A DNA stretch of 64,000 bases from an uncultured Pelagibacteraceae bacterium (GTDB lineage: Bacteria > Pseudomonadota > Alphaproteobacteria > Pelagibacterales > Pelagibacteraceae): assembly GCA_902579465.1 (NCBI GenBank), contig CACHGV010000001.1, positions 186,001-250,000 of the forward strand, in the 5' to 3' direction. Under the pieces are notes generated by a model. It saw only the letters and a program-made list of their open reading frames with translations, was not told the origin of the DNA and ran no database searches. The translations under genes were made by a program, and so were the position numbers. Of this stretch, positions 1 to 64,000 are shown one piece after another (positions within the stretch are counted from its first letter, which is position 1; every line of letters starts with the position of its first letter).

Positions 1-113
1 TTTTCAATCTTTTGTTTGTTTATATCTACACAAATTACCTTATTTCCTAACTCAGAAAAGCATGCTCCACTAACTAAACCAACATAACCTGAACCTATAA
101 TACAAATTTTCAT
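1..113 (-). CDS. UDP-glucose/GDP-mannose 6-dehydrogenase, N-terminal part (runs off the window)
   Basis: Minus strand translates to [37 protein letters not shown], a Rossmann GxGYVG motif typical of the UDPG dehydrogenase family; start overlaps the galU stop. Confidence 0.85.
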
Positions 114-925
114 AATTTAGCAATCTCTAATGTTGATTTAATATATCCATCCATTGAACCACAATCTAAATATTTACCTGAAAATTTGTGTCCCACAAAT
201 AGAAATTTATTATCAATCATTGTCCTAATTGAGTCAGTAATATGTATCTCACCACCTTTTCCCTTTTTTTGTTTTTTAAGAATTTCAAATATATCTTTGT
301 TCAATATATATCTTCCAATAACAGCGTTGTTAGAAGGTGCTTCTTTAGTGGTCGGTTTTTCAATAACATCTGATATTACAAAATTTTTTTTGTCAATTTT
401 TTTGTATATCGAGTATATGCCCCAACGATTTACATTATTTTTCTTTACAGTCATGCTAGCCATGACAGACGCTTTATATTTCTTATGTAATTTGATCATA
501 TCTTTTGAGCAATTCTTCTTCATAATTAAATCATCAGGAAGCAACATTAAGAAATATCTATTTTTAATAAATTTTTTAGTTTTTAAGACCGCATCACCAG
601 TACCTAAAGGTTTATTTTGATATACAAATTTAATTTTTTTTTTATATTTTAAAATTTTTTTATATTCATTGATTATTCGTGGGTCTTTTTTTTTTTTAAT
701 TATTGATTTATAAAAATCATCATTATAAAAATATTTTTTTATTATTTCTTTTTTCTTAGAAATAATGAAAATTATTTCACTAATACCAGCATCTATGCAC
801 TCATCAAGAATATATTCTATACCAGGTTTACCATTTATTGGTAATAGCTCTTTAGCAAAAACGCTAGTTAAAGGCAAAAGTCTTGTACCTAGTCCTGCTA
901 GTGGAATAATGGCTTGTTTAATCAT
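110..925 (-). CDS. galU: UTP--glucose-1-phosphate uridylyltransferase
   Basis: [33 protein letters not shown] and IGRYIL motifs. Confidence 0.92.
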
Positions 926-959
926 AAAGATAACTTATTTATAAATATATATTTATAAT

Positions 960-1772
960 ATGAAAATAATTACAAGTATTTTTGATTTAAATAAAGAGAT
1001 TAAAAACTATAAAAATATTGGATTTGTCCCAACGATGGGTGGGATACATGCTGGTCATGAATCTTTAATAAAAGCTTCACAAAAGAAAAAAAGTAAGACA
1101 ATTGTTAGTATTTTCATAAATCCTACTCAATTTAATAAAAAGAACGATTTTAAAAAATATCCCAGAAATATAAAGAAAGATATTGCAATATTAAAAAAAT
1201 TAAATGTTGACTATTTATTCAGACCGAGTGTCAAAGATGTTTATGGATTTAAATCCAAGAAATTTAATTTAAAAAAAAGTGACAAGATATTATGTGCAAA
1301 ATCTAGAAATGGTCATTTTGAAGGAGTTCTTGATGTTATGAATAGATTAATGACTATTATAAAATCAAAAGATTTGTATATGGGAGAAAAGGATTATCAA
1401 CAACTATATCTAATAAAAAAATTTCTTTCAAAAAAATTTAGGGCACGAATTAATTCATGTCCTACCATAAGAATTAAAAATAATGTTGCACTATCTACTC
1501 GGAACAAATTATTAAATAAAAAACACTTAAAAAAAGCATCAGAAATCGCATTAATTCTTCGTAATTTAAAGCGTAAATCTAAATTTCAACCATCAAAAAC
1601 AGCTCTTGATTTACCTAATTATAAAATTTTGTTGGAGACAAAATATAATATTAAAATTGATTATTTAGAATTTAGAGATGAAAACAATCTTAAACTTAAT
1701 AATTTTAAAAATAAATTTAGATTATTCATAGCTTACAACATCAATAAGGTTAGATTAATTGATAATTTTTAA
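960..1772 (+). CDS. panC: pantoate--beta-alanine ligase
   Basis: VPTMGGIHAGHESLIKAS, SIFINPTQF, GEKDYQQ motifs. Confidence 0.93.
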   Translation: MKIITSIFDLNKEIKNYKNIGFVPTMGGIHAGHESLIKASQKKKSKTIVSIFINPTQFNKKNDFKKYPRNIKKDIAILKKLNVDYLFRPSVKDVYGFKSKKFNLKKSDKILCAKSRNGHFEGVLDVMNRLMTIIKSKDLYMGEKDYQQLYLIKKFLSKKFRARINSCPTIRIKNNVALSTRNKLLNKKHLKKASEIALILRNLKRKSKFQPSKTALDLPNYKILLETKYNIKIDYLEFRDENNLKLNNFKNKFRLFIAYNINKVRLIDNF

Positions 1773-3146
1773 TTATAAAAAATAAGCACCAACACCTAAA
1801 AATGATACAAAACCAATTACATCCGTAATTGTAGTAACAAAAACACTTGAGGATATAGCAGGATCTATATTCATTTTTTTTAAAGTTACTGGTATCAATA
1901 TACCAAAAAGTCCAGCAACTATCATTGTTAACACCATTGAAATTGAGATTATTAAAGCAAGCTGAATGTCATCAAACCAGAAATAGACAATTAATGAACT
2001 AATTATTGCAAAAATAATACCATTTAAAACACCTATATTAAATTCTTTTATAATATTGCTAGTAAAGTTGTTTTTAGTTAAATCTTGTGTGGCTAATGAT
2101 CTAACTGTTACAGCAAGAGTTTGCATGCCAGCATTTCCACCCATTGAAGCTACTATTGGCATTAAAAAAGCCAACACAACCATCTGTTCTATAGTTGCTC
2201 CAAATAAACTTATGCAATAAGTAGCTAAGAAAGCAGTAAATAAATTTAATAAAAGCCAGTTAAACCGTCTTTTAGTCTTTGTTAAAACACCATCAGTTAT
2301 TTCTTCGTCTCCAACACCAGCTAGTCTTAAAGCATCCTCTTCAGCTTCTTCTTTAAGTACAGTTAATACATCATCGTAAGCTATCATACCTACCAATTTA
2401 TCATTTTTATCAATTACAGCCGCAGAACTTAAATTATAATTTTCAAATAAATTTCCAACTTCTTCTTTATCCATATCAACAGGTATTAAAAGCTGGGACT
2501 CTGACATTAAAGACATCATTTTTGCTTCTCTTGATGTTCTCAGTACTTTAGATGATGGTACAGTTCCAATCGGTTTAAAGTTTTCATCAACTATAAAGAT
2601 TTCTAGAAACTCATCAGGTAATTCTTTATTTTCTCTTAAATAGTCAATTGTCTGCCCTACTGACCAATTGCTTGGAATTGCTGTAAATTCTCTTTGCATT
2701 ATTCTTGCAGCACTATCTTCTGGGTAGCTTAAGCTTTCTAAAAGAGCAAACCTATCCTTTGGGGGAAGAGATCCTAAAATTATATTCTTATCTTTTTCAT
2801 CAACATTTTCTAATATTTTAATTGCATCATCAGATTCTAGATTTTTTAATATATTAACAATAGAATCAGAGGATAAATAAGTAATTAATTCAGATTGTAT
2901 AGACTCATTTAGCTCTACAAAAACTTCAGGATCAACTTTAAAATTATTTAATTTTATTAAATTCTCTCTATCGGTTTCACTTAAATGCTCAATAATATCA
3001 GCTGCATCCGCTGGGTGCATATCATTAAATGAATTAGTAATAAATTCAGCATCATTAGATGATATCTTATCAGTTACAACCTTGATAAATTCTTTATTAA
3101 ATTCAAAGTTAACTTTTTTATCTTTAATTTTTTTTACTAAAGTCAT
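1773..3146 (-). CDS. mgtE: magnesium transporter MgtE
   Basis: MgtE N domain, CBS pair, and C-terminal membrane domain with [20 protein letters not shown]. Confidence 0.93.
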
Positions 3147-3207
3147 AAAATTTATCTATAATTTAGTTGGGACTATTAATACAAAATATAAATATTACAA
3201 TTTTATA

Positions 3208-3840
3208 ATGAATATAGAGATTAAAAAGTCAATAAAACCAATAAAATATGAAAATGCCATTTATTTATTGGAAAAAAGATTGAAAGAAATTCATTTAAAA
3301 AAGAATAAAGAGCTAATATGGATTCTTGAGCATAAGAAAGTTTTTACTGGAGGTGCTAGCTATAAAGATAGCGAAATAATTGACAAATCAATAAAATTAA
3401 TCAAAACTAATAGAGGTGGAAAAATAACATACCATGGCCCTGGTCAACTAATTTTTTATTTTGTAATTGATTTAAATCAACGTGGAAAAAATATTAGAAA
3501 ACTTATTACATCAGTGGAAAATACGATAATTAAAACCTTAAAAGAATTTAAAATTAACACATACGCTGATAGAGAGAATATAGGTATTTGGTATAGGAGA
3601 AAATTAAATAACAGTACACATTCAGAAAAAGTTGCAGCAATCGGTATTAAAGTAAAAAAATGGATTGCATTTCACGGTTTTGCAATAAATATTTCAAATA
3701 ACTTAGATGTTTATAAAAAAATAATACCTTGTGGAATTAGGGAAAGAACAGTTACTAATTTAATGCAAATTAAAAAACAAAAATACAACAATATATCCGA
3801 TATACTAATTAAAAATTTTTTGAAAGAAATTAAAAATTAA
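3208..3840 (+). CDS. lipB: lipoyl(octanoyl) transferase
   Basis: [16 protein letters not shown] and [20 protein letters not shown] motifs; start placed at internal ATG 3208 (MNIEIKK) because the track ORF extends back into mgtE. Confidence 0.9.
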
Positions 3841-4735
3841 GTCTTTTTGATTTTAACATATTTTTAAAGTAATCAGGCGGTATTGCTCTAAATGTATATT
3901 TTTTTTCATTTATCTTGAATTTAATTTCATATGAATGAAGCATAAGATTTTTATTATTTTTTTGTTCTCTTAAAGAATTATATTTTTTATCACCAATTAT
4001 AGAATGACCAATATCAAACAATTGTTTTCTCAATTGATGTTTTCTTCCAGTAATGGGTTTTAGTTGAATAAAAGTAGAATTTGTATTTTTATCTAAAATT
4101 TCATAGTGTGTTTCAGCATTTTCAATAATTTTTCTTCTTTCATCGTATCTAGTAAGATTATTTTTAAGAATACCTTTTTCATTAATATTTATCTCACCAT
4201 GACATATTGCTATGTAGGTCTTATAAACTTTTCTTAATCTGAAAAGAGATGTAAGAAGTTGTGCTGTAGGTCTATTTTTGGCAATCAAAAAAACACCAGA
4301 AGTTTCTTTGTCCAATCTATGAACTGAATAAGGTTTATCATCTTTAAATATTTCACTATTAGAAAAAATATCTATAAGGTTTTTTTTTGATTTTGTTCCA
4401 CCTTGTACTGATATACCTGCCTGCTTATTAAGAACAATAAAATTATCATTATTCTCGATAATAAAACCCTCATTTTCTTTTACTATTGAATTTGAAGGTT
4501 TAAACTTTTCTTTCTTTAAAATAATGCTCTTTTTTATATCAAAATTGAATAATTCAATAAGATCGTTGTTTTTTACTTTAGTTGAACTTTTTGTTTTTTT
4601 ATTATTAAGTTTAATTTTACCGTTTCTTAAGTTTCTTTCGATCAAACTTTGGGGAATTGATACAAAGTATTTTCTCAAAAATCTATCAATACGCATTCCA
4701 GAAAACGTATTATCTACGTTGATAGACTTTTTCAT
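3830..4735 (-). CDS. RluA/RluC-family 23S rRNA pseudouridine synthase
   Basis: S4-like N-terminus and [19 protein letters not shown] catalytic motif. Confidence 0.9.
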
Positions 4736-4746
4736 AAATTATTTGA

Positions 4747-5193
4747 TTAAGCTGTTGCTTCTTTAGGTGTATCTGCTTTTTTTTCTGCTTCTTTAATCTT
4801 TTCTGTTTTCTTTTTATCTACTTTTTTAGCCTCAACATCACGGTCAACAAATTCAATAACTGCCATAGGGGCATTATCTCCATATCTAAAACCTGCTTTT
4901 ATTATTCTTGTATAACCACCTTTTCTGTTTTCATACCTCTTTGATAAAGTTTTTCTAACTTTGCTTGCAGATCCTTCATCTTGAAGCTTTGAAATTATCC
5001 TTCGTATATTCTGCAAAGTATTTTTTTTACCTAAAGTTATTAATTTATCCGCTTGTGGTTTTAAAACTTTAGCTTTAGGTAATGTGGTTGTAATTTGTTC
5101 ATATTTTACTAGAGAATTAAGCATATTTTTAATTAGAGCTTTTCTATGCTCAGACGTTCTATTCAGTTTTTTATAACCAAATTTATGTCTCAT
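4747..5193 (-). CDS. rplQ: 50S ribosomal protein L17 with Lys/Glu/Ala-rich C-terminal tail
   Basis: [25 protein letters not shown]. Confidence 0.96.
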
Positions 5194-6221
5194 TAAATCG
5201 CTTCCTCAAGTTTTTTTGATAATTCAGCAATATTGTCTGGAGGCCAGTTTGGTATCTCCATTCCTAAATAAAGCGACATTCCAGTTAATACTTCTTTAAT
5301 CTCGTTCAAAGACTTTCTACCAAAATTAGGTGTTCTTAACATTTCACCTTCAGATTTTTGAACTAAATCACCAATGTAAATTATATTATCATTTTTAAGG
5401 CAATTCATCGATCTAACTGATAATTCCAACTCATCTACTTTTCTTAATAAATTTTTATTAAACTCAGGCTCTGTTGGTTGCTCCCTTACAATAACTTCTT
5501 GTGGTTCATCAAAATTAACAAACATACCAAGTTGATCTTGAAATATTCTAGCAGAATAAGCCACAGCATCCTCAGCAGAAATTGATCCATTTGTCTCTAC
5601 TTCCATAGTAAGTTTATCATAATCTAAGGCTTTACCTTCCCTTGCAGTACTTATCGAATATGAAACTTTTTTTACGGGACTAAAAAGTGAGTCTATTGCT
5701 ATTAGACCTAACGGTGGTTCCTCAGGCTTATTCATATCTGCAGATACATAACCTTTTCCATTACTCACTGTCATTTCCATGTGAAAATTGGTATTTTCAT
5801 CCAAATTACAAATAACTAAATCTGGGTTTAATATTTCAATGTCTGCAGATGTTGTAATATTTGAAGCTTTAATTTCACCAGGTCCTTTTGCATCTAAAAT
5901 TAGCTTATTAGTAGTTTCTGAATTACTTTTTAAAGCAAGTGATTTAACATTTAATACAATATCAGTCACATCTTCTCTAACACCTTTAATTGATGTAAAT
6001 TCGTGTAATACTCCATCAATTTGGATTGCTGTTACTGCGGTACCTCTTATTGATGATAGCAGTATTCTTCTTAATGAATTTCCTAATGTTAAACCATAAC
6101 CTTTTTCAAGAGGTTCAGCTATTATCTTTGCATAAGATTTGTCATCACTTAAATTAATATCTAGTTTAGGTGGTTTAATTAGTGATTTCCAATTTTTAAC
6201 ATTCACCTCAGTTGTATCCAT
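5193..6221 (-). CDS. rpoA: DNA-directed RNA polymerase alpha subunit
   Basis: [17 protein letters not shown], and C-terminal domain with [14 protein letters not shown]. Confidence 0.97.
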
Positions 6222-6665
6222 TTATACTCTCCTTTTTTTTGGCGGTCTTGAACCATTATGTGGCATTGGCGTTGTATCTTTTATTGAAATAATTTTAAAA
6301 CCTCTTGCTTGCAAAGCTCTTAATGCAGTCTCTCTTCCTGATCCAGGGCCTTTAACTTCTACAGACAAAATTTTCATACCAACTTCTAAAGCTTTTACTG
6401 CCGCAGAATCTGCAGTAACTTGAGCAGCATAAGGAGTAGACTTTCTTGACCCTTTAAAACCTTTTTGACCAGCCGAAGCCCATGATATTACATTACCATT
6501 TATATCAGCTATTGAAACAATTGTGTTATTAAATGTAGATTGTACGTATGCAATTCCATTTAATATATTTTTCTTATTTTTCTTCTTTTTTGAATATGTG
6601 CTTTTTTTTGATTTTGACTGACTTTCTTTAGCTTGGTCTTTATTCTCTATGTTATCTTTTGGCAT
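6222..6665 (-). CDS. rpsK: 30S ribosomal protein S11
   Basis: [49 protein letters not shown] end. Confidence 0.97.
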
Positions 6666-6666
6666 A

Positions 6667-7050
6667 TTATTTTTTAAGTGGAGTTAATTTTTTACCTGCA
6701 ATAGCGATTGCTTTTCCTTTACGTGTTCGGGCGTTACATCTAGTTCTCTGCCCTCTGACAGGTAATTTTTTTCTGTGTCTAGAGCCACGATACGAAGCTA
6801 AATCTATTAGTCGTTTTATATTTAGAGAAGTGTCTCTACGTAGATCTCCTTCAACTGTGAATTTTTGATCAATAAATTCTCTAATTTTTAAAATTTCATC
6901 ATCTGTTAACTCATTAACTCTTTTTGTGCTTGGTATATCTAATGACTTACAAATATCATTTGAATATTTTTCTCCAATACCAAAAATATAAGTTAAGCCT
7001 ATCCTAACTAATTTATTTTGTGGAATATTTACACCTGCTATACGAGCCAT
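6667..7050 (-). CDS. rpsM: 30S ribosomal protein S13
   Basis: [41 protein letters not shown]. Confidence 0.97.
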
Positions 7051-7074
7051 AATATTGAGATAAAAATTTAGCCT

Positions 7075-7102
7075 TTTATATAAGAAGTTCTTTCAAAGTC
7101 AA
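7075..7102 (-). promoter_or_regulatory. sigma70-type promoter for rpsM-rpsK-rpoA-rplQ
   Basis: Minus strand TTGACT (7102-7097), 16 nt spacer, TATAAA (7080-7075), then a short leader to the rpsM ATG at 7050. Confidence 0.7.
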
Positions 7103-7106
7103 TGTC

Positions 7107-7670
7107 TTAAACGGATAGAATTTGCTCAATTTTACCTGATATTTCCTCTATTTTTACATCTCCGTTGATTTTAAAAAAATTAGGTTTTTCTGAATAGAAA
7201 TTCAATACAGGTTTGGTGGTTTCCATATATGTGTCATATCTTTTTAAAATTGTAATCATGGTATCATCAGATCTTTTTTCTAAAATTTTTCTTTTCTCAA
7301 GTCTTTTAATTATTGTTTCTTTTTTTACATCTAAGAAAAAAACAAAATCAATTTTTTGATTTGAATTTGATAATAATACTTCTAAGTTTTCTGCCTGACT
7401 TAATGATCTAGGATAACCATCAAATATTAATTTATTTTTTTTTAATGGATCAAAAACAATATTTTTAATCAGCTCGTTAACAATTTCATCAGTTGCAAAA
7501 TCTCCCTTTGAGATAATGTTTTCAATATCTTTACCAATTTGAGTTTTATTTTTAACTTCTTCTCTTAAAAGATCTCCAGTAGAAACTTGATACAAATTAA
7601 ATTTTTTAACAATGTTGTTGGCTTGGGTTCCTTTTCCAGCACCAGGTGGTCCAAATATTATAACATTCAC
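7107..7670 (-). CDS. adk: adenylate kinase
   Basis: MNVIIFGPPGAGKGTQA and DGYPRSLSQA. Confidence 0.96.
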   Translation of the reverse strand: MNVIIFGPPGAGKGTQANNIVKKFNLYQVSTGDLLREEVKNKTQIGKDIENIISKGDFATDEIVNELIKNIVFDPLKKNKLIFDGYPRSLSQAENLEVLLSNSNQKIDFVFFLDVKKETIIKRLEKRKILEKRSDDTMITILKRYDTYMETTKPVLNFYSEKPNFFKINGDVKIEEISGKIEQILSV

Positions 7671-7675
7671 TAAAA

Positions 7676-8956
7676 TTATCTTCCAAATTTAGTTTTCTTA
7701 ATTAACTGTTCATATTGAGAACTCATAAGTCTTGTTTGCACCTGCGTAACTGTATCTATTGCAACTACAACAACTATTAATACAGAAGCTCCACCTAAGT
7801 AAAATGGTATTGGGTAATTAGCAATTAAAAATTCTGGCATCAGACAAACAAGTGTTAAATATAATGCACCAATAGTTGTTAATCTTGTTAAAATTGTATC
7901 TATATATGCAGCTGTACTTTCACCTGGTCTTATTCCAGGAATAAAACCACCATACTTTCTCAAATTTTCTGCTGTCTCTGTAGGATTAAAAGTAATTGAA
8001 GTATAAAAAAAGGTAAAAAATATAATACCTGATGCGTATAAAATCATGTAAAGGGGTTGTCCTTGCGAAAAATATGATGAGATATTTAAAAAAGTTTCAC
8101 TTTGCGAAACATTAAAATTAGAAAATGTAACTGGCAATAGTAATAATGCTGATGCAAAAATTGCTGGGATAACACCTGCAGAATTTATTTTAAGTGGTAA
8201 ATGTGAAGATTCACCACCATACATCTTATTGCCCATTTGTCTTTTAGGATAATTTATAAGAATTTTTCTTAAAGCTCTTTCCATAAAAACAATAAATAAA
8301 ATTGTTACAACTAACAATATAAATATAAAAATTATCATCAGTGTTGAAATAGCTCCTGTTCTACCTAATTCAAAGGTAGTAACTAATGCTCTAGGAATTT
8401 CTGCAACAATTCCAGAAAAAATTATTAATGATATACCGTTACCAATACCTCTTTGTGTTATTTGTTCTCCAAGCCACATTAAAAAAATTGTCCCTGCAAC
8501 AATTGTTGTAACGGTTGAAATTTTAAAAAATACACCTGGATTTATTACCAAATCTGCAGAAGACTCTAATCCGACAGCCAATCCATATCCTTGAACGGTT
8601 GCTAGCAAAACAGTTCCATATCTAGTTATTTGAGTAATTTTTTGTCTACCAATTTCACCTTGGGCTTTAAGATTTTTAAAATATTCAGTTACTCCAGTTA
8701 ATAACTGTATAATGATCGAAGATGAAATATAAGGCATTATACCTAGAGCAAATATAGCCATTCTGCTAACAGCACCACCAGCAAAAACATTGAACATTCC
8801 CAATAATCCTTTTTGATTGCTATCCATCATAACTTGGAGTTGCTCAGGATCTATTCCTGGGAGTGGAACGAAGGTTCCCAATCTGTATATTGCTAGTATA
8901 AGAACTGTAAATATTATTCTGTTCCTTAAATCACTTGTTTGAGATGATTCACTCAT
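7676..8956 (-). CDS. secY: preprotein translocase subunit SecY
   Basis: FVPLPGID, ALGIMPYISSSIIIQLL, GIGNGISLIIF. Confidence 0.97.
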   Translation of the reverse strand: MSESSQTSDLRNRIIFTVLILAIYRLGTFVPLPGIDPEQLQVMMDSNQKGLLGMFNVFAGGAVSRMAIFALGIMPYISSSIIIQLLTGVTEYFKNLKAQGEIGRQKITQITRYGTVLLATVQGYGLAVGLESSADLVINPGVFFKISTVTTIVAGTIFLMWLGEQITQRGIGNGISLIIFSGIVAEIPRALVTTFELGRTGAISTLMIIFIFILLVVTILFIVFMERALRKILINYPKRQMGNKMYGGESSHLPLKINSAGVIPAIFASALLLLPVTFSNFNVSQSETFLNISSYFSQGQPLYMILYASGIIFFTFFYTSITFNPTETAENLRKYGGFIPGIRPGESTAAYIDTILTRLTTIGALYLTLVCLMPEFLIANYPIPFYLGGASVLIVVVVAIDTVTQVQTRLMSSQYEQLIKKTKFGR

Positions 8957-8957
8957 T

Positions 8958-9416
8958 TTACTTAGGATCTTTAATTTTTAATATACCACCGAGATTTTCA
9001 ATTTTTTCTTTAGCTGAGATTGATGAATAATCTACTTCTATATCAATTTTAGAGGTAAGTTTACCATTACCAAGTACTTTAAACTTAAGGTATGATTTAT
9101 TTATTATATTACTTTTCTTTAAACTTTCTAAATTAATAAGATTTGATGGATCAATTTTTTTTTTATCAACAAAATCTTGTAGCTGGTCTAAATTAATTTT
9201 AGCAATTTTTTTTTTATTTATAGGATTAAAACCTCGTTTTGGTAACCTTCTATACAGTGGCATTTGTCCACCTTCAAAACTTTTTATAGCTACACCCGAT
9301 CTTGATTTCTGGCCTTTTACTCCTCTTCCTGAGGTTTTGCCTTTACCTGAGCCAATTCCTCTTCCTAGTCTTTTTTTTGGTCTTTTTAGTTTTATATTAT
9401 TGTTTAAAATATTCAT
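8958..9416 (-). CDS. rplO: 50S ribosomal protein L15
   Basis: KRLGRGIGSGKGKTSGRGVKGQKSRSG. Confidence 0.96.
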   Translation of the reverse strand: MNILNNNIKLKRPKKRLGRGIGSGKGKTSGRGVKGQKSRSGVAIKSFEGGQMPLYRRLPKRGFNPINKKKIAKINLDQLQDFVDKKKIDPSNLINLESLKKSNIINKSYLKFKVLGNGKLTSKIDIEVDYSSISAKEKIENLGGILKIKDPK

Positions 9417-9916
9417 TATCCTCTTTTCTCAATAATTTCAGAAATTTTTTTATTTCTTATTAAAGAAATATTTTTTGGAGAATTTTGTTTGCCAAGTGCT
9501 TTCATACATGCTCTTATAACATTGTGTGGATTTGCAGTTCCAAGAGATTTAGCAACAATGTCCTTAATTCCCAATACTTCGCATACAGCTCTAACAGCAC
9601 CACCTGCTATTATTCCTGTACCTTTTGGAGCTGCTCTAAGTTTGATTTTACCTGCTCCATCTTTGCCAAATATATCATGATGTATTGTACGTCCCTCTCT
9701 TAAAGGTATTTGAACAAGATTTCTTCTTGCTAATTCATTAGCTTTTTTGATTGCATCAGGCACTTGTTTTGCCTTAGCATGTGCAACTCCGATTTTACCA
9801 TTTTGATTTCCAACAACAACTAAAGCCGAAAAGCCAAACCTTCTACCACCCTTAACAACTTTAGTTATCCTATTAATATGAACTAATTTTTCTACGTATT
9901 CAGTATTTTTTTCCAT
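9416..9916 (-). CDS. rpsE: 30S ribosomal protein S5
   Basis: [34 protein letters not shown]. Confidence 0.97.
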
Positions 9917-9918
9917 AT

Positions 9919-10272
9919 TTAAAATTCCATTCCATTTTTTCTAAGTTCTTCTGCTAATATTTTTACTCTTCCGTGATATTTGTAAACACCCCTGTCAAAG
10001 TAAATTTTAGTAATATTAAGATCTTTTGCTTTTTTGACTAACAATTGCGCAACCAATTCTGATAGTTCTTTTTTATTTTTATTTTGAAGTTTTATTTCTT
10101 TCGAGTTAGATGAAGCTGAAGCAATTGTAGTTTTTTTAAAATCATCAATTATCTGTGCGCTTATATTTCTATTAGATCTACTTACACTTAACCTAAAACG
10201 ATCTTTTGGAGAAACTTTTTTTAGTTTATTTCTTACTCTAAATTTTTTTCTATCAATTTTGGATAAATTCAT
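9919..10272 (-). CDS. rplR: 50S ribosomal protein L18
   Basis: [31 protein letters not shown]. Confidence 0.96.
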
Positions 10273-10811
10273 TATTTTTTCTTACCTTCTTTTCTTAGTA
10301 TATATTGACCTTGTTCTTTAATACCTTTTCCTTTGTAAGGCTCTGGAGGTCTTAAACTCTTTATTTGAGAAGCCACCATGCCGACTTGTTGTTTATCATT
10401 ACCTGTAATCTTTAAAATAATTTGCTTTTCTACTTGTATTTTTACACCTTCGGGGATATCAAAGTTTATATCATGACTAAAGCCTAACTGAAGATTTAGA
10501 ACATTACCTTTTAATGCTGCACGATATCCAACACCTGACAACTCAAGTATTTTTTCATATCCTTTGGAAGTACCAATAATAGCATTGTTTATTAAACTTC
10601 TATTCATTCCCCAAAGTCTTTTTGTATCTTGAGTATTTTTTTTAGGTTTTATAGAGACTTGTTTTCCTTCTGTTATATTAAGATCAAAAATTTCTAGATC
10701 TATATTCAGTGATTTTTTCCCTAATGGACCTTCTATATTTATCATGTTTCCACTTAAAATAACTTTTACTTTTTCAGGGATTGAGATGTTTATTTTTCCT
10801 ATTTTCGACAT
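10272..10811 (-). CDS. rplF: 50S ribosomal protein L6
   Basis: [26 protein letters not shown]. Confidence 0.96.
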
Positions 10812-11206
10812 TAAAAAACCTTACAGATTATTTCACCACCTACTTTTTGTTTTCTGGCATCGATATCAGTCATGACTCCTTTTGGAGTTGATATTATTGC
10901 TATTCCTAGACCATTGTTCACTTTTGGAAGACTGTCTGCACTTGAAAAAATTCTTCTTCCAGGTTTTGAGACTCTTTCTATTGAGCTTATTACTGGATTT
11001 CCTGAACTATATTTTAAACTTATAAGAAGATTGCTTTTGTTTTGTTCAGATTTTACTTCATAATCAATAATATAACCCTCGGACTTCAATATTTCAGCTA
11101 TTTTAGTCTTAAATTTTGAGGATGGAAGCACTATCCTCTTATGATTTCTCATTTGAGAATTTTTTAATCTTGCTAACATATCTCCAATAGGGTCACTTAA
11201 ACTCAT
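10811..11206 (-). CDS. rpsH: 30S ribosomal protein S8
   Basis: DPIGDMLARLKNSQM; GLGIAIISTPKGVMTD. Confidence 0.97.
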   Translation of the reverse strand: MSLSDPIGDMLARLKNSQMRNHKRIVLPSSKFKTKIAEILKSEGYIIDYEVKSEQNKSNLLISLKYSSGNPVISSIERVSKPGRRIFSSADSLPKVNNGLGIAIISTPKGVMTDIDARKQKVGGEIICKVF

Positions 11207-11216
11207 AATTTCCTTT

Positions 11217-11522
11217 CTACCAACTTGATTTTACCATACCCGGAATTTTACCTTCGAGACCTAATTGTCTTAGTGCAATTCTTGATATTTTTAATTTTCT
11301 ATATACTCCATGAGGTCTTCCCGTAATTTGACATCTGTTTCTAACTCTTATTTTTGATGAGTTTCTTGGTAATTTTGATAGTTTTTGTTGAGCTTTGAAA
11401 CGTTCCTCTAGGGTAAGTTTTTTGTCCATTATTATCTTTTTAAGAGCTTGTCTCTTTTTAAAAAACTTATCTGATAGTTTTATTCTTTTATTATTTTTAT
11501 TTATTGCGCTCATTTTTGCCAT
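11217..11522 (-). CDS. rpsN: 30S ribosomal protein S14
   Basis: [27 protein letters not shown]. Confidence 0.96.
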
Positions 11523-12076
11523 TAATTGCTCCCTTTTTCTTTAAATGGAAAATTTAATTTTTTAAGAAGTTCAAAACTATGTTCTTTTTTCATAGCCTTT
11601 ATTACAATTGTTATATCTAAACCTCTTATTTTATCTACTTTATCAAAATTTACTTCAGGAAAAATAATTTGTTCTTTAATTCCAAAAGTATAATTGCCAA
11701 ATTTATCAAATCCATTTGCACTAAGTCCTCTAAAGTCTTTAATTCTTGGTAAAGCGATGTTTACCAATCTATCAATAAATTCATACATTTTATTTTTTCT
11801 TAAAGTAACCTTTATTCCTGAATTCGTATTTTTTCTAGTTTTAAAATTTGCTATAGATTTTCTAAATTTTGTTACAATAGGTTTTTGACCTGTAATACTT
11901 GCAAGATCATCTTGGCATGAGCTTAAGATTTTAGCATCATTTCCATCCAGTCCCAAACCCATATTAAGAACTATTTTTTCAATTTTTGGACCCATATATA
12001 AACTTTTATATCCAAACATTTCTTTTAAACTTGGATTAATTTCTTTTATTATTGTTTCTTTTAATCTTGGTTCCAT
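11522..12076 (-). CDS. rplE: 50S ribosomal protein L5
   Basis: [26 protein letters not shown]. Confidence 0.96.
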
Positions 12077-12315
12077 TATTTTTTAGCCTCTATTTTTTTA
12101 TCACTTCCAATATTTTTTAAATTTGAGAGATGAATAAAATTTTCTTTTGATATTATCCCTCCTTTTTTTTCTTTGGTCGTTTTTACATGTTTTTTTACAA
12201 TATTAATTCCTTTTACTTTTACCCTGGTATTTTTTCTGTCTATTTCTATAACTTCACCATCTTTACCTTTATCTTTTCCACTAATTATTTTTACTTTCAT
12301 ACCTTTTTTAATCAT
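12076..12315 (-). CDS. rplX: 50S ribosomal protein L24
   Basis: [20 protein letters not shown]. Confidence 0.94.
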
Positions 12316-12683
12316 TATAAAACCTCTGGTGCTAGTGAAATAATTTTCATTTGCCCTCTATTTCTTAGTTCTCTTGTTACAGGTCCGAATATTCTAGTAC
12401 CAATAGGCTCGCCTTTATCATCGGTTAAAACTGCTGCATTATTATCAAATCGTACTTTAGATCCGTCATTTCTATGAATACCTTTTTTAACTCTTACAAC
12501 TACAGCTTTGTGGACTGCACCTTTTTTTACCTTACCTCGTGGTATTGCCTCTTTTACAGCCACTACAATCGTATCTCCTATACTTGCATATCTTCTTTTT
12601 GAACCACCCAGTACTTTAATACATTCAATCTTTTTTGCTCCTGTATTGTCTGCAACTAATAATTCTGTTTGAACTTGTATCAT
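12315..12683 (-). CDS. rplN: 50S ribosomal protein L14
   Basis: [40 protein letters not shown]. Confidence 0.97.
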
Positions 12684-12916
12684 TTTAAATCTCCTATAGC
12701 CTCGAATTTCTTATTTTTTGAATAAGGTCGACTTTCTCTAATTGATACTTTATCACCAATTTTAAATTTGTTATGTTCATCATGTGCGTTATATTTTTTT
12801 CTAGCTTTCATAACCTTTTTTAAAACTGGATGTTGATATTTTCTTTCAACTAAAACAGTTATTGTTTTGTTAGGTTTATCACTTACTACTATTCCATTTA
12901 AAATTTTTTTAGGCAT
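12680..12916 (-). CDS. rpsQ: 30S ribosomal protein S17
   Basis: [23 protein letters not shown]. Confidence 0.95.
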
Positions 12917-13097
12917 TTTTTACCTCAATTAATGTTTTCAGCCTTGCTATATTTTTTTTTGTTTCAGTTATTTTTGCTGAACTCTTAACTTGTCCATTTA
13001 CTTTTTGAAACCTGAAGTTAAAAAGGTCTTTCTTTAGTTTATCCAAATTTTCTTTCATTTGAATTTTAGTTAACTTTTTTATTTCCTTTTTTTTCAT
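12909..13097 (-). CDS. rpmC: 50S ribosomal protein L29
   Basis: [36 protein letters not shown]. Confidence 0.94.
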
Positions 13098-13504
13098 TAT
13101 ATTCTCTTTATAAATTTACATTTAATTGGTAGCTTTGCTGAAGCTTTATATAAAGCTTCTTTTGCTATTTGTTCTGATACACCATCAACTTCAAATAATA
13201 TTCTTCCTGGTTTAACCCTACAAGCCCAAAACTCTGGAGATCCTTTACCTTTACCCATTCTTACTTCCGTAGGTTTTTTTGAGACAGGTATATTAGGAAA
13301 CATCCTAGTCCATACTCTACCTTGTCTTTTCATATGTCTTGTTAAAGCAACTCTCGCGGCCTCTATTTGTCTTGAAATTACTCTTTCCGGTTGAACAGCT
13401 TTTAATCCAAATGAACCATAATTCATAATATTGCATCTTGAGGCATTACCATGAATTCTGCCCTTATGAGCTTTTCTAAATTTTGTTCTAGTTGGTTGTA
13501 ACAT
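13097..13504 (-). CDS. rplP: 50S ribosomal protein L16
   Basis: [36 protein letters not shown]. Confidence 0.97.
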
Positions 13505-13506
13505 AC

Positions 13507-14166
13507 TTATGCTTTATTCCTTTCTTGGCTAAATTCTTTAGTAAAAATTTCACCTTTATATATCCATATTTTTATTCCTATTATTCCGTAAGTAGTAAGA
13601 GCCTCAGCTTCTGCATAATCTATATCTGCTCTCAAAGTATGTGATGGTATACTTCCTTCTCTTAACCACTCTGTTCTAGCAATTTCGTTTCCACCTAAAC
13701 GTCCACTAATTGATACTTTAATGCCCTTTGCGCCTAGTCTTAAGGCTGATTGCATTGCTCTTTTCATAGCTCTTCTGTAAGAGACTCTTTTAACTAACTG
13801 CTGTGCTATATTTTCAGCAACTAAATAGCTATTAGTTTCGGGTTTTTTTACTTCTTTAATATTTAATACAACCTCGTTTGATGTTAATTTTGACAAGTTT
13901 CCTTTTATTTTTTCAATATCTGATCCTTTTTTTCCTATTACAAAGCCAGGTCTTGAAGTGTAAATAGTTACAAAACATTTTTTTGTTGTTCTTTCTATCA
14001 TAACTTTGGATACACCTGAGTTTGTTACATTTTTATTAATATATTCTCTGATCCTGAAGTCTTCTATTAAATTATTTCCAAAATCTTTTTTCTTTGCGTA
14101 CCAAACAGAGTCCCAGCCTCTGTTAATTCCAAGTCTCAAGCCTACAGGATTAACTTTTTGTCCCAT
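13507..14166 (-). CDS. rpsC: 30S ribosomal protein S3
   Basis: [37 protein letters not shown]. Confidence 0.97.
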
Positions 14167-14545
14167 CTTTTTCCATTTGTTTTTCTTGTTCTGTTAAAAT
14201 TATCGTTAAATTTGAATAAGGTTTCATTATTTCTGCAGCTCTTCCTTTGGCTCTTGCTCTAAATCTTTTCATTACAACTTGCTTTCCACAATAAGCCTCT
14301 TTTACAATTAATTTATCTATATCATATTGATAATTATTTTCTGCGTTTGCTACTGCTGAAGAAATTGTTTTTTTTATATCTTTAGATATTCTTTTTTCAG
14401 AGAATGTTAAATTCCTTATAGCAACATCTACTTTTTTTCCAACAATTGATTTCAAGATTGGATTCAATTTTCTTGTGCTAGACCTCACATTTTTATTTAT
14501 AGATTTGACTGTTTTTGTATCTATTTGTTTTTTTAATTTGGACAT
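14150..14545 (-). CDS. rplV: 50S ribosomal protein L22
   Basis: Position in S10 operon; [28 protein letters not shown]. Confidence 0.94.
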
Positions 14546-14841
14546 TATTTCTTATCTCCACCTTCTACTTTTGCCTTCTTGTCTGCTGGTGTATGACCAA
14601 AAAATTGTCTTGTAGGCGCAAACTCTCCTAATTTGTGACCTACCATATCCTCAGATATAGTAATTGGTATAAATTTTTTTCCATTATATATTAAAAAACT
14701 AACGCCAACAAAATCTGGTAGAATTGTTGATTTCCTTGACCATGTTTTAATAGGTTTTTTTATTGGATCGTTTTTTAGTTTTTCAACTTTTTTAATTAAA
14801 CTATCTTCAACAAATGGTCCTTTCCATACTGATCTAGCCAT
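14545..14841 (-). CDS. rpsS: 30S ribosomal protein S19
   Basis: [31 protein letters not shown]. Confidence 0.97.
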
Positions 14842-14846
14842 AATTA

Positions 14847-15677
14847 TTATCTCTTTTTCTTTCTTCTTCTAATTATAAATTTATCTGTTCTTTTATTATC
14901 TCTAGTTTTTAATCCTTTAGCAGATTGCCCTGTAGGAGAAACTGGGTGTCTACCTCCAGCTGATTTACCTTCTCCACCACCATGCGGGTGATCTACCGGA
15001 TTCTTAACAACACCTCTTGTATGTGGTCTAATACCAAGCCATCTGGATCTACCAGCTTTACCTATTTTTATATTTTTTTGATCAGGATTAGATAAAACTC
15101 CAATTGTTGCCAACGAATTTGAATTAATTTTTCGTACTTCTCCTGAAGTCATTTTTATAATTGAATAATTTCCGTCAATTCCTGAGATTGATACTGAAGT
15201 ACCAGCAGATCTAGCAATTTTTCCTCCACCACCTGGGTTAATTTCTACATTATGTATATCTATTCCAACAGGTATATCTTTTAGAGGTAAGCAATTTCCA
15301 ATCTTTATCTCAGCTGTAGAGCCATTCATTACTTTATCTCCAACTTTTATATCTTTAGGTGCTAAATAATAAAAATGATCTCCATCTGCAAATTTAACTA
15401 ACATAATATGACATGATCTGTTGGGATCATACTCTATTCTTAGAACCTCTGCTTCAATTTCAAATTTTTTTCTATAAAAATCAACTTGTCTATATTTATG
15501 TTTGTGACCTCCGCCATGGTTTCTTGATGTTATTCTTCCATAATTATTACGTCCTTTGGAAGAATAATTCGCTGAGGTCAAAGGTTTAAATGGTTTTCCC
15601 TTCCATAACCCTTCTCTACTTGCAAGAATAGTTCCTCTTGTAGATTTTGTGTAAGGTTTGAATGTTTTTAATGCCAT
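14847..15677 (-). CDS. rplB: 50S ribosomal protein L2
   Basis: [39 protein letters not shown]. Confidence 0.98.
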
Positions 15678-15678
15678 A

Positions 15679-15972
15679 TTAAATTCCAGTTGTCAGATCA
15701 ATATTTTGACCTTTTTTAAGTGTAATTATTGCTTTTTTAAAACCTTTAACTCTAACTTTCTTACCTCTAGTAGTTTTAATCCTAGTTTTCTTATTTATAA
15801 TATTAACTTTAATTACATTTACTTTAAAAATTTTTTCAATGTTAGTTTTCAAATTTTTCTTATTAGCTTTATTGTGAACTTTAAAGATTATTTTATTTTG
15901 TTCAGAAAGGTTCGTTGATTTCTCCGTTACAATTGGAGACAAAATTTTATCGTATAAATGTATCTTTTCCAT
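15679..15972 (-). CDS. rplW: 50S ribosomal protein L23
   Basis: LSPIVTEKSTNLSEQNKIIFKVHNKANK and operon position. Confidence 0.95.
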   Translation of the reverse strand: MEKIHLYDKILSPIVTEKSTNLSEQNKIIFKVHNKANKKNLKTNIEKIFKVNVIKVNIINKKTRIKTTRGKKVRVKGFKKAIITLKKGQNIDLTTGI

Positions 15973-15974
15973 GA

Positions 15975-16595
15975 TTAATATCTTTTTTCTAATTCTTTGA
16001 TTGATGTTTCAGTAAATATAACTTTTTTAAATTTAGCTAAATCATAGGCGCTAAAATGATTAATGTCAGTTATTTTCACGTTCGGTATATTTTTAACCGA
16101 TTTGAATATATTATTTTTAGATATTTTATCTGCAATAATTATTGAATTTTTTGCTTCAAATTTAATAAGTAAATTATTCATTTCTTTTGTTTTTAAAATT
16201 TCTTTTTGAAAATCGTCTATTATTATTAAATCTTTAGTTACATTTTTTTTTGTAATTAATGATGCTATGCTTAACTTTTTCTCACTTTTATTTAATTTCC
16301 TCTTTTTGTAATTAAGCTCACCTTTTGGACCATGTGCAACACCTCCACCAACAAATATAGGAGCCTTTTTACTTGCATGTCTTGCATTTCCAGTTCCTTT
16401 TTGTGCATATATTTTTGCTGTTGACCCTTTAATTTCATTTTTTTGTTTTGTTTTGGCTTTTCTTCCTTTGTAGTTGGCATTAGTTTTGTACAAAACATTA
16501 CTTACGAGTTTGTTGTTAATCTTTGCAGAAACTATTTTATCAGAGACTTCAATAGTGTTTATTTTTCCCTCTATATTTAATTTATCTATTTTCAT
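15975..16595 (-). CDS. rplD: 50S ribosomal protein L4
   Basis: YAQKGTGNARHASKKAPIFVGGGVAHGPK. Confidence 0.96.
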   Translation of the reverse strand: MKIDKLNIEGKINTIEVSDKIVSAKINNKLVSNVLYKTNANYKGRKAKTKQKNEIKGSTAKIYAQKGTGNARHASKKAPIFVGGGVAHGPKGELNYKKRKLNKSEKKLSIASLITKKNVTKDLIIIDDFQKEILKTKEMNNLLIKFEAKNSIIIADKISKNNIFKSVKNIPNVKITDINHFSAYDLAKFKKVIFTETSIKELEKRY

Positions 16596-16598
16596 AAA

Positions 16599-17306
16599 TT
16601 ATTTTTTTTTCTCTTTAATTTTTTTTGATTTCTCAAAAATTTCAATTTTTTCATTAATTGTAAGTTTTTTAATATTTTTCACAGCCTTCTTAAGTAATAC
16701 TTCTGAATTTTTAGAGCCAGGTATTGATCCTTTTAAATATATTAAATCATTGTCTAAATCTGTTTTAATTATTTCTAGATTTTGCATGGTTCTAATTTTA
16801 TCACCCATATGACCTGCCATTTTTTTTCCTTTAAATACTTTACCTGGATCTTGGTTTTGACCAGTTGAACCGTGGGCTCTGTGAGAAATTGAAACACCGT
16901 GAGATGCTCTTAAACCGCCAAAGTTATGTCTTTTCATTGCACCTGCAAATCCTTTACCTATAGTTTTTGATCTTACATCTAAAAATTTTATATCTTTGAA
17001 TATTTCAATACCAAATTCATTACCTTCTTTGTATTGATCTAGATTTTTAACCCTAAATTCTTTTAAAATTTTTTTGGCTTCTGTATTTTTTTTAGAATAA
17101 TAGCCTTTCATTGATTTCGACAGCTTTGAATTTTTTATTTTACCAAATCCAAGTTGAACTGCATCGTATCCTCTATTTTCTTTGTTAATTAATTGGATAA
17201 CTCTTGCCTTTTCAACTTTTAATACAGTTACTGGAATAGATTGTCCTGTATTAAAAAACTCTCTACTCATACCAATTTTTTTTCCAATTAAGCCAATTTC
17301 ACTCAT
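16599..17306 (-). CDS. rplC: 50S ribosomal protein L3
   Basis: [49 protein letters not shown]. Confidence 0.97.
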
Positions 17307-17614
17307 TATATTTTTATCTCCACATCAACACCTGATGCTAGGTCTAATTTCATTAACGCCTCAACTGTAGCTGGTGTAGGTTCTATAATATCAATCAATC
17401 TTTTATGTGTTCTTGTTTCAAACTGTTCTCGGCTTTTTTTGTCAATATGTGGAGATCTTAACACAGTGTATCTCTCTTTTTTTGTTGGAAGTGGGATAGG
17501 TCCTTTGATATTTGCTCCTGTTCTTTTAACTGTATTAACTATTTCCTCAGTCGATTGATCTAAAACCTTGTTATCATAAGCTCTAAGTTTTATTCTAATA
17601 TTTTGCTTTTCCAT
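17306..17614 (-). CDS. rpsJ: 30S ribosomal protein S10
   Basis: [61 protein letters not shown]. Confidence 0.97.
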
Positions 17615-17616
17615 AA

Positions 17617-19692
17617 TTAACCTGTCTTTTTAGTTACTTCATCCTGCACATTTTGTGGAACTTTATCGTAATGATCGAAGAACATAGAATATTGTGCTCT
17701 ACCTTGTGACATTGATCTTAAATTATTTATGTACCCAAACATGTTTGCTAGTGGAACCATAGCTGTTATTACAGTTGCATTTCCCCTTTGTTCCTGAGTG
17801 CTTATTTGACCTCTCCTACTGTTGAGGTCTCCAATAACATCACCCATATAATCCTCTGGGGTTACTACTTCAACACGCATAATCGGTTCTAATAATTTTA
17901 GAGTTGCTTTTGTGCAAGCTTCTTTAAAACATTGTCTTGATGCCAATTCGAATGCCAATACACTTGAATCAACGTCGTGGTGCAATCCATCTACTATCGT
18001 TACTTTATAATCAATTAAAGGAAATCCAGCTAAAATTCCTCCATCTGCAACAGTTTCAACTCCTTTCTCAACTCCTGGAATAAACTCTTTAGGAATTGCT
18101 CCGCCTTTAATTTTACTTTCGATCTCTCTACCTTTTCCAGGTTCTAGCGGTTCTACTGTAAGTTTAACTCTTGCAAATTGTCCTGCACCTCCACTTTGTT
18201 TTTTATGTGTATAATCATTCTCTGCAGAAGATAGTATTGTCTCTCTATAAGCCACTTGCGGGGCTCCTACATTTGCTTCAACTTTAAATTCTCTTTTCAT
18301 CCTATCAACAATTATATCTAAATGTAATTCACCCATTCCTTTAATAATTGTTTGACCAGACTCTTCATCGGATGTTACTCTAAAAGATGGATCTTCTTTA
18401 GCTAATCTTCCAAGAGCTTCTCCCATTTTTTCTTGGTCCGCTTTAGTTTTTGGTTCAACTGCAATCTCAATTACAGGATCTGGGAATTCCATGGGCTCGA
18501 GTAAAACAGGTGTTTCCTTGTCAGCTAACGTATGCCCTGTAATTGTATTTTTTAACCCAGCTAAAGCAACAATATCTCCTGCATTAGCCTCTTTAATATC
18601 TTCTCTTGAATTTGCATGCATTAATAACATTCTTCCAACACGTTCCTCTTTATCCTTAGATGTATTATAAATTCCAGTACCTGATTTAACTGTACCTGAA
18701 TAAATTCTTATAAATGTTAAACTTCCAACAAATGGGTCATTTGCAACTTTAAATGCTAGAGCTGAAAATGGAGAACTGTCTTCAAATTTCATTTCGATTT
18801 CTTCTTCAGACCCAGGCTTTGTACCTTTTATTGAACCGATATCATTGGGACTTGGTAAATAATTTACAACTGCATCTAATAATGGTTGAACACCTTTATT
18901 TTTAAATGCAGAGCCAGTTAAAACTGGTACAAAATCAAAACCTAAACATCCTTTTCTTACGCACTTTATTAAATCTTCCTCAGATATTTGACCCCCACCT
19001 AGATAATCTTCCATTAGTTTTTCGTCTTGCTCAACTGCTGTCTCAACCAATTCTTGACGGTACTTGTTTGAAATATCTTTTAAATCATCTGGAATATCTG
19101 TTAACTCCCAGGCGGCACCTAGATCTTCATTTTTCCACACTACAGCTTTCATTTTAATCAGATCTACAACACCTTTTAACGAAGCCTCAACACCTATTGG
19201 AATTTGCATTACTAAAGGTTTTGCACCAAGTCTGTCTTTAATCATACCTACACATCTAAAGAAATCAGCACCAGTTCTATCTAATTTATTAACAAAGCAA
19301 ATTCTTGGAACTTTATATTTGTCAGCTTGTCTCCATACAGTCTCTGATTGAGGTTCAACTCCAGCAACACCATCAAAAACTGCAACAGCTCCATCAAGTA
19401 CCTTTAAAGATCTCTCAACTTCAATAGTAAAATCTACGTGGCCAGGGGTATCAATTATATTAATCCTGTGGTCATTCCAAAAACAAGTAGTGGCAGCTGA
19501 AGTAATCGTTATGCCTCTTTCTTGTTCTTGTTCCATCCAATCCATAGTTGCGGCGCCATCATGCACTTCACCAATTTTATGGCTTTTACCGGTGTAATAT
19601 AATATTCTTTCAGTGGTTGTGGTCTTACCAGCATCTATATGAGCCATAATACCAATATTTCTATATTTATCTAAAGTGTGGGTTCTTGACAT
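17617..19692 (-). CDS. fusA: elongation factor G
   Basis: [57 protein letters not shown]. Confidence 0.98.
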
Positions 19693-19698
19693 AATTAA

Positions 19699-20169
19699 TT
19701 ACCATCTAAAATGAGCAAAAGCCTTATTTGACTCTGCCATTTTATGTGTATCTTCCTTTTTCTTAATTGCTGATCCTCTGTTTTGATAGGCGTCGTATAT
19801 TTCATTAAATATTTTATCTGACATTTTCTTGTCTTTACGCTTTCTTGATGCATCTACTAACCATCTTAAAGCTAAAGCTTGTGATCTTTTAGACTTTACT
19901 TCTACAGGAACTTGATAAGTTGCTCCTCCTACTCTTCTTGATCTCACCTCAACCGTTGGTCTAATATTATTAATTGCATCATTAAAAACATTTAAAGGCT
20001 CATCTTTAGATTTACTTTTAATCTTTTCAATTGCATCATAAATAATCTTTTCAGCAATAGTTTTTTTTCCATCATACATAATTGAGTTTATTAATTTTGG
20101 AATTATTGTTGATTTGTATTTAGGGTCTATGACAGCTAATTTTTTTGGAGCCTTACGTTTTCTTGACAT
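19699..20169 (-). CDS. rpsG: 30S ribosomal protein S7
   Basis: VEVRSRRVGGATYQVPVEVKSKRSQALALRWLV. Confidence 0.97.
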   Translation of the reverse strand: MSRKRKAPKKLAVIDPKYKSTIIPKLINSIMYDGKKTIAEKIIYDAIEKIKSKSKDEPLNVFNDAINNIRPTVEVRSRRVGGATYQVPVEVKSKRSQALALRWLVDASRKRKDKKMSDKIFNEIYDAYQNRGSAIKKKEDTHKMAESNKAFAHFRW

Positions 20170-20171
20170 TT

Positions 20172-20543
20172 TTATTTACCTTTTTTTGTTCCGTATAAAG
20201 AACGTCTTTGTTTTCTATTTGCAACTCCTTGCGTATCTAAATTTCCTCTTAAAATATGATAACGTACACCTGGTAAATCCTTAACTCTTCCACCTCTAAT
20301 TAGCACAACTGAGTGTTCTTGCAAATTATGGCCCTCACCAGGTATGTATGCAGTTACTTCAAATCCGTTTGACAATCTAACACGAGCTACTTTTCTTAGA
20401 GCGGAGTTAGGTTTTTTTGGAGTTGTTGTATAAACTTTTACGCATACACCTCTCTTCAAAGGTTGTTTTTGCAAAGCGGGCACTTTATTTCTTGTTATTT
20501 GTTTAACTCTACTTTTTCTAACTAACTGATTAATAGTTGGCAT
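20172..20543 (-). CDS. rpsL: 30S ribosomal protein S12
   Basis: [69 protein letters not shown]. Confidence 0.98.
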
Positions 20544-20577
20544 AATTAATTTTTTTAAATATTTATATTTTTGATGA

Positions 20578-20625
20578 AAATAACTGACGTGTTATTTGTG
20601 GCAGCGTTTAGTGATCTAGTCACTA
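20578..20625 (-). promoter_or_regulatory. Tandem hairpins in the putative rpsL (str operon) 5' leader
   Basis: On minus: TAGTGA-ctaga-TCACTA (20625-20609) followed by AAATAAC-acgtca-GTTATTT (20597-20578), both perfect stems. Confidence 0.5.
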
Positions 20626-20647
20626 CATTCCAACCAAAAACATGGCC

Positions 20648-20675
20648 AAAATACATTAGAAATTGTATTTGTCAA
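20648..20675 (-). promoter_or_regulatory. sigma70-type promoter for rpsL-rpsG-fusA
   Basis: Minus strand TTGACA (20675-20670), 16 nt spacer, TATTTT (20653-20648). Confidence 0.6.
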
Positions 20676-20704
20676 ACTAAAATAAGGCTTAAAAGTACTT
20701 AGAA

Positions 20705-23700
20705 TTATTGATTTATTTGAGCTTCAGATGTATCAGTGCTCTCCTGCTCAGACAAAAATTTTTGGTCATCATTGATTGCTTTTTTATTCCAAGAATTTTT
20801 AATCGCACCTGTACCAGCAGGAACCAGTCTTCCTACAATTACATTTTCTTTCAAACCTGTAAGTTTATCTACTTTTCCTTTAATAGCAGCATCTGTTAGT
20901 ACTCTTGTAGTTTCTTGAAAGGATGCTGCTGAAATGAATGACTCTGTTTGTAATGAAGCTTTAGTTATACCCATTAAAACTCTTTCGCCTACAGCAGGTT
21001 TTTTTCCATCTGCAACTAATTCTTCGTTCATAGTCTCAAATTTTATTCTATCCACTACCTCACCTGGTAATAACTTGCTATCTCCTGTCTCTTTAACTTC
21101 AACTTTTTTAAGCATTTGTCTTAAAATAGTTTCAATATGTTTATCATTTATAATTACACCTTGAAGCCTGTAAACATCTTGAACCTGGTTAACAAAATAT
21201 TCTGTCAATTCCTCAATACCTAATATTCTTAAAATATCATGGGGCAACGGTTGACCATCTAGCAGATATTCACCTTTTTTAATCTTTTCACCTTGGTTAA
21301 AATTAATATGTTTGCCCTTAGGAATTAAGTAACTTGATGTGTCGCCATTTTCAGCTTCAATTGTAACTCTTTGTTTTCCTCTAACTTCTTTACCAAATAT
21401 TACACTACCATCATTTTCAGCAATAATTGCACTGTCTTTTGCTTTTCTTGCTTCAAATAATTCAGCAACTCTAGGTAATCCTCCGGTAATATCTTTAGTT
21501 TTTGTTGTTTCCTTAGGTAACCTTGCGATTACATCACCAGCAGAAATTTTAGCGCCATCTTTTACTGACAAAATTGAGTCTGGTACAAGGTAGTATCTTG
21601 CCTCGTTATCATCTGCTTTTTTAATTACATTTCCTTTTGAATCTCTAAGAGTAATTCTTGGTTTCAAATCAGTATTTTTTGATTGAGTTTTCCAATCAAC
21701 AACTGCTTTTGTAGATATTCCAGTAGCATCATCAACAGTTTCTGCGATTGAAACACCATCAATTAAATCAACATAATTTGCAATACCATCTTTTTCAGCA
21801 ATCACTGGCGTTGTATATGGATCCCACTCACAAATCTTTGCACCTTTTTTAACTTTTTGCTGATTTTCAAAAAATAATTTAGATCCATAAGGAACTTTAT
21901 ATGATGCAACTTGCAATCCATTGTCATCCTCTATTGATATCTCAGTATTTCTACCCATTACAATTTGATTATTTTTAGAATCTTTAATTAAGTTAGTGTT
22001 AACAATTTTAAGAGTACCCTCAGAATTTGACACAATTTGAGATTCTTGTTTTACTGATGCTGTACCGCCAACGTGAAAAGTTCTCATAGTTAATTGGGTT
22101 CCTGGCTCTCCAATTGATTGTGCAGATATCATTCCAATAGCTTCTCCTACATGTACCATTTTACCTCTAGATAAATCTCTTCCATATGAAGTTGCACACA
22201 CACCTTCTTTTGCGCCACATGTCATTACTGAGTATACATTTATGCTTTTAACTCCAGCTGCATCAATTTTCTCACATCCAGCTTCATCAATCATTTCATC
22301 TTTTTTTATTAAAACATCACCTGTTAATGGATTTTTTATTTCTTTTGCAGCAACTCTTCCTAAAGCTCTTTCAGATAGACTTACCATAATATTACCACCC
22401 TCTAGAACTTCTGTAAGTTTTATTGAACCACACTTCATATCACATTTAGGTTTAGTAATTGTTAAATCCTGGGCAACATCACACAATCTTCTAGTCAAAT
22501 ATCCTGAGCTTGCCGTTTTAAGTGCAGTATCTGCTAACCCTTTCCTTGCTCCATGTGTTGAATTAAAATATTCTAAAGCTGTAAGACCTTCTTTAAAGTT
22601 AGATGTAATAGGTGTTTCAATAATTTCACCCGATGGTTTGGCTATTAAACCTCTCATCCCAGCTAGTTGTTTCATTTGTGCTGCTGAGCCTCTTGCTCCA
22701 CTATCAGCCATCATAAATACTGAATTTATTTTTAACCCTTCATCAGTAACCTCTGTTGCAGAAATTCTTTTCATCATTTCAGATGCAACTCTATCAGTAC
22801 ATTTAGACCATGCATCAATAACTTTATTATACTTTTCACCTCTTGTTATTAATCCTTCTGCATATTGACCTTCATAGTCTGCAATAAGTTTTTTTGTTTC
22901 ATCAATTAGTTGCTCTTTATTATCTGGTATTAAAAGATCATCTTTACCAAATGAAATACCAGCCTTAAATGCATGTTTAAATCCAATATCTTTCAATTTA
23001 TCACAAAATATTACAGTGCTTTTTTGACCTGAAAATCTAAATACATGGTCTATTACTTCTGAAACTGTTTTTTTAGGTAGCAATCTATCAACCAATGAAA
23101 ATTTATTATTTATATTTTTGGGAATTAAATTTGACAATAAAAATCTTCCTGCTGTACTGATATGTTTTTCAAATTTAGTGTTTCCTTTTTCATCAATAGT
23201 CTCAAATCTTGAGACAATTCTGGAGTGAACTTTTATTTGGCCCGTTTCTAACGCATGTTCTATTTCGGAACTATTTACAAAATATCCATCAACTCTGTCT
23301 GTTTGAACTGGTGGTTGAGATAAATAATATATTCCAAGTATCATATCCTGACTTGGTACAATTATGGGTTTTCCATTAGAAGGACTTAAAATATTATTTG
23401 TAGACATCATTAATACTCGTGCCTCTAATTGTGCCTCTAAACTTAAAGGTACATGCACTGCCATTTGATCACCATCAAAATCAGCATTAAATGCTGCACA
23501 AGTTAAAGGATGTAATTCAATAGCGTTTCCCTCAATAAGTTTAGGTTCAAAAGCTTGAACTCCAAGTCTGTGTAATGTTGGAGCTCTATTTAAAATTACT
23601 GGATGTTCTCTTACAATAAGTTCTAACGCATCCCAGACCTCGGTTCTTTCTCTTTCTACTAATTTTTTAGCTTGTTTAATAGTCGATGCTAAACCTAGTT

Positions 23701-24871
23701 TATTTAGTCTTGCATATAAAAAAGGTTTGAATAGTTCTAATGCCATTTTTTTTGGTAGTCCGCACTCATGTAATTTTAAATCTGGTCCAACAACAATTAC
23801 TGATCTTCCAGAGTAATCTACTCTTTTACCGAGAAGATTTTGTCTAAATCTCCCTTGTTTTCCTTTCAACATTTCTGCAAGAGATTTTAATGGTCTTTTA
23901 CCAGTTCCTGTAATTACTCTTCCTCTTCTGCCGTTATCAAAAAGTGCATCTACCGACTCTTGCAACATTCTTTTTTCATTTCTTACAATGATATCTGGGG
24001 CTTTTAAATCTATTAATCTCTTTAATCTATTATTTCTATTTATTACTCTTCTATATAAATCATTTAAATCAGAAGTAGCAAATCTTCCTCCATCCAAAGG
24101 AACTAGAGGTCTTAATTCTGGTGGTATTACTGGAACAGTAGTTAATATCATCCATTCAGGTTTATTTCCAGTCTCTATAAATGACTCTATTAACTTTAAT
24201 CTTTTAATTGATCTTTCCTCGTTGACTTTAGATTTTGTTTCTTTAATATTTTTTATTAATAAGTTTCTTTCTTCTTCAAGGTTTATTGATTTTAAAATTT
24301 CTAAAATTGCTTCGGCACCGATACCTGCAGTAAATGCCTCTTCGCCATATTCATCTTGATATTTAATTAACTCTTCTTCACCTAATAACTGATTTTTCTT
24401 TAGGTCAGTTAACCCAGGTTCAATTACTATAAAATTTTCAAAATATAAAACTCTTTCTACTTCTTTTAATTTCATGTCAACTACTAAAGAAATTCTGCTA
24501 GGTAATGATTTTAGGAACCATATATGTGCTACCGGTGTTGCTAAGTTGATGTGTCCCATTCTTTCTCTTCTTACATTAGACTTCGTAACTTCTACTCCAC
24601 ATTTTTCACAAATTATTCCTCTAAATTTCATTCTTTTATATTTGCCACATAGACATTCATAATCTTTAATAGGACCAAATATTCTTGCACAGAACAGGCC
24701 ATCTTTTTCAGGTCTAAATGTTCTGTAGTTAATAGTTTCTGGTTTTTTAATTTCTCCAAATGTCCATGATTTTATTTTTTCCGGACTAGCTAATGTAATT
24801 TTAATGCTATTGAAGTTTTGAGCTTCAGATATTTCTGAAGATTTAAACAAATCTGATAATTCTTTACTCAT
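20705..24871 (-). CDS. rpoC: DNA-directed RNA polymerase beta' subunit
   Basis: [13 protein letters not shown] active-site motif, [23 protein letters not shown] zinc site. Confidence 0.98.
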
Positions 24872-24875
24872 ATTT

Positions 24876-27800
24876 TTAGTTTAACTCCACATTTAGTGCT
24901 AATGACTTAATTTCTTTTACTAGAACGTTAAATGATTCTGGTATTCCAGACTCAAAATTTTCTTCTCCTTTTACTATTGTTTCATAAACTTTAACTCTAC
25001 CAGCTACATCATCAGATTTAACAGTTAGAATTTCCTGAAGAGTATATGAAGCTCCATATGCCTCTAAAGCCCAAACTTCCATTTCACCAAACCTTTGGCC
25101 TCCTAGTTGAGCTTTACCTCCAAGTGGTTGTTGAGTAACTAGACTGTATGGACCTGTTGATCTAGCATGTATTTTATCTTCAACCAAGTGATGCAATTTA
25201 AGCATATAAATAATTCCGACAGTTACAGGTCTGTCAAATTTTTCTCCGGTTCTACCATCCCACAACGTTGTTTGTCCTGAGTTTGGTAATTTTGCAAGTT
25301 TAAGCATTTTAGTTACATCTTGTTCTTTTGCACCATCAAATACAGGTGTTGATATAGGAACTCCACTTTGAATATTATTACATAAATCCTTAAATTCAGT
25401 GTTTGATAATCCATCAATATTTTCAGAATATACCTCATCACCATATATTGACCTTAAAAAACTAGTTATTTTTTCTTCTTTTTCTATTTTTTTTTGGTTT
25501 TGATTTATTAAATCAGTCAACTGTTCACCAAGTTCTTTACAAGACCACCCTAGATGTGTTTCTAGTATTTGGCCTACATTCATTCTACTTGGTACTCCTA
25601 ATGGGTTTAAAACGATATCAACAGGTTTTCCATTCTCTCTGTAAGGCATATCCTCAACTGGAACAATTTTACTAACTACTCCTTTGTTACCATGTCTTCC
25701 TGACATTTTATCACCTGGTCTTAATCTTCTTTTAATTGCCACGAAAACTTTTACCATTTTCATAACACTTGGTAATAAATCATCACCTTGTCTGATTTTT
25801 AATACTTTATCTTCAAATCTTTCTTGAATATCTGTTTTGGCATTGTCATATTGAGATTTAAGTTGTCTTAAGGTCTCCATTTTTTTTTCATCATCAATTA
25901 AAATTTTAAATAGCTCAGATACTGGCAAATCAAATACAATTTCTTCACTTAAAATTATACCAGCATCATAATTTTTAATTTTCTTATTTAATTTTATATT
26001 TGTTAAAATTGACGAAGCCCTTTGCTTTATGCTTCTTTCCAATATATCTTCCTCAACTATTTTATCTTGTTGAACACTTTCAATTTCAGCTCTTTCTATA
26101 GTTATTGATCTTTCATCTTTCTCAATTCCATGTCTATTGAATACTCTTACATCCACCACTATACCGCCACTACCACTTGGCATTTTAAGAGATGTGTCAG
26201 TCACATCAATTGCTTTTTCCCCAAATATAGATCTTAAAAGTTTTTCCTCTGGTCCCGAAGCAGAATCTCCTTTTGGTGTAACCTTTCCAACCAATATATC
26301 TCCAGGTTTAACCTCAGCACCAATATAAACTATTCCAGACTCATCTAAATTTTTTAGTGATTCCTCATTAATGTTTGGAATATCTCTTGTGATATCTTCT
26401 TCTCCTAACTTAGTATCTCTAGCCATGACTTCATATTCCTCAATATGAATTGATGTAAATACATCATCTGTCACACATCTTTCAGATATTAATATTGAAT
26501 CTTCAAAATTATATCCTTGCCAAGGCATAAATGCTACTGTTACATTTTTTCCTAAAGCTAATTCTCCAGTTTTTGTAGACGGACCATCTGCTATTATATC
26601 ACCTGATTTTACTTTATCGCCCACTCTTACTAATGGTTTTTGATTAATACATGTATTTTGGTTTGATCTTTTAAATTTTTGTAAATTATATATGTCTACA
26701 CCTGATTGAGAGTAATCTTTTTCATTTGAAGCTTTAATTACTATTCTTTTTCCATCAATTTTATCAACAATTCCATCTCTTTTTGCAACTATTGTTACTC
26801 CAGAATCTAAGGCTACGTCACTCTCTATACCTGTGCCAACTAATGGTGCTTCAGGTTTTAGGAGTGGAACTGCTTGTCTCATCATATTAGAGCCCATTAA
26901 TGCTCTGTTGGCATCATCATTTTCTAAAAAAGGAATTAAAGAGGCTGCAACTGAAACTAATTGTTTTGGTGAAACATCAATATAGTCAATATTTTCAGGT
27001 TTAGACAAAATAAAATCTAAATTTGCTCTGCTTGAAACAAGTTCCTCTACAAATTTACCATTTTTATCTAAAACTGAGTTTGCTTGAGCGATTGTAAATT
27101 TGGTTTCTTCCATTGCTGACAAATACTCAATCTTATCTTGAACAATTCCATTTTCTACTTTCTTGTAAGGACTTTCAATAAAGCCATATTTGTTTATTTT
27201 AGAATATGTAGATAAGCTGTTAATTAAACCAATATTTGGACCCTCGGGTGTCTCAATCGGACATATTCGACCATAATGTGTTGGATGTACATCTCTAACT
27301 TCAAAGCCTGCTCTTTCTCTGGTAAGGCCTCCTGGTCCTAATGCAGAGACTCTTCTTTTATGTGTAATTTCAGATAAAGGATTTGTTTGATCCATAAATT
27401 GTGACAGCTGAGAAGTTGCAAAAAAATCTTTTAAAGATATCGTTAAAGGTTTTGCATTAATCAAATCTTGTGGCATTGCTGACTCAACATCTAAAGTTGT
27501 CATTTTTTCTTTAATGGCTCTTTCCATTCTATAAACACCAATTCTTGCCTGATTTTCAACTAATTCACCGACAGATCTTACTCTTCTATTTCCTAAATGA
27601 TCAATATCATCTACCTCATCCTTACCATCTCTAAGATCTAACATCTTTTTGATTATTGCAAGTATATCGTCGTTTCTTAATATTGTAATTTTATCAGAAC
27701 AACTTAAGTCTAGTCTAGAGTTCATCTTAACTCTACCAACATCAGATAAATCATATCTATCCGAACTAAAAAATAAATTATTAAATATTTGAGTTGCTAT

Positions 27801-28958
27801 CTCTATAGTTGGGGGCTCTCCAGGTCTCAAAATTTTATATATTTCAGTTATTGCATCATTTTTATTGTTATTTTTGTCATTTAAAATCGTTTGAAGTAAA
27901 TAAGGTCCTTTTGAAATTGAATTTGTTTTTGATAAATTTATTGTTTTTATATTTTCTTCTAAAAGTTTCTGAATTATAGTTTCATTAATTTCTGTACCGA
28001 TTTTAAATTTATCCTCATTAATAGTAATGTCCTCATGCATAAACTTACCATAAAGACTTTCATTACTTACTAAAATCTCTTTTAATCCCTCATTCTGAAG
28101 TTTTTTTGCTACTAAGAAATTAATTTGTTCACCAACTTTAACTAAAACTTTGTTATTTTTTGCATCTATGATTTCTTCTGAAAAATTTTTAGCTTTATAA
28201 TTTTCAGGATCAAACTTTGTTTTCCATTTTTTTAATTTGTCGTCGTATAAAAAAGTTTCTTTTTCATAAAATTCATTTACTATATCTGACTTTGTAAATC
28301 CTAATGCTTGTAAAAGTGTAGAAACAAATATTTTCTTTTTTCTGTCTATTCTAAAATATAAAAAATCCTTTACATCAAATTCAAAATCTAACCATGAACC
28401 TCTATTTGGGATAACTCTGCAATTAAATAAAAGTTTTCCACTTGCATGTGATTTACCTTTATCGTGGTCAAAGAATACACCAGGACTTCTGTGCATTTGA
28501 TTGACAACAACTCTTTGAACGCCATTTGTTATAAAAGTTCCACTGTTTGTCATCATAGGAACTTCGCCCATATATACCTCTTGCTCTTTAGCTGATAATA
28601 TATCTTTAGTATTATTTTCTTGATCTATCTCATATACAACTAATCTAAGAGTACATTTTAATGCTGCTGAATAAGTTAAACCTCTTGTAATACATTCATC
28701 CACATCAAATTTTGGTTTTTCAAGTCGATAGGAAACATACTCGAGAGTTGCTTTGTCGTTCAAGTCTTCAATTGGGAATATACTTTTAAAAACTCTATGG
28801 AAACCCTTAACTAAATGCTGCTCTACTTCGTCTTTAAATTCGGTTAGTTCCTTATATGAATTTTTTTGAACTTCTATTAAATTTGGTATTGATAAACTTT
28901 CCTTTAGTTTACCAAAACTTTTTCTAATATTCTTTTTTTCAGTAAAAGATAGTTGCAT
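24876..28958 (-). CDS. rpoB: DNA-directed RNA polymerase beta subunit
   Basis: [64 protein letters not shown]. Confidence 0.98.
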
Positions 28959-28963
28959 ATATA

Positions 28964-28997
28964 TTAAGTTACTGAATTTAAAGTTTCAGTAATTTAA
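28964..28997 (-). promoter_or_regulatory. Hairpin in the rplL-rpoB intergenic spacer
   Basis: Perfect 8-bp stem TTACTGAA/TTCAGTAA with 8-nt loop, plus TTAA/TTAA outer arms; ends 5 nt before the rpoB ATG. Confidence 0.55.
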
Positions 28998-29014
28998 CTC
29001 TTTCTATTTAATAT

Positions 29015-29386
29015 TTATTTTAGTTCTACTTTTGCGCCTGCAGCTTCTAACTTAGCTTTTATTTCTTCTGCTTCTTTTTTATTAACACCTGATTTGACTT
29101 CCTTAGGTGCTCCTTCAACTAAATCTTTTGCTTCTTTTAATCCTAACTCTGTTACAGCTCTCACTTCTTTAATAACATTAATTTTTTTATCACCCACAGC
29201 AGTTAACATAATAGTAAATTCGTCTTTCTCTTCAGCAGGTGAGTCTCCAGCGCCCACAGCAGGTGCTGCAGCAACTGCAGCTGCAGCAGTCACTCCCCAT
29301 TTTTCTTCTAATTGTTTTGAAAGCTCAGCTGCTTCAACAACAGTTAAGCTTGATAAATCGTCTATAATTTTATTTAAGTCAGCCAT
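29015..29386 (-). CDS. rplL: 50S ribosomal protein L7/L12
   Basis: [46 protein letters not shown]. Confidence 0.97.
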
Positions 29387-29410
29387 AATAATAAATTGTT
29401 TTGTCCCTGG

Positions 29411-29920
29411 TTATTTTTTTGATTTTTCGAGCGCTAAAATAGCGATTTTTGAAGCGGGTGCAAGTAAAATACTTGCTATTTTTTGTGCCGGAGACCTTAA
29501 AATACCTACAATTTTAGCTCTTGCCTCTTCTAACGAAGGTAATGTTGCAACATTTTTAACTCCTGCTACATCCAAAATGTCAGTACCCATGATTCCCCCT
29601 AAGATTTTCAGGTTTTCATTTTCTTTAGAAAATTTGGTGAGAATTTTTGCAGATGTTATTGCATCTTCTGATAAAGCTACTGCTGTTGGGCCCGAAAACA
29701 AATCTGATAATTCTTTACATTTTGTTTTTTCTAAAGCTAGTTTTGTAATTCTATTATTTGTTATTTTAAATTTAATACCATGCTCTCGCATTTTTTTTCT
29801 TAGGTCATCTAATTGATTAACAGTTAAACCTTGATAATGTGTTACAATAACTGCTTCAGTTTTATCAAACTGAGTTGTCATATCATTTATATACTGTTTT
29901 TTTTGTTCTTTGTTCATCAT
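29411..29920 (-). CDS. rplJ: 50S ribosomal protein L10
   Basis: AVIVTHYQGLTVNQLDDLRKKMREHGIKFKITNNRITKLAL. Confidence 0.95.
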   Translation of the reverse strand: MMNKEQKKQYINDMTTQFDKTEAVIVTHYQGLTVNQLDDLRKKMREHGIKFKITNNRITKLALEKTKCKELSDLFSGPTAVALSEDAITSAKILTKFSKENENLKILGGIMGTDILDVAGVKNVATLPSLEEARAKIVGILRSPAQKIASILLAPASKIAILALEKSKK

Positions 29921-29922
29921 AA

Positions 29923-30612
29923 TTAAAAACTCTTATCTAACTTTAATTTGTAAGATACACCCATACTTGAAGTTATAAATACTTGTTTAACTAAATCTCC
30001 CTTTATTGTTAAATTAGATTTCTCTTTTTCCAAAGCATCAATAACCGCTGAATAATTCTTAATAAGCTTATCATCTTCAAAAGATTTTTTTCCAATACTT
30101 AATCCAATGTTTCCATCTTTATCATTTCTAATTTCAGCTTGACCAGCTTTTGCTTCTTTAACTGCCTTAGATATATCATTTGTGACTGTTCCTAACTTGG
30201 GGTTTGGCATTAATCCCTTAGGTCCAAGAACTTTTCCTAACTTTGAAAGTTTGATCATCATTGATGGTGTACATATGAGTTTTTCAAAATTTAATTCTCC
30301 ATTTTTAATTTTTTCGACTAAGTCATCTCCTCCCACCACGTCAGCATTTGCATTCTTGGCATCATCTATTTTGCTTTCTTCACATACCACAGCTACTTTT
30401 ATTAATTTGCCTGTTCCACCTGGTAAATTTACAACTGTTCTCAGATTAACTTCATTTTTTTTTTGCTTGTTATTAATTCTAAAATTTAAATCAATTGACT
30501 CATCAAATTTTGTTGTACAATTAGATTTTATCATACTTAAAATACTATCAATTTTAGCTGATGGTAGTTCGTTAGTTTTTTCTGGCAGCTTTTTGTATCT
30601 TTTCGATTTCAT
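29923..30612 (-). CDS. rplA: 50S ribosomal protein L1
   Basis: GKVLGPKGLMPNPKLGTVT. Confidence 0.97.
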   Translation of the reverse strand: MKSKRYKKLPEKTNELPSAKIDSILSMIKSNCTTKFDESIDLNFRINNKQKKNEVNLRTVVNLPGGTGKLIKVAVVCEESKIDDAKNANADVVGGDDLVEKIKNGELNFEKLICTPSMMIKLSKLGKVLGPKGLMPNPKLGTVTNDISKAVKEAKAGQAEIRNDKDGNIGLSIGKKSFEDDKLIKNYSAVIDALEKEKSNLTIKGDLVKQVFITSSMGVSYKLKLDKSF

Positions 30613-31040
30613 TAGTCTTTAACCTCTATTCCCATTGATCTTGCAGATCCAGCAATAATTTTTGCAGCCTCATCTAAATCATGAGCGTTTAAATCTTCCA
30701 TTTTTTTTTCTGCAATATCTTTTAGCTGCTGTTTAGATATAGATCCCACTATGTTCCTTCCTGGTTCTTTAGATCCACTTTTTAACTTCATGGCCTCCTT
30801 AATAAAATGTGATGCTGGTGGAGATTTTATTATAAAATCAAATTTTTTATCCTTATAAACAGTTATTATAACTGGGACTGGTTTTCCTGCAAAGCTCTTA
30901 GTTTTATCATTAAATGCTTTGCAAAACTCCATTATATTAATTCCTCTTTGTCCAAGTGCTGGTCCAACAGGAGGTGCTGGATTAGCTTGACCACCTTTAA
31001 TTTGTAACTTTACATATCCACTTATTTCTTTTTTTGCCAT
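30612..31040 (-). CDS. rplK: 50S ribosomal protein L11
   Basis: [35 protein letters not shown]. Confidence 0.97.
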
Positions 31041-31570
31041 TAACTTGCCTTTTCTACTTGGTTGTATTCAAGATCTACTGGTGTAGGTCTTCCAAAAATT
31101 GAAACAGAAACTTTTAATCTTAGTTTTTCTTCATCGATATCCTCTACCAATCCAGCAAATGATGCGAAGGGTCCATCTATAACCTGAACCTTTTCTCCAA
31201 CGCTATATTCAATACCTGATTTTGGTTGTGCAACACCATCCTTAATTTGTCCTAAAATTTTTTCTATTTCTTTGTCAGAAACTGGTATCGGGGCACCCTT
31301 TGATCCAAGGAAGCCACTTACTTTTTTTAAGTTTTTTATCATGTGGTAAATATTATTATCCATTTCGCTTTTAATTAAAACATAGCCTGGAAAATATTTC
31401 TTTTTCCTTTGAATTCTTTTACCTCTTTTTACTTCAGTAACATCATGCGTAGGTACTATAATTTCCTCAATCTTTTCAGAAATTTCTGCTTTTTCAGCTT
31501 CTTCTTTTATTAGTTGCGCAACTTTATTTTCAAAACTTGAATGAGATTGAACAATATACCAATTTTTCAT
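31040..31570 (-). CDS. nusG: transcription termination/antitermination protein NusG
   Basis: [51 protein letters not shown] (KOW). Confidence 0.96.
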
Positions 31571-31761
31571 TAGATGCTCACCCTAAGTACAATTTCTAAA
31601 AAGAATTTTAATATTTGATCTAAAAGTAAAAAAAATAATGAAGCTAAAACTGCCATCGCAAGAACCATTAATGCACCTTGGACTGTCTCTTTGGCAGTTG
31701 GCCAAGTAACTTTAAAAGCCTCTTGTTTGACATCTTGGATAAATTTAAAAGGGTTTTTCAT
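31570..31761 (-). CDS. secE: preprotein translocase subunit SecE
   Basis: FIQDVKQEAFKVTWPTAKETVQGALMV plus one TM; upstream of nusG. Confidence 0.94.
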   Translation of the reverse strand: MKNPFKFIQDVKQEAFKVTWPTAKETVQGALMVLAMAVLASLFFLLLDQILKFFLEIVLRVSI

Positions 31762-31778
31762 AATTTTATAAACCTAAT

Positions 31779-31854
31779 TGGCAGGAGCGAAGGGAATCGA
31801 ACCCCCAACCTCCGGTTTTGGAGACCGGCGCTCTACCAATTGAGCTACACTCCT
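31779..31854 (-). tRNA. tRNA-Trp (CCA anticodon), CCA end encoded
   Basis: Minus AGGAGTGTAGCTCAATTGGTAGAGCGCCGGTCTCCAAAACCGGAGGTTGGGGGTTCGATTCCCTTCGCTCCTGCCA; cloverleaf stems pair. Confidence 0.95.
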
Positions 31855-31861
31855 ATAGTGT

Positions 31862-33052
31862 TTACTCTATAATTTTTGTTACTACTCCAGCTCCTACCGT
31901 TCTACCACCTTCTCTTATTGCAAAGTTAAGTTTTTCATCCATTGCAATGGGTGTAATTAGTTTAACTGTAAATTTTGCATCATCACCTGGCATAACCATC
32001 TCAGTTCCTGATGGCAATTCAACCTCACCAGTAACGTCAGTTGTTCTAAAGTAAAATTGAGGTCTGTATTTAGTAAAGAATGGTGTATGTCTGCCACCTT
32101 CTTCCTTTTTTAATACATAGGCTTGTGCTTCAAATTTAGTGTGTGGTTTAATAGATCCAGGCTTACATAAAACTTGGCCTCTTTCAACATCAGTTCTTTC
32201 AACACCTCTAAGAAGTGCACCAATATTATCACCAGCTTCACCTGAGTCTAAAAGTTTTCTGAACATTTCTACTCCAGTACAAACTGATTTTTTAGTATCT
32301 CTGATACCCACTATTTCTATTTCTTCCCCAGTTTTGATTACTCCAGACTCTACTCTGCCTGTTACAACAGTTCCTCTTCCAGAAATAGAGAATACATCCT
32401 CAACTGGCATCAAGAAATCTTTATCTTTTGGTCTATCAGGCTGAGGTATAAAATCATCAACTGCTTTCATTAAATCCATAATTGAGTTTTTACCAATTTC
32501 ATCATCTCTTCCCTCGACAGCTGCTAAAGCCGAGCCCTTAACGATTGGAGTTTTGTCTCCTGGGAATTTATAAGATGTTAATAAATCTTTAATTTCTTCT
32601 TCAACCAAATCTATCATTTCTTTATCATCAACTTGGTCTACTTTATTTAAGTATACAACAATAGCAGGAACGCCTACTTGCCGAGCAAGAAGAATGTGCT
32701 CTCGAGTTTGTGGCATAGGTCCATCAGCTGCGTTTACAACTAAAATTGCACCATCCATCTGAGCAGCTCCAGTAATCATATTTTTTACGTAATCAGCATG
32801 ACCTGGACAATCTACGTGAGCGTAATGTCTTTTGTCTGTCTCATATTCAACGTGTGCAGTTGAAATTGTAATTCCTCTCTCCTTTTCTTCTGGAGCCTTA
32901 TCAATTTGGTCGTAAGCAGTAAATTGTGCACCACCTGATTCTGCTAAAACTTTTGTTATCGCAGCAGTTAATGTTGTTTTTCCATGATCAACGTGACCTA
33001 TAGTTCCAATATTACAGTGCGGTTTATTTCTTACAAACTTTTCTTTTGACAT
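31862..33052 (-). CDS. tuf: elongation factor Tu
   Basis: [49 protein letters not shown]. Confidence 0.98.
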
Positions 33053-33093
33053 TACTTTTTTACCTCATTTTTTTTTGTTCTTTTTTTAATAGT

Positions 33094-33167
33094 TGGAGCG
33101 GGTAAAGGGAATCGAACCCTTACATCCAGCTTGGAAGGCTAGCGTTCTACCATTGAACTACACCCGC
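33094..33167 (-). tRNA. tRNA-Gly (TCC), CCA end encoded
   Basis: Minus GCGGGTGTAGTTCAATGGTAGAACGCTAGCCTTCCAAGCTGGATGTAAGGGTTCGATTCCCTTTACCCGCTCCA. Confidence 0.95.
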
Positions 33168-33209
33168 AACACCCAAGTATACTCCTTAATTATTTAAAAT
33201 TTTATTGAA

Positions 33210-33295
<86 letters not shown>

Positions 33296-33348
33296 CTAAT
33301 AGCAGAGGAAGCGTCCCCTTGTTCAATAAACCTTTAAACAACATGCGT

Positions 33349-33376
33349 TTTATATATTTTTATTGTACAAATGCAA
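33349..33376 (-). promoter_or_regulatory. sigma70-type promoter for tRNA-Tyr/tRNA-Gly/tuf unit
   Basis: Minus TTGCAT (33376-33371), 16 nt spacer, TATAAA (33354-33349). Confidence 0.55.
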
Positions 33377-33426
33377 TACGTGAATTTCAGAAAAAATAGT
33401 ATAAAAACCCTGTAAATTCGTAAAAT

Positions 33427-34164
33427 ATGACTCAAAAATCATCCTTTTTTATAGCTGGAAGACACGCTGTTATTGGAGCATTAAAAAACCCAAATAGAAG
33501 AGTAATCAAAATATTCTTAACGGAGGAGAGTAAAAAAAATATACATAAGCAGAATCCTAATAAAAATTTATTAAAAGATATAAAAGTTTTTTTCAAAACC
33601 AAAAAGGAATTAGATAAATATTGTAGAAGTGAAGATATTTTACATCAAGGATATATTGCAGAAATTGAACATTTAGAAAATCCTGAATTAAAAGAGTTTA
33701 TTAAAGGCAAAAATAATTTAACATTTGTATGTTTAGATGAAGTTACTGATCCAAGAAACATAGGTTCTTTAATCAGAAGTGCAGCTTCATTTAATATAGA
33801 TGGTCTGATTGTTAAAGAAAGACATTATCCAAGTGAAAGTAAATTATTATATAAATCAGCAAGCGGTTGTGTTGAGCAATTAAATATTTTTCAAGTTTCA
33901 AATATAAATACTACTTTAAAATATTTAAGGGATAAAAATTTTTGGATTTATGGTTTCATTGCGAACAGTGACAAGAACTTTACAGAAGTCAAATGGAATG
34001 GAAACAATGTATTATTATTTGGTTCTGAAGGACATGGTCTTAATCAACATACTAAAAAATATACTGATTTCTCTGTAAAGATAAACATTAACAAAAATAT
34101 TGAGAGTTTGAATATATCCAATAGTGCGGCGATAGTTTTTCATCATATAAATCAACAAAAATAA
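33427..34164 (+). CDS. rlmB: TrmH/RlmB-family RNA 2'-O-ribose methyltransferase
   Basis: FIAGRHAVIGALKNPNRRV; LDEVTDPRNIGSLIRSAASFNIDGLIV; SNSAAIVFHH. Confidence 0.85.
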   Translation: MTQKSSFFIAGRHAVIGALKNPNRRVIKIFLTEESKKNIHKQNPNKNLLKDIKVFFKTKKELDKYCRSEDILHQGYIAEIEHLENPELKEFIKGKNNLTFVCLDEVTDPRNIGSLIRSAASFNIDGLIVKERHYPSESKLLYKSASGCVEQLNIFQVSNINTTLKYLRDKNFWIYGFIANSDKNFTEVKWNGNNVLLFGSEGHGLNQHTKKYTDFSVKININKNIESLNISNSAAIVFHHINQQK

Positions 34165-34205
34165 TTTGTTGATAATATAATAAATACTATTAAAAAATGC
34201 TTCAT

Positions 34206-34281
34206 GCCCTTGTAGCTCAGTTGGTAGAGCAATTGATTTGTAATCAATAGGTCCGCGGTTCGAGTCCGTGCGGGGGCACCA
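34206..34281 (+). tRNA. tRNA-Thr (TGT), CCA end encoded
   Basis: GCCCTTGTAGCTCAGTTGGTAGAGCAATTGATTTGTAATCAATAGGTCCGCGGTTCGAGTCCGTGCGGGGGCACCA. Confidence 0.95.
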
Positions 34282-34283
34282 AA

Positions 34284-35432
34284 CTAACTTAATGATTTTG
34301 ATGTGATTTGTTTTTTTGGATCAAAAAAAGGTTTTTTAATAACTTCACATTTAAAATTCTTTTCCTGAATTATAACCTCAATTTCTAAACCAATTTTGGA
34401 ATATTTAATGTCAACCATGGCTAAAGCAATATTCTTTTTTAAACGTGGAGAATAAACAGCTGAAGTTACTTTTCCTATAACATTATTGTCAACCACTAAG
34501 GGCCAAAATATAGTGTTGGGTCCACTTAATTTTTCACATTTTATTTCTAAACCAATTTGCAATCTTTTTACACCATCAGCTTTAATTTTTTTAAGCGCTT
34601 CTTTGCCGATAAAATTAATATTTCCATCTAAATTAACTAAACGATCTAAACCTAATTCAAATGGGTTTGTATGCATATCTGCATCAGCATGGTAAGAAAG
34701 CATACCACCTTCTATTCTTCTAATTGAGGAAGTGTGACCTGGTTTTAATCCAGATTCCTTTCCTGCAAACATAATTTTTTCATATAATTCATTTCCTTTT
34801 GAACCATCTCTTAAAAACAATTCATAACCAAATTCACTAGACCAACCAGTTCTTGATACAATTAATGGTATTCCGTCTAAATCTAATTCTCTAAACCAAT
34901 AATATTTTAAATCTTTTATACTTTCTCCAAATAATTTAATCATTATTTCAGCAGACTTGGGTCCTTGTAATTGTAATGGGGAAACATCTGGTTCTGTTAT
35001 TTTCACATTTAATCCAGAGTTGATTGCTACACCTTGTGCCCATAATAAAATATCACTATCACCTAAAGATAGCCAAAAGTGATTTTCTCCTAAACGTAAA
35101 AGAACAGGGTCATTTAGCACACCACCTTCTTCGTTTGTAATTAAAACATATTTGCATTGACCAATAGATAATTTTGAAAGATCTCTAGGGGTTAATAATT
35201 GAATAAATTTAAAAGCATCTGGTCCAGTAATTTCAACTTGTCTTTCAACAGCAACGTCGCATAAAATTGCTGTTTCAATTAGGTTCCAAAAATTCTGTTC
35301 AGGATTGCCAAAATCACGTGGTATATACATGTGATTATACACAGAAAAGCCAGTAGCCCCCCATTTAACTGTAGAATCAAAATATGGAGATTTTCTAATT
35401 TGAGTCCCAAACCCAAAATTTTTGTTGCTCAT
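34284..35432 (-). CDS. dmdA: dimethylsulfoniopropionate (DMSP) demethylase, GcvT/aminomethyltransferase fold
   Basis: GFGTQIRKSPYFDSTVKWGATGFSVYNHMYIPRDFG...VAVERQVEITGPDAFKFIQLLTPRDLSKLSIGQCKYVLITNEEGGVLNDPVLLRL resembles SAR11 DmdA as recalled; general GcvT fold is clear. Confidence 0.88.
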   Translation of the reverse strand: MSNKNFGFGTQIRKSPYFDSTVKWGATGFSVYNHMYIPRDFGNPEQNFWNLIETAILCDVAVERQVEITGPDAFKFIQLLTPRDLSKLSIGQCKYVLITNEEGGVLNDPVLLRLGENHFWLSLGDSDILLWAQGVAINSGLNVKITEPDVSPLQLQGPKSAEIMIKLFGESIKDLKYYWFRELDLDGIPLIVSRTGWSSEFGYELFLRDGSKGNELYEKIMFAGKESGLKPGHTSSIRRIEGGMLSYHADADMHTNPFELGLDRLVNLDGNINFIGKEALKKIKADGVKRLQIGLEIKCEKLSGPNTIFWPLVVDNNVIGKVTSAVYSPRLKKNIALAMVDIKYSKIGLEIEVIIQEKNFKCEVIKKPFFDPKKQITSKSLS

Positions 35433-36202
35433 TAATTTATTTCTTTTCTGATTTGTTCTATTTTAATTTTTTTTTGAAGACTTCTATTTGAATCATAAAG
35501 AAGATTAAACTTAATTTTTTTATTTATTTTAATAAAGATAATTTTTGCATTTCTCACTTCGTAATTGTCAGCAACCGCACTTATTGGTCTTTTATTAATA
35601 TTAAGATTTTTGATTGTAATTTTTGATTTATCGCTCACAATTCTTCCCTTCCATCTTCTAGGTCTAAAAGCACTAATAGGCCTAATAGAAAGTTTTTTTG
35701 AGTCTAAGTTTAATATTGGTCCATAAACTGACATATTGTATGCAGTGCTGCCCGCAGGTGTTGATATCAATACACCATCAGAAACTAGTTTTTTAATAAT
35801 TTTTTGTGAACCGTTAGAAATTTCAAGTGATGCAGTCTGCCTACTTTGTCTTAAAATTGAGACTTCATTTATAGCAATAGACTTTTTAGTTTTATTAAAC
35901 TTATTCCTTACGCTCATTTCTAAAGGAGAAATTGAAACTTGTTTTGCTTTAGATAGATTTCTAATAGTATTTTTTGAAGAGAACTTATTCATTAAAAAAC
36001 CATAACTACCAGCATTTATTCCATAGAAAGGTTTTTTGTATTTATTATACTTTTTCAATGACGAAAGCATAAAACCATCACCTCCAACAACAATTATTAG
36101 ATTGCATTTACCTAATGATATATTTTTGATTTTATGATCTAGAAAATTTTTAATTTTTTTTGATGTTTTTGTATGATCAAAAAGTATGTGTGGTTTTATC
36201 AT
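35432..36202 (-). CDS. nadK: NAD kinase
   Basis: VVGGDGFMLSSLKKY (GGDG); PAGSTAYNMSVYGPIL. Confidence 0.92.
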   Translation of the reverse strand: MIKPHILFDHTKTSKKIKNFLDHKIKNISLGKCNLIIVVGGDGFMLSSLKKYNKYKKPFYGINAGSYGFLMNKFSSKNTIRNLSKAKQVSISPLEMSVRNKFNKTKKSIAINEVSILRQSRQTASLEISNGSQKIIKKLVSDGVLISTPAGSTAYNMSVYGPILNLDSKKLSIRPISAFRPRRWKGRIVSDKSKITIKNLNINKRPISAVADNYEVRNAKIIFIKINKKIKFNLLYDSNRSLQKKIKIEQIRKEIN

Positions 36203-36206
36203 TTAG

Positions 36207-36292
36207 TGGTGCCCTCGGCCAGACTCGAACTGGCACTCCATAAATGGCAAGGATTTTAAGTCCTTTGTGTCTACCAATTTCACCACGAGGGC
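36207..36292 (-). tRNA. tRNA-Leu (TAA), CCA end encoded
   Basis: Minus GCCCTCGTGGTGAAATTGGTAGACACAAAGGACTTAAAATCCTTGCCATTTATGGAGTGCCAGTTCGAGTCTGGCCGAGGGCACCA. Confidence 0.95.
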
Positions 36293-36498
36293 TCTTAAAT
36301 TTCGCATTGTTATATATTGATTTATTTATAACTCAAGTAACCAAAGAACTACAAGTATAACTTTGTGTGTATGATGTTCCTTTGATTGCTATAGTGGTGC
36401 CAGGACAAAGTAAAAATTAGCATTATCTATCGACAGTAAAACATTCAGCTAAAATTAAGTGTCAATATATTTTGAAAATATTCTTTAATAACTTAGTA

Positions 36499-36521
36499 TT
36501 AACTATGTTAAAGTAAATCTT
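36499..36521 (+). promoter_or_regulatory. Copy 1 of shared palindromic motif TTAAC-N(2-3)-GTTAAAGTAAA
   Basis: TTAACTATGTTAAAGTAAATCTT directly upstream of ATG 36522; related copy at 37364. Confidence 0.4.
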
Positions 36522-37322
36522 ATGTATATATATAAAAACAGAAGTAATTTTTATTTTGATATTGTTAAGCAATTAATACCACAAGACGATTCTACAATTT
36601 TGATATGTGGAGGTGCAATTTTGGATAAACAAATTTTTCAGAAATTGAAAATTAACAATGTAACAATTACAAATTTGGATGAAAGAACATCACCTGCAGA
36701 ATTCTTGCCATACAATTGGGATTATCAAGATGCAGAAAAATTAAATTATAAAGATAATTCATTTGATTATGTGATTATGCATGATGCCATTCACCATTGT
36801 TCAAAGCCTCATAGTACACTCATAGAATTATTTAGAGTAGCAAAAAGAGGTGTTTTAGCTTTTGAGTCACGGGATTCATTTGTTATGAGAATATTAGAAA
36901 GACTAAAACTAACACAAACTTATGAACATGCTGCGGTATTTCATCATGATTGTGTTTATGGAGGAGTAAACAATACAGAAATACCTAACTATATATTTAG
37001 ATGGACAGAAAGAGAAATAGAAAAGACAATTAATTCATATTCACCCTGTTATAATCATAAATTTGTATATAGATATGGCAGTTCTTTTCCATCATCACCT
37101 GCTTATGAAAGAGGGGGAAATTATAAAATGTTATTATTAAAAATCTTATTACCATTTTATAAAATATTTAAATTATTTTTTAAAAAACAACAAAATCTAT
37201 TTGCATTTTACATAGAAAAATCATCGAATAAATCAATTCTAAAACCATGGCTTAATATAGATGACAAAAATAACATATCATTTAATCGTCAATGGGCTGA
37301 AAAATACTATAAAACCAAGTAG
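36522..37322 (+). CDS. class I SAM-dependent methyltransferase
   Basis: STILICGGAILDKQIF; YKDNSFDYVIMHDAIHHCSKPHSTLIELFRVAKRG (Methyltransf_11-like). Confidence 0.75.
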   Translation: MYIYKNRSNFYFDIVKQLIPQDDSTILICGGAILDKQIFQKLKINNVTITNLDERTSPAEFLPYNWDYQDAEKLNYKDNSFDYVIMHDAIHHCSKPHSTLIELFRVAKRGVLAFESRDSFVMRILERLKLTQTYEHAAVFHHDCVYGGVNNTEIPNYIFRWTEREIEKTINSYSPCYNHKFVYRYGSSFPSSPAYERGGNYKMLLLKILLPFYKIFKLFFKKQQNLFAFYIEKSSNKSILKPWLNIDDKNNISFNRQWAEKYYKTK

Positions 37323-37363
37323 AAAAAAATTTTTTTTATTTTATCATTTTATAAATTTGTACG

Positions 37364-37385
37364 TTAACAAGTTAAAGTAAACTTA
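37364..37385 (+). promoter_or_regulatory. Copy 2 of shared palindromic motif TTAAC-N(2-3)-GTTAAAGTAAA
   Basis: TTAACAAGTTAAAGTAAACTTA upstream of ATG 37410; shares GTTAAAGTAAA with copy 1. Confidence 0.4.
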
Positions 37386-37409
37386 AAATAATTAATTTAA
37401 TAATTTATT

Positions 37410-38210
37410 ATGTCCAAGAAAAAAATTTTAATTTTCACAGATTTAGATGGATCGCTATTAGATAAAGAAACTTTTAAATTTGATGTTATAAAAGATTATT
37501 TAAAAGAATTAATTTCAAGTGGTATTTTGATTATTCCAAACTCAAGTAAAACTGAGTCTGAATTATTAGATTTTAATAAACAGTATAATTTTGATTTTAG
37601 TTTTATATCGGAGAATGGGTCGTCTATATATGGACTGAATAAAATAGATCAAAGTTTACCTCAGAGGGTTGTAATAAGTAGATCAATAGATGAAATACAA
37701 AAAATATATGACGCAAATATTAGTTTAGATTTAAAAAATAAAATTACTCCTATTTTGGAATTAGAAATTGATGAACAACAAAAAATTTTTGGGCTTCCAT
37801 TAAATAAATTATCTTTAGCAACTAAAAGAATGCACTCGATACCTATTCAATTTAGAGGAACTGAAACAGAAAAAAATAATTTCATTAAAAATATCGGTGA
37901 AATTGGTTTAACTGCACAGTCAGGAGGAAGAATAATTAACATATGTGACAATACTAATAAATCAAAAGCAATGTCCAAAGCTGTAAAATTAATAAGAAAA
38001 AAATTAGGCAATGAATGTATTACAATTGGTGTTGGTGACAATGAAAATGACATAGAAATGCTTAAACAGACTGATTATCCCTGTTTGGTTAAGAATGAAA
38101 ATTTTGATAGTTCTTTGATAAATATAGATAATTTAATCAAATCTTCTGAGCCATCTCCTTTAGGATGGGCTGATGTGATCAAAACGGCTATACAAATAAT
38201 TGAAACTTAG
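37410..38210 (+). CDS. HAD-family mannosyl/glucosyl-3-phosphoglycerate phosphatase (MPGP-like)
   Basis: ILIFTDLDGSLLDKETF HAD motif I; TIGVGDNENDIEMLKQTDYPCLV motif IV; partnered with GpgS. Confidence 0.85.
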   Translation: MSKKKILIFTDLDGSLLDKETFKFDVIKDYLKELISSGILIIPNSSKTESELLDFNKQYNFDFSFISENGSSIYGLNKIDQSLPQRVVISRSIDEIQKIYDANISLDLKNKITPILELEIDEQQKIFGLPLNKLSLATKRMHSIPIQFRGTETEKNNFIKNIGEIGLTAQSGGRIINICDNTNKSKAMSKAVKLIRKKLGNECITIGVGDNENDIEMLKQTDYPCLVKNENFDSSLINIDNLIKSSEPSPLGWADVIKTAIQIIET

Positions 38211-38224
38211 GATAGGTTCCCGCC

Positions 38225-39445
38225 ATGAGTGATTTCTATCAGGATGGTACCATATCAACACTTCACGACTTTGGAACTAAGTCAACTAAAGATCTTGAGA
38301 AAGATTTATTAAAATTTTCCAAAGAAAGAAAGATGGAACTAATTTTACCTTGTCTTTATTCTGAATTGAAGGGTGATGCACTACCAAAAATTGTTACTGA
38401 AATTAGTAAAACGAATTATTTAAACCACATAATCATTGGTTTAGATAAAGCAACTGAAGCTCAAGCTAGGAAGGCTTGGACTTTTTTTGAAAAATTAGAA
38501 ACTCCATTTACAATCCTTTGGAACGATGGACCTAATCTTAAAAAATTAGATAAAGAACTAAAAAAATTAGGACTTGCTCCTAATGAATATGGAAAAGGTC
38601 GAAATGTTTGGTATTGCATTGGCATGTCTATTGCAAGAGACAGTGCAAGATCTGTGGCATTACATGATTGTGATATAAAAACTTATGATCGTAGAATGTT
38701 AGCAAAATTATTTTATCCTGTTGTAAATCCACTATTTAATTTTGAATTTTGTAAAGGTTTTTATCCAAGAGTTGCAGATAATAAAATGAATGGAAGAGTT
38801 GCAAGATTACTGGTTTTCCCACTTTTAAATGCATTAGAAAAAACTATAGGAAATAGCGATTACTTAAATTTTATGAAATCTTTTAAATATCCTTTAGCAG
38901 GAGAATTTTCATTTAGAAGAAATATTCTACCAGAATTAAGAATTTCATCTGACTGGGGAATAGAAATTGGAATTCTATCTGAAATGCAAAGAAATTTTTC
39001 ACCTCAAAATATTTGTCAGGTAGATTTAGCAGATACTTATGACCATAAACACCAAAACTTATCTATAAATGATGAAAAACAAGGTCTATCAAGAATGTCT
39101 ATTGATATAATTAAAACATTTATAAAGAAGCTAGCAACCCAAGGTCATTCATTCAGTAAAGAACAATTTAGATCTTTAAAGGCAACATATTATAGAGCAG
39201 CTTTAGATTTAATAGATGCATATAGAAACGATGCGCAAATGAATGGTCTAAAATTCGACTCACATACAGAGGAAAAGGCTGTTGAATTGTTTGCTGCAAA
39301 TATTATGAAAGCAGGTGATGCTTTCTATCAAAATCCAATGGATACACCTTTTATACCTACATGGAGCAGAGTTAAAAGTGCAATACCAGATTTTTTAATA
39401 AGATTAGAAAAAGCAGTTAACGAAGATAACATGCGTTATATTTAA
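38225..39445 (+). CDS. gpgS: glucosyl-3-phosphoglycerate synthase (GT81-type)
   Basis: LILPCLYSELKGDALPKIVTEI; GRNVWYCIGMSIARDSARSVALHDCDIKTYDRRMLAKLFYPVV; YPLAGEFSF. Confidence 0.83.
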   Translation: MSDFYQDGTISTLHDFGTKSTKDLEKDLLKFSKERKMELILPCLYSELKGDALPKIVTEISKTNYLNHIIIGLDKATEAQARKAWTFFEKLETPFTILWNDGPNLKKLDKELKKLGLAPNEYGKGRNVWYCIGMSIARDSARSVALHDCDIKTYDRRMLAKLFYPVVNPLFNFEFCKGFYPRVADNKMNGRVARLLVFPLLNALEKTIGNSDYLNFMKSFKYPLAGEFSFRRNILPELRISSDWGIEIGILSEMQRNFSPQNICQVDLADTYDHKHQNLSINDEKQGLSRMSIDIIKTFIKKLATQGHSFSKEQFRSLKATYYRAALDLIDAYRNDAQMNGLKFDSHTEEKAVELFAANIMKAGDAFYQNPMDTPFIPTWSRVKSAIPDFLIRLEKAVNEDNMRYI

Positions 39446-39467
39446 TTTTAAATACTGTAAAGAATTT

Positions 39468-40262
39468 TTAATATTTAACGACTTTACCCCAAAGTGATTG
39501 AGATGGTCCAAAGCCTAAACGGGCATCTTCCATTTTAAGCACTCTTGTATAATCAACCATCATATTTATACCTGGTCCATAGATCTCTATATATTTTGAT
39601 AATACATCCTGGTCATCAGCCTCAACCATAAATTGATTCAAATGAAGTGGACTAATAATTTTATCAATTACATTCCATCTATAATTTTTCTTATCAAGAT
39701 TTTCTGTTAAACCCTCTGATTCTAGTAATATTTTCCATGAACCAGCCTCAATAAATCTTTTAGATTGCATTTTAATTCGTTCTACAAAAATTTCTTCCTC
39801 AATAACCTTGGAATGTGCAAACGCGACACCAACCTCATTAATAACTTTTATCCCTTTGCCTGTTGCATTTTCGATCAGTCTACACATCTCATCATCATCT
39901 AAAGAACGAGCTATTCTTGAAATTTCAATTATATCAATACCTAGATTAACAACTGTATCCAGATAATCATCTACCACTTCTTTACCACCAGACATTGCAA
40001 CGTCCATAATTGGATTTCCTAATGCAACTTGAACACTATGTTTTTTGCAGGTTTCGATAAATCTCAAAAGAGATTTTTTACTCATCATTGCACCTTGTTT
40101 TCCAGAAATCTTAAAGATATCAACAAGGTTTGCATATGCTTCTAGGTAATCATCTATACAATTTCCTACCATCACAGGTGCCCTAACATAATTTATGCCT
40201 GTCTCACGAGGTTTCTCTTTTCTTTTTATGAAAGGTAATTTTGGAAATGTTATTTCAGTCAT
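39468..40262 (-). CDS. Divergent ComA (phosphosulfolactate synthase)-family protein, copy 1
   Basis: KPRETGINYVR...VDIFKISGKQGAMMSKKSLLRFIETCKKHSVQVALGN...GIDIIEISRIARSLDDDEMCRLIENATGKGIKVINEVG...IYGPGINMM lines up with ComA as recalled. Confidence 0.65.
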   Translation of the reverse strand: MTEITFPKLPFIKRKEKPRETGINYVRAPVMVGNCIDDYLEAYANLVDIFKISGKQGAMMSKKSLLRFIETCKKHSVQVALGNPIMDVAMSGGKEVVDDYLDTVVNLGIDIIEISRIARSLDDDEMCRLIENATGKGIKVINEVGVAFAHSKVIEEEIFVERIKMQSKRFIEAGSWKILLESEGLTENLDKKNYRWNVIDKIISPLHLNQFMVEADDQDVLSKYIEIYGPGINMMVDYTRVLKMEDARLGFGPSQSLWGKVVKY

Positions 40263-40278
40263 TATAAATTATATTTAT

Positions 40279-42264
40279 TTAATTCAATTGCCCACCTAGC
40301 CACCAAGGTAAATCGATAAATAATCCTATCAACCCATTTGGAAACTGTAAAGTTAGCAGAGACGATAACGCCCAGAGTATTACCATCAATGCAGTAGAAA
40401 TGCAAATTGATGATACACAAGCTTTCCTATTGTGAAATAATATAAACATATTAATAAAAAGTGCTGCTGCAATTGGAAAACCAAATATAAAATTCATTAA
40501 TAAAAAACCAATAAAACTTAAATAATAAAAAAGTTGATTATTAAAGTTACCACTAATTTCAAAAATATTTGACCTAGCAAACTTCATAAATGTATTATTT
40601 AAAAATGTTAAATTTTTTAAGTCTGCAATTTTTACAATAAGTATAAAAACCAAGAGTGATAAAGCTATTACACTTAGACTTATTGGAAACAAGTTAGCAC
40701 GATAATCTAAACTACTAGTAAACCAAATCATAGATAAAGGTAGACAGAGTAATATGACTATATAATAAATTTGAGTAAGCTTACCTTTGATAAGATCAGA
40801 TCTATAATTGCTATCAAACTTTTGTTTTGTCAAAAGAACGATAGTAGCAAGACACAAAATTATAAGAATTATTGAAACTGGACGGGATAAAAAACTTAAA
40901 CCATATACTGCTTGAGTTTGATAGCTAAGAAGTTCAACTTTGCTTGATAAAAAGAAACCAATTAAAAGTGCCGGTCTAGACCAACCAAAGTTTTTAAAGG
41001 TAATACCAATTATACCAAATGATAATAGTCCAATAAAATCATACCAGTCCCTATTTATGTTAAATGTTGCAAAAAAAATTAAACAAACCATCACAGGTGC
41101 AAGTATGTAATATGGAACTAAAGTGAATTTTGAAATTTGGGATGAAAAACCCATACAAATTCCAGCACCTAAAATATTTGCTATAGCTAATGACCAAATC
41201 ATTAGATAGGTAAGATCTAGGTTTGTCGTTACCATATCTAAACCAGGTTCAATTCCAATTAGAACAAAACCTCCAAGTAATAAAACCTTATTACCAGAAC
41301 CAGGTATACCAAAAATTAATGTTGGAATTAATGCTCCACCCTCTTTAGCATTATTAGCAGACTCAGGTGCTATAACGCCTCGGATATCACCTTTACCAAA
41401 TTGAGAAGTATCTTTTGTTGTTTGTTTTAAGTGACTATATGCAATCCAATCAACGACTGTCCCTCCTAAACCTGGTAAAGCTCCAACAAGACAACCAAGA
41501 GTAGAACATCGTAAAACTAAAAACCAATTTTTTATTACATCCTTTAAACCTGTGAACCATCCTTTTTTGGTATTAAGTGATTTTGCAATTGAACCTTTGG
41601 TATCGAGAAGTCCGACAATCTCTGGAATAGCGAACAATCCTAATCCAACAACAACAAGAGGAACACCTTCTAAAAGATATAATGTATTAAATGTGTATCT
41701 TGGATCTCCTGTTATTGGAGCGGTTCCTATTGATCCAATAATTAACCCTAAAAAACAAGAAGCTATACCTTTAAATAAATTGTCACCTGTAAGAGCTCCA
41801 ACCATTAACAAAGCAAGTACAACTAATAGGAACTGTTCTCCAAATCCAAATGCCATTATTATTGGAATGGCGTAATAAATGGATATAGATAATATAAAAG
41901 CCCCAAAGATACCTCCAAGCAACGAAGCACTAAAGGCAGCACTTAAAGCTCTTGCTGCCATGCCTTTTTTAGAAAGTGGAAAACCATCCATTACTGTTGC
42001 TTGTGATCCTGCAGTGCCAGGTACTCCCATAAGCACAGCAGGAAAAGTATCTGAAGTTGTCGTAGGTGCAAGAACTCCAATCATCATTGCAAGAGCATGT
42101 GAAGGTTCCATTGTGAAAACAAAAGGTAAAACAAGGGCTAAACCTGAAGTGCCACCCATACCTGGAAGGATACCAACAATTAAACCAAGTAATGTACCTG
42201 CAAAAAGAAATGCTAAATGAGTAGGCTCAAAAAGTTGAAAAAGTGCAGCTAATAATTGTTCCAT
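40279..42264 (-). CDS. Tripartite tricarboxylate transporter, fused TctA (large) and TctB-like (small) membrane subunits
   Basis: TctA: GIVGILPGMGGTSGLALVLPFVFTMEPSHALAMMIGV and GALPGLGGTVVDWIAYSHLKQT; residues ~490-661 form an extra 4-TM TctB-like domain. Confidence 0.85.
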   Translation of the reverse strand: MEQLLAALFQLFEPTHLAFLFAGTLLGLIVGILPGMGGTSGLALVLPFVFTMEPSHALAMMIGVLAPTTTSDTFPAVLMGVPGTAGSQATVMDGFPLSKKGMAARALSAAFSASLLGGIFGAFILSISIYYAIPIIMAFGFGEQFLLVVLALLMVGALTGDNLFKGIASCFLGLIIGSIGTAPITGDPRYTFNTLYLLEGVPLVVVGLGLFAIPEIVGLLDTKGSIAKSLNTKKGWFTGLKDVIKNWFLVLRCSTLGCLVGALPGLGGTVVDWIAYSHLKQTTKDTSQFGKGDIRGVIAPESANNAKEGGALIPTLIFGIPGSGNKVLLLGGFVLIGIEPGLDMVTTNLDLTYLMIWSLAIANILGAGICMGFSSQISKFTLVPYYILAPVMVCLIFFATFNINRDWYDFIGLLSFGIIGITFKNFGWSRPALLIGFFLSSKVELLSYQTQAVYGLSFLSRPVSIILIILCLATIVLLTKQKFDSNYRSDLIKGKLTQIYYIVILLCLPLSMIWFTSSLDYRANLFPISLSVIALSLLVFILIVKIADLKNLTFLNNTFMKFARSNIFEISGNFNNQLFYYLSFIGFLLMNFIFGFPIAAALFINMFILFHNRKACVSSICISTALMVILWALSSLLTLQFPNGLIGLFIDLPWWLGGQLN

Positions 42265-42271
42265 AAAAAAA

Positions 42272-42294
42272 GCTGCTAGCTATTAGCTAGCAGC
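42272..42294 (-). terminator. Strong intercistronic hairpin between tctC and tctAB
   Basis: GCTGCTAGCT-att-AGCTAGCAGC, 10-bp perfect stem, flanked by A-run and T-run so terminator-like on both strands. Confidence 0.75.
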
Positions 42295-42310
42295 ACTTTT
42301 TTTATTTGCT

Positions 42311-43384
42311 CTATTGAACTCTATATGTGAATTTATGTTTCTTTAGAGCTGCATTTAATTGCTTTTTAGTAGTATCAGAGAATACTGCAGCCTTTTTAAT
42401 AATTTCACCAGCTTCTTCTCCTATGATTAATGGAAATGGTCCAAGAGCTTTTACAGCTTTAGCTTTAAACTCAGGGTCATTTGTCATTTTAATAGCTGCA
42501 TCTCTGTATGCTTTCACTATTTCATCGGATGCATCTGCTGGAAGCATCATTGCTTTAGATGCTTGAGACCATGCAGCACCTATTGCATAGTATGCTTCTA
42601 GGTCATCACCCTCAAGTTTTTTACCATTTACCTTCTCATACATTTCAGGAAATGTAGGTGCATTTGGTGCCAAAGGATTTCTAGAAACTGAACCGTCAGC
42701 TCCAATAATTCCTAATGTCATTAAATCTACAACTTTTCCTTTTTCTATTTCAGGCTTAACTTTTTTTACATAATTCGCTGCACCATGTGAACTTAGATGA
42801 ATTTCACCTCTTAGGAATGCTTGATAACCTCCTGAAGATGAAAGACCAGGTATAGGTTTTGCTCCTTTGATACCAAGTTTCTCATAAATCCATATGTGAA
42901 ATAAATCCGCAGATGCGGGAGTTTTCAATGCATAGAGAACTAATTTTCTTTCTTTAATTTTTGATAGATCGTGAGGCTCAGCTAAATCCGAACGTGTGAA
43001 CCAATGAGTATTTTGTGGAAGCAAAACTACTGGTCGGTATTCACTAAGATTATATTTAACAAGTGGATTTCCAGTCGCAACATTAACTATAACTGAAGTT
43101 GAGCATCCAAAAATAAAAGTTCCATCTGCTTTTGCATTTTTTTCAAAATAATTTGAACCTTTGATAGCTCCACCTCCTGGTATATGCATGATTTGGACAT
43201 CAGGATTTCCAGGTAAATATTTTTTTAAGAAAGGTTGAATAAATCTTGCAAATCTACTCGTACCACCACCTTCTTTAAATGGCACAACCCATGTAACTGT
43301 TTTGCCTGCGAAATTCACATCTGCATTTCCAATGGATACAAACGAGAATAACGACATTAATATTAATATTAGAATTTTACGCAT
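42311..43384 (-). CDS. TTT-family (TctC/Bug) periplasmic solute-binding protein
   Basis: Signal peptide MRKILILILMSLFSFVSIGNA; KTVTWVVPFKEGGGTSRFARFIQPFLKKYLPG; strong SD AAGGGGGGAAATTATG. Confidence 0.87.
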   Translation of the reverse strand: MRKILILILMSLFSFVSIGNADVNFAGKTVTWVVPFKEGGGTSRFARFIQPFLKKYLPGNPDVQIMHIPGGGAIKGSNYFEKNAKADGTFIFGCSTSVIVNVATGNPLVKYNLSEYRPVVLLPQNTHWFTRSDLAEPHDLSKIKERKLVLYALKTPASADLFHIWIYEKLGIKGAKPIPGLSSSGGYQAFLRGEIHLSSHGAANYVKKVKPEIEKGKVVDLMTLGIIGADGSVSRNPLAPNAPTFPEMYEKVNGKKLEGDDLEAYYAIGAAWSQASKAMMLPADASDEIVKAYRDAAIKMTNDPEFKAKAVKALGPFPLIIGEEAGEIIKKAAVFSDTTKKQLNAALKKHKFTYRVQ

Positions 43385-43395
43385 AATTTCCCCCC

Positions 43396-43423
43396 TTGAG
43401 AATATTGTTAGAGATAGTATAAC
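43396..43423 (+). promoter_or_regulatory. Promoter for ComA-like copy 2
   Basis: TTGAGA (43396-43401), 16 nt, TATAAC (43418-43423). Confidence 0.55.
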
Positions 43424-43445
43424 GTGTTCATTATGGGTCTTTCAA
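43416..43445 (-). promoter_or_regulatory. Divergent promoter for tctC, -10 overlapping the plus-strand -10
   Basis: Minus TTGAAA, ~18 nt spacer, TATACT (43421-43416). Confidence 0.45.
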
Positions 43446-43535
43446 CTAATTATATTTTTTTACATCCCTAGGAACTATGAAAATGACGTATTTAGTTAGA
43501 AATTTATCTATTTGACTAATATAAAAACAAAAAAC

Positions 43536-44399
43536 ATGTCTAAAACAAAAAATTCGATATCAAAAGTATTTGATTTAAATGCTATAGAACCAAAGCCCAG
43601 AACTAAATCACAACTATGGTTGAAAGATGTGGGTTTTGATGAAGGCCCTTGGTACCACGAAAGAATGGGACTTCGTGAGTTAGAAGACTTTCTAGAAGTT
43701 GCTGGTAACAGGATTGACCATGTTAAAATTGCAACAATGCAAGTTCTGGGACATCCAAAGGAATGGTTAGAACGTAAAAATGATCTTTACAAAAAACACT
43801 CAATAGAGCCTTACTTGGATCATGGTTATTTTATAAAAGCTTTTAAAAAAGGAAAAGTAAATGAAGCAATTGATGTTGCGGCAGATTTAGGATTTTCTGC
43901 AATGGAATTCATGAATACATTTGGAGACATCCCTGAAAATCAAATTAAAGCTTGGTGCAATCATGCAATTAAAAATGGAATGAATATAATTTATGAACAT
44001 CATCCAGAAAGTGGATGGGATAAAACAAAAAAAAATACTCCTGCAACATTAAAACAAATTGTTGAAAGCGCTGAACCTTTTTTTGAATATGGAGCATTTT
44101 CAATGCTTATTGATCATGAAGAAATTGAACTTCATGATAGTAAGTCAGATGTTCTAGCTGGAGTGCTCGAACACTTTGGTAAAAATAAGGTTGCATTTGA
44201 AGTTACTTCACCGAAGGAAGCTGAAGTGAGATGGTATTCAGATATACTTAATTATTTTGAACTCTTTGGTACAGATTGCAATTTAACTAATATTATGCCC
44301 AGCCAAGTAATGCTGATTGATCCATTAAGGTCTGGAGAGAGACCCGCTGAAATTTTATTTAATAAGTATCCAGAGTTAGTTTCAGTTAAAGATAAATAA
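43536..44399 (+). CDS. Divergent ComA (phosphosulfolactate synthase)-family protein, copy 2
   Basis: MGLRELEDFLEVAGNRIDHVKIATMQ...KVAFEVTSPKEAEVRWYSDILNYFELFGTDCNLTNIMPSQVMLIDPLRSGER resembles ComA C-terminus; start at ATG 43536 preferred over TTG 43512. Confidence 0.7.
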   Translation: MSKTKNSISKVFDLNAIEPKPRTKSQLWLKDVGFDEGPWYHERMGLRELEDFLEVAGNRIDHVKIATMQVLGHPKEWLERKNDLYKKHSIEPYLDHGYFIKAFKKGKVNEAIDVAADLGFSAMEFMNTFGDIPENQIKAWCNHAIKNGMNIIYEHHPESGWDKTKKNTPATLKQIVESAEPFFEYGAFSMLIDHEEIELHDSKSDVLAGVLEHFGKNKVAFEVTSPKEAEVRWYSDILNYFELFGTDCNLTNIMPSQVMLIDPLRSGERPAEILFNKYPELVSVKDK

Positions 44400-44424
44400 T
44401 AATAATTAATTCTTAAAATTTTAT

Positions 44425-44598
44425 TTAACTCTTTGAATTATACTGAGGATGTTTAGATTGAGGTCTGTTTTTATGATTTACAACGATTGTTCCATCAACA
44501 ACTTTAATATCATATCCCCAATTATCCCATCCTTTTAATGATAATGGTTCACCAGCATTTCCTAAGCCAATAACACCTACTATAGTGAGATCTTTCAT
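44425..44598 (-). CDS. Small uncharacterised protein, 57 aa
   Basis: MKDLTIVGVIGLGNAGEPLSLKGWDNWGYDIKVVDGTIVVNHKNRPQSKHPQYNSKS; AAAAGGAAAAA SD-like sequence before ATG 44598. Confidence 0.6.
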   Translation of the reverse strand: MKDLTIVGVIGLGNAGEPLSLKGWDNWGYDIKVVDGTIVVNHKNRPQSKHPQYNSKS

Positions 44599-44744
44599 GG
44601 GTTTTTCCTTTTGGTTTATAAATAAATTTGTCAATTTTTTACGTGAATGTAAATCATTAAAAGATTTATTGGTGAATTTTTATAAATTTTCTAGCGCGAC
44701 AAGAATTTATCTTCGAAATCCATATTCATAAGATAAAAAACTGA

Positions 44745-45503
44745 ATGTTTAAAAATAAAAAAGATATAGATACTCTTTTAGCTTGGTCTGTTCATTTGTT
44801 AACGTGTTCTGGGCTAATAGTTGGATTTTTTGCTCTAATCTCTGTATTCAAAAATGATCAAAGTTCAGCCTTTCTATTTTTGGGACTAGCATTATTAATC
44901 GATGCTATTGATGGCACATTGGCGAGAAAATTTAAAGTTACTGTATTTGTAAAAAATATCGATGGTAAAATGCTTGATAGTGTAATTGATTTCTTCAATT
45001 ACATAATAATCCCATCTGTAATGATTTATTGGTTTAAATTTGTACCCACACCTTTTGAAATAATTATACCTTCAATCATTTTAATCATATCAGCAATATC
45101 ATATTCAAATAATAAATTGATGACTCCAGATAACTTTTATAAAGGTTTTCCATGTATCTGGAATATATTGCTTTTTTATTTGTATTTATTTGATCTATCT
45201 CAGTCCTATAATTTATTACTTATATCAGCCTGTATATTATTAAAATTTATACCAATAAAATTTATTCATCCATTAAGAGTAAATAAATACAAAAAATATT
45301 CTGCAGTATTTATGGTTCTGTGGTTTATTTCTTCATTTAAAATTTTATTAGGCTCATTTTATGCTTTAAACAATAATTTTGATTATTTAATTCTAAGTAT
45401 ATGGTTAACCTCAAATATATACTTTATTTGTCTCACAATATTTGAACTTTATCGTCAAGTATTTAAAAATATATCTTTAAAAATAAAAAGACAAAATACA
45501 TAA
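44745..45503 (+). CDS. pcs: phosphatidylcholine synthase (CDP-alcohol phosphatidyltransferase family)
   Basis: DAIDGTLARKFKVTVFVKNIDGKMLDSVIDF CDP-OH-PT motif; TPDNFYKGFPCIWNILLFYLYLF and FIPIKFIHPLRVNKYKK typical of Pcs. Confidence 0.86.
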   Translation: MFKNKKDIDTLLAWSVHLLTCSGLIVGFFALISVFKNDQSSAFLFLGLALLIDAIDGTLARKFKVTVFVKNIDGKMLDSVIDFFNYIIIPSVMIYWFKFVPTPFEIIIPSIILIISAISYSNNKLMTPDNFYKGFPCIWNILLFYLYLFDLSQSYNLLLISACILLKFIPIKFIHPLRVNKYKKYSAVFMVLWFISSFKILLGSFYALNNNFDYLILSIWLTSNIYFICLTIFELYRQVFKNISLKIKRQNT

Positions 45504-45542
45504 ATTTCCTTAATTAAAAAAAACGTGATTAATAATATTAAA

Positions 45543-46244
45543 TTATTTATATCTAAAACCTTTACAATGAAGTCTTTTTAAAGTGTGTATACCACCTTCC
45601 TCATAAATAATTTTAGCATAATCAAAATATTTATTTATTAATCTGTTAAAGTACTGACCTGCAGTTACGTCAAGAATAAATTCAGTATTTTTTGTACAAA
45701 TTTTTTTAAGCAGATATAAATAATTCTCTAAAGGATAATGGTAACACATTGATTTCAAGGAAATAATTAAATCTAATTTTAAATTTATATCAATCTTTTT
45801 ATCCACATTTTTAATATATAATTGTTCTTTATCTATACCATTTGCATACAAAAGATTTTCTGTTTCACTGAGATCATTGTAACTCTCATAGTTTTCAGAA
45901 AATCCATATTTAATAGATCTATCAATTTTATTTTTATCTAACATAAAAAACTTTAAATCATTTTTATATTTCTGATTTAAAAAAATATTAATAATCCCAA
46001 GTCCACAACCTATATCTAAAATACTATCAACATTTTGTGGTAAAAAATTTTCAAAAGTTTGAAACTCTTTTTTAAATAAATCTTCAGCTCTTTGATTTAA
46101 ATCTTTAATTTGAAAATAATTAACAAATATATTTGTAAATATATAACGACCAAATCTTTTCCTTAGATATTTCTGCTTGTCAGAAAGTAATTCATTTCTT
46201 TGAAGTAGTAATAATTTACTAGATTTTTTATTAAGATAAATCAA
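45543..46244 (-). CDS. class I SAM-dependent methyltransferase
   Basis: VDSILDIGCGLGIINIFLNQKYKNDLKFFMLDKN. Confidence 0.72.
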   Translation of the reverse strand: MIYLNKKSSKLLLLQRNELLSDKQKYLRKRFGRYIFTNIFVNYFQIKDLNQRAEDLFKKEFQTFENFLPQNVDSILDIGCGLGIINIFLNQKYKNDLKFFMLDKNKIDRSIKYGFSENYESYNDLSETENLLYANGIDKEQLYIKNVDKKIDINLKLDLIISLKSMCYHYPLENYLYLLKKICTKNTEFILDVTAGQYFNRLINKYFDYAKIIYEEGGIHTLKRLHCKGFRYK

Positions 46245-46265
46245 TTAATATTCCTCAACATAAGT

Positions 46266-47051
46266 TTAATCAATAAATTTTGCATTAACATCTCCAAAAG
46301 CTGATGAAGTAACTCCTATCAATTTTTTTTCATAAATTGGAACTGGAAATCCATATGCTCCTGTTAAAATTAAATGGTTTTTTTTCAAAATATTATTTGT
46401 TTTTGCTTTATTTTTCACTAACCACTCTATTTTTTCAAGCATATCAAAAGGCCATTTTTTATCTATCCATTTATCAACTTCTTCATTGTCATAAACAAGC
46501 TTAAGATCTGTAATTTTATTATCAATAGGTACTTTGTTTTCTTGTCCTAGAATAACACCTGCGTGAATTGCATTATTAGCTAAAAGCTCTGCACCATGAG
46601 GTTCATTACCATTAAAAACTAAATTATGTATTTCTATAAGGGGATAAATCGATTGAACAGATTCTAATATATACTCAAATGAGACAAGATCTGGATTAAT
46701 ATCTCTATTAAGTATTACTCCAAATTCTGCTTCCATAGCTGGATTAGAATAATCTTTTTTATTAAGTTCCACTCCACTTTGAAACAGTTCACTGTTCCAA
46801 AGAAATCCACTTGCTGGTTGAGTAAAGCCCATTTTTTTTTGAGTATCTTTTGAAACACAGCCAATTTTATAACCTATAATTTCTTCACCTCTTTTAAGTC
46901 TTAAATCGGCGACTTTAGATTGTATGAGTAAAGCATTTTCATTACTTATTACTATTTTGTCTTTAAATAACTGGCTGGGATTTTTTGCATCGTAATCTTC
47001 AAGGATTTTATTTGAATATAAATCTAATTCTTTTGAGGATAAGTTGCCCAT
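46266..47051 (-). CDS. 2-keto-4-pentenoate hydratase / FAH-superfamily protein
   Basis: IGYKIGCVSKDTQKKMGFTQPASGFLW; AMEAEFGVILNRDI; NNAIHAGVILG. Confidence 0.82.
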   Translation of the reverse strand: MGNLSSKELDLYSNKILEDYDAKNPSQLFKDKIVISNENALLIQSKVADLRLKRGEEIIGYKIGCVSKDTQKKMGFTQPASGFLWNSELFQSGVELNKKDYSNPAMEAEFGVILNRDINPDLVSFEYILESVQSIYPLIEIHNLVFNGNEPHGAELLANNAIHAGVILGQENKVPIDNKITDLKLVYDNEEVDKWIDKKWPFDMLEKIEWLVKNKAKTNNILKKNHLILTGAYGFPVPIYEKKLIGVTSSAFGDVNAKFID

Positions 47052-47440
47052 TAAATTAGTAAAACTACTAAAAATATCATCTGAACAAAATTAATCACAA
47101 CTGATATAAAGTGTGAATATTTAAACTTTTTATCCTGCTTTTCGTCCCTATATTTATTTATTAAAGGCATTAGCAAATAGTTTGAAGTAGCAAATAAAAG
47201 TGTGATTGTTAGAATTAAGTAAAAGTCTATTCCTAATTTACTTAAGAATAAAAAGATTATCAGAACGATTAAACTAATTCCTAAATTAACATTGTAATAA
47301 AATGGGAATATTCTTCTTATAAATTTTCGAGCATTTTCTTCATCTAAAGTAGTAAATACAACGGGTGCAATAGCAAATGAAAAGAATAACATTATTCCTA
47401 AAATCATTGCTGTTAAATAAATACTAATCTGTTCAATCAT
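47051..47440 (-). CDS. DUF4149-like 4-TM membrane protein
   Basis: AMILGIMLFFSFAIAPVVFTTLDEENARKFIRRIFPFYY; family call from memory. Confidence 0.6.
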   Translation of the reverse strand: MIEQISIYLTAMILGIMLFFSFAIAPVVFTTLDEENARKFIRRIFPFYYNVNLGISLIVLIIFLFLSKLGIDFYLILTITLLFATSNYLLMPLINKYRDEKQDKKFKYSHFISVVINFVQMIFLVVLLI

Positions 47441-47443
47441 AAT

Positions 47444-47629
47444 TTAGTTTTCTATTGAATTTTCTTCTTTCATTAATATTGGTCTACCATCATTTGCAGT
47501 ATTAAGTGGAATTATTTTGCCTTTGTATTTAGCACATAAAGTTGGTGCGTTTCTAACTTCTTCACCTAATCTAACTTCAAGATCAACAATTACTAATTTT
47601 GCATCTTCTAATTCTTTTAATATTCTCAT
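47444..47629 (-). CDS. hypothetical 61-aa protein
   Basis: Sits in a tight minus-strand gene string, 3 nt before the next gene. Confidence 0.55.
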   Translation of the reverse strand: MRILKELEDAKLVIVDLEVRLGEEVRNAPTLCAKYKGKIIPLNTANDGRPILMKEENSIEN

Positions 47630-47656
47630 TTTAGCCCTTTGGTTAATTAATTTAAT

Positions 47657-48100
47657 TTAATGACAAGCCTGATTATGCTTTTTAAGTCTCCAGTAATTAT
47701 ATGGCCAAGGAGTAACAAATCCTACAGCTAACATTATTGGCACTACCCACCATGTAAGCATTGCGCCACCTGTTAATACATAATCTGTAATATTCATAGC
47801 AACTTCCATACTAATCATAGAAATAAAGCTCATTCCTAATGCAGTTTTTAATGCTTTTTGAAAAGTAAATTTTTGTTTAATTAAAATAAATGTCTCTAAA
47901 ATTACACTTGTAATTAAACCATTAATTATTGCTAAAATCATAATACTTAAAACTGGGAAAGGAATTTTAGTTAATTGAAAAAATAATATCGTTCCAAAAT
48001 CACCAATAGCACAACCTAATAAACACCATGCTGTATTTTTGGCACTTCTTTTCCAAGTGTGTTTACATTTCCAATTAAAACTTATTGCTTCTGCACTCAT
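47657..48100 (-). CDS. DUF4396-like membrane protein
   Basis: KCKHTWKRSAKNTAWCLLGCAIGDFGTILFFQ...MEVAMNITDYVLTGG...MLAVGFVTPWPYNYWRLKKHNQACH; family call from memory. Confidence 0.7.
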   Translation of the reverse strand: MSAEAISFNWKCKHTWKRSAKNTAWCLLGCAIGDFGTILFFQLTKIPFPVLSIMILAIINGLITSVILETFILIKQKFTFQKALKTALGMSFISMISMEVAMNITDYVLTGGAMLTWWVVPIMLAVGFVTPWPYNYWRLKKHNQACH

Positions 48101-48101
48101 A

Positions 48102-48548
48102 TTATTTGCTCATACTTATTTGATATTCATATATATCATCTGTCCAATAAGATTTAATGTAGGATAATATATTATCAATACCTGCGTCATCTATTTTATC
48201 ACCAAAACCAACCATTTTACCTTCATAGTTATTCATTAATTTGGCAAAACCAAGTTTTATTATTTTATGAAGTAATTCATCATTATGATGCCATGTATGA
48301 CCTGTTCCATTTAATGGTGGTGCTTTTCTATGACCATCCTTATCAACACCCTTCCAATCAACTGCCCCTGTTAAATTAACCATGTGACATGAAGCACAAT
48401 GTTGTTCATAAAGAACTTTTCCTTTTAATATATTCGCTTCAGAGTCCCTTGTGATTGGAAAATGATTATGAGCATTTGAAATTTCAGTTAAAAACAAAGT
48501 AAATAGAAAAGCTATAATTAATTTAAGTCTCACATTATAATTTAACAA
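48102..48548 (-). CDS. secreted cytochrome c-type protein
   Basis: Signal peptide, CASCH haem motif, C-terminal DDAGIDNILSYIKSYW. Confidence 0.85.
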   Translation of the reverse strand: MLNYNVRLKLIIAFLFTLFLTEISNAHNHFPITRDSEANILKGKVLYEQHCASCHMVNLTGAVDWKGVDKDGHRKAPPLNGTGHTWHHNDELLHKIIKLGFAKLMNNYEGKMVGFGDKIDDAGIDNILSYIKSYWTDDIYEYQISMSK

Positions 48549-48586
48549 ATATAAGCTAAATATAAGATGTATAAAATTGACGTATC

Positions 48587-48655
48587 CTAAAGAATGTATT
48601 TATCACCAAGATACATAGCAAAAGCGATTGCAGCTCCTAATAAAATATATTTCAT
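48587..48655 (-). CDS. possible 22-aa membrane peptide
   Basis: MKYILLGAAIAFAMYLGDKYIL; hydrophobic sORF without a clear SD. Confidence 0.25.
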   Translation of the reverse strand: MKYILLGAAIAFAMYLGDKYIL

Positions 48656-48764
48656 ATACTGAAACTATACATAAAATGATCTGTGTTTAAAATGTGATTA
48701 TTATTCATATTCATAACGAAATTAGAACCTAATTATAACAAATCAATATTCTAGAAATAGAATC

Positions 48765-48905
48765 GTGAGATTATCATTATTCTTTTTTCTTCATTTAGTT
48801 GCTTTCGTAATCCTCTTAATTGTCCATCCACATGCTCGTGCAAATGAGGGGTGGACAATTGAAAAACATAATAGAGACTTAACCTATACAACTCGTAAAA
48901 ACTAA
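48765..48905 (+). CDS. possible 46-aa exported small protein, GTG start
   Basis: (V/M)RLSLFFFLHLVAFVILLIVHPHARANEGWTIEKHNRDLTYTTRKN; signal-peptide-like with ARA|NE cleavage context. Confidence 0.35.
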   Translation: MRLSLFFFLHLVAFVILLIVHPHARANEGWTIEKHNRDLTYTTRKN

Positions 48906-48960
48906 TTATGTTTGTTGGAATGGAAGCCCTACTTATACTTAGTCTTTTCGGACTAATATT

Positions 48961-49860
48961 TTAATTACTTTTCTGAAGCTGATAAATAGAAACGTAGTGT
49001 TTCTTTTTAGGTAATGGAATTATTACTGGTACATCAGTACATCTTGGTGCAATTATTTTTTTTCCATAAATAATATTTTTATCAAAATTTTCAAAGTTTG
49101 TCTCTGGATGAGGATTGCCGTCATTAATAATAGGCCATGCATCACAGGCTCTGTAACCAAATAATATTAAAGGTCTTGATCCATCAGTATGATTTAAGCC
49201 TGAACCATGAATTGTTCGACAATGAAAGAAGGCAACAGAACCTGCTTTTCCAGTTAATGAAACTGATTTTTTTAAGTTAATCTTTTTTTTTTTAGTATTA
49301 ATTTTGCCTACAAAGTAATTATCATTGCTATGATGACTAAACAGCTCTTTTTTATGAGAGCCTTTAATAACTTTTAAAGGACCATTTTTTTCATAACAAT
49401 CCTCAAGATAAATACCTACTGTTATTAAATCATCATTTGTATGAGGGTAAAATGCAAAGTCTTGATGCCATTCAACTAGACTTCCTTTTTTCTTATTAGG
49501 TAACTTAAAATTTAATTTTCCAAGATGAAATCTTACTGTTCCACCAATAAGCTTTTTAACTATATCAATAATCTTTTTATTTCTTGATAAATCATAAAAT
49601 AATTTATTGTTATTTTGAGGGTTATTTAATCTTAATATTTCTTTATTTTTTGAAGAGTTGCTATTGAATACGAAATGATAATTATCGTAACTTTGAGTTC
49701 CACCTTGATCTTTAACTTTTCTTCTACTGTTTTTTTCTTTAGTTACAATCTTATTAATAAGAGTATTTAATTTATTGATATCTTTCTTTGAAATAAGCTG
49801 ATCTTTAACTAAATAACCATTTTTTTTATAAAAGCTTGTCTCTGATCTAGTGATACTCAT
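48961..49860 (-). CDS. phytanoyl-CoA dioxygenase (PhyH) family protein
   Basis: YKKNGYLVKDQLIS; VEWHQDFAFYPHTNDD (HxD); GSVAFFHCRTIHGSGLNHTDGSRP. Confidence 0.83.
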   Translation of the reverse strand: MSITRSETSFYKKNGYLVKDQLISKKDINKLNTLINKIVTKEKNSRRKVKDQGGTQSYDNYHFVFNSNSSKNKEILRLNNPQNNNKLFYDLSRNKKIIDIVKKLIGGTVRFHLGKLNFKLPNKKKGSLVEWHQDFAFYPHTNDDLITVGIYLEDCYEKNGPLKVIKGSHKKELFSHHSNDNYFVGKINTKKKKINLKKSVSLTGKAGSVAFFHCRTIHGSGLNHTDGSRPLILFGYRACDAWPIINDGNPHPETNFENFDKNIIYGKKIIAPRCTDVPVIIPLPKKKHYVSIYQLQKSN

Positions 49861-49901
49861 GTATGAATTTTATAATAAAATTATTATTTTTAATAGATTA
49901 A

Positions 49902-50144
49902 TTATCTATAAGGATCACAAGCTATTTTAACTTTATTATTTGCATTAAATGCTTTGGTATAGTGAGTAATAAAATTTTTAGAGGTTACGTCATTCCTTCT
50001 ACTTAATTTTTTTTGCTCAAGGGCTATTCTACATTCCTTTTTAACAACATCTTCAGTTCTAAATTTATACTTAATAGTGTTTACCTCTTGTGCTGCACAG
50101 CCATAAATAAATATAAAAAATAATATGTAAGTAAAAAATTTCAT
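49902..50144 (-). CDS. small lipoprotein
   Basis: MKFFTYILFFIFIYGCAAQ lipobox-like start. Confidence 0.6.
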   Translation of the reverse strand: MKFFTYILFFIFIYGCAAQEVNTIKYKFRTEDVVKKECRIALEQKKLSRRNDVTSKNFITHYTKAFNANNKVKIACDPYR

Positions 50145-50172
50145 AAGTTAATTAATAATGGATAATACAATG

Positions 50173-50484
50173 TTATAATAAGAAAATAATAACCCAGTAA
50201 GAGGATAGTCCAGATAAAATTGTCGCTATTACATTTCTTGAAAAGTAGCCAACTAATATTGCAACTATTGCACCAAAGATTTTAGGGTCATTCATTTCTA
50301 TAAAAGCTCCATAGTTATTAATAAATATTCCAGGAAATATTATTGCTGGAAATACTGCTGACGGAACATATGCTAAAACCTCTTTAACTCTTTCACCTAA
50401 TAAATCTCTGTCAACTAATGCAATCATAGTCATTCTTGTAAAGTAGGTGACAATTCCTGCAATTATGATTGTTAGCCAAGTCAT
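50173..50484 (-). CDS. azlD: AzlD-family branched-chain amino acid exporter small subunit
   Basis: WLTIIIAGIVTYFTRMTMIAL...LAYVPSAVFPAIIFPGIF; paired with AzlC. Confidence 0.82.
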   Translation of the reverse strand: MTWLTIIIAGIVTYFTRMTMIALVDRDLLGERVKEVLAYVPSAVFPAIIFPGIFINNYGAFIEMNDPKIFGAIVAILVGYFSRNVIATILSGLSSYWVIIFLL

Positions 50485-51167
50485 TTTTTTAACCTTAGAA
50501 CTAATGCAGCAACAAATAATGCAATTATAGGTGAAATGATTATGTAGGATTTAAAGGGTGCATCAAAAAATAATAATGAACTTAATCCACATGTAATCAT
50601 TACTATTACATGATCTATTTTTTTTAAATCTTGAACAACAATTGCTATAAAGGTTAAAGGAATTGCAAATTTTAAACCTAGTTCCTCTGGTACAAATGAA
50701 CCTAAAACTATACCTGCTAAAGTTGATAATTGCCAAAAAATCCAAAGTGTAACACCACTCCCAATTAAATGATAATGTAAATGTTGCTCTGTTTTATTTT
50801 TCATAAAAAATTTATTACTCTCAGCAAAACCTTGATCAACTACGATGTAGGAAATTAATAATTTTTTAATAAATGATAATTTTTCAAGGTATTCAGATAA
50901 AACTGCACCATACAATAAATGCCTTGAATTTATGACACCAACAGAAGTAACAGCAATTAAGGCTGATGCCCCGCCTGATAACAATTGAAGAAATACTATT
51001 TGAGATGCACCACCAAAGATAATAATGGACATTGCATATACCAAAACAGGATCAAAACCTAATTCTATACCTATTGCTCCACATATTATGCCAAATGGAA
51101 TAACTGAAAACATGTGAGGTGCAACAGCTAGAAAACCCTTTGAAAATAGTTGTGTTTTTGTAAGCAT
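50481..51167 (-). CDS. azlC: AzlC-family branched-chain amino acid exporter
   Basis: GFLAVAPHMFSVIPFGIICGAIGIELGFDP; FGGASQIVFLQLLSGGASALIAVTSVGVINSRHLLYG. Confidence 0.87.
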   Translation of the reverse strand: MLTKTQLFSKGFLAVAPHMFSVIPFGIICGAIGIELGFDPVLVYAMSIIIFGGASQIVFLQLLSGGASALIAVTSVGVINSRHLLYGAVLSEYLEKLSFIKKLLISYIVVDQGFAESNKFFMKNKTEQHLHYHLIGSGVTLWIFWQLSTLAGIVLGSFVPEELGLKFAIPLTFIAIVVQDLKKIDHVIVMITCGLSSLLFFDAPFKSYIIISPIIALFVAALVLRLKK

Positions 51168-51226
51168 TTTTGATAGAGGAAATTATATTATTTTTTTTTT
51201 AAATTATATCTTTAAATATCAATAAA

Positions 51227-52204
51227 ATGAAAAATATTCTCATTTATAATTCTGGAGGTGGACTTGGAGATAGCATCCAATTATTTGATCTAGTTACAAG
51301 TTTAAAAAATAATTTTAAAGATGCTTCTTTATTCTATTTAGGTGCGCATGAGAACCACTTCCAAGGAAGTTTAAAAGAATATGGTATTGACGTACCAACT
51401 TTTGAGATGGGCCTTAAATATTTTGGTTTTAGATGGAAACATTTATTTTTAGCAAAAAAATTATTTAATCAAAAAACAATAGATAAATTTGATCTAATAA
51501 TAGACCTTCAGTCAAAAATTAGAAATACTCTAATTTTAAAACAGATACCTAGTTACAATTTTTACTCCTCTTCATTAAATTATTTTTTTTCTACAAAGAA
51601 AAGAGATTACATATATACAAAAAATAATTTGAATATGATTTTAAATAATCTTGAAAAGTTAATAGACAAAAAATTGACTGTTCATAATTATAATATTAAA
51701 AGCATAAACCCAAAATATTTTGATGAAGCTGAAAGAGTCCTTCCAGATAACAATTATGTTGGATTATCTGTAACTCAAGGAAACTCTTACAGAAAGAAAA
51801 ATTGGCCAATGGATAAATTTATTAATTTAGGGAAAAAAATTGTAGAAATTAATAAAGTTCCGGTTTTTTTAATTAAGAAAAATGATACAGAGTTAATTTC
51901 CAAGATAAAGAATGAGATTAAAGAAGCCATTATTCCTGAAGAGAATGCAAAATATTCAGAACCAGCATTTGTCACTGCTTTAGCTACCCGATTAAGCTCA
52001 AGTGTATCAATAAACAACGGAATTATGCATATGATTAGCTTAGCTAAAACACCTATGATTCTTTTATTTGGATCTGGAGGATCTAAAGAGGAAGAAAAGT
52101 TTGCACCAAAATACTCAACTGTAAAAATTTTAAATAGTACAAAATTATATAACTCTACTGATATTACTAAAATATCTGAAATTGATGTTCTAAAATTGAT
52201 TTAA
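51227..52204 (+). CDS. glycosyltransferase family 9 (heptosyltransferase-like)
   Basis: ILIYNSGGGLGDSIQLFDLVTSLK; VGLSVTQGNSYRKKNWPMDKF; SINNGIMHMISLAKTPMILLFG. Confidence 0.78.
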   Translation: MKNILIYNSGGGLGDSIQLFDLVTSLKNNFKDASLFYLGAHENHFQGSLKEYGIDVPTFEMGLKYFGFRWKHLFLAKKLFNQKTIDKFDLIIDLQSKIRNTLILKQIPSYNFYSSSLNYFFSTKKRDYIYTKNNLNMILNNLEKLIDKKLTVHNYNIKSINPKYFDEAERVLPDNNYVGLSVTQGNSYRKKNWPMDKFINLGKKIVEINKVPVFLIKKNDTELISKIKNEIKEAIIPEENAKYSEPAFVTALATRLSSSVSINNGIMHMISLAKTPMILLFGSGGSKEEEKFAPKYSTVKILNSTKLYNSTDITKISEIDVLKLI

Positions 52205-52594
52205 AGCTTTTATTAAAAATTTATTATCAAGTTTACAATCTTTATAGCCTTGTTTTACAACATTAAGATATCTTTCTGTTGGATATCTAAATTCTGTTTT
52301 CTTAACCATAATGTAAGTCATCACTCGTTTATTATAATAAGTAAAGAATAGTTTTTTATATAGAATTGGAAAATCTTCATATACATCCAATTTTTTTTCA
52401 TCGCTTTTTGATATTTCAAATAAAGCACCAGGAACTAAAGAATTTTTACTCTTTTCAATATCTGCTGCTCTATATTTACTTCTAAAGTTTAACTTGTAAC
52501 CTTTAAGTTCATATTTTTTTAAGAACACAGAGTCTTTGCATCTCCGCTTCATTTGAAAAAGATTAAGATTACTACCGTAAGCAAAATATAACAT
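52190..52594 (-). CDS. gamma-glutamylcyclotransferase-like protein
   Basis: MLYFAYGSNLNLFQMKRRC. Confidence 0.75.
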   Translation of the reverse strand: MLYFAYGSNLNLFQMKRRCKDSVFLKKYELKGYKLNFRSKYRAADIEKSKNSLVPGALFEISKSDEKKLDVYEDFPILYKKLFFTYYNKRVMTYIMVKKTEFRYPTERYLNVVKQGYKDCKLDNKFLIKALNQF

Positions 52595-53346
52595 TACTCT
52601 AATTCAACTACTTTAATATTTTTTGCTTTTACAAATTCAAAGATTAGTGAGCTACACAAGTTTATTTTATCTTGATCTTTTGATCTTAATACAATTGATA
52701 CACCTAATTTACCTTGTCTGAAAAAAGGATAACTACCAATTTCTACATCTTTATTATTATCTTGAACATTTGTTAATGAGCTTGCTATTTCACTTTCATA
52801 GGTCATCAAATTTATTGTCTTACTTAATATTGGATCGCCTCCGACTAATACATTGCCAAGTCCACCAATCATTGCTTTTAAAATTGATGGAACACCTGGA
52901 AGAGAAAAAACATTTTCCACATAAAACCCTGGAGCACCACTAGTTGGATTCAAAATAAGATTAGCTGTAACTGGCATCTTTGCCATTTTTTGTCTACCAT
53001 CATTAAAATTGCCTGGTTCGTAATATTTTTCTAGAATTGCAAATGCCTCTTTATGAAATCCATATTCAATGTTAAATGCCTTTGATATTGACTCTGCAGT
53101 TATGTCATCGTGAGTAGGACCAATACCACCTGTAGTAAACACATAGTTGTATTTAACTCTTAATTCATCAACAGTATCTATAATGGTTTTTTCCACGTCA
53201 GGAATTACTCTTACCTCTCCAACTGAAATTCCCAGAGAATTAAGCCAAGTAGCTAGAGTGCTTGTATTCAAATCTTTTGTTCTACCAGATAATACTTCGT
53301 TACCTATGATGATGATTGATGCAGATATTTCTTTTTTATTTGTCAT
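52594..53346 (-). CDS. CinA N-terminal/MoCF_biosynth molybdopterin-binding domain protein
   Basis: SIIIIGNEVLSGRTKDLNTSTLATWLNSLGISVGEVRVIPD; VFTTGGIGPTHDDITAESI; start at 53346 preferred. Confidence 0.83.
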   Translation of the reverse strand: MTNKKEISASIIIIGNEVLSGRTKDLNTSTLATWLNSLGISVGEVRVIPDVEKTIIDTVDELRVKYNYVFTTGGIGPTHDDITAESISKAFNIEYGFHKEAFAILEKYYEPGNFNDGRQKMAKMPVTANLILNPTSGAPGFYVENVFSLPGVPSILKAMIGGLGNVLVGGDPILSKTINLMTYESEIASSLTNVQDNNKDVEIGSYPFFRQGKLGVSIVLRSKDQDKINLCSSLIFEFVKAKNIKVVELE

Positions 53347-53368
53347 TTCTAAATATAAATAAAATTGT

Positions 53369-54055
53369 ATGAAATTTACCAACACTTTATTAAAAGGCAA
53401 ATTTATCCGGAGATATAAGAGATTTTTCACTGATATAGAAGTAAATAATAAAACTGTAGTAGCGCACTGTCCAAATACAGGTTCTATGATGGGTTTACTA
53501 GATCAAGGAAACGAAGCTTGGATTAGTGAACACAATGATCCAAAACGTAAATTAAAATTTACTCTAGAGATGATAAAAGTAAAAAAAAGAATAATTGGAG
53601 TAAATACTCATAGAGCAAATAGAATTGTCGAACATGCTTTAGAAAATAAGTTAATAAAAGAATTTAGTACTATCAAAAATATAAGAGCTGAATTTAAGTA
53701 TTCTGATGATACTAGATTTGACTTTTTGTGTGATAAGAAAATATTAGAGGTAAAAAATACAACACTTATAAGAGAGGATGATTTGGCTGAATTTCCAGAT
53801 GCTGTTACTTCAAGAGGTACAAAACACCTCCAAAAGTTAAAGGAATCAATCAAAAAAGGATATAAGCCTTATGTCTTATTTTTAACTCAAATTCAGGGTA
53901 TAAATAATTTTAGAATAGCAGAAGATATAGACTCTACTTATTATAAAGAATATTTAGATGCTAAAAAATCTGGTGTAAGCTTTCTTGCTTACAGATGCAG
54001 TTTAAATTCTAAAGAAATAAAAATTGAAAAAAAAATAAAAATTTTAGATGAGTAA
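53369..54055 (+). CDS. sfsA: SfsA family protein
   Basis: GKFIRRYKRFFTDIE; VVAHCPNTGSMMGLLDQGNEAWIS; FPDAVTSRGTKHLQKL. Confidence 0.92.
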   Translation: MKFTNTLLKGKFIRRYKRFFTDIEVNNKTVVAHCPNTGSMMGLLDQGNEAWISEHNDPKRKLKFTLEMIKVKKRIIGVNTHRANRIVEHALENKLIKEFSTIKNIRAEFKYSDDTRFDFLCDKKILEVKNTTLIREDDLAEFPDAVTSRGTKHLQKLKESIKKGYKPYVLFLTQIQGINNFRIAEDIDSTYYKEYLDAKKSGVSFLAYRCSLNSKEIKIEKKIKILDE

Positions 54056-54818
54056 TTATTCAGAAAAATTTGAAAAAATGAGAATTGCTGGAAAACTTGC
54101 ATCTCAAACTTTAGATATGCTAACAAATGAAGTTAAGGAAGGTGTAACCACAGATAGAATTGATCAGCTCGGATATGAATTCATTAGAGATAATGGTGGA
54201 CACTCTGCTCCATTATACTACAGGGGTTTTAAAAAATCTTTGTGCACATCTTTAAACCATGTTGTTTGTCATGGCATCCCATCTGAAAGAGTGTTAAATG
54301 AAGGTGACGCAGTTAATATTGATGTAACTGCAATAGTGAATGAATACTATGGTGATACGAGCCGAATGTTTACCATTGGAGATATACCAGTTAAGGCAAA
54401 AAATTTAATTGAAACAACTTATGAGTCTATGATGAAAGGGATAGAAATTTTAAAACCTGGAATAAAATTAGGTGATATTGGATATGAAATTCAATCCTTT
54501 GTTGAGGAGAGAGGATTTTCAGTAGTAAGAGATTTTTGTGGTCATGGTATAAGCAATACTTTTCACGAACAACCTAATATACTTCATTACGGTAAAAAAA
54601 ATACAGGTTATGAGTTAATACCTGGCATGACCTTTACAATAGAACCAATGATCAATGCAGGAAAATTTGAGGTTAAGGTTCTAAATGATGGATGGACAGC
54701 AGTTACAAAGGATAAGTCTTTATCTGCACAATTTGAGCATACAATAGGAATTACGGAAGACTCTTATGAAATTTTCACAGAATCTGTTAAAGGTTATAAG
54801 AGGCCTCCATATAATTAA
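54048..54818 (+). CDS. map: methionine aminopeptidase
   Basis: LNHVVCHGIPSERVLNEGDAVNIDVTAIVNEYYGDTSRMF; GHGISNTFHEQPNILHYG. Confidence 0.95.
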   Translation: MSNYSEKFEKMRIAGKLASQTLDMLTNEVKEGVTTDRIDQLGYEFIRDNGGHSAPLYYRGFKKSLCTSLNHVVCHGIPSERVLNEGDAVNIDVTAIVNEYYGDTSRMFTIGDIPVKAKNLIETTYESMMKGIEILKPGIKLGDIGYEIQSFVEERGFSVVRDFCGHGISNTFHEQPNILHYGKKNTGYELIPGMTFTIEPMINAGKFEVKVLNDGWTAVTKDKSLSAQFEHTIGITEDSYEIFTESVKGYKRPPYN

Positions 54819-56110
54819 TGATAACTCGATACTCTAGAAAAGAACTTACAGATATTTGGTCAGAACATAATAAATATCAAATCTGGTTAGATGTAGAGAT
54901 TGCTGCAGCTGAAGGAATGGAAAAATTAGGAACTATTCCAAAAGGTGTTGCGAGTGCTGTTAAGAAAAAAGCCAAAATTAATGTGAAAAGAATTCACAAT
55001 ATTGAGGAGAAAGTAAAACATGATGTTATTGCATTTCTAACTTCTGTCACCGAAAAAGTAGGAATTAAAGCGAGATATTTGCACCAAGGAATGACATCCT
55101 CAGATGTGTTAGATACAAGCTTTAATATTCAATTAGTCCAATCTGGCAAAATATTAGTTAAAGATATTGATCAAATATTAAAAGTATTAAAATCTAAAGC
55201 TAAAAAATATAAATTCACACCATGTATGGGTAGAAGCCATGGAATACATGCTGAACCAATAACATTTGGGCTTAAATTAGCTTCTTATTATGAAGAATTT
55301 AAAAGGAACAGAAAAAGATTAATTAGTGCTATAGATGAAATATCTACGTGCGCAATTTCAGGTGCAGTGGGGACATTCGCTAATATAAACCCAAATGTCG
55401 AAAAACATGTTGCAAAGAAACTTGGATTGAAAATTGAACCTATATCAACTCAAGTTATTCCAAGAGACAGACATGCTTATTACTTTTCTGTGCTAGGAAT
55501 TATTGCAGGATCAATTGAAAGAATTTCAACAGAAATAAGGCACTTACAAAGAACTGAGGTTTACGAATTACAAGAATTTTTTTCAAAAAAACAAAAAGGT
55601 TCAAGTGCAATGCCACATAAAAAGAACCCAATTTTAAGTGAAAACTTAACTGGACTGGCTAGAATGGTTAGAAGCTATACTATTCCAGCTTTAGAAAATA
55701 TTGCCCTTTGGCATGAAAGAGATATTTCTCATTCAAGTGTAGAAAGAAACATTGGACCAGATGCAAATATAACATTAGATTTTGCTTTAGTGAGATTAGC
55801 TAGTGTTTTAGATAAAATGATAGTTTATCCAAATAAAATGCTAGATAACATTAATATCACAAAGGGTACCATTTTCTCACAAGAATTGATGCTTGAATTA
55901 ACTAAATCAGGTTTGACTAGAGAAAACTCATATAGATTAGTCCAATCGCATGCTAAAAAATGCATAGCAGATAATCTTAATCTTTTAGATGTTGTTATGA
56001 GTGATAAAAAGATTACATCTAGGATATCAAATAAAAAAATGAAAAACATATTTGACTATTCCTCACACTTTAAGAATGTAAACCTAATCTTTAATAGAGT
56101 TTTTAAATAA
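54818..56110 (+). CDS. purB: adenylosuccinate lyase
   Basis: QGMTSSDVLDTS; KGSSAMPHKKNPILSENL. Confidence 0.95.
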   Translation: MITRYSRKELTDIWSEHNKYQIWLDVEIAAAEGMEKLGTIPKGVASAVKKKAKINVKRIHNIEEKVKHDVIAFLTSVTEKVGIKARYLHQGMTSSDVLDTSFNIQLVQSGKILVKDIDQILKVLKSKAKKYKFTPCMGRSHGIHAEPITFGLKLASYYEEFKRNRKRLISAIDEISTCAISGAVGTFANINPNVEKHVAKKLGLKIEPISTQVIPRDRHAYYFSVLGIIAGSIERISTEIRHLQRTEVYELQEFFSKKQKGSSAMPHKKNPILSENLTGLARMVRSYTIPALENIALWHERDISHSSVERNIGPDANITLDFALVRLASVLDKMIVYPNKMLDNINITKGTIFSQELMLELTKSGLTRENSYRLVQSHAKKCIADNLNLLDVVMSDKKITSRISNKKMKNIFDYSSHFKNVNLIFNRVFK

Positions 56111-56895
56111 TGAAAAAAGGTAAAAAATTATATGAAGGTAAAGCAAAGATAATTTATGCAACTAGTGACAAGAATTTAGTAATTCAACACTTCAAGGATG
56201 ATGCTACTGCTTTCAATAATCAAAAAAAAGATGTCATTGAAGGTAAAGGAATTTTAAATAATAGAATCTCAGAGCATATACTTACCCAATTGAGCAATGT
56301 CGGTATCAAAAATCATTTAGTAAAAAGACTAAACATGAGGGAACAACTTGTAAAGTTGGTTGAAATTATTCCAATTGAATTCATTGTTAGAAATATTGCT
56401 ACAGGATCTTTAACAAAAAGATTAGGAATAGAAGATGGAACGATATTGGATTATCCATTAGTTGAATATTGCTTAAAGAATGACGATTTAGGTGATCCAT
56501 TAGTAAGTAGAGAACATATTTTAGCTTTTAAATGGATGGATGTATTTGAGCTAGATTTTATTTACGAAGAAGTAAGAAGAATAAATGATTTTCTTCAAGG
56601 CATGTTTAGAGGTGTTGGAATTAAATTAGTAGATTTTAAAGTAGAGTTTGGAAGAAGTGAAAGTGATAGCAAAAGAGAAATCATGCTTGCTGATGAAATT
56701 AGCCCAGATACTTGCAGACTTTGGGACATGCGGACAGATAAAAAACTAGATAAAGATAGATTTAGAAATAACTTAGGGAACTTAGTTGAAGCTTATCAAG
56801 AAGTAGCTGTTAGATTAAATATATTACACGAACAATCAAATATAAGACCATTAACCTATCCTAAACCAAAAGCTGTAAAAATTAAGAAAAAATGA
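56110..56895 (+). CDS. purC: SAICAR synthetase
   Basis: KLYEGKAKIIYAT; DEISPDTCRLWDM; IEFIVRNIATGSL. Confidence 0.95.
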   Translation: MKKGKKLYEGKAKIIYATSDKNLVIQHFKDDATAFNNQKKDVIEGKGILNNRISEHILTQLSNVGIKNHLVKRLNMREQLVKLVEIIPIEFIVRNIATGSLTKRLGIEDGTILDYPLVEYCLKNDDLGDPLVSREHILAFKWMDVFELDFIYEEVRRINDFLQGMFRGVGIKLVDFKVEFGRSESDSKREIMLADEISPDTCRLWDMRTDKKLDKDRFRNNLGNLVEAYQEVAVRLNILHEQSNIRPLTYPKPKAVKIKKK

Positions 56896-57125
56896 AAGTA
56901 AAAGTAATAGTCACTCTAAAAAATGGTGTACTAGATCCACAAGGTAAAGCAATACAGCAAACTTTGAATGGAATGACTTTTAATAATGTTTCAGAAGTTA
57001 GACAAGGAAAATATTTTGATATTGAGATAAACGAAAGTGATGAGAGTAAAGCTAAATCTCAAGTAGAAGAAATGTGTAAAAAGCTTTTAGCAAATCTAGT
57101 TATTGAGGATTATAAAATCTTGTAA
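56892..57125 (+). CDS. purS: FGAM synthase subunit PurS
   Basis: VKVIVTLKNGVLDPQGKAIQQTLNGMTFNNVSEVRQGKYF. Confidence 0.94.
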   Translation: MKVKVIVTLKNGVLDPQGKAIQQTLNGMTFNNVSEVRQGKYFDIEINESDESKAKSQVEEMCKKLLANLVIEDYKIL

Positions 57126-57132
57126 CTACCGA

Positions 57133-57813
57133 ATGAAATCATCTGTAATTATATTTCCTGGTTCAAATTGCGATAGAGACATGGATGTGGCTTTAAAGAA
57201 ATTCGGTTTTGACAATCAAATGGTTTGGCATAATGATGTTAAAATACCTAAAAGTGATTTAATTGTACTGCCTGGAGGTTTTTCTTACGGCGATTACCTT
57301 AGATGTGGGAGTATTGCTGGAAAATCAAGAATAATTAAATCTGTGATTGATTTTGCAAATTCAGGAGGATTAGTTCTTGGAATTTGTAATGGTTTTCAAA
57401 TACTAACTGAGACTGGTTTGTTACCCGGAATACTTCAACAAAACAAATACTTAAACTTTATTTGTAAAAATGTTTTTGTAAAAATTAAAAATAAAGATAA
57501 TAAATATTTTAAGAAAATTAAAAAAGAAGTTTTAGAACTCCATATTGCCCACAACGAAGGAAATTATTTTTGCTCAAAAGATGAGTTAAAATTAATTGAA
57601 GATAATGGTCAAATTGCTGTTACTTATTGTGACCGTATAGGAAATGATGATGAAAAAAATAATCCAAATGGCGCCATAAAAAATATAGCTGGAATATTTA
57701 ATAAAGATAAAAATATTTTAGGTATGATGCCTCATCCAGAGAGAATGATTGATCCATTCCTTTCAGGTGAAGATGGATCACTATTTTTTGAAAATTTAAT
57801 TGAAAGTTTATAA
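57133..57813 (+). CDS. purQ: FGAM synthase subunit PurQ (glutaminase)
   Basis: [39 protein letters not shown]; start at ATG 57133. Confidence 0.95.
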
Positions 57814-60008
57814 TGGTTGAAGTTACTGAAAAAATAGCAATTGAGCATGGATTAAAAAGTGATGAATATAAGAAAATTTGCGATCTTTTAAAGAGAACGC
57901 CGAATATTACTGAATTAGGTGTTTTTTCAGCAATGTGGAATGAGCACTGCTCTTACAAATCATCTAGAAGACATTTAAAAAAATTACATACCAAAGGTGA
58001 CCAAGTTATTCAGGGTCCAGGAGAAAATGCTGGGGTTGTAGATATAGAAGATGATGATGCAATTGTCTTTAAGATAGAAAGTCACAATCATCCCTCATTT
58101 ATTGAACCCTATCAAGGAGCAGCAACCGGTGTTGGTGGGATTATGAGAGATGTATTCACAATGGGTGCAAGACCTATTGCTAATTTAAATTCTATTCATT
58201 TTGGCTCTCCAGATCATGAAAAAACAAGAAATCTATTAAGAGGAGTTGTTAAAGGTATTGGTGGATATGGTAACTGTATTGGTGTTCCAACAATAGCTGG
58301 TCAAACTTGCTTTGATGAGTCTTATAATGGAAATATTTTGGTAAACGCAATGACACTAGGTTTAGTTAATAAAAATAAAATATTTTATTCAAAAGCTGCA
58401 GGAATTAACAAACCGGTAATTTATGTTGGCTCAAAAACAGGAAGAGATGGGATACACGGAGCAAGTATGGCATCCGCTATTTTTGACGACAAAATAGAAG
58501 AAAAAAAACCTACTGTTCAAGTTGGTGATCCATTCACAGAAAAACTTCTTCTTGAAGCTTGTCTTGAACTTATGGCTGGTAAATCAATAATATCAATTCA
58601 AGATATGGGTGCTGCAGGCTTAACTTCTTCTAGCATTGAAATGGCATCTAAAGGTGATTTAGGCATTGAAATAGATTTAACAAAAGTTCCTTGTAGAGAA
58701 GAAAATATGACACCTTACGAAATAATGCTTTCAGAAAGCCAAGAGAGAATGCTCATAGTTTTAGAGGAAGGAAAAGAAAATGAAGCAAAAAAAATATTTG
58801 ATAAGTGGAACTTAGACTTTGCAGTGATTGGAAAAACAACAAATAGTAAAAATATAGAATTGTTTTTCAAGAATAAAAAAATTGCTGAAATTCCAATTGA
58901 TTTTTTAGCAGAGAATGCTCCTATGTATGATCGAAAATGGATAAAAGCAAAACTTCCAAAAGAAAATAATTTTTCAAAGGAACAATTTAAATCTTTAAAA
59001 CTTGGTGATTGTTTAAAAAAAATTTTGATTGATCCAAATATTGCAGATAAAGAATGGATCTGGGACCAGTATGATCATACAGTTATGGGTGATACTATAC
59101 AAAAACCTGGTGGGAATGCTGGTGTTGTTAGAGTTCATGGCACAAATAAAGCTGTTGCTGCATCTGTAGACTCGTCTGCAACTTATTGTCATGCACATCC
59201 ATTAACAGGAGGCAAACAAGTAGTTTGTGAAAGTTGGAGAAATATGATTTCTGTAGGTGCAAAACCAATAGCAATTACAAATTGCCTAAATTTTGGTAAT
59301 CCAGAAAAAGAAAAAAATATGGGTGAATTTGTTGAGTGTGTTGAGGGAATTACAGAAGCATCTAAATATTTAAACTACCCTGTGGTTTCAGGAAACGTCT
59401 CTTTTTACAATGAAACAAAAGATAAGGGCATTAAACCAACACCCTCAATTGGAGGCATAGGATTATTGTCTAATTACAAAGAAATGATGACAATGGAATT
59501 AAAGAATGAAGGTAATTATCTTTTGGTAATAGGTAAAACTGAAGGTCACTTAGATCAATCAGTATTTGCAAGAAATATATTATCTGAATTTAATGGTCCT
59601 CCACCAGAAGTTAACTTATTCAACGAAAAACAAAATGGAATGAGTGTTTTAAATTTAAAAAATAAAAATTTAATTGAAACTTGTCACGACGTATCTTTAG
59701 GTGGGATTTTAACTGCTATATCTAAAATGAGTATTAAGAGCGGCAGAGGGGTAAAATTATTTCCTTTAGAAGGCTTAGTAAATAAATTTGAGTATTTTTT
59801 TGGTGAAGATCAAGGAAGATATATTATTGAAATTAAACCAGAAAATTTAGAAAATGTTGAAAATATACTTAAAAAAGACACCATCCATTTTGATAAATTG
59901 GGTCTAGTAGAAGGTAATAAAATTGCTTTAGAAAATGATCTAAAAATATCTATTGAAGATATCACAGAAGGCTATAAAAAATGGCTAAAGGAATATATGG
60001 TTAACTAA
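57813..60008 (+). CDS. purL: FGAM synthase subunit PurL
   Basis: [55 protein letters not shown]. Confidence 0.97.
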
Positions 60009-60238
60009 TGGCAATGGATTTAAAAGAAATTGAAAGTTTAATAAAAGAAGCATTACCAGATGCTAAGATAGAAATTCAAGATCTTGCAGGAGATGGTAAT
60101 CATTACTCTGCCACAGTAATTTCGTCGCAATTTGCAGGAAAGAGTAAAATTCAACAACACAAGATGGTATATAATTCACTCAAAGGAAAAATGGGTAACG
60201 AATTACATGCACTAGCAGTTAAAACTAAGGAGAATTAA
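60008..60238 (+). CDS. BolA family protein
   Basis: IESLIKEALPDAKIEIQDLAGDGNHYSATVISSQFAGKSKIQQHKMVYNSL. Confidence 0.92.
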   Translation: MAMDLKEIESLIKEALPDAKIEIQDLAGDGNHYSATVISSQFAGKSKIQQHKMVYNSLKGKMGNELHALAVKTKEN

Positions 60239-60577
60239 ATGGATACTCAAACTAATGAATTAATTAATAACGAAATTAAAAGTAACGAAGTGTGCTTATT
60301 CATGAAAGGGACTCCAGAAGCTCCTCAGTGTGGATTTTCTATGGCTGTTACAAATATTTTAAAAATGCTTGAGGTGAATTTTAAAGGTGTAAATGTTTTA
60401 GCTGATCAAAATCTTAGAGAGGGAATTAAAGTTTTTAGTGACTGGCCTACAATCCCACAGCTATATGTAAAAAATGAATTCATTGGTGGATGTGATATTG
60501 TTAAAGAAATGTACGAAAGTGGAGAATTAGCAAAACTTTTTGAAGAAAACGGAATAGAATTTAAAAAGAAAAGTTAA
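60239..60577 (+). CDS. grxD: monothiol glutaredoxin Grx4/GrxD
   Basis: VCLFMKGTPEAPQCGFSMAV (CGFS); WPTIPQLYVKNEFIGGCDIVKEM. Confidence 0.95.
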   Translation: MDTQTNELINNEIKSNEVCLFMKGTPEAPQCGFSMAVTNILKMLEVNFKGVNVLADQNLREGIKVFSDWPTIPQLYVKNEFIGGCDIVKEMYESGELAKLFEENGIEFKKKS

Positions 60578-60602
60578 GATTACTTTTAGTCTTACTAATT
60601 AA

Positions 60603-61220
60603 TTATCTAGAATAATACTCAATTACGAGGTTAGGTTCCATAACAACAGGGTAAGGAACTTCCTCAAATTTTGGAATTCTTACAAATTTAACTTTTTTAT
60701 TTTTTTCATCTAATTGTAAATACTCAGGAACTTCTCTTTCTTTGTTGGCGAGAGCTATATCTATTAAAGCTAATTGTTTTGATTTATCTCTTATTTCTAT
60801 ACTGTCTTCTTCTTTTACTTGGTAGCTAGAGATATTAACTTTTTTACCATTAACTCTAACATGTCCATGGTTAATTAATTGTCTAGATGAAAAAATAGTG
60901 TTTGATAATTTTGATCTATAAATTACTGCATCTAATCTTCTTTCAAGTAAACCAATTAAATTTTCTGCTGTATCACCTTTTTTCATAATGGCTCTCTTAT
61001 ACATATTTCGAAATTGTCTTTCATTCATGTTACCATAGTAACATTTAAGTTTTTGTTTAGCCTGAAGTTGGATTCCGTAATCTGATGGTTTAGATGATTT
61101 AGACTGTCCGTGTTGTCCTGGAGGGTATGCTCGAGTATTAAAGGGACTTTTAGGTCTACCCCATAAATTAACTTTAAGTCTTCTATCTACTTTATGCTTT
61201 GAGTTTAATCGTTTTGTCAT
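60603..61220 (-). CDS. rpsD: 30S ribosomal protein S4
   Basis: RAYPPGQHGQ; LLERRLDAVIYRS; QLINHGHVRVNGKKVNISSYQV. Confidence 0.96.
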   Translation of the reverse strand: MTKRLNSKHKVDRRLKVNLWGRPKSPFNTRAYPPGQHGQSKSSKPSDYGIQLQAKQKLKCYYGNMNERQFRNMYKRAIMKKGDTAENLIGLLERRLDAVIYRSKLSNTIFSSRQLINHGHVRVNGKKVNISSYQVKEEDSIEIRDKSKQLALIDIALANKEREVPEYLQLDEKNKKVKFVRIPKFEEVPYPVVMEPNLVIEYYSR

Positions 61221-61235
61221 ATTATGATAATGGGG

Positions 61236-61263
61236 TTTATAGACATCAAAATATTTTTGTCAA
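61236..61263 (-). promoter_or_regulatory. Near-consensus sigma70 promoter for rpsD
   Basis: Minus TTGACA (61263-61258), 16 nt, TATAAA (61241-61236); implied leader of roughly 10 nt. Confidence 0.75.
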
Positions 61264-61977
61264 TCAAGGTTTTTTAGTTAGACCCGCAAATACACTTGAT
61301 AAAATGCGTATTTCTTTTTTAGAGAGTTCCATTTTATAAAAAATACTTCGTAAATTTTCAATCATAATAGGTTTTTTTGCTTTTTGTTTAAAAAAATTTT
61401 GTTTTTCTAGTGTAGATAGACAGAAGTTCAGCATGCTAGATATTTCTTTCTTGGTAGCTGTTTGTATTTTTTTTGACTTTTGAAAGTCAACTTTATTTGC
61501 TGATATAAAGTAGGAAACTGTTTGAGCTACAATTACCAGGCTGTGTGATAAATTTAGAGATCTAAATTTACTATTACTTGGAATTTGTAATGTGTAGTCA
61601 GCATAACTCACTTCATCATTTGTTAATCCAGAAGCTTCAGAACCAAACAAAAAACTAACTCTCTTTGTTAAGTTTATTTTTTTTAAGTCATCTAATGAAA
61701 TATGTTTAATATTTTTATTTCTAAACCTTGCTGAAGTTGCAATTAAAATATCAGTTTTATCTAATGATTTTTCTAAGTTTGAATAAACTTTAGTTTTTTT
61801 TATTATATCTTTTGCTCCAACAGAAGTTGCTATAATTTTATCATTTGGGAATATTGGTTTTGGTTCTATTACTGATAAATTGTTAAAACCAAAATTTTTC
61901 ATAGCTCTTGCACATAATCCAATATTTTCAGATAGCTGAGGTTTGTGAAGGATAAATGAAATATTATTAAAATTCAT
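61264..61977 (-). CDS. TrmJ-like SPOUT tRNA/rRNA methyltransferase
   Basis: FILHKPQLSENIGLCARAMKNFGFNNLSVIEP; LFGSEASGLTNDEV; LNLSHSLVIVAQ. Confidence 0.88.
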   Translation of the reverse strand: MNFNNISFILHKPQLSENIGLCARAMKNFGFNNLSVIEPKPIFPNDKIIATSVGAKDIIKKTKVYSNLEKSLDKTDILIATSARFRNKNIKHISLDDLKKINLTKRVSFLFGSEASGLTNDEVSYADYTLQIPSNSKFRSLNLSHSLVIVAQTVSYFISANKVDFQKSKKIQTATKKEISSMLNFCLSTLEKQNFFKQKAKKPIMIENLRSIFYKMELSKKEIRILSSVFAGLTKKP

Positions 61978-63575
61978 TATGCACTTGCTGGTGCATTATC
62001 TTTAAATAACTTGTAATCAAGACTATCTATTAACGCTTTAAATGAAGCATCAATTATATTTGGTGATACACCTATTGTAAACCAATTCTTGCCCTGGGAA
62101 TCTGTGCTTTCAATTGAAACTCTAGTTACAGCCTCCGTTCCTGTATTTAATATTCTTACTTTATAATCAACTAATCTTAAATCTTTAAGATAATCGGAAT
62201 ATTTAGAAATCTTTTTTATGTTATTTCTGATTGCGTTATCTAAAGCATTTACTGGGCCATTACCCTCACCCTCACACACAATCCTTTCGCCATCTACTTC
62301 TAGTTCTGCTTTTGCTGATGAAACAATTTCTCCAGATGAGCTTTTCTTAACAGAAACATCGTAAGCTTTAATTAATAAATATCTTGGAATTTCACCCACT
62401 ATTCTTCTAGCCAATAATTCAAACGAAGCATCTGCGCCATCATAACTATAACCAATAAATTCTCTTCCTTTAACTTCTTCTAAGAGTTGTTTAATTTTTG
62501 GGTCATTTTTTTTTATATCAATTCCTATAGTTTCTAATCTAGACAAAATATTAGATTGTCCAGCTTGATCTGAAACTACAATATTTCTTGTATTCCCAAC
62601 ATCTCTAGGATCAATGTGCTCATAGGTTTTTGGGTCCTTTTGTACTGCAGAAACATGCATTCCACCTTTGTGCGAAAATGCTGCAGCGCCGACATAAGGT
62701 AAATGTTTATTCGGTTTTCTATTTAAAATTTCATCTAATAGTCTAGAGCATTGCGTTAAATGTTTAATGCTCTCCTCACTTATATTTATTTCATAATTAT
62801 TAGAAAATTCGTGCTTTAAATATAAAGAAGGTATTAGTGACATTAAATTAGCATTACCACATCTTTCTCCCAAACCATTAATAGTTCCCTGCACTTGTCT
62901 AACACCAGCTTGAATTGCAACTAATGAATTAGCAACTGCATTTTCTGTATCGTTGTGTGCGTGGATTCCTAGGTTTTTACCAGGGATATGTTTTATAACA
63001 TCTGTAACTATTTTGGATACTTCATGCGGTAATGTTCCACCATTGGTATCACATAGAACAATCCATCTGGCTCCTTGGTCATAAGCAGATTTAATACAAT
63101 TTAAAGCATACTCTTTATTTGATTTATAACCATCAAAGAAATGTTCAGCATCAAACATAAATTCTTTTCCAGAATTAATAATGTGTTTTGCGCTTTCACT
63201 TATATTTTTTAAATTTTGTTCTTTTGATATACCTAAAGCAACGTCAACGTGGAAATCCCAAGATTTTCCAAATAAACAAATTGAATTTGCCTTAGAATTT
63301 ATTAATGATGATATCATTGGATCATTTTCAGCACTATGATCAGACTTTTTGGTCATGCCAAAAGCTGTTAATATGGAATTCTTTAAAGTATGCTTTTTAT
63401 TAAAAAATTCTGTATCTGTTGGATTTGCTCCAGGCCAACCACCTTCGATATAGTCAACTCCTAGATTATCTAATGCTAGTGAGATTTTTTCTTTATCATC
63501 TAAAGAAAAATCAACACCTTGTGTCTGAGCACCATCACGTAAAGTAGTATCAAAAATGTATATTTTGTCTGACAT
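61977..63575 (-). CDS. cimA: (R)-citramalate synthase
   Basis: IYIFDTTLRDGAQTQGVDFSLDDKEKISLALDNLGVDYIEGGWPGANPTD; GIHAHNDTENAVANSLVAIQAGVRQVQGTINGLGERCGNANL. Confidence 0.92.
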   Translation of the reverse strand: MSDKIYIFDTTLRDGAQTQGVDFSLDDKEKISLALDNLGVDYIEGGWPGANPTDTEFFNKKHTLKNSILTAFGMTKKSDHSAENDPMISSLINSKANSICLFGKSWDFHVDVALGISKEQNLKNISESAKHIINSGKEFMFDAEHFFDGYKSNKEYALNCIKSAYDQGARWIVLCDTNGGTLPHEVSKIVTDVIKHIPGKNLGIHAHNDTENAVANSLVAIQAGVRQVQGTINGLGERCGNANLMSLIPSLYLKHEFSNNYEINISEESIKHLTQCSRLLDEILNRKPNKHLPYVGAAAFSHKGGMHVSAVQKDPKTYEHIDPRDVGNTRNIVVSDQAGQSNILSRLETIGIDIKKNDPKIKQLLEEVKGREFIGYSYDGADASFELLARRIVGEIPRYLLIKAYDVSVKKSSSGEIVSSAKAELEVDGERIVCEGEGNGPVNALDNAIRNNIKKISKYSDYLKDLRLVDYKVRILNTGTEAVTRVSIESTDSQGKNWFTIGVSPNIIDASFKALIDSLDYKLFKDNAPASA

Positions 63576-64000
63576 TATTTAAATTTCCACGAGGTTTTAC
63601 CATCTTTATCTTCTATTTGAACTCCTTTTTCTAAAAGCTCTTTACGGATTTTATCAGCTAATTCGTAATTTTTGTCATCTCTAGCCTTATTTCGTTCTTT
63701 AATTTTTAATACAATTAACTCATTGGTTAAGGTGGATTTATTTTTTTTAAAATTATTCCATTCCTCTTTAGTTTCAGTTAACAGACCTACAAAATTACAT
63801 GCTGATACAAATACTTTTTTATCTTCTAAATTCCCTGATTGTGATTTTTCGTATAACTTATGAAGGTTAGCTATATACTTTGGTGTATTTAAATCATCAT
63901 ACAAAGGATAAAGATCGTCATCAGAAATTAATTTAGGTTTATCTAATTCAATATAGCTGTTGTACCATTTATCAATTGTTTTCTGACTTTCTTCTAAAAG
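63575..64000 (-). CDS. cysS: cysteinyl-tRNA synthetase, C-terminal part (runs off the window)
   Basis: DDLNTPKYIANLHKLYEKSQ; IKERNKARDDKNYELADKIRKELLEKGVQIEDKDGKTSWKFK; frame stays open past 63904 to the edge. Confidence 0.9.
   Translation of the reverse strand, partial: LLEESQKTIDKWYNSYIELDKPKLISDDDLYPLYDDLNTPKYIANLHKLYEKSQSGNLEDKKVFVSACNFVGLLTETKEEWNNFKKNKSTLTNELIVLKIKERNKARDDKNYELADKIRKELLEKGVQIEDKDGKTSWKFK

Follow-up and report, generated by a model that had tools for sequence, protein, structure and literature searches.

The window, by which is meant the whole stretch of 64,000 nucleotides that was analysed, contains a transport system bracketed by two related enzyme genes. An earlier note on this DNA had described a minus-strand unit of tctC, tctAB and ComA-like 1 facing a divergent gene for ComA-like 2, and a check of the open reading frames confirmed this layout, with all four frames at the positions that the note gave. 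The features of the locus are as follows.

39468-40262, minus strand: ComA-like 1 (PF02679, ComA1 clade), 264 aa
40279-42264, minus strand: fused TctA-TctB permease of a TTT transporter, 661 aa; TctA 397 bits, TctB 18.1 bits
42311-43384, minus strand: TctC-type solute-binding protein, 357 aa; assigned by gene order and a weak PDB match to 6hke
43385-43535, no strand: shared promoter region of the divergent tctC and comA2 genes; LacI operator absent in SAR11
43536-44399, plus strand: ComA-like 2 (PF02679, ComA2 clade); likelier start the ATG at 43536

An upstream TTG at 43512 would give a longer ComA-like 2 frame (43512-44399, 295 aa). The TctA component is present by Pfam profile search, with its 397 bits set against a cutoff of 28.9, and the TctB half of the fused permease is a weak match that falls under its cutoff of 29.1. 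The solute-binding protein has no Pfam match, and a PHROGs search with it found nothing; its top PDB match is the TctC structure 6hke, at a weak E=0.0024. Among the six related SAR11 cassettes retrieved first, TctC identity is 97-100%. The gene for an FAH-family hydratase (46266-47051) was left out of the unit because five of the seven genomes that have this gene lack the cassette. Genes of HAD and glycosyltransferase-like type at 37410-39445 frequently flank the cassette but move independently of it, and were likewise rejected as members.

Both ComA-like proteins belong to PF02679, a family whose genes carry the label phosphosulfolactate synthase in public sequence entries. ComA-like 1 scores 159 bits and ComA-like 2 scores 140 bits against a family cutoff of 25.2, and the two proteins are 22% identical to each other. 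AlphaFold models were generated from alignments of window and cassette-locus sequences, with database sequences left out, and have pLDDT values of 84.2 for ComA-like 1 and 89.6 for ComA-like 2. For both models the top PDB match is the solved ComA structure 1qwg, with a second solved ComA, 1u83, ranked second for ComA-like 1 and third for ComA-like 2, and solved ComA structures outrank every other TIM barrel. Because the top matches of both models are ComA structures, the ComA-like identity proposed earlier holds by sequence family and by predicted fold. PF02679 profiles also match D-tagatose and D-psicose 3-epimerases weakly (E ~2e-4).

Judged by sequence, neither protein belongs to the true ComA clade. 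A tree of the family contains separate groups for true ComA (99/97), ComA1 (100/99) and ComA2 (100/100), true ComA being represented by Methanocaldococcus jannaschii (M. jannaschii) and by two proteins from alphaproteobacteria, of which one comes from locus L055. The sister group of ComA1 (100/98) is a clade linked to MmgE/PrpD genes, and ComA2 forms a separate long branch; the deep joins of the tree are unsure because some branches are long. Scores with the TIGR03849 equivalog profile are 74.5 for ComA-like 1 and 61.8 for ComA-like 2, both under the cutoff of 280, a threshold to be read with caution in that the ComB-linked L055 ComA scores 232 and is also under it. Two motifs, GWGT and E(G/A)R, are common to the ComA of M. 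jannaschii, B. subtilis and L055, but they occur in none of 41 ComA1 and none of 49 ComA2 sequences, which keep the KPR, Asp-Lys, two Glu, Asn and Arg positions. The lost residues may be those that bind phosphate or sulfite in true ComA.

These differences bear on the earlier suggestion of an organosulfonate locus, in which the TTT system would import sulfolactate, DHPS or a related compound, with the ComA-like pair running in reverse, or acting on a related sulfonate, to release sulfite. PF02679 membership and the ComA fold are consistent with such a role, a TTT importer for sulfolactate is known (SlcHFG; PMC5812351), and suyAB and xsc are reported to be core or near-core in SAR11 genomes (PMC12636525). 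The loss of motifs held by three true ComA proteins and the position of both cassette proteins outside that clade argue against it. The alphaproteobacterial true ComA of L055 adjoins a ComB-like gene, whereas none was seen next to the ComA1/ComA2 cassettes. Sulfonate genes were not recognised beside the cassettes whose neighbours were read, part of those neighbours having been profiled, and on the same footing no sulfo-lyase or sulfolactate dehydrogenase was recognised beside the cassette TTT genes; the neighbours are instead hexuronate and sugar-ABC genes. Therefore, a sulfonate substrate and reversed ComA chemistry are unlikely.

PF02679 genes above the cutoff are found in seven of 298 Pelagibacterales genomes, and all seven carry both genes about 4 kb apart; a single ComA1 or ComA2 above the cutoff was found in none of the 298. 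The chance that two independent sets of 7/298 coincide is 2.6e-14 when relatedness is ignored. Other SAR11 matches to PF02679 (E ~1e-3, frames of ~300 aa) lie below the cutoff and were not taken as cassettes. A scan of GTDB species genomes for ComA2 yielded 49 loci, 33 of them from SAR11, and all four genes are present in 30 of these 33, with the remaining three cut by contig ends. The order comA2 / tctC-tctAB-comA1 is constant in SAR11 and the flanking genes vary, so that the cassette acts as one block set in variable surroundings. The survey of relatives thus bears out the earlier expectation that the paralog pair travels with the TTT genes. The further proposal of an undescribed uptake-and-conversion locus also looks sound. 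The proteins are real PF02679 members and strictly co-occur with TTT genes in SAR11. Literature searches found no paper in which phosphosulfolactate synthase is connected to either SAR11 or TTT transporters, and none that names PF02679.

The cassette is not confined to SAR11. LacI with comA2, together with tctC-tctAB-comA1, also occurs in SAR116, Rhodobacteraceae, Rhodobiaceae and other alphaproteobacteria, where the gene for the LacI-family regulator lies upstream of comA2. A palindromic LacI-type operator, TGATAACGTTATCA, is found with at most one mismatch before tctC and comA2 in many of the non-SAR11 loci. Genome-wide searches of 14 genomes place exact copies at cassettes only; extra one-mismatch sites in carrier genomes were discounted, as those that were read adjoin unrelated genes. 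The SAR11 cassette has no lacI, and the operator is absent from the SAR11 tctC/comA2 intergenic region at up to three mismatches.

An informative neighbourhood is that of Ruegeria sp. HKCCD8929 (L109), in which the cassette is continuous in one operon with hexuronate genes. The order is lacI, comA2, tctC, tctAB, comA1, uxaC, uxuB-like and uxuA, with 36 bp between comA1 and uxaC, and a kdgK-like kinase gene is divergent from lacI, with the operator also present between the two. UxaC (572.6 bits, cutoff 387) and UxuA (460.6 bits, cutoff 199.55) pass curated cutoffs, and the UxuB-like reductase and KdgK-like kinase score under theirs. In a single-cell genome (L105), uxuA adjoins comA1. Relatives of ComA2 are also found in sugar-ABC loci, with uxaC in L114 and with otnK/otnC (3-oxo-tetronate kinase and decarboxylase) in L115, and another lies inside a sugar-ABC operon of Allorhizobium. 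Several observations count against a sugar-acid reading of these neighbourhoods. Direct linkage of uxa/uxu genes to the TTT cassette is seen in two loci, L109 and L105, whose ComA1 is a divergent subtype with ~40-43% identity to that of SAR11. UxaC is present in seven of 14 non-SAR11 genomes with ComA2 homologues, genomes that may be incomplete, and where checked carriers have uxaC at another site, no copy of the operator was found in front of it.

The same loci bear on the possibility that the two ComA-like proteins work only as a heteromer, with a single new activity. The strict co-occurrence of the pair in SAR11 and its joint conservation in other alphaproteobacteria would fit such a complex. 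However, comA1 and comA2 are in separate operons in most loci, their clades are distant, and L105 has ComA1 swapped for a 40% identical version beside a ComA2 of the usual type. Because ComA2 relatives occur with neither ComA1 nor TTT genes nearby (L043, L114 and L115), an obligatory heteromer is very improbable.

Elsewhere, PF02679 keeps other company. An MmgE/PrpD gene adjoins a ComA1-like gene or lies within a few kb of it in all seven plasmid records inspected, which come from haloarchaea, Salinibacter and methanotrophs. A Paracoccus PF02679 gene is accompanied by TcuA, TTT and MmgE/PrpD genes, and one from Bradyrhizobium by PrpF, MmgE/PrpD and a TctC. Given these neighbours, bacterial PF02679 genes in the records examined are mostly linked to carboxylic-acid genes, not to ComB. 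The sister relationship of ComA1 to the MmgE/PrpD-linked clade and the Paracoccus and Bradyrhizobium loci would suit a substrate resembling aconitate, tricarballylate or a hydroxy-diacid, with ComA1 or ComA2 eliminating or adding at the carbon beta to a carboxylate, and such acids are typical TTT cargo. Nevertheless, MmgE/PrpD, PrpF and TcuA were not seen beside ComA1/ComA2 cassettes, LacI-type regulators sense mostly sugars according to the abstract of PMC4052901, and the Ruegeria cassette lies in a hexuronate operon. A di- or tricarboxylate locus is accordingly an improbable reading of the cassette.

The downstream steps in SAR11 must differ from those in Ruegeria. UxaC and UxuA are absent from all seven SAR11 carriers searched, and no KDPG aldolase (PF01081) was found in 20 SAR11 genomes, carriers and non-carriers together; therefore, the Ruegeria-type route cannot run there. 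A gene resembling 2-hydroxy-3-oxopropionate reductase directly follows comA2 in 12 of 33 SAR11 loci, and among 148 sampled genomes it is present in two, both of them carriers. A full-length gene of the UxaA/GarD type, resembling galactarate dehydratase, is found in six of seven carriers as opposed to two of 13 other genomes (p=0.004, uncorrected for relatedness), and lies within a sugar-acid gene cluster that is not linked to the cassette. UxaA/SuyB-type proteins (PF04295) as such are present in all 20 SAR11 genomes searched, whether carriers or not. The reductase-like and dehydratase-like genes suggest a sugar-acid route that ends at tartronate semialdehyde and glycerate, into which the cassette would putatively feed.

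Taken together, the locus has a conserved module of an importer and two enzymes, to which a regulator and operator are added outside SAR11, and which in one genome lies within a hexuronate operon. With moderate confidence, it can be read as a transferable cassette for uptake and conversion of a hexuronate- or aldarate-type sugar acid. ComA and enzymes of the epimerase, dehydratase and aldolase types have metal-stabilised enolate chemistry in common. The substrate would be a sugar acid on which both ComA-like proteins act; TTT import of galactarate and glucarate is known, with precedent in the TctABC of Halomonas as cited in PMC5812351. The TTT system (TctC and the fused TctAB) would import the acid, and ComA2 and ComA1 would then carry out metal-dependent enolate or enediolate steps next to the carboxylate, namely an epimerisation or isomerisation plus a dehydration or retro-aldol cleavage. 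More speculatively, ComA2 could be the epimerase or isomerase and ComA1 the dehydratase or aldolase. In Ruegeria the product would be channelled into the UxaC-UxuB-UxuA-KdgK route, towards 2-keto-3-deoxygluconate. SAR11 has neither UxaC nor UxuA, and its product must take a different path, possibly by way of the genes for galactarate dehydratase and tartronate-semialdehyde reductase, which tend to be present in carriers.

The most likely role of both enzymes is thus on a sugar acid such as a uronate, a role not known for the PF02679 family. It is tentatively proposed, with some doubt, that two PF02679 subfamilies so far labelled phosphosulfolactate synthase act on sugar acids, with ComA-type enolate chemistry, in a new hexuronate or aldarate route, replacing UxaC and UxuA in SAR11. 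The cassette is present in some ocean SAR11 and in other marine bacteria, and the current annotation would falsely point to marine metabolism of coenzyme M or sulfonates. Should the sugar-acid reading prove true, PF02679 would gain a second chemistry and some SAR11 a named carbon source, and the substrate could be tested directly with a single binding protein, whose sequence hardly varies among SAR11 carriers.

Several known systems resemble the cassette in part. Phosphosulfolactate synthase (ComA; TIGR03849; 1qwg and 1u83) has the same fold, family and conserved Lys, Glu and Asn positions, but the cassette proteins differ in their missing GWGT and E(G/A)R motifs, their scores (74 and 62 against 280), their clades and the absence of an observed ComB neighbour. 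The SlcHFG sulfolactate locus of Roseovarius and Chromohalobacter likewise places a marine-bacterial TTT importer beside catabolic genes; the cassette differs in having two PF02679 proteins and no recognised gene for sulfolactate dehydrogenase or a sulfo-lyase. The Halomonas TctABC is alike as a TTT system carrying a sugar acid, and a ComA-like gene goes unmentioned for it in the passage of PMC5812351 that describes it. The MmgE/PrpD and PF02679 pairs of haloarchaea, Salinibacter and methanotrophs contain the sister clade of ComA1, but the partner there is MmgE/PrpD in place of ComA2, and no TTT was seen. A further link is to the hexuronate operon UxaC-UxuB-UxuA with KdgK, with which the Ruegeria cassette is continuous and, at kdgK, has its LacI operator in common; compared with that operon the cassette, which in its SAR11 version is without UxaC and UxuA, adds TTT import and two PF02679 enzymes.

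The gene pair beside the cassette accompanies it in many SAR11 genomes, yet moves independently of it. The loci with coordinates are:

Window 37410-39445, a HAD phosphatase and a protein without a significant Pfam match
Window 46266-47051, an FAH-type 2-oxo-4-pentenoate hydratase-like gene
G000:C5:19001-38000, the sugar-acid island (L186) of the window's own genome
L105:1595-2404, a ComA1 of the divergent Ruegeria type, in a single-cell genome locus

The pair resembles glucosyl- or mannosyl-3-phosphoglycerate phosphatase (the HAD protein) and synthase (its partner, for which Pfam gave no significant match). The FAH-type gene is present in 7 of 148 Pelagibacterales genomes, and its occurrence is not tied to the cassette.

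The galactarate-dehydratase-like gene of the sugar-acid island is commoner in cassette carriers. The island encodes galactarate-dehydratase-like and IlvD/Edd-type dehydratases, a TRAP importer, and tartronate-semialdehyde-reductase-like, FAH hydrolase-like and enolase-superfamily proteins. KDPG aldolase (PF01081) was found in none of the 20 SAR11 genomes searched.

The L105 cassette is mixed, with SAR11-like TctC/TctAB, a ComA2 of the usual type and the Ruegeria-type ComA1, whose gene adjoins uxuA. This ComA1 is 64-67% identical to those of Ruegeria and Rhodobacter, versus ~40% to SAR11.

In haloarchaea, Salinibacter and methanotrophs, plasmids (loci L046 and L123, L124, L125, L126, L127 and L128) carry a ComA-like gene and MmgE/PrpD that adjoin or lie at most ~5 kb apart; MmgE/PrpD with a ComA-like protein is a cross-domain pair.
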